Assembly: GCA_023247705.1 (NCBI GenBank)
Contig: JAHFFY010000011.1
Span: 19,457 to 59,843, forward strand
Source: Candidatus Omnitrophota bacterium
Lineage (GTDB): Bacteria; Omnitrophota; Gorgyraeia; Zapsychrales; JAHFFX01
Reading direction: 5' to 3'
Length of the DNA stretch: 40,387 nucleotides
Shown: positions 1-40,387 of the stretch, piece after piece
Layout: each line of letters begins with the position of its first letter
Position numbering within the stretch: position 1 is the first letter of the stretch
The notes under the pieces: model-generated
Told to the model about the DNA's origin: nothing
Databases searched by the model: none
Seen by the model: the letters and a program-made list of their open reading frames with translations, nothing else
Position numbers and translations under genes: made by a program

Positions 1-518
1 AATCCATCAATCCCTTTCTCCTGACTGCCGACCGTGCCCACGACCGGAACGCGCAGGGTTTCCGAAAGGCGCTTGATATCAATGGTCTTTCCTTGTTTTT
101 GAGCGGTATCCAGCATATTCAAAACCATAATAATAGGAAGACCTAAATCCTGGATTTGACTGAATAAATATAAATTTCTTTCCAGATTACTCGCATCCAC
201 AACACAAACGACCAGATCGGGACGCGGGATATCGGCAATATTTCCCAACAAAACATCCCGCGCAATCTGTTCATCAGGAGAACGCACGGCTAAACTGTAT
301 GTCCCCGGCAAGTCCAGAATATTAATCACCCGGTCAGAATCAAAGATCATCCGCCCCATCTTTTTTTCGACCGTAACTCCGGGATAATTACCCACCTTTT
401 GCCTTAGCTTGGTTAAGGCATTAAAAATCGTCGTTTTCCCGGAATTGGGATTTCCAATCAACGCGACCAAGAATGGTTTATTTTCTGTAGATAATTTATT
501 GAGCGTTGTGTTTGACAT
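1..518 (-). CDS. feoB: Ferrous iron transporter FeoB, N-terminal G domain (partial, runs off window)
   Basis: The first 172 codons of FeoB, the inner-membrane Fe2+ transporter, are present. ATG is at 516-518. The G-protein domain is clear: G1 GNPNSGKTT near residue 23, the switch threonine in GVTVE, G3 DLPGTYSL, and G4 NMLD. The membrane core lies beyond the window. It is the last visible gene of the leftward run fur, feoA-like, feoA, feoB, starting 31 bp after feoA, so co-transcription with both FeoA proteins is likely. Motifs are seen directly; the transport role is family knowledge. Confidence 0.95.
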   Translation of the reverse strand, partial: MSNTTLNKLSTENKPFLVALIGNPNSGKTTIFNALTKLRQKVGNYPGVTVEKKMGRMIFDSDRVINILDLPGTYSLAVRSPDEQIARDVLLGNIADIPRPDLVVCVVDASNLERNLYLFSQIQDLGLPIIMVLNMLDTAQKQGKTIDIKRLSETLRVPVVGTVGSQEKGIDG

Positions 519-549
519 GATCTAAAAAATTGTAGCCAATAATCCATGA

Positions 550-780
550 TTATGATTCAACTTTAACAACATCCGCTTCATGACGGCGTAAAGAAAGATG
601 ATATCCTCTGATCTTGATATCAATCGGATCTCCTAAGGGGGCAAAGCGGACCATTTCGACCATACTGCCGGGTGTTAAGCCCAGCTCCAGCAAGCGATGA
701 CAAATTTCGCCGTTTCCCGCAACCTCGAGGATCCGGCCTTTTTGACCCAAAGACATTTGACTTAAAAGAATCTGGCTCAT
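550..780 (-). CDS. feoA: FeoA family ferrous iron transport accessory protein
   Basis: This 76-residue protein has the FeoA SH3-like fold pattern: a hydrophobic start, the segment LLELGLTPGSMVEMVRFAPL, then GDPIDIKIRGYHLSLRR and a closing VVKVE strand. FeoA binds the cytoplasmic part of FeoB and is needed for Fe2+ uptake. It sits directly upstream of feoB on the same strand. It is the more canonical of two FeoA-like proteins here. Confidence 0.9.
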   Translation of the reverse strand: MSQILLSQMSLGQKGRILEVAGNGEICHRLLELGLTPGSMVEMVRFAPLGDPIDIKIRGYHLSLRRHEADVVKVES

Positions 781-925
781 ATCAATTCTCTCAATGTAAC
801 TTTATTTAATTGTAAAATTTAACTTATACGTTTAATGAATATTGATTTGGAATTGAAATTAAATGCATCCTCTCTTGCTCTATCAGCGTCAATAGCCCGA
901 GATGAAAGCAGGAGACATCTGCGCA

Positions 926-1222
926 TTAAACAGTTTTAAATTTATTCTGAAACGGGAAGGGATCGATTCTTTCAACAAGAATATTTTTGGCTAGATATTT
1001 ACTTAAAGCAACTTTGGAACCACAAACATGGCAAATAAGAGATCCGCTTTGGGAAATTTTTCGAACCTCCGCAAATTCACAAAATCCCATTTCTCTTAAT
1101 CGCTGGCACATGGATGGTTCCCCCTGCAATGCTTTAATGCGAACAGGAATATTGACCGAAACATCGCACAGATTAACGGGACAAATATTGCTGTTATTAA
1201 GATGAGATTTCATTCTGTCCAT
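926..1222 (-). CDS. Second FeoA-like protein with cysteines
   Basis: This 98-residue protein carries the FeoA pattern (QRLREMGFCEFAEVRKI, then a CHVCGSKVALSKYLA segment matching the IRGYHLSLRR position of FeoA). Unlike the partner FeoA it has several cysteines: CPVNLC near the N-terminus, MCQRL, GFCEF and CHVC. They could bind metal or sense redox state; this is inference. It lies between fur and feoA and is probably co-transcribed with them. ATG codons at residues 1 and 4 are both possible starts. Confidence 0.8.
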   Translation of the reverse strand: MDRMKSHLNNSNICPVNLCDVSVNIPVRIKALQGEPSMCQRLREMGFCEFAEVRKISQSGSLICHVCGSKVALSKYLAKNILVERIDPFPFQNKFKTV

Positions 1223-1248
1223 TTTATGTCATCATCCTTAAATGATCG

Positions 1249-1737
1249 TTAGGATCTTTCTGGCTCCTGTTTAATGAAACATGTTTGGCAATAACCATTG
1301 ATGACATTCGTTCGCCATAAAACCTTGAATTTTTCTTTCTCGCAAATTTTCTTTTGAGCGTATTCTAAGTCTTTGGAACAAAATTCGATAATATTCCCGC
1401 AGCCCAAACAACGCAGGTGATCATGATCAAAACGGCCTAACATGCGTTCATAGACCACATGACCGGCGTCAGCGATAGATTCGCGCAGAAGTCCGGCATC
1501 TAAAAAATACGGGACCGATCGATAAATGGAGGTTTTGGCAATCTTGGATAAAGGATTTTTTTCCCGCAGCCTCGAAAACAAATGATCGACATTGAAATGA
1601 CCATCCACCGTACAAATCTCTTTAATAATCAACTCTCGTTCTCGCGTATACCGCATCTTTTTTTTGGAGCAATACTGACGGAAAACGCCGATCGCTTCGC
1701 TTATGTTCGATTCTTTTTCTTTAACAAGTTTATTCAT
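1249..1737 (-). CDS. fur: Fur family metalloregulator
   Basis: Fur-superfamily repressor of 162 residues from the ATG at 1735-1737; an upstream TTG start is open but would put the operator palindrome inside the gene. The N-terminal winged helix contains YTRERELIIKEI and SIYRSVPYFLDAGLL. The dimer/metal domain has FDHDHLRCLGCGNIIEF, with the usual H-x-H and CxxC, and a second Cys pair in YCQTCF, so a structural zinc site is likely. It is the first gene of the feo operon and so probably senses iron and controls itself and feoA/feoB. Zur or PerR specificity cannot be excluded from sequence alone. Confidence 0.9.
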   Translation of the reverse strand: MNKLVKEKESNISEAIGVFRQYCSKKKMRYTRERELIIKEICTVDGHFNVDHLFSRLREKNPLSKIAKTSIYRSVPYFLDAGLLRESIADAGHVVYERMLGRFDHDHLRCLGCGNIIEFCSKDLEYAQKKICEKEKFKVLWRTNVINGYCQTCFIKQEPERS

Positions 1738-1747
1738 CCATAACCCT

Positions 1748-1770
1748 TTATTGCAACTAAGATGCAATAA
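1748..1770 (-). promoter_or_regulatory. Palindromic operator before fur-feo operon
   Basis: A perfect inverted repeat TTATTGCA-N7-TGCAATAA, 11-33 bp upstream of the fur ATG, touching the predicted -10 box. Its position fits an autoregulatory Fur-type box. The sequence is not the classical E. coli Fur box, so assignment to this Fur protein is inference. Confidence 0.6.
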
Positions 1771-1798
1771 GACTACTAAAGATTCAATCTCTTGTCAA
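1770..1798 (-). promoter_or_regulatory. Promoter of fur-feo operon
   Basis: On the minus strand TTGACA (1793-1798) is followed after 17 bp by TAGTCT (1770-1775). The -35 box is perfect and the -10 box weak. The operator palindrome begins at the -10 edge, so a bound repressor would block the start site. Confidence 0.5.
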
Positions 1799-1894
1799 AT
1801 TAATTTTATGTCGGAGTTTTACGACGATCAAACTCGATGGGAAAAAATTCATATCAAAACCAATGAAGGAAACCAAAAGAAAAAGACCGTCGAT

Positions 1895-2647
1895 TCATCT
1901 CTTTAATTTTTCAAACGTAACTTTATTATTCTTATAATCAATCTTAAAATTAAAATTAGCCAAAAAGGACATCCCCAAGAGCCCATCACAAACACTTTTT
2001 TCCGGGCCCAGTATATCTTGTAAAAAAACCGCGGCAGGGACATCGTTCATCTCTACGCTCTGAATTTTAATACTTTTGAGAGTGATCGGGACAGCTTCGA
2101 CCTGTCCGTTAAATCCTCGGATCTTTATTCTGTCAGATGATTTAGAGATCTTAATTCCTAGTTTGGCTGCCTTTTCTTCCGATAAATAAACTAGGGGAGC
2201 ACCCGTATCAAGAATGAAGGTCATTTTACTTTTACCGTTAACGTTGGCGTCAACGTATATTCGACCTGGAGCACCATATACTTTAACCGTTTTAGTTTGC
2301 TCTTCTGATGGTTGGGATTGCTGCTGCGAATTTGAAGATTGATTCTGCGTCTGAGGCTCTTTTACGTTCCATTTTGATTTGATTTGTGCAATTTCGGCGG
2401 GGCCAGAACGCTGGACATGATCAATCTGTGCTTTCTCAAATTTAGCCTTTCCAAACCCTAAATCCAATTCCACGAAATCCGGAGTTTCTTTTTTTACGAT
2501 TCCTTCAAGTTTTCTTCCATCTTTAAAAAAAATTATATCCGCCCGCAAAGATGACGAAAAGATAGAAATAAATGCTCCTAGTCCCAAGAGCATCGCAAAA
2601 AAAATTTTATAATTTGCACTTACCTGGATTATTTTATTAAAAATCAT
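1895..2647 (-). CDS. Secreted retropepsin-like aspartic protease with N-terminal KDGR domain
   Basis: This 250-residue protein has a signal anchor/peptide (about residues 12-36, ending near LRAD), a domain of about 45 residues beginning IIFFKDGRKLEG, a Gln/Ser-rich linker, and a C-terminal clan-AA aspartyl protease half. The catalytic motif FILDTGAPLVYLS and the later GLLGMSFLANF strand are typical of bacterial single-domain retropepsins, which work as dimers. AAGGAG lies 6 nt before the ATG. The KDGR domain is shared with the next gene upstream and with the protein at 16694-17416. It is probably exported; the substrate is unknown. Confidence 0.8.
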   Translation of the reverse strand: MIFNKIIQVSANYKIFFAMLLGLGAFISIFSSSLRADIIFFKDGRKLEGIVKKETPDFVELDLGFGKAKFEKAQIDHVQRSGPAEIAQIKSKWNVKEPQTQNQSSNSQQQSQPSEEQTKTVKVYGAPGRIYVDANVNGKSKMTFILDTGAPLVYLSEEKAAKLGIKISKSSDRIKIRGFNGQVEAVPITLKSIKIQSVEMNDVPAAVFLQDILGPEKSVCDGLLGMSFLANFNFKIDYKNNKVTFEKLKR

Positions 2648-2656
2648 AGCTCCTTT

Positions 2657-3199
2657 TCAATACCCATTTTGTGGTGATGGGGGTACATACTCTTGCGGAG
2701 GCGGCTTGGGGGAATTCTCTCCATTTTCATAAGATGATTTAACTTTTTGTACTTTAATCTGCGCACTCCGCGATGATTTTCGTTTTTGAATAATCGTATC
2801 CAGTGTTTTTACTGTTTTTTTATTCTGATCCATTTGAGATTGTGCTGGTGTTTGCTCTCTTTTCTGTTCCAGGGTGGACCATTGTTTCTTCATCTTCGCA
2901 TTGTTCTCTGCTGAGGCATAGCCGATATGGTCTATCTGTTCTTTCTGGAATTTGGCCTTTCCTCTTCCCAAATCCAACTCAACATAATCCGAATTTTCCT
3001 TTTTGATAATCCCATCCAATGTTCGTCCATCTTTAAAGAAAATGGTGTCGGCATTGAGTATTGGCGGAAGCATAAATAAAAATACGCCTATCAAAATACC
3101 CAATCTCCCTTGGACTCCAACAGAACGGACAGAGCCTTGAAAATTAGGAGAAAAAAGTTGAATAATCCATCGCGATTGAAACATATTTAATAAAAACAT
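2657..3199 (-). CDS. Secreted KDGR-domain protein, protease-less paralogue
   Basis: A 180-residue protein with a hydrophobic export segment (LGILIGVFLFMLPPILNA) followed by DTIFFKDGRTLDGIIKKE and VELDLGRGKAKFQKEQID, nearly the same as the N-terminal domain of the neighbouring retropepsin-like protein. The C-terminus is a basic, Ser/Pro-rich tail ending PPPQEYVPPSPQ instead of a protease. ATG at 3197-3199 was preferred over the TTG one codon earlier; AAGGTG at the pgi stop codon may serve as ribosome site. It probably arose by tandem duplication of the domain; the function is unknown. Confidence 0.7.
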   Translation of the reverse strand: MFLLNMFQSRWIIQLFSPNFQGSVRSVGVQGRLGILIGVFLFMLPPILNADTIFFKDGRTLDGIIKKENSDYVELDLGRGKAKFQKEQIDHIGYASAENNAKMKKQWSTLEQKREQTPAQSQMDQNKKTVKTLDTIIQKRKSSRSAQIKVQKVKSSYENGENSPKPPPQEYVPPSPQNGY

Positions 3200-3206
3200 C
3201 AATCTG

Positions 3207-4481
3207 TTACACCTTCCCTAATAAACGGAACATTTTTGTTTTATACGCTTCCACCCCGGGCTGATCAAAAGGATTAACGCCTAATAAATACCCGGATATA
3301 GCCACCGTCTTTTCATAAAAATAGTAAAGCTGCCCCAGATGAAACGCGTCGGCTTTGCATAAAGTAATGCTCATGTTGGGAACGCCTCCCTCGAAATGCG
3401 CCATGGCAGTTGCCAGATAAGCCTGTTTGTTGACAAAATCCAGATCTTTGCCGGCCACGCAATTAAAACCGTCGAGATCTTCGTCTTCTTTGGGAATAAT
3501 CAACGGATGCGCGGTCTGATCAATCATGAGAAAGGTTTCAAAAATATTGCGCATCCCATCCTGCATCAATTGCCCCATCGAGTGAAGATCCGTTGAAAAA
3601 ATCAATGACGCAGGGAAAATCCCCTTTCCGTCTTTCCCTTCACTTTCGCCAAAGAGCTGCTTCCACCATTCCGCCACATAAAACATATTAGGATAAAACG
3701 AGGACAAAACCTCAATTATTTTTCCTTTTTTATAAAGCAAATACCGGTTAGCCGCGTAGCGATACGCCATATTTTGCTCCAGATCAAGTTTAGCATATTC
3801 GGATTGTCCTTTATGAGCACCTTCGATCAACCCCTGAATATCCACCCCCGCAATCGCTAGCGGCACCAATCCCACCGGCGTTAGAACCGAGAACCGTCCT
3901 CCGACATCATCGGGGATCACAAACGTCCGATAGCCTTCTTTGTCGATGATCTTTTGTAACGCACCCTTTTTCTCATCGGTGACGCAGATAATCCTTTTTT
4001 TTAATTCCTGATCTTTATATTTTGTTTTCAAAAATTGTTTTATCACCCGAAAAGCGATGGCCGGTTCGGTCGTCGTTCCCGATTTTGAAATCACCACCAC
4101 CGTGACTCGTTTGGTCTTAAGCTTTTCCAAAAGATTATACAAATCATCGGAACTCATCTGATGCCCGGCGTAATAAATAGGCAGCCGGCTTTTTCCTCCG
4201 AGGTATTCGATCGTTGAACGGATCCCTAAATAAGACCCCCCGATCCCGATACTGATCAAAGCGTCCGAATTCTTTCGTACCTCTTCGCCCAAGGCATTCA
4301 ATTCCTGGATAAAATGATCCGTCACCTTGGACGGAAGATCCATCCAACCTAAAAATTCTTTTCCCTGGCCGGATTTTTTTTCTAAACTTAAATGCGCCGC
4401 TTTGATTTGGGGCAAGATCGCATCCCGTTCTTTCTTCTCAACAAAACCTTTCAGATGATCGGTATTCAAAATAATACTCAT
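3207..4481 (-). CDS. pgi: Glucose-6-phosphate isomerase
   Basis: This 424-residue enzyme interconverts glucose-6-phosphate and fructose-6-phosphate in the cytoplasm. Visible family signatures are SIGIGGSYLGIRS near residue 77, VISKSGTTTEPA, GGRFSVLTPVGLVPLA near residue 195, the GQLMQDGMRNIFET segment, and the C-terminal YKTKMFRLLG lysine region. The length matches the short bacterial (Bacillus-like) class. AAAGG sits about 10 nt before the ATG. The downstream secreted gene begins 8 bp after its stop, so the two may share a transcript. Confidence 0.96.
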   Translation of the reverse strand: MSIILNTDHLKGFVEKKERDAILPQIKAAHLSLEKKSGQGKEFLGWMDLPSKVTDHFIQELNALGEEVRKNSDALISIGIGGSYLGIRSTIEYLGGKSRLPIYYAGHQMSSDDLYNLLEKLKTKRVTVVVISKSGTTTEPAIAFRVIKQFLKTKYKDQELKKRIICVTDEKKGALQKIIDKEGYRTFVIPDDVGGRFSVLTPVGLVPLAIAGVDIQGLIEGAHKGQSEYAKLDLEQNMAYRYAANRYLLYKKGKIIEVLSSFYPNMFYVAEWWKQLFGESEGKDGKGIFPASLIFSTDLHSMGQLMQDGMRNIFETFLMIDQTAHPLIIPKEDEDLDGFNCVAGKDLDFVNKQAYLATAMAHFEGGVPNMSITLCKADAFHLGQLYYFYEKTVAISGYLLGVNPFDQPGVEAYKTKMFRLLGKV

Positions 4482-4530
4482 GGGCTGGACCTTTCTTTAT
4501 ATTTTTTGTAGGGTAAAAATGTTTACGACA

Positions 4531-5460
4531 TCAACCGTTATCGTGTGAAAGTTTGCGAAACGGTACAAACGTTTGATCAAACTGGATGGGGCGCTTGTTC
4601 GGACTGACCCGGCAGGCCTCGCTGCAGCAGCCTTCCATCGCGACGGCGGCCTCCTTGGAACAGATAAAAAGACGGTTGCAAACAACATTCGCACAATTGA
4701 TGTAAGTGTCGCAGGGAACACCGGAGATCGCGCAGCGGGCAATCGGTTCGGTTTCTTTGGGATTCACCGGGATCGTCATGCGGTCATCGAAGACAAAACA
4801 TTTTCCTTTGAAGTGCGCGCCGTTTTCTTTCTGGGCGTAGTTGATAATCCCACCTTTGAGTTGATAGACGTTCTTGAATCCCTTTTGTTTCATCAGGGAA
4901 GAAAACTTCTCGCAGCGGATGCCGCCCGTGCAGTACATCAGGACTTTTTGGTTCCGGTCGAGATTGGATTGCTCGAGCCATTGCGGGAAATTGAAAAAAT
5001 GCGTGACGGGCGGAATCATGGCCCCTTCGAAATGACCGACCGTGCTTTCATATTGGTTACGCACGTCCAAAAGCAGATAATTCCGTTCGGATTCCATGGC
5101 CCGGCGCCATTCGCGCGGCTCCAGGAATGTTCCGGTTTCCTGTTGAGGGCCCATTTGAAAAAAAGATTTCTTCAACGAAACGATCTCCGGACGGATCTTC
5201 ACCCGTAGTTGATAAAAAGGAACAGTGTCGCAGGTTTCTTCCTTAAACTCCGTGTCGGCGAAACCATCGCAGGAGCGAAGAAAAGTCTGATAAGCCGCAA
5301 TTTGTTTAGGCGTCCCGCAGACACTGCCGTTGATCCCTTCGGGGGCAATATAAATCCGGCCTTTCAGTCTGAGCGCGGTACAACGCGATTTATGTTGAGA
5401 CCAAAAAGAATGGAGATCGTTAATTGGGAAAAATTTATAGTAGTGAATGAGTTGGTACAT
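4531..5460 (-). CDS. trhO: tRNA uridine(34) hydroxylase, rhodanese type
   Basis: A 309-residue YceA/TrhO family protein. The N-terminal ferredoxin-like domain contains GRIYIAPEGINGSVCG; the rhodanese domain contains LLLDVRNQYESTVGHF and the active loop YCTGGIRCEKFS; the C-terminal Cys-rich region has CAISGVPCDTY, CANVVCNRLFICS and GCCSEACR, as in the family. TrhO makes 5-hydroxyuridine at position 34 of several tRNAs using O2. It lies next to mnmA, another U34 modifier, on the same strand. Confidence 0.92.
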   Translation of the reverse strand: MYQLIHYYKFFPINDLHSFWSQHKSRCTALRLKGRIYIAPEGINGSVCGTPKQIAAYQTFLRSCDGFADTEFKEETCDTVPFYQLRVKIRPEIVSLKKSFFQMGPQQETGTFLEPREWRRAMESERNYLLLDVRNQYESTVGHFEGAMIPPVTHFFNFPQWLEQSNLDRNQKVLMYCTGGIRCEKFSSLMKQKGFKNVYQLKGGIINYAQKENGAHFKGKCFVFDDRMTIPVNPKETEPIARCAISGVPCDTYINCANVVCNRLFICSKEAAVAMEGCCSEACRVSPNKRPIQFDQTFVPFRKLSHDNG

Positions 5461-5487
5461 GTTTCAAGTCAAAACTCGATTTGGGTC

Positions 5488-5518
5488 TCCAGTACCCCAG
5501 TCCCCAGTGACCCCAGTC
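5488..5518. repeat. Dispersed CCAGT-type intergenic repeat, copy 1
   Basis: CCAGTACCCCAGTCCCCAGT followed by GACCCCAGT, just upstream of the trhO start. Related copies lie upstream of birA and of the glycosyltransferase at 38161, and inverted copies follow the nifS-type and bioC stops. Confidence 0.55.
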
Positions 5519-5570
5519 TAAATGTTTTTAATGATCATTTGAAGAGGGGTCGCTCGCGGGCGGTGGTGAC

Positions 5571-5625
5571 GCGTGGGGCGGGTTGGGCCCGGTCGTTAAA
5601 GTTCAAAGCCCAACCCGCCCCACGC
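5571..5625 (-). terminator. GC-rich hairpin after mnmA
   Basis: Perfect 18-bp arms (5571-5588 and 5608-5625, GCGTGGGGCGGGTTGGGC) around a 19-nt loop, starting 8 bp after the mnmA stop codon. No clear T-run follows, so it may be a transcript-stabilising or attenuating hairpin or a dispersed repeat and not a simple terminator. Confidence 0.5.
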
Positions 5626-5633
5626 CCCGCGCC

Positions 5634-6770
5634 TCAACCGCTGCCAATGTTTTCCCTAATAATCTCCTCGACCGAACACGCCACGGCCTGCTCAATAATG
5701 CCTCCGGCCAAAACCACATCATCATGGTACAAGACCAGCGACTGCCCCGGGGTCACGGACTTAACCGGCTCAACAAAATCGACCCGGGCCAAATTATTAT
5801 CCAAAGACGTGATCCACGCGTCAACTTCCTTACTGTTATAACGAATCCGCGCCTTGACCTCCAAATCCTGATAAGGGCCATCGAGGCTGACGTAATTCAT
5901 TTGAGAAGCGATCAACCCCTTGGAATACAACCGCGCCAGATTTCCGATGTGAATGGTATTGGTGTTCTTGTCGATCTTGTAAACATAAACCGGATACCCC
6001 AGCGCCAGTCCCAGTTTATCCCGTTGGCCGATCGTGTAATTAATAATACCCCTGTGTTCTCCGACAACCTTTCCGTTCTCATCGACAAAAGGCCCCGGGA
6101 CCATAATATCTTTTCCCAAACGCTCTTCGATAAATTTCTTGTAACCGGTCGAAGGCACAAAACAGATGTCCTGACTCTCGAGCTTGTCGGCGGTATTGAG
6201 TTTGTACTTGCGCGCCAGTTCACGCACCTGCGTTTTGGTCAAATCGCCGATGGGCATCCACACATGCGGCAATGTGTCCTTCTTCATGCTGTAAAGAAAG
6301 TAAGACTGGTCCTTCAGCGGATCGTCGCCCTTCTTCAATTCAAATCGCTGCGCCGTTTCGTTGTAATGGACCTTGGCGTAATGCCCGGTCGCCAAAACAT
6401 CCGCGCCCAGCGATCGCACCTTGTCATACAACGACCCGAACTTCAGATGCTGGTTGCACTGCACGCACGGATTCGGCGTGCGGCCGTTCAAATATTCATC
6501 GGTAAAATTATCGATAATTTTTTCGTTAATGTCCTTGGCAAAATTAAACACATAATGCGGAATGTCCAAAATCTGCGCCGCGCGCTGCGCATCCTGGATC
6601 CCATCAATGCCACAGCAGGACGGCTTGCTGCTGTTGGGGTGCGTGATATTAAAACACATCGTGACCCCCACGACATCATAGCCCTGTTCTTTCATCAGAC
6701 CAGCGACCACGGATGAATCCACCCCGCCGCTCATGGCGACGAAAATTTTATTTTTATTTTGTTTAATCAT
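5634..6770 (-). CDS. mnmA: tRNA-specific 2-thiouridylase MnmA
   Basis: This 378-residue enzyme installs sulfur on U34 of tRNA Lys, Glu and Gln. The PP-loop AMSGGVDSSVVAGLM is at residues 12-26; the catalytic cysteines lie in NPCVQCNQHLKFG and ESQDICFVP; GHYAKV and the GQRDKLGLALG segment are standard. The sulfur donor is a cysteine desulfurase, of which one lies in this window at 14095-15243. A long open frame on the opposite strand is only its shadow. Confidence 0.96.
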   Translation of the reverse strand: MIKQNKNKIFVAMSGGVDSSVVAGLMKEQGYDVVGVTMCFNITHPNSSKPSCCGIDGIQDAQRAAQILDIPHYVFNFAKDINEKIIDNFTDEYLNGRTPNPCVQCNQHLKFGSLYDKVRSLGADVLATGHYAKVHYNETAQRFELKKGDDPLKDQSYFLYSMKKDTLPHVWMPIGDLTKTQVRELARKYKLNTADKLESQDICFVPSTGYKKFIEERLGKDIMVPGPFVDENGKVVGEHRGIINYTIGQRDKLGLALGYPVYVYKIDKNTNTIHIGNLARLYSKGLIASQMNYVSLDGPYQDLEVKARIRYNSKEVDAWITSLDNNLARVDFVEPVKSVTPGQSLVLYHDDVVLAGGIIEQAVACSVEEIIRENIGSG

Positions 6771-6906
6771 ATTTGATGCCCTTAAAATTACTGATCTTTT
6801 GTATGTTTTCAGATTGAGTGGCTAACGCCATCACCTTATTGGAAAAAGTGATTTCTTTGAAAATTCCAGGATTCGATTACAGTGGACTGAATTGAACATC
6901 CTTTTC

Positions 6907-7404
6907 TTAATTCTTTAAATTGAGGATATTTTCATCTAGAAGATCCTTATCTGCTTTTTCTAAAAAAAGATTGAGAATATTTTTTACTTCATTTTTAATA
7001 CATAAAAATTGCCAAACCTTTTGATCTTTCGATATCAATAAACGCTTATAACTTAAGTGCGCAGCTTCTTTGTTAATTCTGAGACGACTTTCCTTTAATA
7101 TTTTACTTCTCTTCGGTCTTATAGATTTCCAGTACGATTTATCTTTGAAATAATCTACGGCAATGGCGTCCTCATCTTTATCTTGAACATCGTAAAGAAA
7201 ATCCAGAATCACCCTTAAATGAAGAACAAAAGACTCTAACAAAGCATTTCTTATACACATATTCATTTCCTGATTCTCTCCTGAAAAATATTTCCTCTGT
7301 TGCAAAATATCACACACTCCGTAAAACATACGAATTTCGTACAAAAGATGTTCTTTGGAAAAGGCTTTCAAATTTGATGGAGAAGGTTTTTGTTTAGTTT
7401 GCAT
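6907..7404 (-). CDS. Helical protein of unknown function (possibly HEPN-like)
   Basis: This 165-residue, Lys-rich, mostly alpha-helical protein has no signal peptide. It contains ALLESFVLHLRVILDFLY and INKEAAHLSYKR, conserved-looking helices with the Arg/His spacing seen in some HEPN-type proteins; that link is a weak inference. It lies 14 bp downstream of hicA on the same strand, so it may belong to the same accessory cluster. It is more AT-rich than its neighbours, which suggests acquisition. I do not recognise the family with certainty. Confidence 0.6.
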   Translation of the reverse strand: MQTKQKPSPSNLKAFSKEHLLYEIRMFYGVCDILQQRKYFSGENQEMNMCIRNALLESFVLHLRVILDFLYDVQDKDEDAIAVDYFKDKSYWKSIRPKRSKILKESRLRINKEAAHLSYKRLLISKDQKVWQFLCIKNEVKNILNLFLEKADKDLLDENILNLKN

Positions 7405-7417
7405 ATTGTAAATTCGT

Positions 7418-7642
7418 TTATACCTCTAAGAATTCTCTCACCGAAACACCCGCCTGTTTCAATATCGCCCGTAACGTCCCCTGCGGCATATCACCGGGAT
7501 GATTGGGGATGGTTGTCCGTTTACCGGTGGCCGGATGCCACCAGATTTCATGGCTTCCTGCGGCCTGACGGTCAAACTCAAAACCTAATCTGCGTAATTT
7601 TTGAATAATTTTCCGGTAGGAAAAACCAGCAAGACCAACCAT
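7418..7642 (-). CDS. hicA: HicA family mRNA interferase toxin
   Basis: A 74-residue double-stranded-RNA-binding-fold toxin: YRKIIQKLRRLGFEFDRQAAGSHEIW is typical, with the catalytic His in GSHEIWWHP, then TTIPNHPGDMPQGTLRAILK. HicA cleaves mRNA and is neutralised by HicB. Its ATG shares one base with the hicB stop (TAATG), so the two are translationally coupled, with the antitoxin first. Confidence 0.9.
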   Translation of the reverse strand: MVGLAGFSYRKIIQKLRRLGFEFDRQAAGSHEIWWHPATGKRTTIPNHPGDMPQGTLRAILKQAGVSVREFLEV

Positions 7643-7887
7643 TACGAAACTCCGACCGCCAGTGGGATATCGATTGATTTAATGACTTTGTTTTTAATTT
7701 TGGCGGGAAGCTTGCCTTCATGCTGGAGATAAGATTCAATGAGTTTCTTGGCCACATCCCGGGCGATTTCTAACGTTTCATTAATCGTGCGCCCTTGAGC
7801 GACTAACCCTGGAAGATCATGACTTGTGGCCAAATAATAGCCTTCCGGTAATTTCTCCAGATGGACAGAAAAAACAATCTCATTCAT
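7642..7887 (-). CDS. hicB: HicB family antitoxin
   Basis: An 81-residue protein with the partial RNase H-like HicB fold: FSVHLEKLPEGYYLATSHDL, then PGLVAQGRTINETLEIARD. It lacks the C-terminal DNA-binding domain of long HicB proteins, so autoregulation may depend on another factor. It directly precedes hicA in the same transcript. Confidence 0.88.
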   Translation of the reverse strand: MNEIVFSVHLEKLPEGYYLATSHDLPGLVAQGRTINETLEIARDVAKKLIESYLQHEGKLPAKIKNKVIKSIDIPLAVGVS

Positions 7888-7932
7888 CTCTTCACCTCAC
7901 GGAAAAAGTATAACACTACCCACAAAACTTTC

Positions 7933-9963
7933 CTAAACGATTTTTTTAATAGATTGATACGTTGCTTCAAGCAACCGATCAATCTCCGGCATTGAAATCG
8001 CCAGCGGCGGCATAAGAACGATGACATTACCTAACGGCCGCAGGATCACACCGTGTTTACGGACTTCCTGACAAACCCTGACCCCGATCCGTTCTTCCCA
8101 CGGAAAAGGTTCTTTCGTGGTTCGGTCTTTCACCAACTCGATGCCGACCATCAAACCTTTTTGCCGGATGTCGCCAACCGAGGGTAAATTATAGAACTTT
8201 TTTAAGCCCTTCGCCAAATATTTTATTTTGGGCTGCAACCGCGCTAAGACACGCTCTTTTTGAAAGATCTTAAGGTTCGCCAGTGCCGCGGCACAGGCCA
8301 GAGGGTTGGCGGTATAGGTGTGGCCGTGGAAAAATGTTTTCTGGTCTTTGTAATCAAACAAAAAACCGTCAAAAACCTTTTGCGTCGTTAAAGTCGCGGC
8401 CAGCGGCAGATATCCCCCGGTCAAGCCCTTGGCGAGACAAAGAAAATCCGGCGTGACTTTTTCCTGTTCACAGGCAAACATCGTTCCGGTCCGGCCGAAT
8501 CCAGTAGCGACCTCATCGGCAATCAGAAAAATGTCGTATTGTTTGCAGAGTTTTGAAATCTTTCTAAGCAGCCCGGACGGCCAAACAATCATCCCGGCCG
8601 CGCCTTGCACGAGCGGTTCGATCACCAACGCCGCGATGGAGACGTGCTGTTTCTTAAAAAAATTTTCCAGTTTTTCTAAGCACTCCTTCGTATAAGCCGG
8701 ATATTTCTTGCCGGATGAACACCGATAAAAATCGGGAAATTCCACCTTGATCGTTTCAAAGATTAAATCCCGGTAAACTTTATGGAACAGCTCAATCCCG
8801 CCGACACTCACACTCCCCAGCGTGTCGCCATGATACGAATTTTTCAGATGTGCGATCTTGGATTTCTTGGTTTGGCCGGTATTCTTCCAATACTGATACG
8901 CCATCTTGATCGCCACTTCCACCGCAGTTGAACCGTTGTCCGAATAAAAAACCCTGGCCAAACCCTGTGGCGCGATTTCAATCAACTGTTTCGCCAGTTG
9001 AATCGCCGGAGGATTGGATAATCCCAGAAGAGTCGAATGGCTGACTTTGTTCAATTGCGCCTTGATCGCCTGATTGATCTCTTTTTTCCGGTGACCGTGC
9101 ACATTGACCCAGAGACTGGAAACGCCGTCGAGATAACGGTTGCCTTGGATGTCTTTCAAATAACACCCTTCTGCCTCATCAATGACCAGCGGTTCGCCGT
9201 CAAGCCAGTCTTTCATCTGGGTAAACGGATGCCAGAGGTATTCTTTATCCCAGGCACTCAAACGTTCGGCAGCGGGCGGTTTCATGTTGCGCACAAGTGT
9301 TTTCCAATGAACCCGCACAGAACATTTCGACAGAATATTTCTTGGGCTTAAAATCTTTAGATCAAGGTGCGGGATCGTTCCCAAAACATCCACGGCGCCG
9401 AATTGTTTGATCGCCGATGGATTTGTTTGTTCCGGAAGATTCAAAATTTTTTTGGATAAGGCACTGAAGATCACCCCTCTGATTTTTAATCCCTGCTCCC
9501 GCGCTTGCCGGATCGTCAACAACGCGTGGTTGATCGCGCCCAGCCCCAGCCGCGAAACGATGATCAATTCCGCGTCCAGTTCTTTGATCAGGTCGCAGAC
9601 CAGATAGTTATTCATGAGAGGAACCATCAACCCGCCGGCGCCTTCAATCAACAAAATGTCGTGCCGGTCCCGCAAGGTTTGATAAGTGTCCATGATCTTT
9701 TCAGGATGGATCTTGATTTTTGCCCGTTGGAAGGCCAGATGAGGCGACAACGGTTCCGGCGCGTGATAGGGGTTGATTTCTTCCAAAGGATCTTTAAGTT
9801 TCAAACATTTCTTCAAGAAGGCGGCGTCGTTGCCGGCGCATTGAACAGGTTTCATGACACCGACGTCGAAGCCGTTATGTTTTAAAAGCGTGCCGAAAAC
9901 AACGGTCGCGATGGTTTTGCCGACGCCGGTGTCGGTGCCGGTGATGAAAAAAGATTTTTTCAT
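7933..9963 (-). CDS. bioDA: Fused dethiobiotin synthetase / DAPA aminotransferase (BioD-BioA)
   Basis: One 676-residue frame joins two biotin enzymes. Residues 1 to about 225 are BioD: P-loop GTDTGVGKT (residues 8-16), KPVQ, EGAGGLMVPL and the GTIPHL end. From about residue 235 BioA follows: WHPFTQMKDW, YHGDTLG, IADEVATGFGRTG, and the PLP lysine in AKGLTGGYLPLA (K512). BioA converts KAPA to DAPA and BioD closes the ureido ring, so the fusion joins consecutive steps. The fusion order matches plant BIO3-BIO1. It is the last gene of the biotin operon, and no bioB follows in the window. Confidence 0.95.
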   Translation of the reverse strand: MKKSFFITGTDTGVGKTIATVVFGTLLKHNGFDVGVMKPVQCAGNDAAFLKKCLKLKDPLEEINPYHAPEPLSPHLAFQRAKIKIHPEKIMDTYQTLRDRHDILLIEGAGGLMVPLMNNYLVCDLIKELDAELIIVSRLGLGAINHALLTIRQAREQGLKIRGVIFSALSKKILNLPEQTNPSAIKQFGAVDVLGTIPHLDLKILSPRNILSKCSVRVHWKTLVRNMKPPAAERLSAWDKEYLWHPFTQMKDWLDGEPLVIDEAEGCYLKDIQGNRYLDGVSSLWVNVHGHRKKEINQAIKAQLNKVSHSTLLGLSNPPAIQLAKQLIEIAPQGLARVFYSDNGSTAVEVAIKMAYQYWKNTGQTKKSKIAHLKNSYHGDTLGSVSVGGIELFHKVYRDLIFETIKVEFPDFYRCSSGKKYPAYTKECLEKLENFFKKQHVSIAALVIEPLVQGAAGMIVWPSGLLRKISKLCKQYDIFLIADEVATGFGRTGTMFACEQEKVTPDFLCLAKGLTGGYLPLAATLTTQKVFDGFLFDYKDQKTFFHGHTYTANPLACAAALANLKIFQKERVLARLQPKIKYLAKGLKKFYNLPSVGDIRQKGLMVGIELVKDRTTKEPFPWEERIGVRVCQEVRKHGVILRPLGNVIVLMPPLAISMPEIDRLLEATYQSIKKIV

Positions 9964-10002
9964 GATTGATTTTTTAAAAGGTCTCCGAAAGCCGAGACGA
10001 TC

Positions 10003-10064
10003 ACCGGGCCGATGGGCTAAATTGATTCAACTTTAGCGATCGCAATTTAGCCCATCGGCCCGGT
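10003..10064. other. Long perfect hairpin between bioC and bioDA
   Basis: Arms 10003-10024 and 10043-10064 are perfectly complementary over 22 bp, around ACCGGGCCGATGGGCTAAAT, with an 18-nt loop. It lies 39 bp upstream of bioDA inside the operon. Without a T-run it is more likely an mRNA-processing or polarity element, or a dispersed repeat, than a terminator. Confidence 0.55.
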
Positions 10065-10107
10065 TGTCGCTTTATTCAAACCCAACTGATCCAATAGATC
10101 AATAAAG

Positions 10108-10140
10108 ACTGGAACACTGGAGCACTGGCGACTGGGGCAC
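10108..10140. repeat. Dispersed CCAGT-type repeat, inverted copy
   Basis: ACTGGAACACTGGAGCACTG and the following GCGACTGGGGCAC form tandem CTGG units ending exactly at the bioC stop codon. It is the reverse complement of the family at 5488-5518 and 13979-14006. Confidence 0.5.
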
Positions 10141-10929
10141 CTATTTCGTTTTTCTCGCCGAAACCCAAATCACCTCAAACGTCGCCACAACCCCCAAACG
10201 CTCCTTAAAATTCTTTGTGTAATATTCTTCCGCCCGCGCCAGCCAGTCTTTGCCGATGTAAAAATTTCTTTTCAACTGGTTCGCACCGATGGCTTGGACC
10301 CAGTTCAACAAACTCATCATATCCGGGAAATGGCTCTTCACGATTTCATAATCCACGACACACTCCTGAAAACCGGCCTGTTCCAACGCTAACTCAACTT
10401 CGTTTTGTCGTGCAAGCCGTTCGATCGCGAAGGCCTCATTGTGCTCCATCGTTGATTGCAGCGACACAAAAAGTTCGTCAAACGTATGATACCCGAACAA
10501 CGTCGCGGCGAATTCACCGCCGGGTTTTAATGTCCGGCCGACCAGCTCAAACGCCTCCGCCAGATCAGACACCCATTGATACGCGAGGTTGGAAACAATC
10601 ACATTGAAACTTTTTTCTTTAAACGGCAATCCGGCCGCATCCCCCTGAACAATCTTAAACCCTTCCGAATTATTTTGAGCGGCCGCCACCATCCCCGGCG
10701 CGGAATCAAGGCCAACGACCAAGGCATCCGGAAAATAAGTCTTCAAACGATTGGTCAGCCATCCTGTTCCCATCCCGACATCCAAAACGGCCTCAACCCG
10801 TTCTTTTGCTTTTATTTTTTTAATCAATTCGCGTCCGATCTCTTTGTGCAGTCCGGTCAAGACATCGTATTGTATGGCCGCATTCGAGAAAGTTTGACGG
10901 ATCTTTTGGTCGATAAAATGAAGGATCAT
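10141..10929 (-). CDS. bioC: Malonyl-ACP O-methyltransferase BioC
   Basis: This 262-residue SAM-dependent methyltransferase has motif I VLDVGMGTGWLTNRL, then VVGLDSAPGMVAAA, GDAAGLPFKEKSFNVIVSNL and LKPGGEFAATLFG. BioC methylates malonyl-ACP so that fatty acid synthesis can build the pimeloyl moiety. Its ATG overlaps the bioH stop (ATGA), showing translational coupling. Position between bioH and bioDA supports the assignment over a generic methyltransferase. Confidence 0.9.
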   Translation of the reverse strand: MILHFIDQKIRQTFSNAAIQYDVLTGLHKEIGRELIKKIKAKERVEAVLDVGMGTGWLTNRLKTYFPDALVVGLDSAPGMVAAAQNNSEGFKIVQGDAAGLPFKEKSFNVIVSNLAYQWVSDLAEAFELVGRTLKPGGEFAATLFGYHTFDELFVSLQSTMEHNEAFAIERLARQNEVELALEQAGFQECVVDYEIVKSHFPDMMSLLNWVQAIGANQLKRNFYIGKDWLARAEEYYTKNFKERLGVVATFEVIWVSARKTK

Positions 10930-11738
10930 TGTTTTCTTAAGAAATGTTCAACCGCTTGGTTGAATTCCAGGGGTTTGGTCAAAAACGGAAAATGTCCGCA
11001 ATGCTGGAAGAAATCCACTTTGATCTGCGGATACTGCGTCTTTAAAAACTGGATCGCCTCTTGAGAACAGATATAATCGTCGGTCCCATTGAGGATTTGA
11101 AACGGTTTCTGCATCTTGATAACTTTTTGAAAATCCTCCCGGGCATCTTCTTTTTCTAAAATCTCCAGAAATCCCTGGAGCGCTTCTTGCTGGGGGATCT
11201 GTTCTCTTTTTCTGAATTGATTTAACCATTTAAAACGCGGGCTCTGCCGTTCCTGCATCGTAAACAGAGAACGGAAAAAAATATTAACGATCTCCGGATA
11301 ATCCGTCTTCACTTGTTTTCCCAACATCCGGATGCGTTCCCGTTTTAAACCAAACGGATAACCCGCCGACTGACAAAATTTCGGTAAAGCTCCGACTAAA
11401 ATGACGCGGGTAACTCGATCCGGATCAAAACCAAACAATTTCAGCGCGACCAACCCGCCCAACGAACTTCCTATCACATTGATTTTCCAAACTCGCAATT
11501 TTTTCAGAATCTCGTTGAGGTCAACCACGATCTCTTTCAAAGACAATTTTTTCCAGGACGAATCACCGTGCCCGGGCAGATCAATGGTGATCACGCGATA
11601 ATCCTTAATAAAATATTCTCGCTGCTGGATCCACAACTGCGAATCTCCCGCCCAGCCGTGAATCAACACCAAAACCTCCCCTGTTCCATCAAGTGTATAA
11701 TACCAATCTAATCCTCTCTTGGTCCTTAAATGAGGCAT
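10926..11738 (-). CDS. bioH: Alpha/beta hydrolase, pimeloyl-ACP methyl ester esterase BioH
   Basis: A 270-residue alpha/beta hydrolase. The oxyanion region is VLIHGWAGDSQLW; the nucleophile Ser is in VIGSSLGGLVALKLFG; the acid is in NGTDDYICS and the His in HCGHFPFL. BioH releases pimeloyl-ACP from its methyl ester, the step after BioC chain elongation. The gene overlaps bioF by 13 bp and bioC by 4 bp, so it is firmly embedded in the biotin operon. Confidence 0.88.
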   Translation of the reverse strand: MPHLRTKRGLDWYYTLDGTGEVLVLIHGWAGDSQLWIQQREYFIKDYRVITIDLPGHGDSSWKKLSLKEIVVDLNEILKKLRVWKINVIGSSLGGLVALKLFGFDPDRVTRVILVGALPKFCQSAGYPFGLKRERIRMLGKQVKTDYPEIVNIFFRSLFTMQERQSPRFKWLNQFRKREQIPQQEALQGFLEILEKEDAREDFQKVIKMQKPFQILNGTDDYICSQEAIQFLKTQYPQIKVDFFQHCGHFPFLTKPLEFNQAVEHFLRKQ

Positions 11739-12901
11739 AGTTCCCGTCCAATCGCTTCTAATTGTTTCAGGACAAAATCCAAATCCTCTTTAGAATGGGT
11801 GGCCATGACTGTCAAACGCAACCGCGCCGTATGGACCGGGACCGTTGGAGGACGGATCGCCTGGAGAAAAATCCCTTTTTCAAATAATTTTCTCGAAAAA
11901 TCGACGGCCAACGCTGATTCTTTCACCACGATCGGAATGATCGGTGATTGCGAAGATAGCGTATCAAATCCCATGTCTTTGATGGCCTGCAACATATACC
12001 GGGTATTCTGCCAAAGTCGATCCCGGCGCTGTGGCTCTTCCTCCAGAATTTCAACAGCCCGCGCGGCGGCCCGCGTCACCGCAGGGGGCAAGCCCGTCGT
12101 ATAAATAAAACTGCGCGCGTGATTGATCAAAAACGAAATCACTGTTTGACTCCCGCAACAATACGCGCCGAATCCGCCAAGGGCCTTGCTCAACGTTCCC
12201 ATCTGGATATCAATCGATTCCTCAACCCCGAAATGTTCCGCAACGCCTTTCCCTTTTTGACCTAATACACCGAACCCATGAGCCTCGTCGATCATCACAA
12301 TCGCTTCATATTGTTTCGCGAGGCGCACGATCTGGTCCAACGGAGCTAAATCGCCGTCCATGCTAAAAACACTGTCGGTAATAATTATTTTCTTCTTAAA
12401 ACCACTCGCGTCCTTCAACCAGGATTCCAATGTGGTCATATCGTTATGGGGATACCGACGGAATTTAGCGCCGCTCAAGAGCATTCCATCAATAATCGAT
12501 GCGTGGTCCAGTTTGTCGGCAAAAATAATATCGCTGGAATCGCACATCGCCGCAATAATTCCGAGGTTGGCCATGTATCCGGTGTTAAAAACTAAACACG
12601 CTTCCGTGCCTTTAAAATCCGCGATCTTTTTTTCCAACGCCCGATGGGAAGACATGTTCCCGCAAACAAGCCGCGAGGCGCCGGATCCGAACCCTTCTTC
12701 TTGTACGGCCTGAATGGCCGCTGCGCACAGACGGGGATCATTCGCCAGCCCCAGATAATTGTTCGAACAGAAATTAATCAGCCTTCGGCCATCAATCGTC
12801 ACTTCGCGGTCTTGAGGACCATCGCAATTTTTCAGACTTCGTTTTAAACCTTTTTGTTCTAATTCAGTAAGGGTATTTTCTAAAAAAGAATAACTTGTCA
12901 T
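11726..12901 (-). CDS. bioF: 8-amino-7-oxononanoate (KAPA) synthase
   Basis: This 391-residue PLP enzyme condenses pimeloyl-ACP/CoA with alanine. Signatures are NFCSNNYLGLANDPR, GFGSGASRLVCGN, DEAHGFGVLGQKGKG, and the Schiff-base lysine in GTLSKALGGFGAYCCG. It is the AOS-family member expected between birA and bioH. Start ATG at 12899-12901. A neighbouring 2-amino-3-ketobutyrate ligase role is less likely given the operon. Confidence 0.93.
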   Translation of the reverse strand: MTSYSFLENTLTELEQKGLKRSLKNCDGPQDREVTIDGRRLINFCSNNYLGLANDPRLCAAAIQAVQEEGFGSGASRLVCGNMSSHRALEKKIADFKGTEACLVFNTGYMANLGIIAAMCDSSDIIFADKLDHASIIDGMLLSGAKFRRYPHNDMTTLESWLKDASGFKKKIIITDSVFSMDGDLAPLDQIVRLAKQYEAIVMIDEAHGFGVLGQKGKGVAEHFGVEESIDIQMGTLSKALGGFGAYCCGSQTVISFLINHARSFIYTTGLPPAVTRAAARAVEILEEEPQRRDRLWQNTRYMLQAIKDMGFDTLSSQSPIIPIVVKESALAVDFSRKLFEKGIFLQAIRPPTVPVHTARLRLTVMATHSKEDLDFVLKQLEAIGRELCLI

Positions 12902-12935
12902 TTGATTTAAAAAGATTTTCGGGGGGCACGTTTAA

Positions 12936-12974
12936 CGGGTTTACGCGTCTGGTAGCTCGACAACCCGTAACCCG
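12936..12974. other. Intergenic hairpin between birA and bioF
   Basis: CGGGTTTACG (12936-12945) pairs with CGTAACCCG (12966-12974) with one bulged T. The gap also has three CGGGTT-type direct repeats on the minus strand. It lies inside the operon; role unknown. Confidence 0.35.
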
Positions 12975-12991
12975 CAAACCCGCCAACTCAA

Positions 12992-13948
12992 TTAAAGCCG
13001 AACCACATCTCCAGCCATCTTCTTTGTGATGACGCCGGAATCCTGGCGAATCAATAAACCGCCATCCTGATCGATATCGATCGCTTCTCCTTCGATACTG
13101 CCCGCCGGGTCGGAAATCCGAATCCGTTGATTCAGGATAAGAGATAATTCTTTACATTTCTTGATCACAGGAAGAAAACCTTCTTCGCCTAAACGTAAAT
13201 ACCATTTCTCGATCCCCCGTAAAACTTCCTGAAAGATCTTAACGCGGTCATGGTCATGGCCGGTCTCATTCTTCAAAGAAGTCCCTACCGACGGTAAACC
13301 CGCTAATGCGGTATTAATGTTGATCCCGATGCCCACAATCACAAATTTAACGCGGTCCGTTTCTGCGTTCAATTCCGTCAGAATCCCGGCCAATTTTTTG
13401 CCGTTGACGAAAAGATCGTTGGGCCATTTAATCGAAACCTGCAGCCCCGCGGTTTTCTTAATAGTTTCTGTCAAAGCAACCCCGCACAAAAGTGTGAGCT
13501 TAGCCACTTCAACCGGTGCAAATTTCGGTCGGAGAATTAAAGACATATAAATGCCTTTCCCTTTCGCAGAGGCCCATTGACGTCCCAGACGTCCGCGTCC
13601 TTTCGTTTGGGTTTCCGCACAGACCACCGTTCCTTCGGATGCGCCCTCCATGGCCAATTTAAAAGCGACATCCATCGTTGAGGAGACTGTTTCTTCGTAA
13701 TCAATTCTTTTTCCTAACAATTTTGTGCCAAGTCCGTACTGAATCTCGTGCGGCAAAAGTTTATCCGGAACCGAAACCAATTTATAACCCAAATGCGGAA
13801 ACGCGATGATCTCATAACCAAGCTGTCGCAATTCCTGCATGTGCTTCCAGATGGCGGCCCGGCTTAAGTTCAGAGATTGGCTGATCTCTTCGCCTGAAAT
13901 ATAAGAATCGATTTTCTTCAAAAAATTAAGCGTTTGAATGGATTGCAT
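12992..13948 (-). CDS. birA: Biotin-protein ligase / biotin operon repressor BirA
   Basis: A 318-residue bifunctional BirA. The N-terminal winged helix (ISGEEISQSLNLSRAAIWKH) shows it can bind DNA, unlike ligase-only forms. The ligase core has SSTMDVAF, the biotinyl-AMP loop KGRGRLGRQWAS, and IKWPNDLFVNGKKLAGIL; a C-terminal SH3-like domain follows. It attaches biotin to acetyl-CoA carboxylase (accA lies in this window) and represses bio genes when biotin is ample. A matching operator lies upstream of the operon at 15362-15393. Confidence 0.94.
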   Translation of the reverse strand: MQSIQTLNFLKKIDSYISGEEISQSLNLSRAAIWKHMQELRQLGYEIIAFPHLGYKLVSVPDKLLPHEIQYGLGTKLLGKRIDYEETVSSTMDVAFKLAMEGASEGTVVCAETQTKGRGRLGRQWASAKGKGIYMSLILRPKFAPVEVAKLTLLCGVALTETIKKTAGLQVSIKWPNDLFVNGKKLAGILTELNAETDRVKFVIVGIGININTALAGLPSVGTSLKNETGHDHDRVKIFQEVLRGIEKWYLRLGEEGFLPVIKKCKELSLILNQRIRISDPAGSIEGEAIDIDQDGGLLIRQDSGVITKKMAGDVVRL

Positions 13949-13978
13949 GACGAATCAAAAATTTTTCCGATATGGGTT

Positions 13979-14076
13979 TCCAGTACCCCCGTCCCCAGCG
14001 TCCCAGTTGATTGAATTTCTTTATTATTAAAAAAAATTCAATCAAAACTGGAGAGCTGGCGGCTGAGGCACTGGGG
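13979..14076. repeat. Paired CCAGT-type repeats forming an imperfect hairpin
   Basis: One copy (13979-14006) and an inverted copy (14047-14076) flank a perfect 10-bp stem, GATTGAATTT (14009-14018) and AAATTCAATC (14034-14043). The whole gap between the desulfurase gene and birA can fold on itself. Confidence 0.55.
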
Positions 14077-14094
14077 AACCCTTGATTTTTTCTA

Positions 14095-15243
14095 TTAAAC
14101 CCGCGACGATCTTAATCGCCAAACGATGTCCGGCAGCTGTTCCAATAAATAATCGATGTGCTTTGGGGTGGTCCACCGGCCGATGGAGATTCTAAGAGAT
14201 CCGAAGGCCAACTCATCCGATAACCCGATCGCCTTTAACACATGCGAAGGCTCCAGCGCTCCCGCCGTGCAGGCCGATCCCATGGAAGCGCAAATCCCGA
14301 TCATATCCAGGCTCATTAAAAGCGATTCACTTTCCAGTCCGGCAAAAGAAAAATGCGCGTTATTCGGTAATCGATGAGAAAGATGTCCGTTGACGCGGAC
14401 ATCCGGGATGCGTTTGGGAATTTCAGTTAATAGCTGATCCCGCAGCGACAATTGTGTATTTGTTTCTTCTATCATCGAGCGGTCACACAGTTCAATCGCC
14501 TTGCCCAATCCAACGATACCCGGGACATTTTGCGTCGAAGCGCGCCGGCCTCTTTCCTGGTCGCCACCGAACAAATAATTTTCAACGGGTGTTCCTTGTC
14601 GGATATAAAGAGCTCCCACCCCTTTAGGACCGTAAAATTTATGCGCCGCCAACGCCAGCGTATCGCAGGATAAATCTTTGACCGAACACGGCAGATGCCC
14701 CGCGGTCTGAACTGCGTCCACATGAAAACAGATCTTATGCTCTTTCGCTATTTTTCCGATCGCCGGAATATCCTGGACAGTTCCAATTTCATTGCTCGCG
14801 TGCATCACCGCGATCAAAATCGTTTTGTCGGTAATCGCCCTGCGCACCTCTTGAGGATCAAGACAACCTTGCGTATCCACCGGAAGCCAGGTGATCCGAA
14901 AATCTTCTGATTTCAAAAAATTGGCTGCTTCGATGACGGAATGATGTTCAATCTTCGAGACTAGAAGATGGTTCCCGCTCTTTTTTAAACGACGCGCTAT
15001 TCCGATCAAGGCATGATTATTAGATTCCGTTCCTCCCGAGGTAAAAATAATTTCCTCGGATTTCGCATCAATAAAACGCGCCAAAGCCTCGCGCGCTTCT
15101 TCCACGACTTTTTTCGTTGCCCGGCCAAAACCGTGCGGGCTGGATGGGTTTCCGAACTCTTCAGACCAATACGGCTCCATGGCTTCGATCACGTGCGCAT
15201 CAACGGGTGTCGTTGAGGCGTAGTCAAAATAAATTTTTTCCAT
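14095..15243 (-). CDS. Cysteine desulfurase, NifS/IscS group I
   Basis: This 382-residue PLP enzyme takes sulfur from cysteine for Fe-S clusters or tRNA thiolation. It has YFDYASTTPVD, FTSGGTESNNHALIG, HVDAVQTAG, the PLP lysine in LAAHKFYGPKG, and the catalytic Cys in SMGSACTAG, the group I loop. It is the first gene of the biotin operon, directly behind a promoter with a BirA-like site. BioB, a Fe-S enzyme, uses its own cluster as sulfur donor, which gives a functional reason for the linkage, but bioB itself is not in the window. It may equally serve MnmA. Confidence 0.92.
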   Translation of the reverse strand: MEKIYFDYASTTPVDAHVIEAMEPYWSEEFGNPSSPHGFGRATKKVVEEAREALARFIDAKSEEIIFTSGGTESNNHALIGIARRLKKSGNHLLVSKIEHHSVIEAANFLKSEDFRITWLPVDTQGCLDPQEVRRAITDKTILIAVMHASNEIGTVQDIPAIGKIAKEHKICFHVDAVQTAGHLPCSVKDLSCDTLALAAHKFYGPKGVGALYIRQGTPVENYLFGGDQERGRRASTQNVPGIVGLGKAIELCDRSMIEETNTQLSLRDQLLTEIPKRIPDVRVNGHLSHRLPNNAHFSFAGLESESLLMSLDMIGICASMGSACTAGALEPSHVLKAIGLSDELAFGSLRISIGRWTTPKHIDYLLEQLPDIVWRLRSSRV

Positions 15244-15339
15244 AAATTTTATATTCTGATATCTATTAAAATTACTTCAGGAAGCTCAATGAAAGTTCCG
15301 AGTCCCCCCGGCAGTTTTATTTTCGGTGTTTGAGAGCCA

Positions 15340-15368
15340 ATCTTAGCCTTTCCGGGTTTTATTGTCAA
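15340..15368 (-). promoter_or_regulatory. Promoter of the desulfurase-birA-bioFHC-DA operon
   Basis: On the minus strand, TTGACA (15363-15368), a 17-bp spacer, then TAAGAT (15340-15345). The transcript would start near 15333, about 90 nt before the first gene. The -35 box lies inside the BirA-like operator. Confidence 0.65.
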
Positions 15369-15393
15369 CCACAATTGTTATTACAGTTGACGC
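15362..15393. promoter_or_regulatory. Candidate BirA operator
   Basis: TTGTCAACC (15362-15370), 14 bp, then AGTTGACGC (15385-15393): an imperfect palindrome matching the known TTGTNAACC-N14-16-GGTTNACAA BirA site at 6 of 9 bases in the second half. It covers the -35 box of the operon that encodes a DNA-binding BirA. Confidence 0.6.
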
Positions 15394-15458
15394 GAAGGCT
15401 CCACGTGCTTTTCCAAAATCCCATCCTGTTTTTTATGAAACAACCCCTGAAGGAATAA

Positions 15459-15487
15459 TTGACAAAAAATACCCCTGATGATATATT
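15459..15487 (+). promoter_or_regulatory. Strong promoter before the tRNA region
   Basis: TTGACA (15459-15464), 17-bp spacer, TATATT (15482-15487). It points at the tRNA-Ala region with a start near 15494, about 50 nt before the first tRNA shard. Confidence 0.65.
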
Positions 15488-15542
15488 TACCGAGCATATT
15501 TACCTAAAATTCGGATCAAACGATATTTGAAAACACTTTAAC

Positions 15543-15562
15543 AGGGATGTAGCTCAGTTTGG
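15543..15562 (+). pseudogene. tRNA 5'-half shard
   Basis: AGGGATGTAGCTCAGTTTGG looks like the acceptor and D-arm start of a tRNA (GCTCAG D-stem) and shares TAGCTCAGTTTGG with the intact tRNA-Ala. The tRNA is broken off after the D-loop. It can pair imperfectly (5 of 7) with the acceptor of the 3' shard ending at 15853. Confidence 0.6.
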
Positions 15563-15588
15563 TTCCGACGTTCCCTAAAAAAATTTCA

Positions 15589-15662
<74 letters not shown>

Positions 15663-15723
15663 TATTAATTTGCGTTGGTTGGAATCCCGACTTCACTAAA
15701 GAAACCAATAGAAAAAATTGAAC

Positions 15724-15734
15724 GAGAGCGCTTG
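15724..15734 (+). pseudogene. tRNA-Ala internal shard
   Basis: GAGAGCGCTTG is identical to the D-stem/anticodon-stem junction of the intact tRNA-Ala (15610-15620). Alone it is short, but it lies in order between the 5' and 3' shards of a second tRNA-Ala. Confidence 0.35.
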
Positions 15735-15808
15735 TCTTGATATTTTCTAGAATAATTTATTGAAATCGGGATTCCGATTTCAACAGTTAATCTAAGAGAA
15801 CATCGGGA

Positions 15809-15853
15809 CATGGCATGCAAGAGGTCAGGGGTTCGCCCCCCTCAGCTCCACCA
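15809..15853 (+). pseudogene. tRNA-Ala 3'-half shard with CCA
   Basis: CATGGCATGCAAGAGGTC (15809-15826) is identical to the anticodon arm of the intact tRNA-Ala, followed by a degraded T-arm (AGGGGTTCGCCCCCCT) and CAGCTCCACCA. The CCA end is encoded here, unlike in the intact gene, so this comes from a different tRNA-Ala gene. Confidence 0.75.
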
Positions 15854-15924
15854 ATTTTATTTTCTAGAAATTACCTTGGAGAAAGAAAATAACGACGCGA
15901 AATCAAATCCTTCTTTTAATCGGT

Positions 15925-16296
15925 TTGATTGAGATCCTTATTGGAGGAATAACGCTTGCGGCTGTTCTTATGTCCTGTTTTTTTTCTTTCAACACCAAAC
16001 CGCCCAATATCCTTCTCTTTGTCCTTGTGACCGCCATTACTTCGACGTCATTAGGGGTGGGGATTTTGAAGCTTAATCAAACGGCGTATGATCTGTTGAT
16101 CTATTTTTCTTCGGTGATCATCTTAAGCAAGATAATGATTTTCGCGAATATCATTTATCTGAACAACACGTTAGAGACATTTATTCCCGCGCGGGTCAAA
16201 AATACGATTTCGGTTCTTTATCATGGCAGCGTGATTCTTTATCTGAGACAAAAAAAAATAAAGAAAATTTTTTATAATCATAACGTTTCGTTATAA
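15925..16296 (+). CDS. Small hydrophobic membrane protein of unknown function
   Basis: From the TTG at 15925 the product has 123 residues with about three membrane segments (ILIGGITLAAVLMSCFF; ILLFVLVTAITSTSLGVGIL; LLIYFSSVIILSKIMIFANI) and a basic tail. The frame stays open upstream to 15868. A perfect GGAG (15878-15881) is spaced 7 nt from an ATA codon at 15889, which would give 135 residues starting ITTRNQILLLIGL. I think this ATA, or an ATG mutated to ATA, is the true start. The function is unknown; it sits between two tRNA clusters. Confidence 0.6.
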   Translation: MIEILIGGITLAAVLMSCFFSFNTKPPNILLFVLVTAITSTSLGVGILKLNQTAYDLLIYFSSVIILSKIMIFANIIYLNNTLETFIPARVKNTISVLYHGSVILYLRQKKIKKIFYNHNVSL

Positions 16297-16342
16297 TCGT
16301 GGCGGTGTTCTGTTTTGATTCAACGCCCCTGATCAAAATCTT

Positions 16343-16387
16343 GCTGGAGTGGCGCAATGGTATACGCGGCGGTCTCCGTCGCTTCAG
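16343..16387 (+). pseudogene. tRNA 5'-half shard before tRNA-Leu
   Basis: GCTGGAGTGGCGCAATGGTA and TACGCGGCGGTCTCC resemble the first half of a tRNA. It shares TGGTATACGCG and GGTCTC with the intact tRNA-Leu just downstream, and its GGAGTGGCGCAA/CGGTCTCC is also like tRNA-Trp. It breaks at the anticodon. Confidence 0.55.
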
Positions 16388-16409
16388 AAATAAGTTTAAA
16401 TACAATTAT

Positions 16410-16493
16410 GCCGAGATGGCGGAACTGGTATACGCGCTGGTCTCAAAAACCAGTGGTCGCAAGGCCGTGAGGGTTCGATTCCCTCTCTCGGCA
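16410..16493 (+). tRNA. tRNA-Leu(CAA)
   Basis: Acceptor GCCGAGA (16410-16416) pairs with TCTCGGC; anticodon stem CTGGT/ACCAG with loop CTCAAAA and anticodon CAA at 16444-16446; a long class II variable arm (TGGTCGCAAGGCC) and T-arm GAGGGTTCGATTCCCTC; discriminator A at 16493. CCA is not encoded. Confidence 0.95.
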
Positions 16494-16558
16494 CAAGTTA
16501 TACAATATTATAAAGCTCTATATAATCCAGGGCAGGCAAAAACCGTTATCTTCACTGA

Positions 16559-16582
16559 CGTGAGGGTTCTCCCGCATTGCTA
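16559..16582 (+). pseudogene. Possible tRNA 3' shard after tRNA-Leu
   Basis: CGTGAGGGTTC (16559-16569) equals the variable/T-arm junction of the intact tRNA-Leu, then the similarity fades (TCCCGCATTGC). It mirrors the 5' shard on the other side of the gene. Confidence 0.35.
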
Positions 16583-16597
16583 GAAAGTATGGTGGTT

Positions 16598-16610
16598 GCG
16601 GGCCCCCCGC
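16598..16610 (+). terminator. Short GC hairpin after tRNA-Leu
   Basis: GCGGG-CCC-CCCGC hairpin followed by an AT-rich stretch without a strong T-run; a possible end of the tRNA transcript. The gap 16611-16693 shows nothing further. Confidence 0.3.
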
Positions 16611-16693
16611 TTCAATAAAATTTATTATAGAAAAGCAGGGAACTTCCTCCTCCAGCATTTTTTCCGATCATTCTTTCAAAAATATTTTCACTC

Positions 16694-17416
16694 ATGAGAA
16701 TATTCTGTTATCATGCCTTTATGATCATTTCTTTTATTAAACAGATCTTGAAATTATCTCCACCATCTAAAATCTTCAATTTATTTCTTTTCGGATTTAT
16801 TCTTCTGTCTCTCGGAAATTTGGCCACAGCCCAACCTGGACAACCGAACACTACGAACCCATCAGCTCAAAGCGCTAGCCCCGGCACAACCATTCAGACC
16901 ATTACGTTACGCGACGGGACTATACTCAAAGGAAAACTCATCGAAGTTGCAAACAATCAATATATTTTTGAGACTTCCTATTTCGGCCAGGTCAGCCTTA
17001 AAATTCCAGACGTCATCGGCATCACCAGCGAAAACTATTTTCCAACGATCACATCCCAAAATCTCCAACCCCCTCAAGGGCAAACGATGCAAAGTCAATG
17101 GGGAAACAATCCTCAATCATCCTCCCAAACCGCAAATGCTAGCCAGGGCCAAGCCCCTTTCAATCAACAGATTTCAGAGATGCAACAACAAATGATGTCC
17201 GATCCTCAAATCGTGGCCCAACTGAAAGAACTCGCTGAAGATCCGTCCATCCTTGAGGTTTTAAACGACCCGGATTTCATTGCCGCCGTCATGAACAAAG
17301 ACATCGAGAAAGTGAAAAACAATCCAAAGGCCCAAGCATTGCTTAACAACCCGAAGATCATTTCAATCATCAAGCAAATGGGCGGCGGGCAGCAAAACTC
17401 AGATTCTCCGCACTAA
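16694..17416 (+). CDS. Secreted KDGR-domain protein with STI1-like C-terminus
   Basis: This 240-residue protein has an export segment (IFNLFLFGFILLSLGNLATA), then IQTITLRDGTILKGKLIEV and LKIPDVIGI, a more distant member of the domain seen twice at 1895-3199. A Gln/Ser linker leads to a C-terminal helical region of DP/NP repeats (MSDPQIVAQLKEL, AEDPSILEVL, NDPDFIAAV, NNPKAQALL, NNPKIISII), the pattern of STI1/Hop-type chaperonin-binding helices. A second ATG at 16721 is a possible start; neither has a clear ribosome site. It would act outside the cytoplasm, which is unusual for STI1 repeats. Confidence 0.7.
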   Translation: MRIFCYHAFMIISFIKQILKLSPPSKIFNLFLFGFILLSLGNLATAQPGQPNTTNPSAQSASPGTTIQTITLRDGTILKGKLIEVANNQYIFETSYFGQVSLKIPDVIGITSENYFPTITSQNLQPPQGQTMQSQWGNNPQSSSQTANASQGQAPFNQQISEMQQQMMSDPQIVAQLKELAEDPSILEVLNDPDFIAAVMNKDIEKVKNNPKAQALLNNPKIISIIKQMGGGQQNSDSPH

Positions 17417-17419
17417 TCT

Positions 17420-17980
17420 CTAATTCTTTTTGCCATCCTGAAAAGAATGTCTTAACTGTCCGCACGCCGCGCTCACATCACGGCCCCGGGGCATACGAAT
17501 GGTGGCGTGGACACCTAACTCGGAAAGACGACTTCTGAAGGCGAGCATTTCAAGTTTCGTGGGAGGTTTATGATTGAATTCGACAACGGGATTATAGGGA
17601 ATCAGGTTCATCTTACAAATAATCCCTTTTAAAAGTTTGCCCAAAGACTGAGCGGCTTTTTCGGTACAGGTTAAACCCTGAATCAAAATATATTCAAACG
17701 TAATCTGTCGATTGGTTATTTGAGCATATTCCCGGCAAGCTTCAATCAATTCTTTAATCGGATATTTCTTATTGACCGGCATTAAAACACCTCGGGATTC
17801 ATCGTCATAACCATGCAATGAGATCGCCAATTCAATCTGGATATCCTGCTGGGCCAGTTCCTTGATCCGCGGCACCAGCCCGACGGTAGAAATAGTAATA
17901 TGCCGCGCCCCTATGTTCATTCCTTTATCTGAATTGATGATTCGAATGGCTTTCATTAAATGATCAAAGTTATCGAGCGG
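17420..17980 (-). pseudogene. rlmN: Host rlmN, C-terminal part (interrupted)
   Basis: The C-terminal 184 codons of a 23S rRNA/tRNA adenine-C2 methyltransferase. It begins at DNFDHLMKAIRI, has STVGLVPRI, LAISLHGYDDESRG, NLIPYNPVVEF and the catalytic Cys in SAACGQLRHSF. It lacks the radical SAM CxxxCxxC, which is in the N-terminal part at 25220-25738. Joining the two at GAGCGG restores MGTGEPL+DNFDH in frame, total 357 residues. An ATG at 18014-18016 inside the element could start a 198-residue polypeptide, but it could not be an active enzyme alone. Confidence 0.93.
17975..17980. other. Left attachment junction of the rlmN element
   Basis: GAGCGG at 17975-17980: host rlmN sequence lies to its left, element sequence (CTCCCCCATCAG) to its right. 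The same hexamer in the same orientation ends the element at 25220-25225, consistent with a crossover core. Confidence 0.75.
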
Positions 17981-18988
17981 CTCCCCCATCAGAGCAGACG
18001 CCACTACACTCTCCATCGGCCTTTAAGGTCTCTTGGATGCGCAAATCTTCAAAGAACGTCTGAAACGGTTCATATAATTCCCATGCCCTGACTTTCCGGT
18101 CTTCAATGACGATACGTTTAAAAATAAGACGCAGGACTTCTTTCAAGACGGCGAAATCGAGCTTGTTTTTTGTCCGGTCAAACTGGCCGGCGGCTCTTCG
18201 TACTAGGGCCGTGTATTCTTTGGATTTCTCCCGCTGGAGCATTTCCATGTCCAGCCTAGCCATTTCCCTGTTGATCTCCTGCTCTTCCCGATGCAGGTCA
18301 ATGGCCTTGTCTTTGGTCACATCGAGGGTGAACACATCGTTTAGATAGTCGTCCTGCAGTTTGGCCTGCCTCTTATAATTTTCGCGCAGCCGCTGTTTTA
18401 ACTGCCTCATTTTCCGGTTCAGTTCTTCATCCTGTGAATTGTCCTCATGCCGGACAAGGCCCAAGGCCCGCTCCTGCTGAACAACCGGATGCTGCAACAA
18501 ACTTTCCACGACTTTAAAAACAAGCGGCTCTATCCGTTCGGCCCAGATGCAGGAGTTCGGACAGGAGAATTGATAATCATGCCGGGCGCTACACCGGTAA
18601 ACGCGCCGCGTGGCCTTTGTCCGTCGGCTGGCCACAGTATTTGCGCCGCGATAGCCGGTTGCGCATTTGCCACAAAAGAGAACACCGGTTAAAACATATC
18701 CGGCGAAATTATGACGGTGGGCCTTTCCCTTGCGATTGGCAACGAGTTTTTCCTGAACAATATCATAATCTTCCTGCGCGATAAATCCTTCATGTTTGCC
18801 GTCAATGAGAATGATTTTGGAAGGATCATTTTTCAAACGCTTGGGGCCGGTCTTATCTTTTTGCTTTTTATTCTGAGCGTATCTGCCCCATTCTATTTTT
18901 CCCAGATAAATTTTATTGACGAGAATGTCGCGGATCATTGTGGTATAAAACCGGCCGCCGCCTCTTGACCTGTAACCGTTATCGTAGA

Positions 18989-19089
18989 GGGAACTGTTGC
19001 GAAATACCCCAAATCGGCGAAATTGGGCGATGGCTCTCGTCGAGAGAATCTTCAAAATTTTCCGAAAAAGGCCATTTCGCAACAGTCCC
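18989..19089. mobile_element. MITE-like insertion in the recombinase gene
   Basis: Inverted ends GGGAACTGTTGCGAAAT (18989-19005) and ATTTCGCAACAGTCCC (19074-19089), 101 bp in all, with an internal CTCTCG-T-CGAGAG hairpin. No transposase. The end sequence resembles ends of several IS families. No clear target duplication, so it may be the scar of a deletion between two copies. Confidence 0.65.
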
Positions 19090-19127
19090 ATAACATCCCC
19101 TGTTTTCCTGTGTGAAAACCGATGATT

Positions 19128-19168
19128 TGTTATACAAAGCGGTGGGCGTGTTATACATTTGTTATACA
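19128..19168. repeat. Three TGTTATACA direct repeats
   Basis: TGTTATACA occurs at 19128-19136, 19149-19157 and 19160-19168, between the recombinase remnant and the SWIM gene. The spacing (21 and 11 bp) suggests protein-binding iterons or integrase arm sites. Confidence 0.5.
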
Positions 19169-19210
19169 CGATATTGGGGTGGTTTTTTTGGGGGGGAAAG
19201 GCTTTTTCTG

Positions 19211-19960
19211 CTATAGCTGGACATTCAATCTCTCATCAAAAATCCTGACCAGAGGTTCTTCCCAACCGAAACAAGTCTGTTTGCCGCAAAGTGGCTCAAA
19301 GGCATCGATGCACGCGGGATCCGTTTGCGCAAAATCTTTAAGCATTTCCACGACCTCATTCATAAAACCGCCCACGATACCGTTGGAATCATCTACTCCG
19401 CCGACTTGCAATTTTCTATCCAACCGTAAAAGCAGTTTGACCAGAATATCCGCTGTCTGCCTGTTGGCCGGTAAATCAGAAACAATGGCTGACAACCTGG
19501 CACACCCTTCACGCAACGAATCCTGATTGGCAAACCACGTGCGCGATGGGCCGCGGTAAGGCTTGATATATTTCATCGATTCCGTTATGGATTTCTTGAC
19601 CTCGGCCAATTCGTCGTTGTTCAATGCTTCCCGCCGATCGCTGCGCTTAACTTCATTCCGCTGCTGTTTATCCTCAGCAGTCAAAGGCTTTCCGTTGAGG
19701 ACCGCATAAAGGGCCATGGCAACCATGTGTTTACATAATGTCCCTTTCTCTCCGAGATAACACGTGCAATGACCGAGTTTATAATTCCGGCCGGATACAG
19801 AAACGCGATACGATTGAGTCCCCAGGACAACGGCCGTAAAATCACCAAAAGCCTCTTTAACTTCCGTCACCTTACCGCTTTCATACAAATCCACCGCACG
19901 TTGATATGTCGCTTCATCGGTGGCGAATTTGATTTTTTTAAGGTCGTAGGTGAGAGGCAT
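19211..19960 (-). CDS. SWIM zinc-finger protein
   Basis: This 249-residue protein has a SWIM zinc finger, CxCx8CxH, with C65, C67, C76 and H78 (GHCTCYLGEKGTLCKHM). The N-terminus (YDLKKIKFATDEATYQRAVDL) is typical of bacterial SWIM proteins; the rest is helical without a recognised enzyme domain. SWIM domains bind DNA or protein. Its ATG follows the stop of the upstream helical gene after one base, so the two are coupled. It is cargo of the rlmN element; a defence or element-maintenance role is inference. Confidence 0.75.
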   Translation of the reverse strand: MPLTYDLKKIKFATDEATYQRAVDLYESGKVTEVKEAFGDFTAVVLGTQSYRVSVSGRNYKLGHCTCYLGEKGTLCKHMVAMALYAVLNGKPLTAEDKQQRNEVKRSDRREALNNDELAEVKKSITESMKYIKPYRGPSRTWFANQDSLREGCARLSAIVSDLPANRQTADILVKLLLRLDRKLQVGGVDDSNGIVGGFMNEVVEMLKDFAQTDPACIDAFEPLCGKQTCFGWEEPLVRIFDERLNVQL

Positions 19961-19961
19961 A

Positions 19962-20726
19962 TTACTTCTCCGACTTGATCTTGCGTGACAGAGGGTGTTG
20001 TTTACTCTTTAAGTTTATCTTCGTCTCAAAATCAGATATTCGTTTTTCCCGTTCAGGATAAATAATGCGGAATTCTTTCTTGAAAAAGTCGTTATAAAAA
20101 AACTGGAAGACCCTGAAATGGCCTTTGAGTAAAGCAAAGTAATAGGCTAAGAAATCCCGCAGTTCCACAGCATCAAAATAGTTTATTTGAACTTCTTCCC
20201 TTTTCTGGTCGGTGTCTATAACATGTTTATATTTATGGACGATCGACTGAAGCGAAGAATGCGCTGCAAAGCTACTTGCAACCTCATGAATTTTAATGAG
20301 GCTTTGGATCAGTGAATGCCCTTTGGTATTCTTTGCTGTGTAGTCTTTTATGCGCCAAAATATTTTTTTCTGCAAAGGATGGTTTTCTTCCAAGAAAGCC
20401 GGGATATCCCTCGGATTTTTCATAAAATATTGCGCATTAAACGAAGCGTCAATAGCAATTCGTAACGAAAAAAATGCTTTGCTAATGTGTGACTTAAAAA
20501 ATTGTGACATCCCAACGTAGAACTCGCTATGTGCCTGCAGATACATAATGCTAACCATAAACTGAACATTATTGTCCCCATTAACAGAAAACGCATGTAA
20601 CACGTCCTGATATATCTCGTCAAGCTCCTGCAAGAAACCGAGTTCACCCTTTAAATTTACGAGTGACACCAATTCGTTATGATGTTCGAAGCTAACAAAC
20701 TCAAGAATATTATTTTGCTTTGCCAT
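19962..20726 (-). CDS. Helical protein of unknown function, coupled to SWIM gene
   Basis: A 254-residue, predicted alpha-helical, soluble protein with a basic tail (KINLKSKQHPLSRKIKSEK). A central stretch, HISKAFFSLRIAIDASFNAQ then YFMKNP, resembles the long helix pairs of HEPN-like or abortive-infection proteins, but no catalytic Rx4-6H motif is convincing. It forms a tight pair with the SWIM gene. AT-rich relative to the host genes. I do not recognise the family. Confidence 0.6.
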   Translation of the reverse strand: MAKQNNILEFVSFEHHNELVSLVNLKGELGFLQELDEIYQDVLHAFSVNGDNNVQFMVSIMYLQAHSEFYVGMSQFFKSHISKAFFSLRIAIDASFNAQYFMKNPRDIPAFLEENHPLQKKIFWRIKDYTAKNTKGHSLIQSLIKIHEVASSFAAHSSLQSIVHKYKHVIDTDQKREEVQINYFDAVELRDFLAYYFALLKGHFRVFQFFYNDFFKKEFRIIYPEREKRISDFETKINLKSKQHPLSRKIKSEK

Positions 20727-20820
20727 TACAAACTGTTTGTGTTGAATAAAGTTTACAAATCAGATCAATGTCTTCAATCGAGATTAATTTCTTGGTATTT
20801 ATAGTTCTTATATCTGTCAT
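20710..20820 (-). CDS. Possible 36-codon small ORF upstream
   Basis: ATG at 20818-20820 starts MTDIRTINTKKLISIEDIDL and ends 17 bp inside the next gene's start. Poor ribosome site. It could be a leader peptide for coupling or chance. Confidence 0.2.
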   Translation of the reverse strand: MTDIRTINTKKLISIEDIDLICKLYSTQTVCNGKAK

Positions 20821-20862
20821 AAAATTATTCACCAACGGTAATTGTGAAGAAGTTTCCCTAAG

Positions 20863-22329
20863 CTATAATCTTGAAGCCGACTTCTGAGGCTGAGCATCAA
20901 TTACAAGCATTTCAATATCTAAACTAAAATCTTTTTTGAGCTTTGGTATTTCTCTCCTAATTCCATTTACCTTCTCAACATCTTCCTCTTCATAAACGAT
21001 CACAATAAAAAATCCTTTTTGAATCTTTTCGGCTTTTAAATAAGCTGGCAATTGTTTCTTAAGGCCATGTAGAAATTTCGTATTTCTGGCCAGCTTAACT
21101 TCAATTAAGACACGATTCTTGTAACCGCTGGAAAATTTAAAATCAACCGGCCCTTTTCCAACGTCGACCTCAGGAGAGAAATCGATATTATTTGCCTCGC
21201 AATAAGCAGAGATGACCCCCTCAAAATGTCGTTGGACAACCTTTTCCTTTTTCCCTTTTTCTGTCGAATCATCTCGAATCACTTGCCATCCTCTTCGAGT
21301 TTCCACATGGTGCTTATATCGTTCGATAATTTGTTGAACGACGGTTATAAATTCTGCAGAGGTAGTGGGGGATTTAAAATTGACTGGATCAACATCAAAT
21401 TGCTTTTTGCCAATGTGATACCATTTGTGGAGAAGGTCAGGGTCGTTTTGAATGTCATAGGGGTCAGCCTGTCTATTCTTTACAGCTTTTAAATATGATT
21501 CCCTTAAGTGTGCGGATTTTCTGGCGGCTTCAAACATCGTCTCTCTATCTACACTTTTCTTAATCTTGTTGCCGAATTGACTTCGAATTACATCATTTTC
21601 ATGAGAATAGCTATGATTCCAGAAATCAACGATATCGACTGTGGGCAAATGCCTTAAAAATGCTTTTGGAGATAGGATGACGAAATAATTCCCCCAAACA
21701 GTTTTTATACAAGGAAGTCGTACTTTGTCATCCTGCCAAACTCTTCCATCAGCATGATACATATTTCTTAATCTCTGAGGATGAAGCTTAATTTTCTTCC
21801 CCTCGCAAATTCTTTGAGTATATTTCACTAATTCTGGTTTGAGAAGATTAGCCATCATATCGCCAATTCTGTCAGCTCCAAATCCCTCTTTAAAAAGCTC
21901 CAATTCTTCAAAACAAGAAATAGAGGTTATACCTGCATCAATTAACTCGAATACCGCAGATAACAAAAGCTGGGCGTAGCCTTTTGACGAGCCAGCACCT
22001 CGGTTGCCTGGCTTGGAATACCCTAAATAAAGCTCATTCACTTCAGGAAATTCAAATGACCTTAAAAGAGGCTTATAGGTATCTCTATTTCGATGAACAA
22101 GTTTTGCCGCCTCTTGAAAGGCTTCGTTAAAAAAGTTTATTACCTTTGTATGTGAGCCTTTAAATTCAGGAATTTTATGGGAGGTTTTTTCAACTAAAAA
22201 TGGATCGATAAAAAGATTAGTATCGTGACCAATGACCGGATCAAACCAATTTTCCGTCCCCCTCAATTTAAGCTTAAAATATTCGCTAAATAGAATGTTC
22301 ATTCTTCGATCACGACCCAAGGGCTTCAC
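20863..22329 (-). CDS. PD-(D/E)XK nuclease-like protein
   Basis: A 488-residue protein from GTG (or 479 from ATG at 22300-22302). The C-terminal part has a restriction-endonuclease-like core: D396 in GPVDFKFSS, then E410 and K412 in VLIEVKLA, followed by FLHGLKKQLPAYLKAEKIQK, matching the D-(E)xK plus helix pattern. The N-terminal 330 residues (FDPVIGHDTNLFIDPFLVEK, GYAQLLLSAVFELIDAGITS) are not recognised and may sense the target. Cargo of the rlmN element. A restriction or anti-phage role is inference; a repair nuclease is the alternative. Confidence 0.7.
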   Translation of the reverse strand: MKPLGRDRRMNILFSEYFKLKLRGTENWFDPVIGHDTNLFIDPFLVEKTSHKIPEFKGSHTKVINFFNEAFQEAAKLVHRNRDTYKPLLRSFEFPEVNELYLGYSKPGNRGAGSSKGYAQLLLSAVFELIDAGITSISCFEELELFKEGFGADRIGDMMANLLKPELVKYTQRICEGKKIKLHPQRLRNMYHADGRVWQDDKVRLPCIKTVWGNYFVILSPKAFLRHLPTVDIVDFWNHSYSHENDVIRSQFGNKIKKSVDRETMFEAARKSAHLRESYLKAVKNRQADPYDIQNDPDLLHKWYHIGKKQFDVDPVNFKSPTTSAEFITVVQQIIERYKHHVETRRGWQVIRDDSTEKGKKEKVVQRHFEGVISAYCEANNIDFSPEVDVGKGPVDFKFSSGYKNRVLIEVKLARNTKFLHGLKKQLPAYLKAEKIQKGFFIVIVYEEEDVEKVNGIRREIPKLKKDFSLDIEMLVIDAQPQKSASRL

Positions 22330-22400
22330 AGATAGGCGAGAATTTTGTTTTCCAGCAGCTTTTTAAAATCCCGCAGGTGCATGGCCTGGCGGGCGGGAAT

Positions 22401-22682
22401 TCATCTTTTATTTTTCGATTTCTCATTATTACCCTTTTCTACTTCAGAATAATCCCAATGAATGAAAGGCATTTCATCGGACTCTTTAAAATTCCATGTT
22501 TCCCGGAAAGAATCAATAAATTCTTCCGGGATAAAAAATCTCGCCTCATAACAGGCATATCCGCTTTTGTCCTTACGGTCGTAAACCTCTATCCTTCCTC
22601 CTCTAAAATGCTGATATTTAGGATCCATGATTACTTCTTCAACGACGGTGAAAAAATATCTTTTTTGTTTTCGTTTAGCCAT
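22401..22682 (-). CDS. Small hypothetical protein (93 aa)
   Basis: A charged protein rich in aromatic residues (RKQKRYFFTVVEEVIMDPK, FIPEEFIDSFRETW, MPFIHWDYSEVEK) with a basic C-terminus. No recognised domain. It is followed by an 18-codon fragment, HLRDFKKLLENKILAYL (22328-22384), that looks like the C-terminal end of a lost gene. It lies in the element between Fic and the nuclease. Confidence 0.55.
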   Translation of the reverse strand: MAKRKQKRYFFTVVEEVIMDPKYQHFRGGRIEVYDRKDKSGYACYEARFFIPEEFIDSFRETWNFKESDEMPFIHWDYSEVEKGNNEKSKNKR

Positions 22683-22691
22683 ATCTCATCA

Positions 22692-22796
22692 TTATTCTTT
22701 GATTTTTGCCAGACCTTCCTCAATCAGCGTGTTGGACGCATGGGATTTAAAGACTGCGGCCAAATTCTCATCGGCAAACTTGGGAACACTAACTTC
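22692..22796 (-). pseudogene. C-terminal remnant of an unidentified gene
   Basis: Directly after the two stop codons of the Fic gene, in the same frame, runs EVSVPKFADENLAAVFKSHA then SNTLIEEGLAKIKE and a stop. It looks like real coding sequence without a start, probably the tail of a gene lost by deletion, or an earlier C-terminal extension. Confidence 0.35.
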
Positions 22797-22799
22797 TTA

Positions 22800-23837
22800 T
22801 CATTCCCTTGCACTCTCCGACCGCATCCGTTCAACGTATTCCGCCATGTCTCGCACGCGGACATACCAGGTCTTGCCTTTTTTCTGACCTTTAAGCTGAT
22901 CGCGGTTGATCAGGTTGCGCAGATAATCAGGAGAATAGTTATAAATATGCGCCAGATCACTCAATGGCAATTGCGCTTCTTTGTCGATATGTTGAAGGCC
23001 GATATTCTTCAAACGGGAAACGGCATCAGTGAGCCGGTCAAAAACAATAGCGACAATCCCGTCAAAATTCTGTTGATCATTCAGTTGATCAACGGCTTTC
23101 ACATCAAAACTTTCTCCCTGCTCAATCCGGCGGTGCAATTTCTCAAAACCGTCGTCGGCTTTCTCGAGCGTGTTATAGTAATGTTCCCGGTCATTCTTCG
23201 AAATGCCCTTAATGGCAATGTTGAGAAGTCCGCAGCCGATCAGAATGTACGACAACAATATTCTTCCCGCCCGGCCATTTCCATCCCGAAATGGATGGAT
23301 GGCCTCAAACCAGACATGGGCCATAGCACAGAGAGCAACAGGGTCATGCTTTCCATCTTTCAAACGCTGATTCACCCATTTAATCAAAAGCTCCATCGCC
23401 TGCCTGACATAAAATTCGCTGATCGGCGAGAATGTTGAATGCGCCACCTGCGCTGTTGTGTTTCGGAATTCTCCGATTTCGCCGATATAGAAACCCATTT
23501 CTTTTTCATAGCGCATCAGCAGTGTGTGAATCTGCTTGACGTCGGACATCCGCAGTGAAAATTCCTTTTCTTTATACTGATTAGCCGCGTATTCATACAT
23601 CGCCGAAGCTGATTCAAAATAACCGAGAATCGCAGCCGCCTTGTGTTTGTCCGTGCGCTTATTGTGCTCCAGAACATCAATGAGCTCGGTCCTGTTGGTA
23701 AAGACCCCCTCAATGGCAATCGAATTGCGGATTTCATCCTTAAATAAGGAGTACCATTCCGCGTTCGACACCTGCGTCAAACTTCCCTTTTTGGCACGCA
23801 GCTGTTCCAGCTCTTTTTTAATGGATTGACTTTTCAT
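22800..23837 (-). CDS. Fic family protein (class II, self-inhibited) with C-terminal winged helix
   Basis: This 345-residue enzyme probably transfers AMP or a related group to a protein target. The Fic motif HPFRDGNGRAGR is at residues 181-192. An inhibitory helix SIAIEG, matching (S/T)xxxE(G/N), lies N-terminal at 39-44, the class II arrangement that keeps the enzyme off by itself. A C-terminal winged-helix-like segment (LSDLAHIYNYSPDYLRNLIN) may bind DNA. The AT-rich upstream gap carries repeated TATCGAACCAT sites, suggesting self-regulation. Cargo of the rlmN element; possibly defence or toxin. Confidence 0.88.
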   Translation of the reverse strand: MKSQSIKKELEQLRAKKGSLTQVSNAEWYSLFKDEIRNSIAIEGVFTNRTELIDVLEHNKRTDKHKAAAILGYFESASAMYEYAANQYKEKEFSLRMSDVKQIHTLLMRYEKEMGFYIGEIGEFRNTTAQVAHSTFSPISEFYVRQAMELLIKWVNQRLKDGKHDPVALCAMAHVWFEAIHPFRDGNGRAGRILLSYILIGCGLLNIAIKGISKNDREHYYNTLEKADDGFEKLHRRIEQGESFDVKAVDQLNDQQNFDGIVAIVFDRLTDAVSRLKNIGLQHIDKEAQLPLSDLAHIYNYSPDYLRNLINRDQLKGQKKGKTWYVRVRDMAEYVERMRSESARE

Positions 23838-23842
23838 GGTTT

Positions 23843-24062
23843 ACCGAACCTATCGAACCATTCTATTTTATTCATATTTGATATATATAAGGTTATATAA
23901 TATATGATTCGAATTATAATTTATGGTTCGATAATAACATTGATTTTCATTAAAAGCAAGTCTAGTATGATCGAATTTACCGAACCAATAAAATGTATAT
24001 TATTCTTAAAATATAATGGGTTACGATATTAAAATTAACGAACCTGAACATATGGTTCGATA
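23843..24062. promoter_or_regulatory. GGTTCG/CGAACC repeat array upstream of fic
   Basis: TATCGAACCAT occurs at 23851-23861 and, inverted, at 23923-23933 and 24052-24062. Further ACCGAACC or AACGAACC copies are at 23843-23850, near 23979 and near 24037. The gap is about 80% A+T, so these GC cores stand out. It fills the 233-bp gap between fic and the cargo rlmN. Confidence 0.6.
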
Positions 24063-24070
24063 TTAAACAA

Positions 24071-25147
24071 TTACGAGGCGTGCCTCAACTGACCGCAAGC
24101 GGCGGCAATGTCGCGGCCGCGAGGGGTGCGCAAGGTGGCATGAACGCCTAATTCTTTGAGCCTATTTTGAAACTTAAGCATTTCTTCATGAGTCGGAGGT
24201 TTGTGCGGGAATTCCTGGACGGGATTATAAGGAATGAGATTCAATTTGCAAATCATGCCTTTCAGATTTTTGGCCAATTCCCGGGCCGCTTCTTCGGTGC
24301 AGGTAACGTCTTTAATCAGGATATATTCAAATGTAACCTGCCGGTGAGTCATTTTGATATATTTCCGGCAGGCGTTCATCAGTTCAGTAAAGGGATATTT
24401 TTTATTGACGGGCATAAGCTTGTTGCGAGACTCATCGTTATAGCCGTGCAAGGATATGGCCAACTCTATCTTAAAATCCTCTTTGGCAAACTGCATGATT
24501 TTGGGAACCAGCCCAACGGTCGAGATGGTAATCCGCCGCGCGCCGATATTGATTCCCCGCTCGTCGTTGACGATGCGCAGGGCCTTGAGCAGATTCTCAT
24601 AGTTATCAAAACTTTCCCCCGTTCCCATACAAACAATATGAGACAGCGGCTTTTTATGATGCTCCGCCTCTTCTTTGACGTGCAGAATTTGGGTCAAAAT
24701 TTCCGCCGTGGTGAGATTGCGCTTCCAGCCGCCGATGCCGCTGGCGCAAAATTTACAGCCGAACTTGCACCCATCCTGTGAGGAGATACAAACGGTTGTT
24801 CGGGTTGCCGTCGGAATCAGAACCGTTTCGACTTTTTCGTGATCGCACAAATCAAATAAAAACTTCGTCGTCCCATCTTTGGCTACTTGCTTTTTGGCAA
24901 TCGCCAAAGGATCAAGATCGAAATCCTGAGACAACCTTTCGCGCAGCGACGCGGGAAGGTTGCGCATCCGATCAAAAGACCAAACGCCCTTCTTGTAAAT
25001 CCATTCGAAAATCTGCGCGGCCCGGAATTCCTTTTCGCCGATGGATTCGCAGTATTTGGCCAATTCCTGAAAAGACAGATTCCGGATGTCCTGCTTTCGG
25101 CTTTCTAAACCGGCGTTCTTATTTTCTATTAATTCTTTCATATCCAT
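24071..25147 (-). CDS. rlmN: Full-length RlmN-type methyltransferase, element copy
   Basis: A 358-residue radical SAM enzyme that methylates C2 of an adenine in 23S rRNA and some tRNAs. C120 matches the methylene-carrying side Cys, the cluster is C127-C131-C134 (GCKFGCKFCASG), and C351 in AAACGQLRH is the second catalytic Cys. It is roughly 60-65% identical by eye to the interrupted host protein over its whole length, so it is not a recent duplicate. Oddity: the SAM-binding GTGEPL motif reads GTGESF (S179, F180). It starts 72 bp inside the element, behind the interrupted host 5' half, so the host rlmN promoter probably drives it. Confidence 0.93.
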   Translation of the reverse strand: MDMKELIENKNAGLESRKQDIRNLSFQELAKYCESIGEKEFRAAQIFEWIYKKGVWSFDRMRNLPASLRERLSQDFDLDPLAIAKKQVAKDGTTKFLFDLCDHEKVETVLIPTATRTTVCISSQDGCKFGCKFCASGIGGWKRNLTTAEILTQILHVKEEAEHHKKPLSHIVCMGTGESFDNYENLLKALRIVNDERGINIGARRITISTVGLVPKIMQFAKEDFKIELAISLHGYNDESRNKLMPVNKKYPFTELMNACRKYIKMTHRQVTFEYILIKDVTCTEEAARELAKNLKGMICKLNLIPYNPVQEFPHKPPTHEEMLKFQNRLKELGVHATLRTPRGRDIAAACGQLRHAS

Positions 25148-25195
25148 TTCATGATGACGATTAACCGCCCAGGTAAAACCGCTTTAAAAACTCCA

Positions 25196-25738
25196 TCACC
25201 GGCGTAATGAGACTGTATTGAGCGGTTCGCCCGTTCCCATAAAAACAATATTGGATAACGGCCGGGCATGCTTCAGCGATTCCTCCCGGACATGCAGGAC
25301 TTGAGTCACGATCTCGGCACAGCTCAAATTTCTCGACCATCCTCCGATGCCGCTGGCGCAAAACTTGCAACCGAACTTGCAACCGGCCTGAGTTGAAATG
25401 CAGGCCGTCGTTCTGGTCTCCGTTGGAATTAATACGCTTTCAATTTTCTCTTTATCAAGCAAATCAAACAAAAATTTGGTCGTTCCATCGACTGAGATCT
25501 CTTTTTTATAAATCAAATTTTGTTTTAGATCGAATTTCTGATCCAAATGCTTGCGCAGCTCTGCCGGAAAATTTTTTATATCAGAAAAAGACCAAACACC
25601 TTTCTGATAGATCCAGTTCAAAATCTGTTCGGCCCGAAATTTTTTCTCACCGATCGATTCCAGATAACGGCCTAGTTCTTCAAACGCCAGATTCCGGATG
25701 TCTTCCTTGTGAGGTGTTGATTGGGAATTTTGAATCAT
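25196..25738 (-). pseudogene. rlmN: Host rlmN, N-terminal part (interrupted)
   Basis: The first 173 codons of host rlmN, with C113, the cluster C120-C124-C127, and MGTGEPL at the junction. Seven element-encoded residues (NTVSLRR) follow to a TGA at 25196, giving a 180-residue product without the catalytic C-terminal Cys. The missing part is at 17420-17980. Confidence 0.93.
25220..25225. other. Right attachment junction of the rlmN element
   Basis: GAGCGG at 25220-25225, with element sequence on its left (ATGAGACTGTATT) and host rlmN on its right (TTCGCCCGTTCCCAT). It matches the hexamer at 17975-17980 in the same orientation. Confidence 0.75.
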
Positions 25739-25820
25739 TTGATTGTTGGGAGATAAAAAATGTGGTTATTAAATTCTTCTGATTACTTTAGAAAAGGAGC
25801 TAACCAAAGGGCGTTTCGTT

Positions 25821-26774
25821 TTAACCTTCCTTAAACTCGCCGATCTCACGAAATTTTTTATATCGGCTGGCCAGAAGGTCTTTTTTAGATAAAACGTTCA
25901 ATTCCTTAATGTATTTTAATAAAACCTTTTTAAGATTAACCATGACGGCATTCGGATCAAGATGAGCGCCGCCCGGCGGTTCCGGGACAATCTCATCGAC
26001 AACCCCGAATTTAAGCAGATCTTCGCCGGTCAATTTTAAGGCCTTGGCCGCTTCCGGCGCTTTAATACTGTTGCGCCACAGAATCGAAGCGCATCCTTCA
26101 GGCGAGATGACGGAATAATAAGCATTTTGTAGAATGCAAACCCGGTCAGCAATCCCGATCCCTAACGCGCCGCCGCTGCCGCCCTCTCCAATAACGGTCG
26201 CGATGACCGGGACCTTTAATTTGATCATGTCTTTCAAATTCGAGGCAATGGCCTGGGCCTGACCTCTCTCTTCCGCGCCAACCCCGGGATAAGCCCCGGG
26301 CGTATCGATCAAGACGATAATCGGAAGATTAAATTTTTCCGCCATGCGCATCAGACGCATGGCCTTGCGGTATCCTTCCGGATGAGCGCAACCGAAATTA
26401 CGTATGACGTTTTCTTTGGTGTCGCGTCCCTTTTGATGACCCATGACGAGGATATTTTCATTATTGATTTTCGCAAATCCAGCCACGATGGCAAAATCAT
26501 CGGCGAACGACCGATCGCCGTGCAATTCGACAAAATCCGTCATCATTAATTTAATATAATCCAGGGAATACGGGCGGTGCGGATGCCTGGCAATCTGCAC
26601 TTTCTGCCAAGGCGTCAGATTATTATAAATATCGGACTTCATCTTCGCTAACTTTTGTTCTAATTTAGCGATCTCCGGGCCCACATCCATCTGTTTAATG
26701 GCAGCCGAATTCTTCAGTTCTTTAATTTTGGTCTCTATTTCCAAAATCGGTTTTTCAAATTCCAAAATACTCAT
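25821..26774 (-). CDS. accA: Acetyl-CoA carboxylase carboxyltransferase subunit alpha
   Basis: A 317-residue AccA. The N-terminal helices (LEFEKPILEIETKIKEL) and DFVELHGDRSFADD are followed by the carboxybiotin-binding carboxyltransferase core: GHQKGRDTKENV, NFGCAHPEGYRKAMRLM, LIDTPGAYPGVGAEERGQA, GEGGSGGALGI and SPEGCASILW. It transfers CO2 from biotin to acetyl-CoA, the first step of fatty acid synthesis, with AccD, which is not in this window. It depends on the biotin ligase encoded here. It lies 82 bp upstream of the host rlmN 5' part on the same strand. Confidence 0.97.
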   Translation of the reverse strand: MSILEFEKPILEIETKIKELKNSAAIKQMDVGPEIAKLEQKLAKMKSDIYNNLTPWQKVQIARHPHRPYSLDYIKLMMTDFVELHGDRSFADDFAIVAGFAKINNENILVMGHQKGRDTKENVIRNFGCAHPEGYRKAMRLMRMAEKFNLPIIVLIDTPGAYPGVGAEERGQAQAIASNLKDMIKLKVPVIATVIGEGGSGGALGIGIADRVCILQNAYYSVISPEGCASILWRNSIKAPEAAKALKLTGEDLLKFGVVDEIVPEPPGGAHLDPNAVMVNLKKVLLKYIKELNVLSKKDLLASRYKKFREIGEFKEG

Positions 26775-26827
26775 AGAATCTCTTTTGGGTTAACCAGGAG
26801 AGTTAAAAAAACCTGATCAATTCTCTC

Positions 26828-27640
26828 TTAATTTACAATTTTAACCGGCGTGCCGACGGGAACAAGGCTGTACAATTCTTCTACTTCTTCATTCCTCATT
26901 CTGACACAGCCGGCCGTTACCTGCTGTCTCATTTTTTCCGGTTCAACAGTCCCGTGTATGCCATACCCCGGGATATCAAACCCCAACCAACGGGTACCTA
27001 AAACATTTTGCGGACTTTCTGGCGGGATCACAGCTCCGGCTTTAAACCACACCGGATCGACCAATTTATTGACAATCTTGAAATCTCCGACCGGAGTAAT
27101 ATTATTAGCGCCTGTAGCCACGTCATAAACTTTGACCACCTGGTCTTCATCTTTCAGAATAAGAATATTTTGGGATTTATCGACTAAGATATTAAATTTC
27201 CCGGTCCAGATATGCAGTTTTTGCCCCAAACGAATCACATCGCTGTTAATATTATTTTTCTTTTTAATTAATTCGACGGTCGTTGCATATTTCTTAGCCA
27301 ACTTCCCCAAGGTGTCGCCGGATTGAACTTCATAAACTACGTTTTTAGGTGATTCGACGTTGGAAAAAATGATATTTAAATTCAACGCCTCAATATTATG
27401 TTGGACATTTTCCATGTCCTCATAATCCGGGTAATTGGTCATCAATTGCTGATAGGTATCTTTGGCCTTGACCAGTTCATTATTGTCCTGAAAAGCCTTG
27501 GCCTTTTTATATAAATCCTGGACAGCCGACGCAGAAGAATTATTGGCTTCTATCTCCGGTTTTTTCCCTCTCGAAAAAATAACCCCGCAAAGAATGATCA
27601 CAACGACCACTGCCCCGATCATCAACCATCTCTTATTCAC
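26828..27640 (-). CDS. LysM-domain L,D-transpeptidase (YkuD family)
   Basis: A 270-residue membrane-anchored protein: one N-terminal helix (LMIGAVVVVIILCGVIF), a TPR-like stretch (AKDTYQQLMTNYPDYEDME), a LysM domain (YEVQSGDTLGKLAKKYATTV), then the YkuD domain with GYGIHGTVEPEK and catalytic Cys in AGCVRMRNEEVEEL. Such enzymes make 3-3 peptidoglycan crosslinks or anchor proteins in the periplasm. Starts with GTG behind a strong AGGAGGGG. Leftward, upstream of accA with a 53-bp gap. Confidence 0.92.
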   Translation of the reverse strand: MNKRWLMIGAVVVVIILCGVIFSRGKKPEIEANNSSASAVQDLYKKAKAFQDNNELVKAKDTYQQLMTNYPDYEDMENVQHNIEALNLNIIFSNVESPKNVVYEVQSGDTLGKLAKKYATTVELIKKKNNINSDVIRLGQKLHIWTGKFNILVDKSQNILILKDEDQVVKVYDVATGANNITPVGDFKIVNKLVDPVWFKAGAVIPPESPQNVLGTRWLGFDIPGYGIHGTVEPEKMRQQVTAGCVRMRNEEVEELYSLVPVGTPVKIVN

Positions 27641-27751
27641 AACGATCCCCTCCTATCCTATGAAATTTGAATCTTAAATGACAATCCAATTGAAATCTTT
27701 GGGTTTAATAAAATAACTGGCCCGTAACGATATGATAATCGTCTTAGACGA

Positions 27752-28210
27752 TTACTTCCAAATTTTATAAAACGTGACCGCCAGCACCAGGCCCAATACT
27801 GCCCCAATAAACACCTGAATCGGGGTATGACCGATCAATTCCAGAAGGCGTTGGCTCTCGATCTTCCCTTTCCAGTAGATGTCGTCCATGATCTTATTGA
27901 GAATCTCCGCCTGTTGTCCGGCGGAACGACGCACACCTTGAGCGTCAAACATCGTCACCATCGCAAAGACCGCCGCCAAAGTAAACTCGATGGAATGAAA
28001 ACCGAATTGCAACCCGCAGGTAGTGGCCAATGCCGTCGCACCCGCCGCATGACTGGATGGCATCCCGCCTGTTCCGATGAACCAACGAAAATTAAACCGC
28101 CTCTCGCGGATGACCCCGCGGATGACTTTGATACACTGGGCAATCGCCCAAACAGACAATGTGATAATGAGAGTTTTATTAGCGGCTATTTCCTGAAAAC
28201 AGTTTCTCAC
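27752..28210 (-). CDS. Divergent PAP2 family (DUF212) membrane protein
   Basis: A 152-residue protein with about four membrane helices. GTGGMPSSHAAGATALAT is the phosphatase-like motif and FDAQGVRRSAGQQAEILNKI the DUF212 hallmark. Related to acid phosphatase/vanadium haloperoxidases; the substrate is unknown, possibly a membrane lipid phosphate. GTG start. It is divergent from comM; the 238-bp gap between them (28211-28448) shows no clear site. Confidence 0.88.
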   Translation of the reverse strand: MRNCFQEIAANKTLIITLSVWAIAQCIKVIRGVIRERRFNFRWFIGTGGMPSSHAAGATALATTCGLQFGFHSIEFTLAAVFAMVTMFDAQGVRRSAGQQAEILNKIMDDIYWKGKIESQRLLELIGHTPIQVFIGAVLGLVLAVTFYKIWK

Positions 28211-28448
28211 TCTGACTTAGATTATATTTAGGTTAATGGAAAGATCAAATATTTCTGAGGATTGACTTCAAATACAAAATATGATAGGTTACATTATAAT
28301 CTGCATCATTAAAAAAGCAAGTTCTTTAACTTTTTTGAGGGTCAAATTCCCCAAAACAGCCAATCTAACCTTTTATCCCCATCTTATTAATACCTTTCGG
28401 CTTCCTTAAGAATACCTGATTTGATCAGGGATTCAGTAAGGACTCAAC

Positions 28449-29978
28449 ATGTTATCAAAAGTCTACAGCTACGGCCTGTCAGGACTGGATATCTATCCGG
28501 TCACGATTGAAGTGGATGTTTCCCGCGGTCTTCCCTGTTGTGCCATTGTTGGATTACCGGATAACGCGGTCAAAGAAAGCAAAGAACGCGTCCGTTCTGC
28601 CATCAAAAACAGCGGTTATCAATTCCCTCAAGGACGTATTACGATCAACTTATCCCCTGCCGATGTTAAAAAAGAAGGGCCTTGCTTCGATTTACCCATC
28701 GCGCTGGGATTATTGACGGCAACCCAACAAATTATGCCGATACATCTCAAGCGATTTATGATCTTGGGAGAATTATCGTTGGACGGCCATGTCCAATCCA
28801 TCAATGGAACGGTCTGTATCGCCCTTTCTGTGCCCCGTGGTCGGTTTCAGGGGATTATTGTTCCTCGGGCCAACGCGCAGGAAGCCGCAATTACAAATCA
28901 CATCGACATTCATCCCGTCAAAACATTAGCGGAGGCAATTCAAATCCTTCAAACACCCGAAGCGACGGCACCGTTCAAAAAAACCGCTGCCCTGAACATG
29001 AAGACCGACCAACCTTCTGAACTGGATTTCAGCGATGTCCATGGCCAGTTGCACGCGAAGAGAGGATTAGAAATCGCGGCGGCCGGAGGGCACAATGCTG
29101 TTTTGATCGGCCCTCCCGGAAGCGGAAAAACGATGCTGGCTAAAAGACTGCCGACGATCCTTCCCGCAATGAGTCCCGAAGAATCTCTTGCTGTTACCAA
29201 AATTTATTCAATGATGGGATTGCTTGATGCGGCCAACGGCGTTTTAACCGAACGTCCTTTCCGTTCTCCGCATCACACTAGTTCTTCAATCGCTTTGGTG
29301 GGCGGCGGATCAATCCCGCGGCCGGGAGAGGTGACTTTGGCGCATCACGGCGTGTTATTTCTGGATGAATTAGCGGAATTCAATCGCGACGTGCTGGAAT
29401 CGCTCCGTCAGCCTCTCGAAGATCAATATGTCACGGTCGCGCGAGCGGCCAAAACAATGCGCTTTCCTTCCCAATTCATGTTGATTGGAGCCATGAACCC
29501 TTGCCACTGCGGATTTTTGGGGGTAACCGGCAAGGATTGTCAATGTTCCTCTTTTCAGATCCAAAAATATCTCTCTAAAATCTCCGGTCCGCTTCTCGAT
29601 CGCATCGACATCCATCTCGAAGTCCCCCCCTTGCCGCCCCAGGATCTTATTTCTGACAAACTGAGCGAAACCTCTCAAACAATCAAGACCCGAACGACCT
29701 GCGCCAGAGACATTCAAAAAGACCGGCTCAAAAACACCTCGATCTTCTGCAACGCCCAAATGAGCCACCGGCAGATCAGACATTATTGCGAGATCATAAC
29801 CGAATCCAAAAATCTCCTCACGCTGGCGATTAAAGAATTAAACCTCTCCGCCCGTGCCTATGACAAAATCCTCAAAGTCGCGCGGACGATCGCAGATTTG
29901 GATGGGAGTGAATCAATTCGGCCGGAACATATTGCCGAGGCAATTCAATACCGCTCACTGGATCGAAATTCTTTTTAG
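28449..29978 (+). CDS. comM: ComM/YifB family Mg-chelatase-like AAA+ ATPase
   Basis: A 509-residue hexameric helicase that helps branch migration during natural transformation. The N-terminal Lon-protease-like domain begins [20 protein letters not shown]; Walker [11 protein letters not shown] is near residue 220, Walker [13 protein letters not shown], then GAMNPCHCG and [12 protein letters not shown]. The C-terminal YifB domain ends [17 protein letters not shown] precedes the ATG. The final 210 bp occur again at 30579-30789 beyond the ORF6N gene, so this 3' end may have been brought in with that gene. Confidence 0.95.
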
Positions 29979-30011
29979 TTAATTTTAATCTACTTAGAAA
30001 GGACAAAAACA

Positions 30012-30530
30012 ATGACCACATCAACCAAAGCGATCATCGCTCAGAAAATGATAGAAAACAAAATCTCTCTCATCCGGGGGAAAAAAGTACTGATCGACCG
30101 GGATATGGCGGATCTTTACGGCGTTGAAACTAAAACGCTCAATCAAACTGTTAAACGCAATATCGAACGCTTTCCGGAAGATTTTATGTTCCAACTCACC
30201 GCTGAAGAGGCCCAATCTTTAAGGTCACAAATTGTGACCTTAAAACCTGGGAAACATTTAAAATATTTGCCATATGCCTTCAGCGAACACGGTATTCTCA
30301 TGCTTTCCAGCGTCCTCAACAGCCGAAAGGCCATTCTTGTCAATATTGAAATCATGCGTACCTCCACGAAACTTCGTACAATGCTCGCTGAGCATGTAGA
30401 ATTGAGGCGTAAAATCGATGGGATGGAAAAAAAATACGATTATCAATTCAAAATGGTTTTCGATACCATCAAAAAACTACTAAACCCTCCCAAGAAACAA
30501 AAAAATCAAATAGGATTCCACGTGCGATGA
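30012..30530 (+). CDS. ORF6N domain (KilA-N-like) DNA-binding protein
   Basis: A 172-residue protein with the phage antirepressor-like ORF6N domain: SLIRGKKVLIDRDMADLYGV, TKTLNQTVKRNIERFPEDFM, then RSQIVTL and LPYAFSEHGILMLSSVLNS, followed by a coiled-coil tail. Such genes are common in phages and mobile cassettes. AAAGGA lies about 9 nt before the ATG. It is inserted between comM and a second comM 3' end. A 27-bp perfect palindrome lies within the gene and a related one begins just after its stop. Confidence 0.9.
   Translation: MTTSTKAIIAQKMIENKISLIRGKKVLIDRDMADLYGVETKTLNQTVKRNIERFPEDFMFQLTAEEAQSLRSQIVTLKPGKHLKYLPYAFSEHGILMLSSVLNSRKAILVNIEIMRTSTKLRTMLAEHVELRRKIDGMEKKYDYQFKMVFDTIKKLLNPPKKQKNQIGFHVR
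30218..30244. repeat. 27-bp perfect palindrome inside the ORF6N gene
   Basis: TTTAAGGTCACAA-A-TTGTGACCTTAAA: 13-bp arms with one central base, coding for SLRSQIVTLK. A related palindrome is at 30531-30559. Confidence 0.8.
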
Positions 30531-30559
30531 ATTGGAAGTCATAAATTGTGACTTCCAAT
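30531..30559. repeat. Palindrome directly after the ORF6N stop codon
   Basis: ATTGGAAGTCA-TAAATTG-TGACTTCCAAT: 11-bp arms, beginning at the base after the stop. It shares GTCAYAAATTGTGAC with the palindrome inside the gene. It may be a terminator, an operator or a cassette end. Confidence 0.7.
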
Positions 30560-30578
30560 GAATGTAGCATAAACACCT

Positions 30579-30789
30579 CCGGCAGATCAGACATTATTGC
30601 GAGATTATAACCGAATCCAAAAATCTCTTCACGCTGGCGATCAAAGAATTAAACCTCTCCGCCCGCGCGTACGACAAAATTTTAAAAGTCGCACGGACGA
30701 TCGCAGATTTGGATAGAAGTGAATCAATTCGGCCGGAACATATTGCGGAGGCAATTCAGTACCGGGGATTGGATCGCGGTTGGGCTTAA
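30579..30789 (+). pseudogene. comM: Second copy of the comM 3' end
   Basis: The frame [19 protein letters not shown]... ending [12 protein letters not shown] matches the comM C-terminus over 70 codons. Most differences are at third codon positions, so both copies evolved as coding DNA before they came together. No start or ATPase part. AAACACCTC just before it (30571-30579) matches comM sequence 28 bp further upstream, hinting at a small deletion. Confidence 0.9.
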
Positions 30790-30843
30790 AGCAAATAAAT
30801 CGCAGCTATTCCAGAAACTCTTCTCAAAAAACGGAAACAATTC

Positions 30844-30869
30844 GAATTTCGTCCGGCCGGACGAAATTC
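30844..30869. terminator. 26-bp perfect palindrome between comM remnant and infA
   Basis: GAATTTCGTCCGG/CCGGACGAAATTC with no loop bases, between two converging transcription units. A second hairpin follows at 30888-30912. Probably bidirectional termination, or an operator. Confidence 0.45.
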
Positions 30870-30887
30870 ACCCGTATTGTTCTCCTG

Positions 30888-30912
30888 CATGATCCGCTGG
30901 GGTGGGATCATG
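30888..30912. terminator. Hairpin downstream of infA
   Basis: CATGATCC (30888-30895) and GGATCATG (30905-30912) around GCTGGGGTG. No strong T-run. It lies 42 bp after the infA stop. Confidence 0.4.
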
Positions 30913-30954
30913 ATTGATCGTTGGCTAAAGATTACGATTCCACTTCTTAAAAAC

Positions 30955-31176
30955 CTATATCTTGTGCCGGAATGTAATTCTGCCTTTGGTCAAATCATAA
31001 GGAGATAAAGCTACGGTAACCGTATCTCCTGGTAAAATTTTAATAAAATGTTTTCTCATCTTACCGGCGGGATAAGCAATGACCACATGACCGTTTTGTA
31101 CTTCAACACTGAATTGGGCATTCGACAATGCTTTCTTGACAATCCCTTGCACCTCAATGGCTTCTTCTTTAGACAT
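30955..31176 (-). CDS. infA: Translation initiation factor IF-1
   Basis: A 73-residue S1/OB-fold protein. [57 protein letters not shown] and TFRHKI match IF-1 along its full length. It binds the 30S A site during initiation. It stands apart from the usual ribosomal-protein operon here, beside small OB-fold-like genes. Confidence 0.95.
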
Positions 31177-31250
31177 AACGACTTCTTTCCTTTAATAAAT
31201 CTCCTGTAGAAAAAACGCGCGCCGCTCTATAAAACGGGGAAATTCTTTTG

Positions 31251-31397
31251 TTAACGCAAAGACTCACTCAAATGAATATGACAATATATCTCTGAATTAT
31301 AAACGCTCAAGCGATGTTTGCATCCATGTTTTTTACAGACTCTTCCTTTCCTAAATTTCTTGAGATGCCCACTTCTTTTTGTTTTTCGAGGATACAT
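31251..31397 (-). CDS. 48-residue basic Cys/His protein, possible zinc-binding
   Basis: From ATG at 31395-31397: MYPRKTKRSGHLKKFRKGRV then CKKHGCKHRLSVYNSEIYCH and IHLSESLR. Basic first half (nucleic-acid-binding character) and a C-x4-C...C-x-H-x2 cluster that could hold one zinc. It is not ribosomal protein L34 or L36 by pattern, although it looks ribosome-like. Weak AAGG 11 nt upstream of the ATG. It lies between infA and the cold-shock-like genes on the same strand. Uncharacterised. Confidence 0.55.
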   Translation of the reverse strand: MYPRKTKRSGHLKKFRKGRVCKKHGCKHRLSVYNSEIYCHIHLSESLR

Positions 31398-31439
31398 TAA
31401 TTTAACGGCCTTGTTTATTCTTATACCGACTCACTGTCT

Positions 31440-31643
31440 TTACACAATTCTGACATCGATTAACCATTGTCTATGTCGATTATTTTCTTTTTTGTACTCC
31501 ACTTCTTGTCCCACCTTAAGAGTCTCTCCATCCTTCAGGTCAAGATAATTCGCATAAACGGTGAGATTTTGTCCTGTGTCAAAATCAATAATGATCCCGC
31601 AGCCTCGGTTCAAATCATATTCTTTCACTTTTCCTTTGGACAT
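31440..31643 (-). CDS. Cold-shock-like OB-fold protein
   Basis: 67 residues from the ATG at 31641-31643, chosen because GGAGG lies 8 nt upstream; an open frame continues to 31697. SKGKVKEYDLNRGCGIIIDF, then LTVYANYLDLKDGETLKVG and QEVEYKKENNRHRQWLIDV follow the cold-shock domain layout, but the RNP1/RNP2 aromatic motifs are altered (GCGIIID in place of GFGFI). Probably RNA-binding. Confidence 0.7.
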   Translation of the reverse strand: MSKGKVKEYDLNRGCGIIIDFDTGQNLTVYANYLDLKDGETLKVGQEVEYKKENNRHRQWLIDVRIV

Positions 31644-31740
31644 CTTTAGCTCCTCCCCAGAAGGAAACTCCATCATAGCCTCCCATTCGTTGCCCAAATT
31701 GCATAACCCTAGAGCGTATTTGTTAAAACGTCCATCTCAT

Positions 31741-31944
31741 TTACACACATTTTCTGATATTGATTGCGGTATGACTGCTTTGTATATTCTCCATCTCGAA
31801 CCAGACCTGATCGCCTTGTTTTAAATCGTCTCTGTCTCTTCCCAAGATCTAGTTGGCGCTAAACCTGACATCTGTGTTGCCAGAACGGCCGATCGTCCCT
31901 GATCCGCTTCCCCGTTCGCATAATTTAACGATGTCTCTTTCCAT
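31741..31944 (-). pseudogene. Cold-shock-like gene with one in-frame TAG
   Basis: ATG at 31942-31944 with GGAG 7 nt upstream. MERDIVKLCERGSGSGTIGR then SGNTDVRFSAN, a TAG at 31849-31851, then ILGRDRDDLKQGDQVWFEME and NIQSSHTAINIRKCV to a TAA. The frame is continuous and cold-shock-like on both sides of the single stop (FSAN...LKQGDQVWFE). Either a recent nonsense mutation or stop readthrough. Confidence 0.7.
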
Positions 31945-31953
31945 GTTGGGCTC

Positions 31954-32979
31954 CTATGTTAGTTGTATATATTTTAATTTCCTGAGATAATCGAATCCAA
32001 CCAAGCGATTGTGCTGCTCATCCCAAAGACGAAACGTCAATGACTTCAGGCTGGTCAGCAATGTGATCGGCTTGATCGCCTGAAACAGGGGATTCTCCTT
32101 ATAACAGCGCTCGAGAAAATAATTGGGGATCCGCGGACTCAGATGATGGATATGATGAAATCCGATATTCCCCGTGAACCATTGCAACACCCTCGGCAAT
32201 TTCAAGAAGGAACTCCCTTTTAAAGCTTCCGTGACATAGTCCCATTTTTCATGACGCTCCCAATAAACGCCTTCAAACTGATGCTGGACGTAGAATAACC
32301 AGACACCCGCCGAGGCCGCAATCATCACCACCGGCAATTGGATCAACAAGTACGTTTTTAAACCAATCAAGTAACTCATGGTCACAGCTGTAACAAGAAT
32401 ACCGACATTGGTCAGATACACGCTTTTGTATCCGTTCGTGCCGGATTTGCGAAAATAGAGTCGATGAACAATCAGAAAAAGGATCGAAGGACCAATAACA
32501 AATAAACAAACCGGGTTACGAACGAAACGATATCGGATACGCGTCCAGCGTGAGGCCTGAAGGTATTCTTTGACGGTCATGGTCCAAACTTCCCCCGCTC
32601 CGCGATGATCCAGATCCCCGGAATGGGAATGATGAACAGCATGTTCATGCCGCCAATATTGATACGGCGTAAAGGTCAATACACCCGTAATAAATCCCCA
32701 AAAATTATTGGCTTGGTGTGATTTAAAAAACGATCCGTGTCCGCAATCATGAAAGATAATAAATATACGCACTAACAATCCCGCGGCAATCAGGATGAGT
32801 GGAATCGTTAACCAAAAAGAAACGCTTAAACATTTAACCATTGCCCACCACACCAGCGCATAGGGAATAAGCGTATTGAGCAGCTGACCGATGCTTCGGA
32901 TTCTTTGGGGATTCTGATATTTGGCCACAATTTTCTGCCAGGATTGTCCATACGTCGATTGAAAAGATGGGATGTCCAT
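31954..32979 (-). CDS. Membrane fatty acid desaturase
   Basis: 341 residues from the ATG at 32977-32979 (GGAGG 6 nt upstream; a longer frame to 33000 is less likely). The three histidine boxes of di-iron desaturases are present: HDCGH, HEHAVHHSHSG and HHIHH, with four main membrane segments. It inserts double bonds into acyl chains using O2. Next to cold-shock-like genes, which suggests a low-temperature membrane response; this is inference. An inverted repeat lies 34 bp upstream. Confidence 0.93.
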   Translation of the reverse strand: MDIPSFQSTYGQSWQKIVAKYQNPQRIRSIGQLLNTLIPYALVWWAMVKCLSVSFWLTIPLILIAAGLLVRIFIIFHDCGHGSFFKSHQANNFWGFITGVLTFTPYQYWRHEHAVHHSHSGDLDHRGAGEVWTMTVKEYLQASRWTRIRYRFVRNPVCLFVIGPSILFLIVHRLYFRKSGTNGYKSVYLTNVGILVTAVTMSYLIGLKTYLLIQLPVVMIAASAGVWLFYVQHQFEGVYWERHEKWDYVTEALKGSSFLKLPRVLQWFTGNIGFHHIHHLSPRIPNYFLERCYKENPLFQAIKPITLLTSLKSLTFRLWDEQHNRLVGFDYLRKLKYIQLT

Positions 32980-33012
32980 TCGGGCCTCCTTCGAACACAT
33001 TGGATAAAAAAA

Positions 33013-33043
33013 TTATCTTAAAATTTTAAAATACTTAAGATAA
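33013..33043. promoter_or_regulatory. Inverted repeat upstream of the desaturase gene
   Basis: TTATCTTAA (33013-33021) and TTAAGATAA (33035-33043), 13 bp apart, in the AT-rich gap before the desaturase start. Candidate repressor site. The remainder of the gap to 33217 shows nothing clear. Confidence 0.4.
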
Positions 33044-33217
33044 ATAGACGGTAAAGCTGGCAGATGTCAGAAAAGAAGATCAAGAGATCTGTTTTGGAAG
33101 GAACTTATCTATTTAAATGATTAAATTAAGTATAGCTGATTAAACGGGGAAACACAATGATTAACTTGGTTATTTTTCCGACGGGTTACATTAGCATAGC
33201 CAGCTCCATTTTTCACA

Positions 33218-34903
33218 TTATTTTCTCTTTCCCACCACCTCCCGTGCGCGGGCGAGGGCTTGGTCGATTGTGGGTTGGATGTTTTGTTCTTCGAGATAGC
33301 GAAACATATCTGCTTTCTTAATTTTTTCCAGCAGTCTGGATTGGATGTCCGAAAGGATAATCTTGGTCCCGTCTTTCCGGCATCGCTGAAAGACATTTTC
33401 CAATGCACTCAGGCCGGAGGCATCGATCGTCGGAACATGGCGCATCCATAAAATCAGAACCTTGGGCTTCTTTTCAAGCTCGTGGATCGTGTCTTTAAAT
33501 TTATCGGTCGCACCGAAAAAAAACGGGCCGTTGATCTCGAAGACTTCAACGCCTTGGGGAACATCTTTTTGCGCAATGCCGTTTTGGTCCACGATATCAT
33601 CCGTGTCTTTTTCCTGATCAAGGAACGAATCCGTGATGTACCCGACCTGGGTGACTTCCGACATCCGGCGCATAAACAAAAGCGCGGCCAACACGACACC
33701 GAATTTAATGGCAACCGTCAGATCCACAAATACGGTCAGTAAAAACGTCGTCAACAAAACCATAATATCGCCCATCGGGCTTTTGAATATTTTCACGAAC
33801 AAATACCATTCGCTCATATTATAAGCAACGCTGATCAATATGCCGGCCAAAGCGGCCATCGGGATCAAAGACGCCAAAGGTCCAAAGAAAAATAAAATCA
33901 GCAAAAGCATGACGGCATGGATCATTCCGGCAAACGGTGTCTGCCCGCCGTTTTTGATATTGATCGCGGTCCGGGCGATGGCACCGGTTACGGGAATTCC
34001 GCCCATGATAGGTGATGCGATGTTAGCCACCCCCTGAGCAATCAATTCCATATTGGAACGGTGACGGTCTCCCGTCATCCCATCGGCCACCACCGCCGAA
34101 AGCAACGACTCGATCCCGGCCAACATGGCGATCGTCAAAGCCGGAGAACTCAGTTGGGTGATCAACTCTACATTAATATGTGGCAAATGCGGCAGCGAAA
34201 AAGTGTTCGGAACGCCGCCAAAACGGCTGCCGATCGTTTCCACCGGGAAATGAAAAATTTTAACCATCACAGTGGTCAAAAAAATAGCGATCAACGAACC
34301 TGGGATCCGGAGCGTAATCCTTGGCCAGTAAATAATAATAAACAGCGTTAACAAACTGATGCCGATGGCATAAAGATTAAAGGTGTGAAGATGCTCACCA
34401 TAATGTTTCATTTTTTCAAGAAATTCTACCGGCACAGTCCCTCCGGTCAATCCCAGAACATCCCGGATCTGTGCGAAAAAAATAATTAACGCGATCCCCG
34501 CGGTAAACCCCACGGTCACCGGATAAGGAATGTATTTAATGACATCGCCAAACCGGGCGACCCCCATGACAATGAGCAAAACGCCAGCCATTAACGTCGC
34601 GGTCGCCAAACCGTCATAACCATATTTCTGGACAATTCCGTAAACGATCACAATGAACGCACCCGTCGGGCCGCCGATTTGAACACGGCTACCGCTCAAA
34701 GACGAAATAATAAATCCCCCGACAATGGCAGTATACAACCCCTGCTCGGGTTTGACACCAGAGGCGATCGCGAAGGCAATGGCCAACGGTAAAGCCACAA
34801 CCCCGACAATAATTCCGGCAATCAGATCAGGAATAAATTTCTTGATCGAATATCCTTCTTCTAAAACCGTGATCAATTTCGGTTTAAGCTTATTCCGGCC
34901 CAT
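33218..34903 (-). CDS. SulP family anion transporter with STAS domain
   Basis: A 561-residue SLC26/SulP protein. The membrane part begins IPDLIAGIIVGVVALPLAIA and includes QIGGPTGAFIVIVYGI, VTVGFTAGIALIIFFAQI and GIPVTGAIARTAINIKNGG; the C-terminal STAS domain (from about residue 440) contains FEINGPFFFGATDKF and VPTIDASGLSAL. Transports sulfate, bicarbonate or dicarboxylates; the substrate cannot be told from the sequence. AAGGAG about 10 nt upstream of the ATG. Confidence 0.93.
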   Translation of the reverse strand: MGRNKLKPKLITVLEEGYSIKKFIPDLIAGIIVGVVALPLAIAFAIASGVKPEQGLYTAIVGGFIISSLSGSRVQIGGPTGAFIVIVYGIVQKYGYDGLATATLMAGVLLIVMGVARFGDVIKYIPYPVTVGFTAGIALIIFFAQIRDVLGLTGGTVPVEFLEKMKHYGEHLHTFNLYAIGISLLTLFIIIYWPRITLRIPGSLIAIFLTTVMVKIFHFPVETIGSRFGGVPNTFSLPHLPHINVELITQLSSPALTIAMLAGIESLLSAVVADGMTGDRHRSNMELIAQGVANIASPIMGGIPVTGAIARTAINIKNGGQTPFAGMIHAVMLLLILFFFGPLASLIPMAALAGILISVAYNMSEWYLFVKIFKSPMGDIMVLLTTFLLTVFVDLTVAIKFGVVLAALLFMRRMSEVTQVGYITDSFLDQEKDTDDIVDQNGIAQKDVPQGVEVFEINGPFFFGATDKFKDTIHELEKKPKVLILWMRHVPTIDASGLSALENVFQRCRKDGTKIILSDIQSRLLEKIKKADMFRYLEEQNIQPTIDQALARAREVVGKRK

Positions 34904-35050
34904 GTTAAATACACTCCTTCCCTCTTCACCACGATGGCAATCACAATAAAAATAATTATTTTAATAAAATCACAAATGAATAAATCATATTCCTTATTAA
35001 TCAGGACTGTCAAATATTGTTTATTGTTAGTTTAATCCGCCGGACCAGAT

Positions 35051-37195
35051 CTATAGTCCCACCCCCAACAAAACCGCCAGAAGTGTTTTAATAGGATATG
35101 ATTGATCGGCCGAAATCAGGAAGAAACGGTAGTATTTAAAAGGAAACGGTTGGGCGACACGGTAAATTTTTAAATTTTGATCAGTTGGGTTGCGGCGCAT
35201 GATTAACAATTTTGAATTAATCCATTTCTTTCCGTCCATGGACCCCAGCATCAAACAATTCGCCTCCGATGGATCATTGAGTGCCCGCTCGAAGATCCCG
35301 AAGGTAAAACTTTTGATCGCCTGGCCCTGATCCTGAAAGGTCAGCTCGATCCAGGGCGGCTGGCGGCGATTGGGATCCATCACCCAAAACGGGATGGTTT
35401 TTTCATCAACGACTTCTTCAAAGATAAAAAAGGTCGAGGTCTCGCGCGCGATTTCGATATGTTTGGTCGCGCTGTCGGCGGTTTTGACGAGTGCCCAGGG
35501 TTTGGATATTTGCGCTTTAAGATGGGTTTTCTTAAGGCTGGCTTCGTTAAAATCAATGATCTGGGTGTATTGATCAAAAAAGATAATGTTTGCGTCATCG
35601 ACGCTGATCGGCAACGGGGCGACCCCTTTTTTCCGGGTGACTTCCTCCACGATCGGTGCTGCCAAGGCCGGCAGTGTAATCATATAACTAAATTCAAACG
35701 GGATGTCACGTTCGATCAATGTTGTTTTATCGGGAGTGCGGATGAGCAAGATACGGTTTGTGTTCTTAAAATCGATTGCTGCAGCTTTCCGGCGAAGAAA
35801 TTCCATTTCCAAATGATAATTCCGGCAGACATCGCGCACATTAATCCAGTTCAGAATAACATTCAAAGATAAAAATCCAACGGCCAGAACTTTGATCAAA
35901 GCCCTCCCGGTTCGATTTCCAATGAATCGCACGCAAAAAGACCAGAGGCCCCACTCTCCCATCAAAATGATCGCGCCCGATGGAAAAAGGACACGATAAC
36001 CAACCAACTCGAAACACTCTTTGGCGATCAAGGTCGGAGCGTTCGTCAACAAAAACAAAACGGTCCCGAGGATCGACAGACTCAAAAGACGCATCCTGTT
36101 TTTTTTGCGTAACGCCAAGCTAGTACCCCGACAGTTTTGTTTTTGTATGTTGATTTCCTCATAGCGCAGAGAGGAATCAACATACAAAAACGAGTTTGTC
36201 GAGGTACTAGGCTCGTGACCTTTGGGCCGGGTGTTTTTGGATAAAAAAAACAGCAAAATGATCCCGGTCAAAATGACAACCGCGTTCATGATCGCCGCGG
36301 GTTGACCGATAAAAAGATGTCCAGTCTCGGCCAGCGCCGTCCAGAACGTCGAAAATATTAATTTTCCTTTAAGCCAAATGTTCGCGGACAAATCAAAGGC
36401 ATATGGAGTTTTAGCGAGATCATGCGGAACAGACATCGTTGGGGCGTGCGGAAGGAAAAACAGCACGTTGGCCAGGAAATAAATCAACATCCCGGCGCCG
36501 AAAAAAAGGATATCCCTCATGATGGTTTTAAGCGTTTGCGGCCACTTGGGCAGCGGAGAAAATAATAAAAGGCCAACCGTGCAGGCAAAAACAAAAACCG
36601 CGTTGATCGGATAATTGAATAACGCCGCCTCAAACAAAAACGCCGAGCCGGTTAAAAGAGGAATGGAGTATTTTTGTTTCTGGCCGATGGTTTTTGGGAC
36701 AGGCATTCCAAAAGACAACAATAAATAAGACGCCGTGGCCAACACCAGAGTGAAATATCCGGGGAGAAAATGCGCGACCCATAACACATAGACCTGGCTC
36801 GGTGGTAAACAAACAGCGTTTAAAACAATCACCCGTGACCAAAACGGTTCGACCTTCGCGATCCGGCGCAAAAAGAAATCAAACAACACCGCAAAAAGGA
36901 TCATGAAAAGAAACGAAATAAACCGCGCGATGGCGAATTCCGAAATATTATTAATACACCATCCCTGCAGCGTTACCAGAACAGCCTGCAGCGGCCGCCC
37001 CACGATGTATAAATGTTCCGCTTCTGAAAAAATGAGCCGGTCCGAAAAATTTCCGGGAATAAACCGGTAATCGTTATGCATTCCGTATTCGGTGGTGAAC
37101 GCGGGTAAATAAATCAAAAATGCGAGCAGGAAAAAAAATATAATAAAAGGAAATAACGAAGGAAGTTGACGCGAGACTGTTTTTGAGTTAAGCAT
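35051..37195 (-). CDS. Large multi-pass membrane protein, probable envelope glycan function
   Basis: A protein of about 714 residues with roughly 11 membrane helices in the first 450 residues (for example FPFIIFFFLLAFLIYLPAF), an early acidic/polar loop (TEYGMHNDYRFIPG) like GT-C glycosyltransferases, and a soluble C-terminal domain. It is the second gene of a run behind a GT2 transferase (37-bp gap), so it may use lipid-linked sugars. Residues near 340-370 are encoded by a palindromic insertion (36120-36210) that keeps the frame. ATG at 37193-37195 follows a TTG codon; no clear ribosome site. Specific function unknown. Confidence 0.7.
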   Translation of the reverse strand: MLNSKTVSRQLPSLFPFIIFFFLLAFLIYLPAFTTEYGMHNDYRFIPGNFSDRLIFSEAEHLYIVGRPLQAVLVTLQGWCINNISEFAIARFISFLFMILFAVLFDFFLRRIAKVEPFWSRVIVLNAVCLPPSQVYVLWVAHFLPGYFTLVLATASYLLLSFGMPVPKTIGQKQKYSIPLLTGSAFLFEAALFNYPINAVFVFACTVGLLLFSPLPKWPQTLKTIMRDILFFGAGMLIYFLANVLFFLPHAPTMSVPHDLAKTPYAFDLSANIWLKGKLIFSTFWTALAETGHLFIGQPAAIMNAVVILTGIILLFFLSKNTRPKGHEPSTSTNSFLYVDSSLRYEEINIQKQNCRGTSLALRKKNRMRLLSLSILGTVLFLLTNAPTLIAKECFELVGYRVLFPSGAIILMGEWGLWSFCVRFIGNRTGRALIKVLAVGFLSLNVILNWINVRDVCRNYHLEMEFLRRKAAAIDFKNTNRILLIRTPDKTTLIERDIPFEFSYMITLPALAAPIVEEVTRKKGVAPLPISVDDANIIFFDQYTQIIDFNEASLKKTHLKAQISKPWALVKTADSATKHIEIARETSTFFIFEEVVDEKTIPFWVMDPNRRQPPWIELTFQDQGQAIKSFTFGIFERALNDPSEANCLMLGSMDGKKWINSKLLIMRRNPTDQNLKIYRVAQPFPFKYYRFFLISADQSYPIKTLLAVLLGVGL
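36120..36210. mobile_element. 91-bp palindromic insertion inside a coding gene
   Basis: CTAGTACC at 36120-36127 to GGTACTAG at 36203-36210, with nearly complementary arms (GTTTTTGTATGTTGATTTCCTC against GAGGAATCAACATACAAAAAC) and an ATAGCGCAGA loop. It is read in frame as a polar Ser/Thr/Asn-rich loop. MITE- or REP-like; no transposase. Confidence 0.75.
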
Positions 37196-37231
37196 CAAAC
37201 GTATCTAAATGAATCACGACATTCGCCGCGG

Positions 37232-38161
37232 TTACGCATCGAATCTTAAAACTTCATGGATAATGTAACGCGGCCGGCCGCGGGTGTTTTTATAAATTTT
37301 CAGGACGTAAAGACCAAGGATTCCCCCCGCCAGCATCAGCGTCGACCACAATACAATCATCAGCTCCGCAAGGAGATTAAACCAGACATAACTCTTATAA
37401 ACGATCAAAGCCAGCCCAAACACAATCGACACGAACAGACCGAACAATCCCAAGAAGAGAATAAAATAAATCGGACCGTCGGAAAACGAAAAAATTCCAT
37501 TCAAAAAAACCGTCCACGCTTTTTTTCCGAACAACGCCACTTTGGATTGCCCGGCCCCCCTAGGCTGCATGTCGTATTCGACATAAGCTTGTTTGAAACC
37601 GATCCAGGGAATCAATCCTCTGAGGTACGGTTCCATTTCGGGAAGGCTCAATAAATGTTTGGCGACGTTTTTAGAAATCAGTTTGAATTCTCCAGCGTCG
37701 TACGGGATCCGGATGTCCGCCAGATTCGCGATGACGCGGTAAGCGATAAAAGCCGCGCAATTTTTGAGCGGATGTTCGCCGATCCTCTTGCGCCGGACGG
37801 TGTGCACAATCTCAGCCCCTTCTTTATAGGATTGCAACATGTTCAGGACAACCTCCGGAGGGTCCTGCATATCGGTGTACATTAGGATCACGGCGTCGCC
37901 CTGGGCCATTTCGATGCCGGCGAGAAACGATTCTTCGACACCGAATCGCCGCGAAAGATTCACGACCACAATGTCGCCTTTGGCTTTCTTTTTCGCTTCC
38001 TGCATCAGGACTTTCAAGGAATGATCCGTTGAGGCGTCATTCACAAAGATCATCTCGTAATCTTCGGATTGCTTTTTCATCACCTCGCGTATCTTTTGAA
38101 TCAACAGAGGAAGTGCTTGTTCTTCGTTATAAAAAGAAAAAACAAATGAAACCTGCGGCAT
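37232..38161 (-). CDS. GT2 family glycosyltransferase (GtrB/DPM-like)
   Basis: 309 residues from the ATG at 38159-38161, supported by AAGGAG 5 nt upstream; a longer open frame to 38230 runs over a dispersed repeat and is rejected. FVFSFYNEEQALPLLIQKI, FVNDASTDHS and the metal-binding YTDMQDPPEVV (D-x-D) are GT-A features; two C-terminal membrane helices (FILFLGLFGLFVSIVFG; LMIVLWSTLMLAGGILGLYV) are typical of enzymes that load sugars on polyprenyl phosphate. Acts at the inner membrane face. Upstream of the membrane protein at 35051. Confidence 0.9.
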   Translation of the reverse strand: MPQVSFVFSFYNEEQALPLLIQKIREVMKKQSEDYEMIFVNDASTDHSLKVLMQEAKKKAKGDIVVVNLSRRFGVEESFLAGIEMAQGDAVILMYTDMQDPPEVVLNMLQSYKEGAEIVHTVRRKRIGEHPLKNCAAFIAYRVIANLADIRIPYDAGEFKLISKNVAKHLLSLPEMEPYLRGLIPWIGFKQAYVEYDMQPRGAGQSKVALFGKKAWTVFLNGIFSFSDGPIYFILFLGLFGLFVSIVFGLALIVYKSYVWFNLLAELMIVLWSTLMLAGGILGLYVLKIYKNTRGRPRYIIHEVLRFDA

Positions 38162-38189
38162 GGGTCTCCTTCTCGAATAAAACTCAAAT

Positions 38190-38216
38190 GGTACCCCCCG
38201 TCTCCAGCGTCCCAGG
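38190..38216. repeat. Dispersed CCAGT-type repeat, copy near GT2 gene
   Basis: GGTACCCCCCGTCTCCAGCG then TCCCAG, closely like 13981-14006 and in the same position, about 30 bp upstream of a leftward gene start. Confidence 0.5.
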
Positions 38217-38327
38217 ATTGACCGGGGCAATAGAAATGGGGCGCACGAGTGTAATCACAGTATAATCAAACACATCGTGCTTATGAAGCAAAAAATGAAA
38301 TAACATACCAGATACACAGGATGGCGA

Positions 38328-39914
38328 TCAGTTTCTCCGGTGATTCAAACGCAAAGGCTCAACCGGAATCCCGGCAGGGACATAAACCAACGAGTATTCA
38401 TCGCTAAAGATTAGTTTCCAGTCTTGCGATAAATTTAAATATTGCGTGAATCGTTGAGACAAAGCCCAGGTCTTATCCAAAAGGATAAGATCAAATTGGT
38501 ATTTCTTCTGTAAGACCGGCCAGTTTTCATCCGGATCACGCATGACGCCTAAATAATCCTCAAAATACCGTTCCGGATAGACCTGCCGTCCATCGATAAA
38601 CGGCTTTAAGTCCGGATAAGAAGTCCAGATCAAGAATCCGCCGAACTTTTCATCATTAAAAACCTTTCCCGCGATTCGATTCTTTCTTAAAAACTCCACC
38701 GCACGCACCGGATGAGGCGCCCGGAAATCCAAACTAATCGACCTCACGAGTCTTCCCTGCGCAAGTATTCCCTTTGGCAACATCCCAATAATCTTACCCC
38801 CGATCAACAGCATCATGACGACGACAAACACGCGTTCCAAACGGAGGAGGGAATCCGTTAAGTCCGATTTTAAGGATAAGGTTTTTTCCTGGATCCATTC
38901 AACCACCACATATAATGTAACGACAACAAAAAACGCTCCCCCCTGCACGCCTTTTGAAAAAATCAAAACAGAATAAAGCCACCAGGCAACCAAAGGCCAT
39001 CTGTTCTTTTGGATCTTCATTACACTGACCAACCCTAAAATAAATAAGATAAAAAATAATGCCCCCTGAGCGCTTCCCCAGAGAACCAGCGGAGATTGCA
39101 TTTCCTCGATGATCCGGCTGAATTTATAGAAATGTATAGAATCTGAAAAAGAAAAAACTTTCCAAGGATAAAAACCTCCCTGAATTCCGTAAGGATTAAT
39201 AAAAAAGACCAGCAAATAAATCAAACCTATCTTCAAGATATCTAGGGATTGGCTTCTCATCGTTTTTAATCGACCAGTCTTTTCTTTTTTAATAAATGTC
39301 CGACAAAAATATTCCGCCCCTAAAATACCCCCGGCCAGACCGATGAGCGGCGCTCCATAAATAAAACTCCCCAGATGGATATTGTCCCACACCAGTCCCA
39401 TGACCGGCAAAAGCCAAAGGATCTTCTTTGTTCCGTCTTTCAAATAACTTAACAGGATCATGAGAACGATCTGAATAAAAATATAATTGAAGATTAACGG
39501 ACGCAAAAGACACCGCGGGGCCAATCCATGCGCCAGAAAAAGAGATAAAACGATTAAGACAGGAATCCGAATTTTTCGCCGGGCGTAAAAAATGAAAAGG
39601 ATCACCGCCAGCGCCAAAATAAATGCGCGAAAAGCCTTCAGCCCTGTCATTCCTCCAAGCTTGTAGAAAAAATAAAATATGACACTGCCCAACCATTGCG
39701 TATAACTCCACGCTTTTGTTTCGTGCTCAAATGGAAAGATATCCTGATGCGGAACCCCACCATGTTCCACCATCCAGCGGGCCGTGCTCAGGTGCCACCA
39801 TCCGTCTTCGATTTCTAAAGGTTGGTAGAAAAATAAGATGAGAAAAACAAAAAAAATAAAAAGAAATACGGTTGGGGATGTTAATAAAAATGGTTGGCAA
39901 TTTCTTTTAAACAT
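38328..39914 (-). CDS. Multi-pass membrane protein, GT-C-like
   Basis: 528 residues from ATG at 39912-39914 (a GTG at 39959 is also open). About ten membrane helices; the first periplasmic loop has EIEDGWWHLSTARWMVEHGG then VPHQDIFPFEHETKAW, the acidic D-x-WWHL pattern seen in GT-C-like membrane proteins. A soluble C-terminal part (VFNDEKFGGFLIW, FIDGRQVYPERYFEDY) matches the usual tail of this family. Probably transfers a sugar from a lipid carrier; the exact role is unknown. Same strand and neighbourhood as the GT2 gene. Confidence 0.7.
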   Translation of the reverse strand: MFKRNCQPFLLTSPTVFLFIFFVFLILFFYQPLEIEDGWWHLSTARWMVEHGGVPHQDIFPFEHETKAWSYTQWLGSVIFYFFYKLGGMTGLKAFRAFILALAVILFIFYARRKIRIPVLIVLSLFLAHGLAPRCLLRPLIFNYIFIQIVLMILLSYLKDGTKKILWLLPVMGLVWDNIHLGSFIYGAPLIGLAGGILGAEYFCRTFIKKEKTGRLKTMRSQSLDILKIGLIYLLVFFINPYGIQGGFYPWKVFSFSDSIHFYKFSRIIEEMQSPLVLWGSAQGALFFILFILGLVSVMKIQKNRWPLVAWWLYSVLIFSKGVQGGAFFVVVTLYVVVEWIQEKTLSLKSDLTDSLLRLERVFVVVMMLLIGGKIIGMLPKGILAQGRLVRSISLDFRAPHPVRAVEFLRKNRIAGKVFNDEKFGGFLIWTSYPDLKPFIDGRQVYPERYFEDYLGVMRDPDENWPVLQKKYQFDLILLDKTWALSQRFTQYLNLSQDWKLIFSDEYSLVYVPAGIPVEPLRLNHRRN

Positions 39915-40118
39915 CACAATAACCCCAAGGAACGGGAAGATTTCTAAATAGATATCCACGTCTTTACAGGACGTGATACTCTTTTAAGTCGAACTCACGT
40001 TAACTAAAATCATTCGATCTCAAAAATGAAACAGATAATAACGAGGGCAATTTTAGCATAGAACCTTTTAAATAGTGCATAATTCTGGATAGTAACTGAG
40101 ATCGTTACTTTAATTTGA

Positions 40119-40269
40119 CTAGAACTTGTCCCAAAATTGCTTCTGTGAATTTGTTGCGGGTTCTGTCCCTGCGGCACCCTGCCGTCCTCATCACCTGCGG
40201 GCGGCAGGGAACCCGCCTCCGGGCCACCCGCACGAAAATCCTGACGAGAAATTTTGGGATAAGTTCTAG
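40119..40269. mobile_element. IS5-type MITE
   Basis: Inverted ends GAACTTGTCCCAAAATT (40122-40138) and AATTTTGGGATAAGTTC (40250-40266), one mismatch, flanked by CTAG at 40119-40122 and 40266-40269, consistent with the YTAR target duplication of IS5-like elements. About 147 bp, GC-rich interior, no transposase. It occupies the 456-bp gap between the GT-C-like gene and the next rightward gene; the rest of that gap shows nothing clear. Confidence 0.65.
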
Positions 40270-40370
40270 AAGTTATCCCATAATCATCCGATGATAAGAA
40301 TTTAAGAAATAAGAATGCGATAAACAAAATACCAGCTAAAATATTCTCGAACCCTAACCAGGAGAAGAAT

Positions 40371-40387
40371 ATGAGCTGGGAACGAGT
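40371..40387 (+). CDS. Start of a rightward gene (cut by window end)
   Basis: AGGAG (40360-40364), 6 nt, then ATG AGC TGG GAA CGA (MSWER). The ribosome site is good, but too few codons remain to name the product. Confidence 0.45.

What the first reader, a model, noticed from the sequence alone, without database searches (positions are those of the whole stretch)
17420..25738. Integrated element splits rlmN and supplies a full-length replacement rlmN
Host rlmN is in two parts 7.2 kb apart. Joining them at the shared GAGCGG gives a continuous 357-codon gene. The insert contains a serine recombinase remnant at one end and, at the other, a complete rlmN (358 codons) of clearly different origin. 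An element that breaks a conserved RNA methyltransferase gene and carries its own substitute would neutralise the cost of its target choice. The sequence shows the layout; purpose is inference.
Basis: partly seen in the sequence, partly recalled or inferred. Interest (0 to 1): 0.93.

Follow-up and report, generated by a model that had tools for sequence, protein, structure and literature searches.

The report
Element that replaces its broken target
In an uncultured Omnitrophota bacterium a mobile DNA element sits in the middle of a conserved ribosome-modifying gene and carries a complete foreign copy of that gene, altered at the very spot where the element inserts; a few relatives show similar insertions, so it looks like a natural 'insert and replace' strategy.

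Summary
Confirmed. The host rlmN is split at the codons of a conserved Gly-Glu-Pro-Leu motif by a 7.24-kb element with a decayed large serine recombinase at one end and a complete foreign rlmN at the other, the only intact rlmN found in the genome. Of 81 genomes of the order searched, three more carry insertion evidence: G002 with a near-identical element (element proteins 94-98% identical, host proteins 60-73%), G019 with an intact recombinase, and G034. The carried rlmN is under purifying selection. In two of three element lineages the complete rlmN has lost the Pro seen in 64 of 72 RlmN (GEPL to GESF or GENF), and with it most of the 6-bp shared core. So it probably rescues function and escapes re-integration; the second is inference. 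Debris in G002 and G034, and conflict between rlmN and accA trees, suggest that recombination can leave the foreign allele at the host locus. Of 29 related recombinase loci examined, 24 lie at the 5' end of a miaB-type gene. The principle is known from the Vibrio cholerae recA island; target, recombinase type, recurrence, recoding and candidate defence cargo are new here.

The parts
25220..25738 (-). 5' part (173 codons) of the native rlmN, ending at the crossover block
25220..25225 (-). attL core block CCGCTC (coding strand) = the Pro-Leu codons of GEPL
25148..25219 (-). element-side attL arm and leader between the N-part junction and the carried rlmN; the first 60 bases after the Pro codon match those in G019 at 26/60 and in G034 at 28/60
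24071..25147 (-). complete carried rlmN (358 aa); starts 48 bp after the stop of the truncated native ORF, same direction
24608..24613 (-). codons AGT TTT (Ser-Phe) of the carried rlmN in place of Pro-Leu (CCG CTC) of the native gene
22800..23837 (-). Fic protein with HTH; best PADLOC match SoFic (E 3.4e-35)
22401..22682 (-). 93-aa ORF, unknown, shared with the G002 element (96%)
20863..22329 (-). 488-aa protein, match to candidate defence family PDC-M36A (E 2.1e-25)
19962..20726 (-). 254-aa ORF, no family match
19211..19960 (-). SWIM zinc-finger protein, match to part of candidate defence family PDC-S62 (E 7.4e-17)
17970..19169 (-). large serine recombinase remnant: Recombinase and zinc-ribbon domains, catalytic N-terminal domain not found
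   Evidence: longer relative P0001 in G019
18993..19086 (.). stretch bounded by perfect 13-bp inverted repeats inside the recombinase ORF; single copy in the genome; possibly linked to the truncation of the recombinase (inference)
   Evidence: the repeat finder did not report it
17975..17980 (-). attR core block CCGCTC (coding strand)
17420..17974 (-). 3' part of the native rlmN; its open frame continues into the recombinase 3' end (ORF 17420-18016)
25821..26774 (-). accA, upstream neighbour of rlmN in nearly all order-level loci where both were found
16694..17416 (+). 240-aa ORF with a signal-like N-terminus, found downstream of rlmN in many relatives

Best explanation
A site-specific integrative element with a CcrB-like large serine recombinase recognises the DNA that codes for the conserved GEPL motif of rlmN and inserts there, splitting the gene. 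The element carries a complete rlmN next to its left attachment arm, in the direction of the target. After integration it lies as the next cistron behind accA and the truncated native gene, so it can be read from the host transcript (inferred) and supplies the lost 23S rRNA/tRNA methyltransferase (function inferred from sequence). Its Pro-Leu codons are changed to Ser-Phe, which removes most of the shared crossover block and probably makes it a poor substrate for the element's own recombinase (inferred). Later, homologous recombination between the carried gene and a native part can delete element DNA and leave the carried allele at the host locus (inferred from decayed forms). Shown: split gene, sole intact foreign copy, similar insertions in other genomes, substitution, decayed forms. 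Inferred: transcription, rescue, immunity.
For: Split gene and exact shared block; only complete RlmN found in the genome. Recurrence: of 81 genomes of the order, G000, G002, G019 and G034 carry insertion evidence. G000 and G002 share Fic 98%, the 93-aa ORF 96% and carried RlmN 94% while accA is 72%, LysM protein 60%, Mg-chelatase-like protein 63%, so the element moved horizontally. Element arms of G019 and G034 match 40/60 (0 of 5000 shuffles as good); window against G034 28/60 (p 0.0018), against G019 26/60 (p 0.0076). Purifying selection, dN 0.017, dS 0.62. 64 of 72 RlmN rows have Pro; the 8 others are Ser-Phe (5 rows), Asn-Phe (2) and Asn-Leu (1). Chains named RlmN in the PDB have Pro and the chain named Cfr has Ala there, so the residue varies in the wider family. 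Decayed forms: G002 shows no N-part and only C-part residues 238-357; G034 has a broken N-part and a complete rlmN next to the 240-aa ORF. Tree conflict: G063 with its genus rejected, p 6.6e-5; G059, p 0.013.
Against: The window recombinase lacks its catalytic domain, so this copy is probably immobile. The carried copy in G019 keeps Pro (CCA TTT) and differs from the CCGTT block of its junctions only at the third codon base. In G034 the recombinase and C-part junction are gone, so it is not certain that its complete rlmN came with the element. A symmetry scan of the joined arms puts the centre weakly at the GA before the Pro codon (11/26 and 10/26 matches), which the carried copy keeps; the crossover point is not fixed. 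G018, G067, G037 and G059 have Ser or Asn alleles at the host locus with no recognisable element, so the alleles may arise or spread without one. For G037 a tree with its own genus is not rejected (p 0.47). The far end of the G019 element is not resolved: its contig runs into phosphate-uptake-like genes (by eye). G027, G057, G070 and G076 have rlmN cut by contig ends, so insertions there can be neither shown nor excluded.
Confidence: 0.78

Rival explanations
1. The carried rlmN is a passenger: a defence-type island happened to hold a foreign rlmN, kept for another benefit, and it was retained because the native copy was broken; there is no rescue or immunity design.
For: The island carries varied cargo, here candidate defence genes; in G034 two other ORFs lie between the N-part and the complete rlmN. 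An RlmN-type protein carried by C. difficile transposons, MrmA, gives macrolide resistance while the chromosomal rlmN stays intact (PMC11983580, passages).
Against: A complete rlmN is present with the insertion in all four element genomes, at the promoter-proximal edge 48 bp (window) and 27 bp (G019, from the ORF ends) behind the truncated ORF and in its direction. The carried protein is a strong RlmN equivalog match and nests among the order's chromosomal RlmN.
Confidence: 0.12
2. The Ser/Asn alleles are ordinary lineage variants that arose in some Omnitrophota (perhaps in family f5) and were captured by chance; the change has nothing to do with recombinase immunity.
For: G067, G018 and G063 of f5 hold the Ser-Phe allele at the host locus, and the element copies nest inside that group; G037 carries Asn-Phe without element; the G019 copy keeps Pro.
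Against: Pro is present in 64 of 72 rows and in 68 of 75 readable loci of an overlapping set, the rest being these groups. Two of the three substituted lineages include element-associated copies; a rough hypergeometric figure is 0.004-0.011 for 67-40 lineages, assuming independent lineages and chosen after seeing the data.
Confidence: 0.4
3. Two rlmN genes by ordinary horizontal transfer or tandem duplication, with later disruption of one copy by an unrelated insertion.
For: The rlmN tree conflicts more with host families than the accA tree (14 against 8 changes on 66 genomes).
Against: No genome of 81 showed two complete copies; both ends of the insert carry the same 6-bp block and the recombinase ORF abuts one of them; separate insertions share arm sequence.
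Confidence: 0.05
4. Assembly artefact joining two strains' rlmN genes.
For: The relatives named are metagenome assemblies and reads were not available.
Against: A matching layout occurs in G019 and element genes recur in G002.
Confidence: 0.03

Closest known systems
recA mobile element (RME) of Vibrio cholerae S24 (PMC4405046; abstract and passages seen)
   Same: Island inserted at a specific site inside a conserved housekeeping gene and carrying its own divergent copy; the authors state that the carried copy offsets the disruption.
   Different: Target recA; mobility genes listed are a phage integrase and a XerS recombinase; excision shown by experiment; the passages I saw say nothing of an altered att site in the carried copy or of repeated independent cases.
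SCCmec and enterococcal ECC cassettes, CcrAB recombinases (PMC6222049, passages seen)
   Same: Large serine recombinases; target is also a methyltransferase gene (rlmH); P0001's best NCBIfam match is CcrB (E 2.4e-69, 234 bits, cut-off 900).
   Different: They insert in the 3' region of rlmH; here the insertion is mid-gene in rlmN, and the recombinase is far below the family cut-off.
dusA-specific islands (PMC4482086, section 18 and passages seen)
   Same: Target is an RNA-modification gene; the authors argue that gene integrity is kept by sequence supplied by the island.
   Different: Only the 5' end is replaced, by a separate family of integrases; like the miaB-type loci here, not a whole gene copy.
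AICE03 of Streptomyces RLB3-6 (PMC9513070, passages seen)
   Same: Mobile element inserted in rlmN.
   Different: Conjugative element with an integrase and excisionase and 11-nt repeats; no replacement rlmN is mentioned in the passages seen.
MrmA-carrying transposons of C. difficile (PMC11983580, passages seen)
   Same: Mobile element carrying an RlmN-type methyltransferase gene.
   Different: The chromosomal rlmN stays intact and the carried gene gives macrolide resistance; it is not a replacement.
Synthetic Cleave-and-Rescue / home-and-rescue gene drives (PMC7951863, PMC7968924; search listing and abstract starts only)
   Same: A gene is disrupted and a working copy supplied; in those designs the copy is recoded (a search term found in the papers; details recalled).
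   Different: Engineered nuclease systems in animals; here a bacterial site-specific recombinase and horizontal transfer.

Membership tests
RlmN (TIGR00048) | Score above the curated cut-off | tested here: met
   Carried protein 405.5 bits against 290
RlmN (TIGR00048) | CxxxCxxC cluster motif and C-terminal ACGQL cysteine (motifs recalled) | tested here: met
   CKFGCKFC and AACGQLRH in the ORF; aligned over these to chains 3rf9 and 6fz6
RlmN (TIGR00048) | GEP motif (conserved, not a family rule) | tested here: not met
   GESF in the carried copy; GEP in 64 of 72 rows; Cfr chain 9p0p has GEA. The profile score is nevertheless well above cut-off
Large serine recombinases | Resolvase domain + Recombinase domain + zinc ribbon | tested here: inconclusive
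   Window ORF shows the last two only; the G019 relative P0001 aligns at its N-terminus to the TP901-1 integrase catalytic chain 3bvp and over 3-494 to the CcrB profile
SCC-type cassettes | CcrA/B/C above curated cut-off | tested here: not met
   P0001 234 bits against 900 for CcrB
SCC-type cassettes | Insertion in the 3' region of rlmH | tested here: not met
   Insertion is in the middle of rlmN
Target-gene-carrying islands (RME type) | Insertion at one site inside a conserved gene | tested here: met
   Same motif position in G000, G019 and, at the one junction left, G034; G002's junctions are lost
Target-gene-carrying islands (RME type) | Carries a complete divergent copy of the target | tested here: met
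Target-gene-carrying islands (RME type) | Excises and re-integrates | not testable with these tools
   Needs PCR on cells or DNA
Anti-phage defence island | A complete known defence system | tested here: inconclusive
   Single-gene matches to PDC-M36A, PDC-S62 and SoFic profiles; the Fic protein is below the NCBIfam SoFic cut-off (57 against 550 bits)

The most novel reading that the evidence does not exclude
A natural self-immune 'integrate and rescue' strategy: the recombinase targets a codon pair that most hosts keep because it lies in a conserved enzyme motif, while the element brings a working copy in which exactly that pair is recoded, so the copy rescues the host, cannot be re-targeted, and by recombination with the native halves spreads as an integrase-proof allele through an order of bacteria, repeatedly replacing a core ribosome-modification gene.
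Probability: 0.33. Interest if true: 0.85.

Novelty: new variant of a known kind. Interest (0 to 1): 0.64.

Why it matters
It shows how a mobile element can use a conserved, normally costly site inside a core gene: bring a replacement. If the recoding is protective, it is a natural counterpart of rescue-type gene drives, with more than one independent case, and offers a mechanism for the replacement of core translation genes by foreign versions. It also links a group of Omnitrophota recombinases to radical-SAM RNA-modification genes (rlmN, miaB type), and gives matched native and altered core sequences for a direct integration test.

Tried and rejected
Searching a class-wide sample with the intact G019 recombinase to find more rlmN elements: 199 of 384 genomes matched; of the 30 loci fetched only G019 itself has rlmN beside it; the window's own match was not among the fetched loci. 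Viral contigs searched with the same protein: one partial relative, 41% over residues 6-156. Phage and plasmid records: 39 and 248 records, all with best identity below 60%, not followed up. Search of the order-level loci for second rlmN fragments: window, G019, G034 and a broken gene in G004; three single weak hits in G042, G064 and G015 (37-40 bits) were taken as spurious. G023 and G047 have wide accA-rlmN gaps but no remnant. The idea that the Ser-Phe genomes G018 and G067 hide an element: both have a similar pair of glycosyltransferase-like ORFs (by eye) before the 240-aa ORF, and no C-part remnant was found. In G063 AbiE and Cas3 genes follow rlmN, suggestive only. AU test for G037: no rejection. 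Fixing the central dinucleotide by symmetry: inconclusive. A match of the 93-aa ORF to an anti-CRISPR family (E 0.0066, below cut-off) is treated as chance. Structure prediction and fold search were not used.

Rows dropped: I left out G004, G005, G007, G033, G036 and G110 (long branches or a broken gene), leaving 66 of 72. In one search two of the five requested tests did not finish and were run again. One search used the 66 genomes with rlmN, accA and LysM rows (of 72, 69 and 66); one search used 66 genomes with rlmN and accA after leaving out G000, G002, G019 and G034. The motif table has 72 rows, 71 of the order plus G110; six of the 77 RlmN-positive genomes of the order (G027, G049, G057, G069, G070, G076) are not in it because the match is a fragment, weak or was not fetched whole. 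The dN/dS figures skip the first 45 codons. Five of 80 loci were unreadable, and one of 29 recombinase loci (L061) was not read.
Full report
What is there. The native rlmN is split into a 173-codon 5' part (25220-25738, - strand) and a 3' part (17420-17974). Both junctions carry the block CCGCTC on the coding strand, at 25220-25225 and 17975-17980, and joining there gives a single 357-aa frame without stops; 7239 bp lie between the blocks. From the C-part side the insert holds: a recombinase ORF with Recombinase and zinc-ribbon domains but no catalytic domain found; a SWIM protein; a 254-aa ORF; a 488-aa protein; a 93-aa ORF; a Fic protein; and a complete rlmN of 358 codons starting 48 bp after the stop of the truncated native ORF. 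A perfect 13-bp inverted repeat lies inside the recombinase ORF (repeat finder did not list it); that stretch is single copy in the genome and may be linked to the truncation. PADLOC profiles match three cargo genes: PDC-M36A 2.1e-25, PDC-S62 7.4e-17, SoFic 3.4e-35. They are candidate defence genes, not a proven system.

The carried gene. It is the only complete RlmN found in the genome, scores well above the TIGR00048 cut-off and is 65% identical to each native part. Its nearest relatives are in G002 (94%), G063 (85%), G018 (83%) and G067 (75%). Between G000 and G002, dN is 0.017 and dS 0.62 after skipping the first 45 codons, so it is under strong constraint.

Recurrence. The host belongs to Omnitrophota, judged by the titles of the nearest named records; its own name was not shown. 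The order search covered 81 genomes; 77 have an RlmN match and none showed two complete copies. Four have insertion evidence. G002 has the carried rlmN directly behind accA, with Fic and the 93-aa ORF at 98% and 96%, while accA, LysM and Mg-chelatase-like proteins are only 72, 60 and 63% identical; its C-part survives only as residues 238-357, fused to a helicase-like ORF on another contig. G019 has accA, N-part and complete rlmN on one contig, and C-part with a 538-aa recombinase on another; its native parts group with a member of its own genus and its complete copy elsewhere. G034 has a broken N-part behind accA, two ORFs, and a complete rlmN beside the 240-aa ORF; whether that complete gene is all element-borne is open. 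The element-side arms of G019 and G034 match at 40 of 60 bases (0 of 5000 shuffles as good), the window arm at 28 and 26 of 60 (p 0.0018, 0.0076). Four further genomes (G027, G057, G070, G076) have rlmN cut by contig ends and cannot be judged.

Recoding at the core. The shared block is the Pro-Leu codon pair of the GEP motif. The native window gene reads GEPLDN (joined); the carried gene GESFDN, with AGT TTT for CCG CTC, five of six bases changed, while the neighbouring residues MGTGE and DN are the same. Across 72 RlmN rows, 64 have Pro; the eight without are the Ser-Phe rows G000, G002, G018, G063, G067, the Asn-Phe rows G034 and G037, and the Asn-Leu row G059. In 80 loci from a wider, overlapping search 75 were readable, 68 with Pro; the seven without are from these same groups. 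PDB chains named RlmN have Pro, the Cfr chain Ala, so the fold tolerates change in the wider family. The G019 copy keeps Pro but with CCA, against CCG at its junctions. I infer that recoding protects the copy; it is not shown. The crossover point is not fixed: a symmetry scan weakly favours the GA just before the Pro codon, which the carried copy retains.

After integration. In the RlmN tree the five Ser-Phe rows form one group (SH-aLRT 99*) although their hosts lie in two families, and accA places G063 inside its own genus and G018 and G067 with other genera. A tree keeping G063 with its genus is rejected (p 6.6e-5), likewise G059 (p 0.013), but not G037 (p 0.47). On 66 genomes the family label changes 14 times on the rlmN tree, 8 on accA and 10 on LysM; without the four element genomes, rlmN 13 and accA 8. 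The G000 and G002 copies differ sharply in the first aligned 25-codon block (55% DNA identity) and are 79-95% identical beyond; other pairs also diverge there, so this only suggests a recombination joint. I read these data as replacement of host rlmN by foreign alleles, in part through such elements.

Sister recombinases. The G019 recombinase matched 199 of 384 genomes of the class. Of the 30 loci fetched, G019 itself lies at rlmN; 24 of the other 29 have, overlapping the recombinase 3' end, an ORF with the GCQMN motif near its start, one has a GCKVN protein, three have neither and one was not read. Three of three tested are MiaB above cut-off (TIGR01574). So these relatives sit at the 5' end of miaB-type genes and give them a new start, as dusA islands are argued to do for dusA (PMC4482086, section 18). 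The rlmN elements insert mid-gene, where a new start cannot help, and bring a whole copy.

Known background. The closest precedent is the recA island of Vibrio cholerae S24, which inserts in recA and carries a divergent recA (PMC4405046, abstract and passages). SCC-type cassettes use Ccr recombinases and target rlmH (PMC6222049, passages); P0001 resembles CcrB but is far below its cut-off. A Streptomyces element in rlmN is in print (PMC9513070, passages), and C. difficile transposons carry an RlmN-type resistance gene while keeping rlmN intact (PMC11983580, passages). In a large survey of serine recombinases, the passages I saw name other target genes (PMC10083194). The searches 'serine recombinase + rlmN + attB' (no paper), 'serine recombinase + miaB' (two), 'rlmN + integration site + mobile element' (two), and broader ones showed no report of this arrangement in what I saw of their listings; the recA precedent surfaced only in the last search, so this absence is weak and covers only the held library.

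Verdict. Observation confirmed, interpretation supported. The strategy is a new variant of a known kind; the recoded core, further insertions in relatives and the link to miaB-type sister elements make it more than one more example.

Noticed in passing
L050-L078 (24 of 29 loci): CcrB-like large serine recombinases in Omnitrophota whose gene end overlaps the 5' end of a miaB-type gene, giving it a new start and N-terminus.
   Followed up: partly
L065; L055; L054: Related recombinases next to other genes, named by eye from the ORFs: mtaB-like (L065), ispE-like kinase (L055), antiporter-like (L054).
   Followed up: no
L036:3-4194: In G063 the Ser-Phe rlmN is followed directly by AbiEi, AbiEii and Cas3 genes, possibly remains of a defence-carrying element.
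   Followed up: partly
L141:2-1285: In G002 the native rlmN C-part (from residue 238) is fused in frame to a helicase-like ORF.
   Followed up: partly
window 1895-3202 and 16694-17416: Three ORFs with signal-like N-termini share, by eye, a similar DG..L.G segment; the last is the frequent downstream neighbour of rlmN in the order.
   Followed up: no
G000:C27:17025-18077: A second serine recombinase with a 537-aa open frame in the same genome; target gene not examined.
   Followed up: no
L013 and L113: G023 and G047 have unusually wide gaps (767 and 2128 bp) between accA and rlmN without rlmN remnants.
   Followed up: partly
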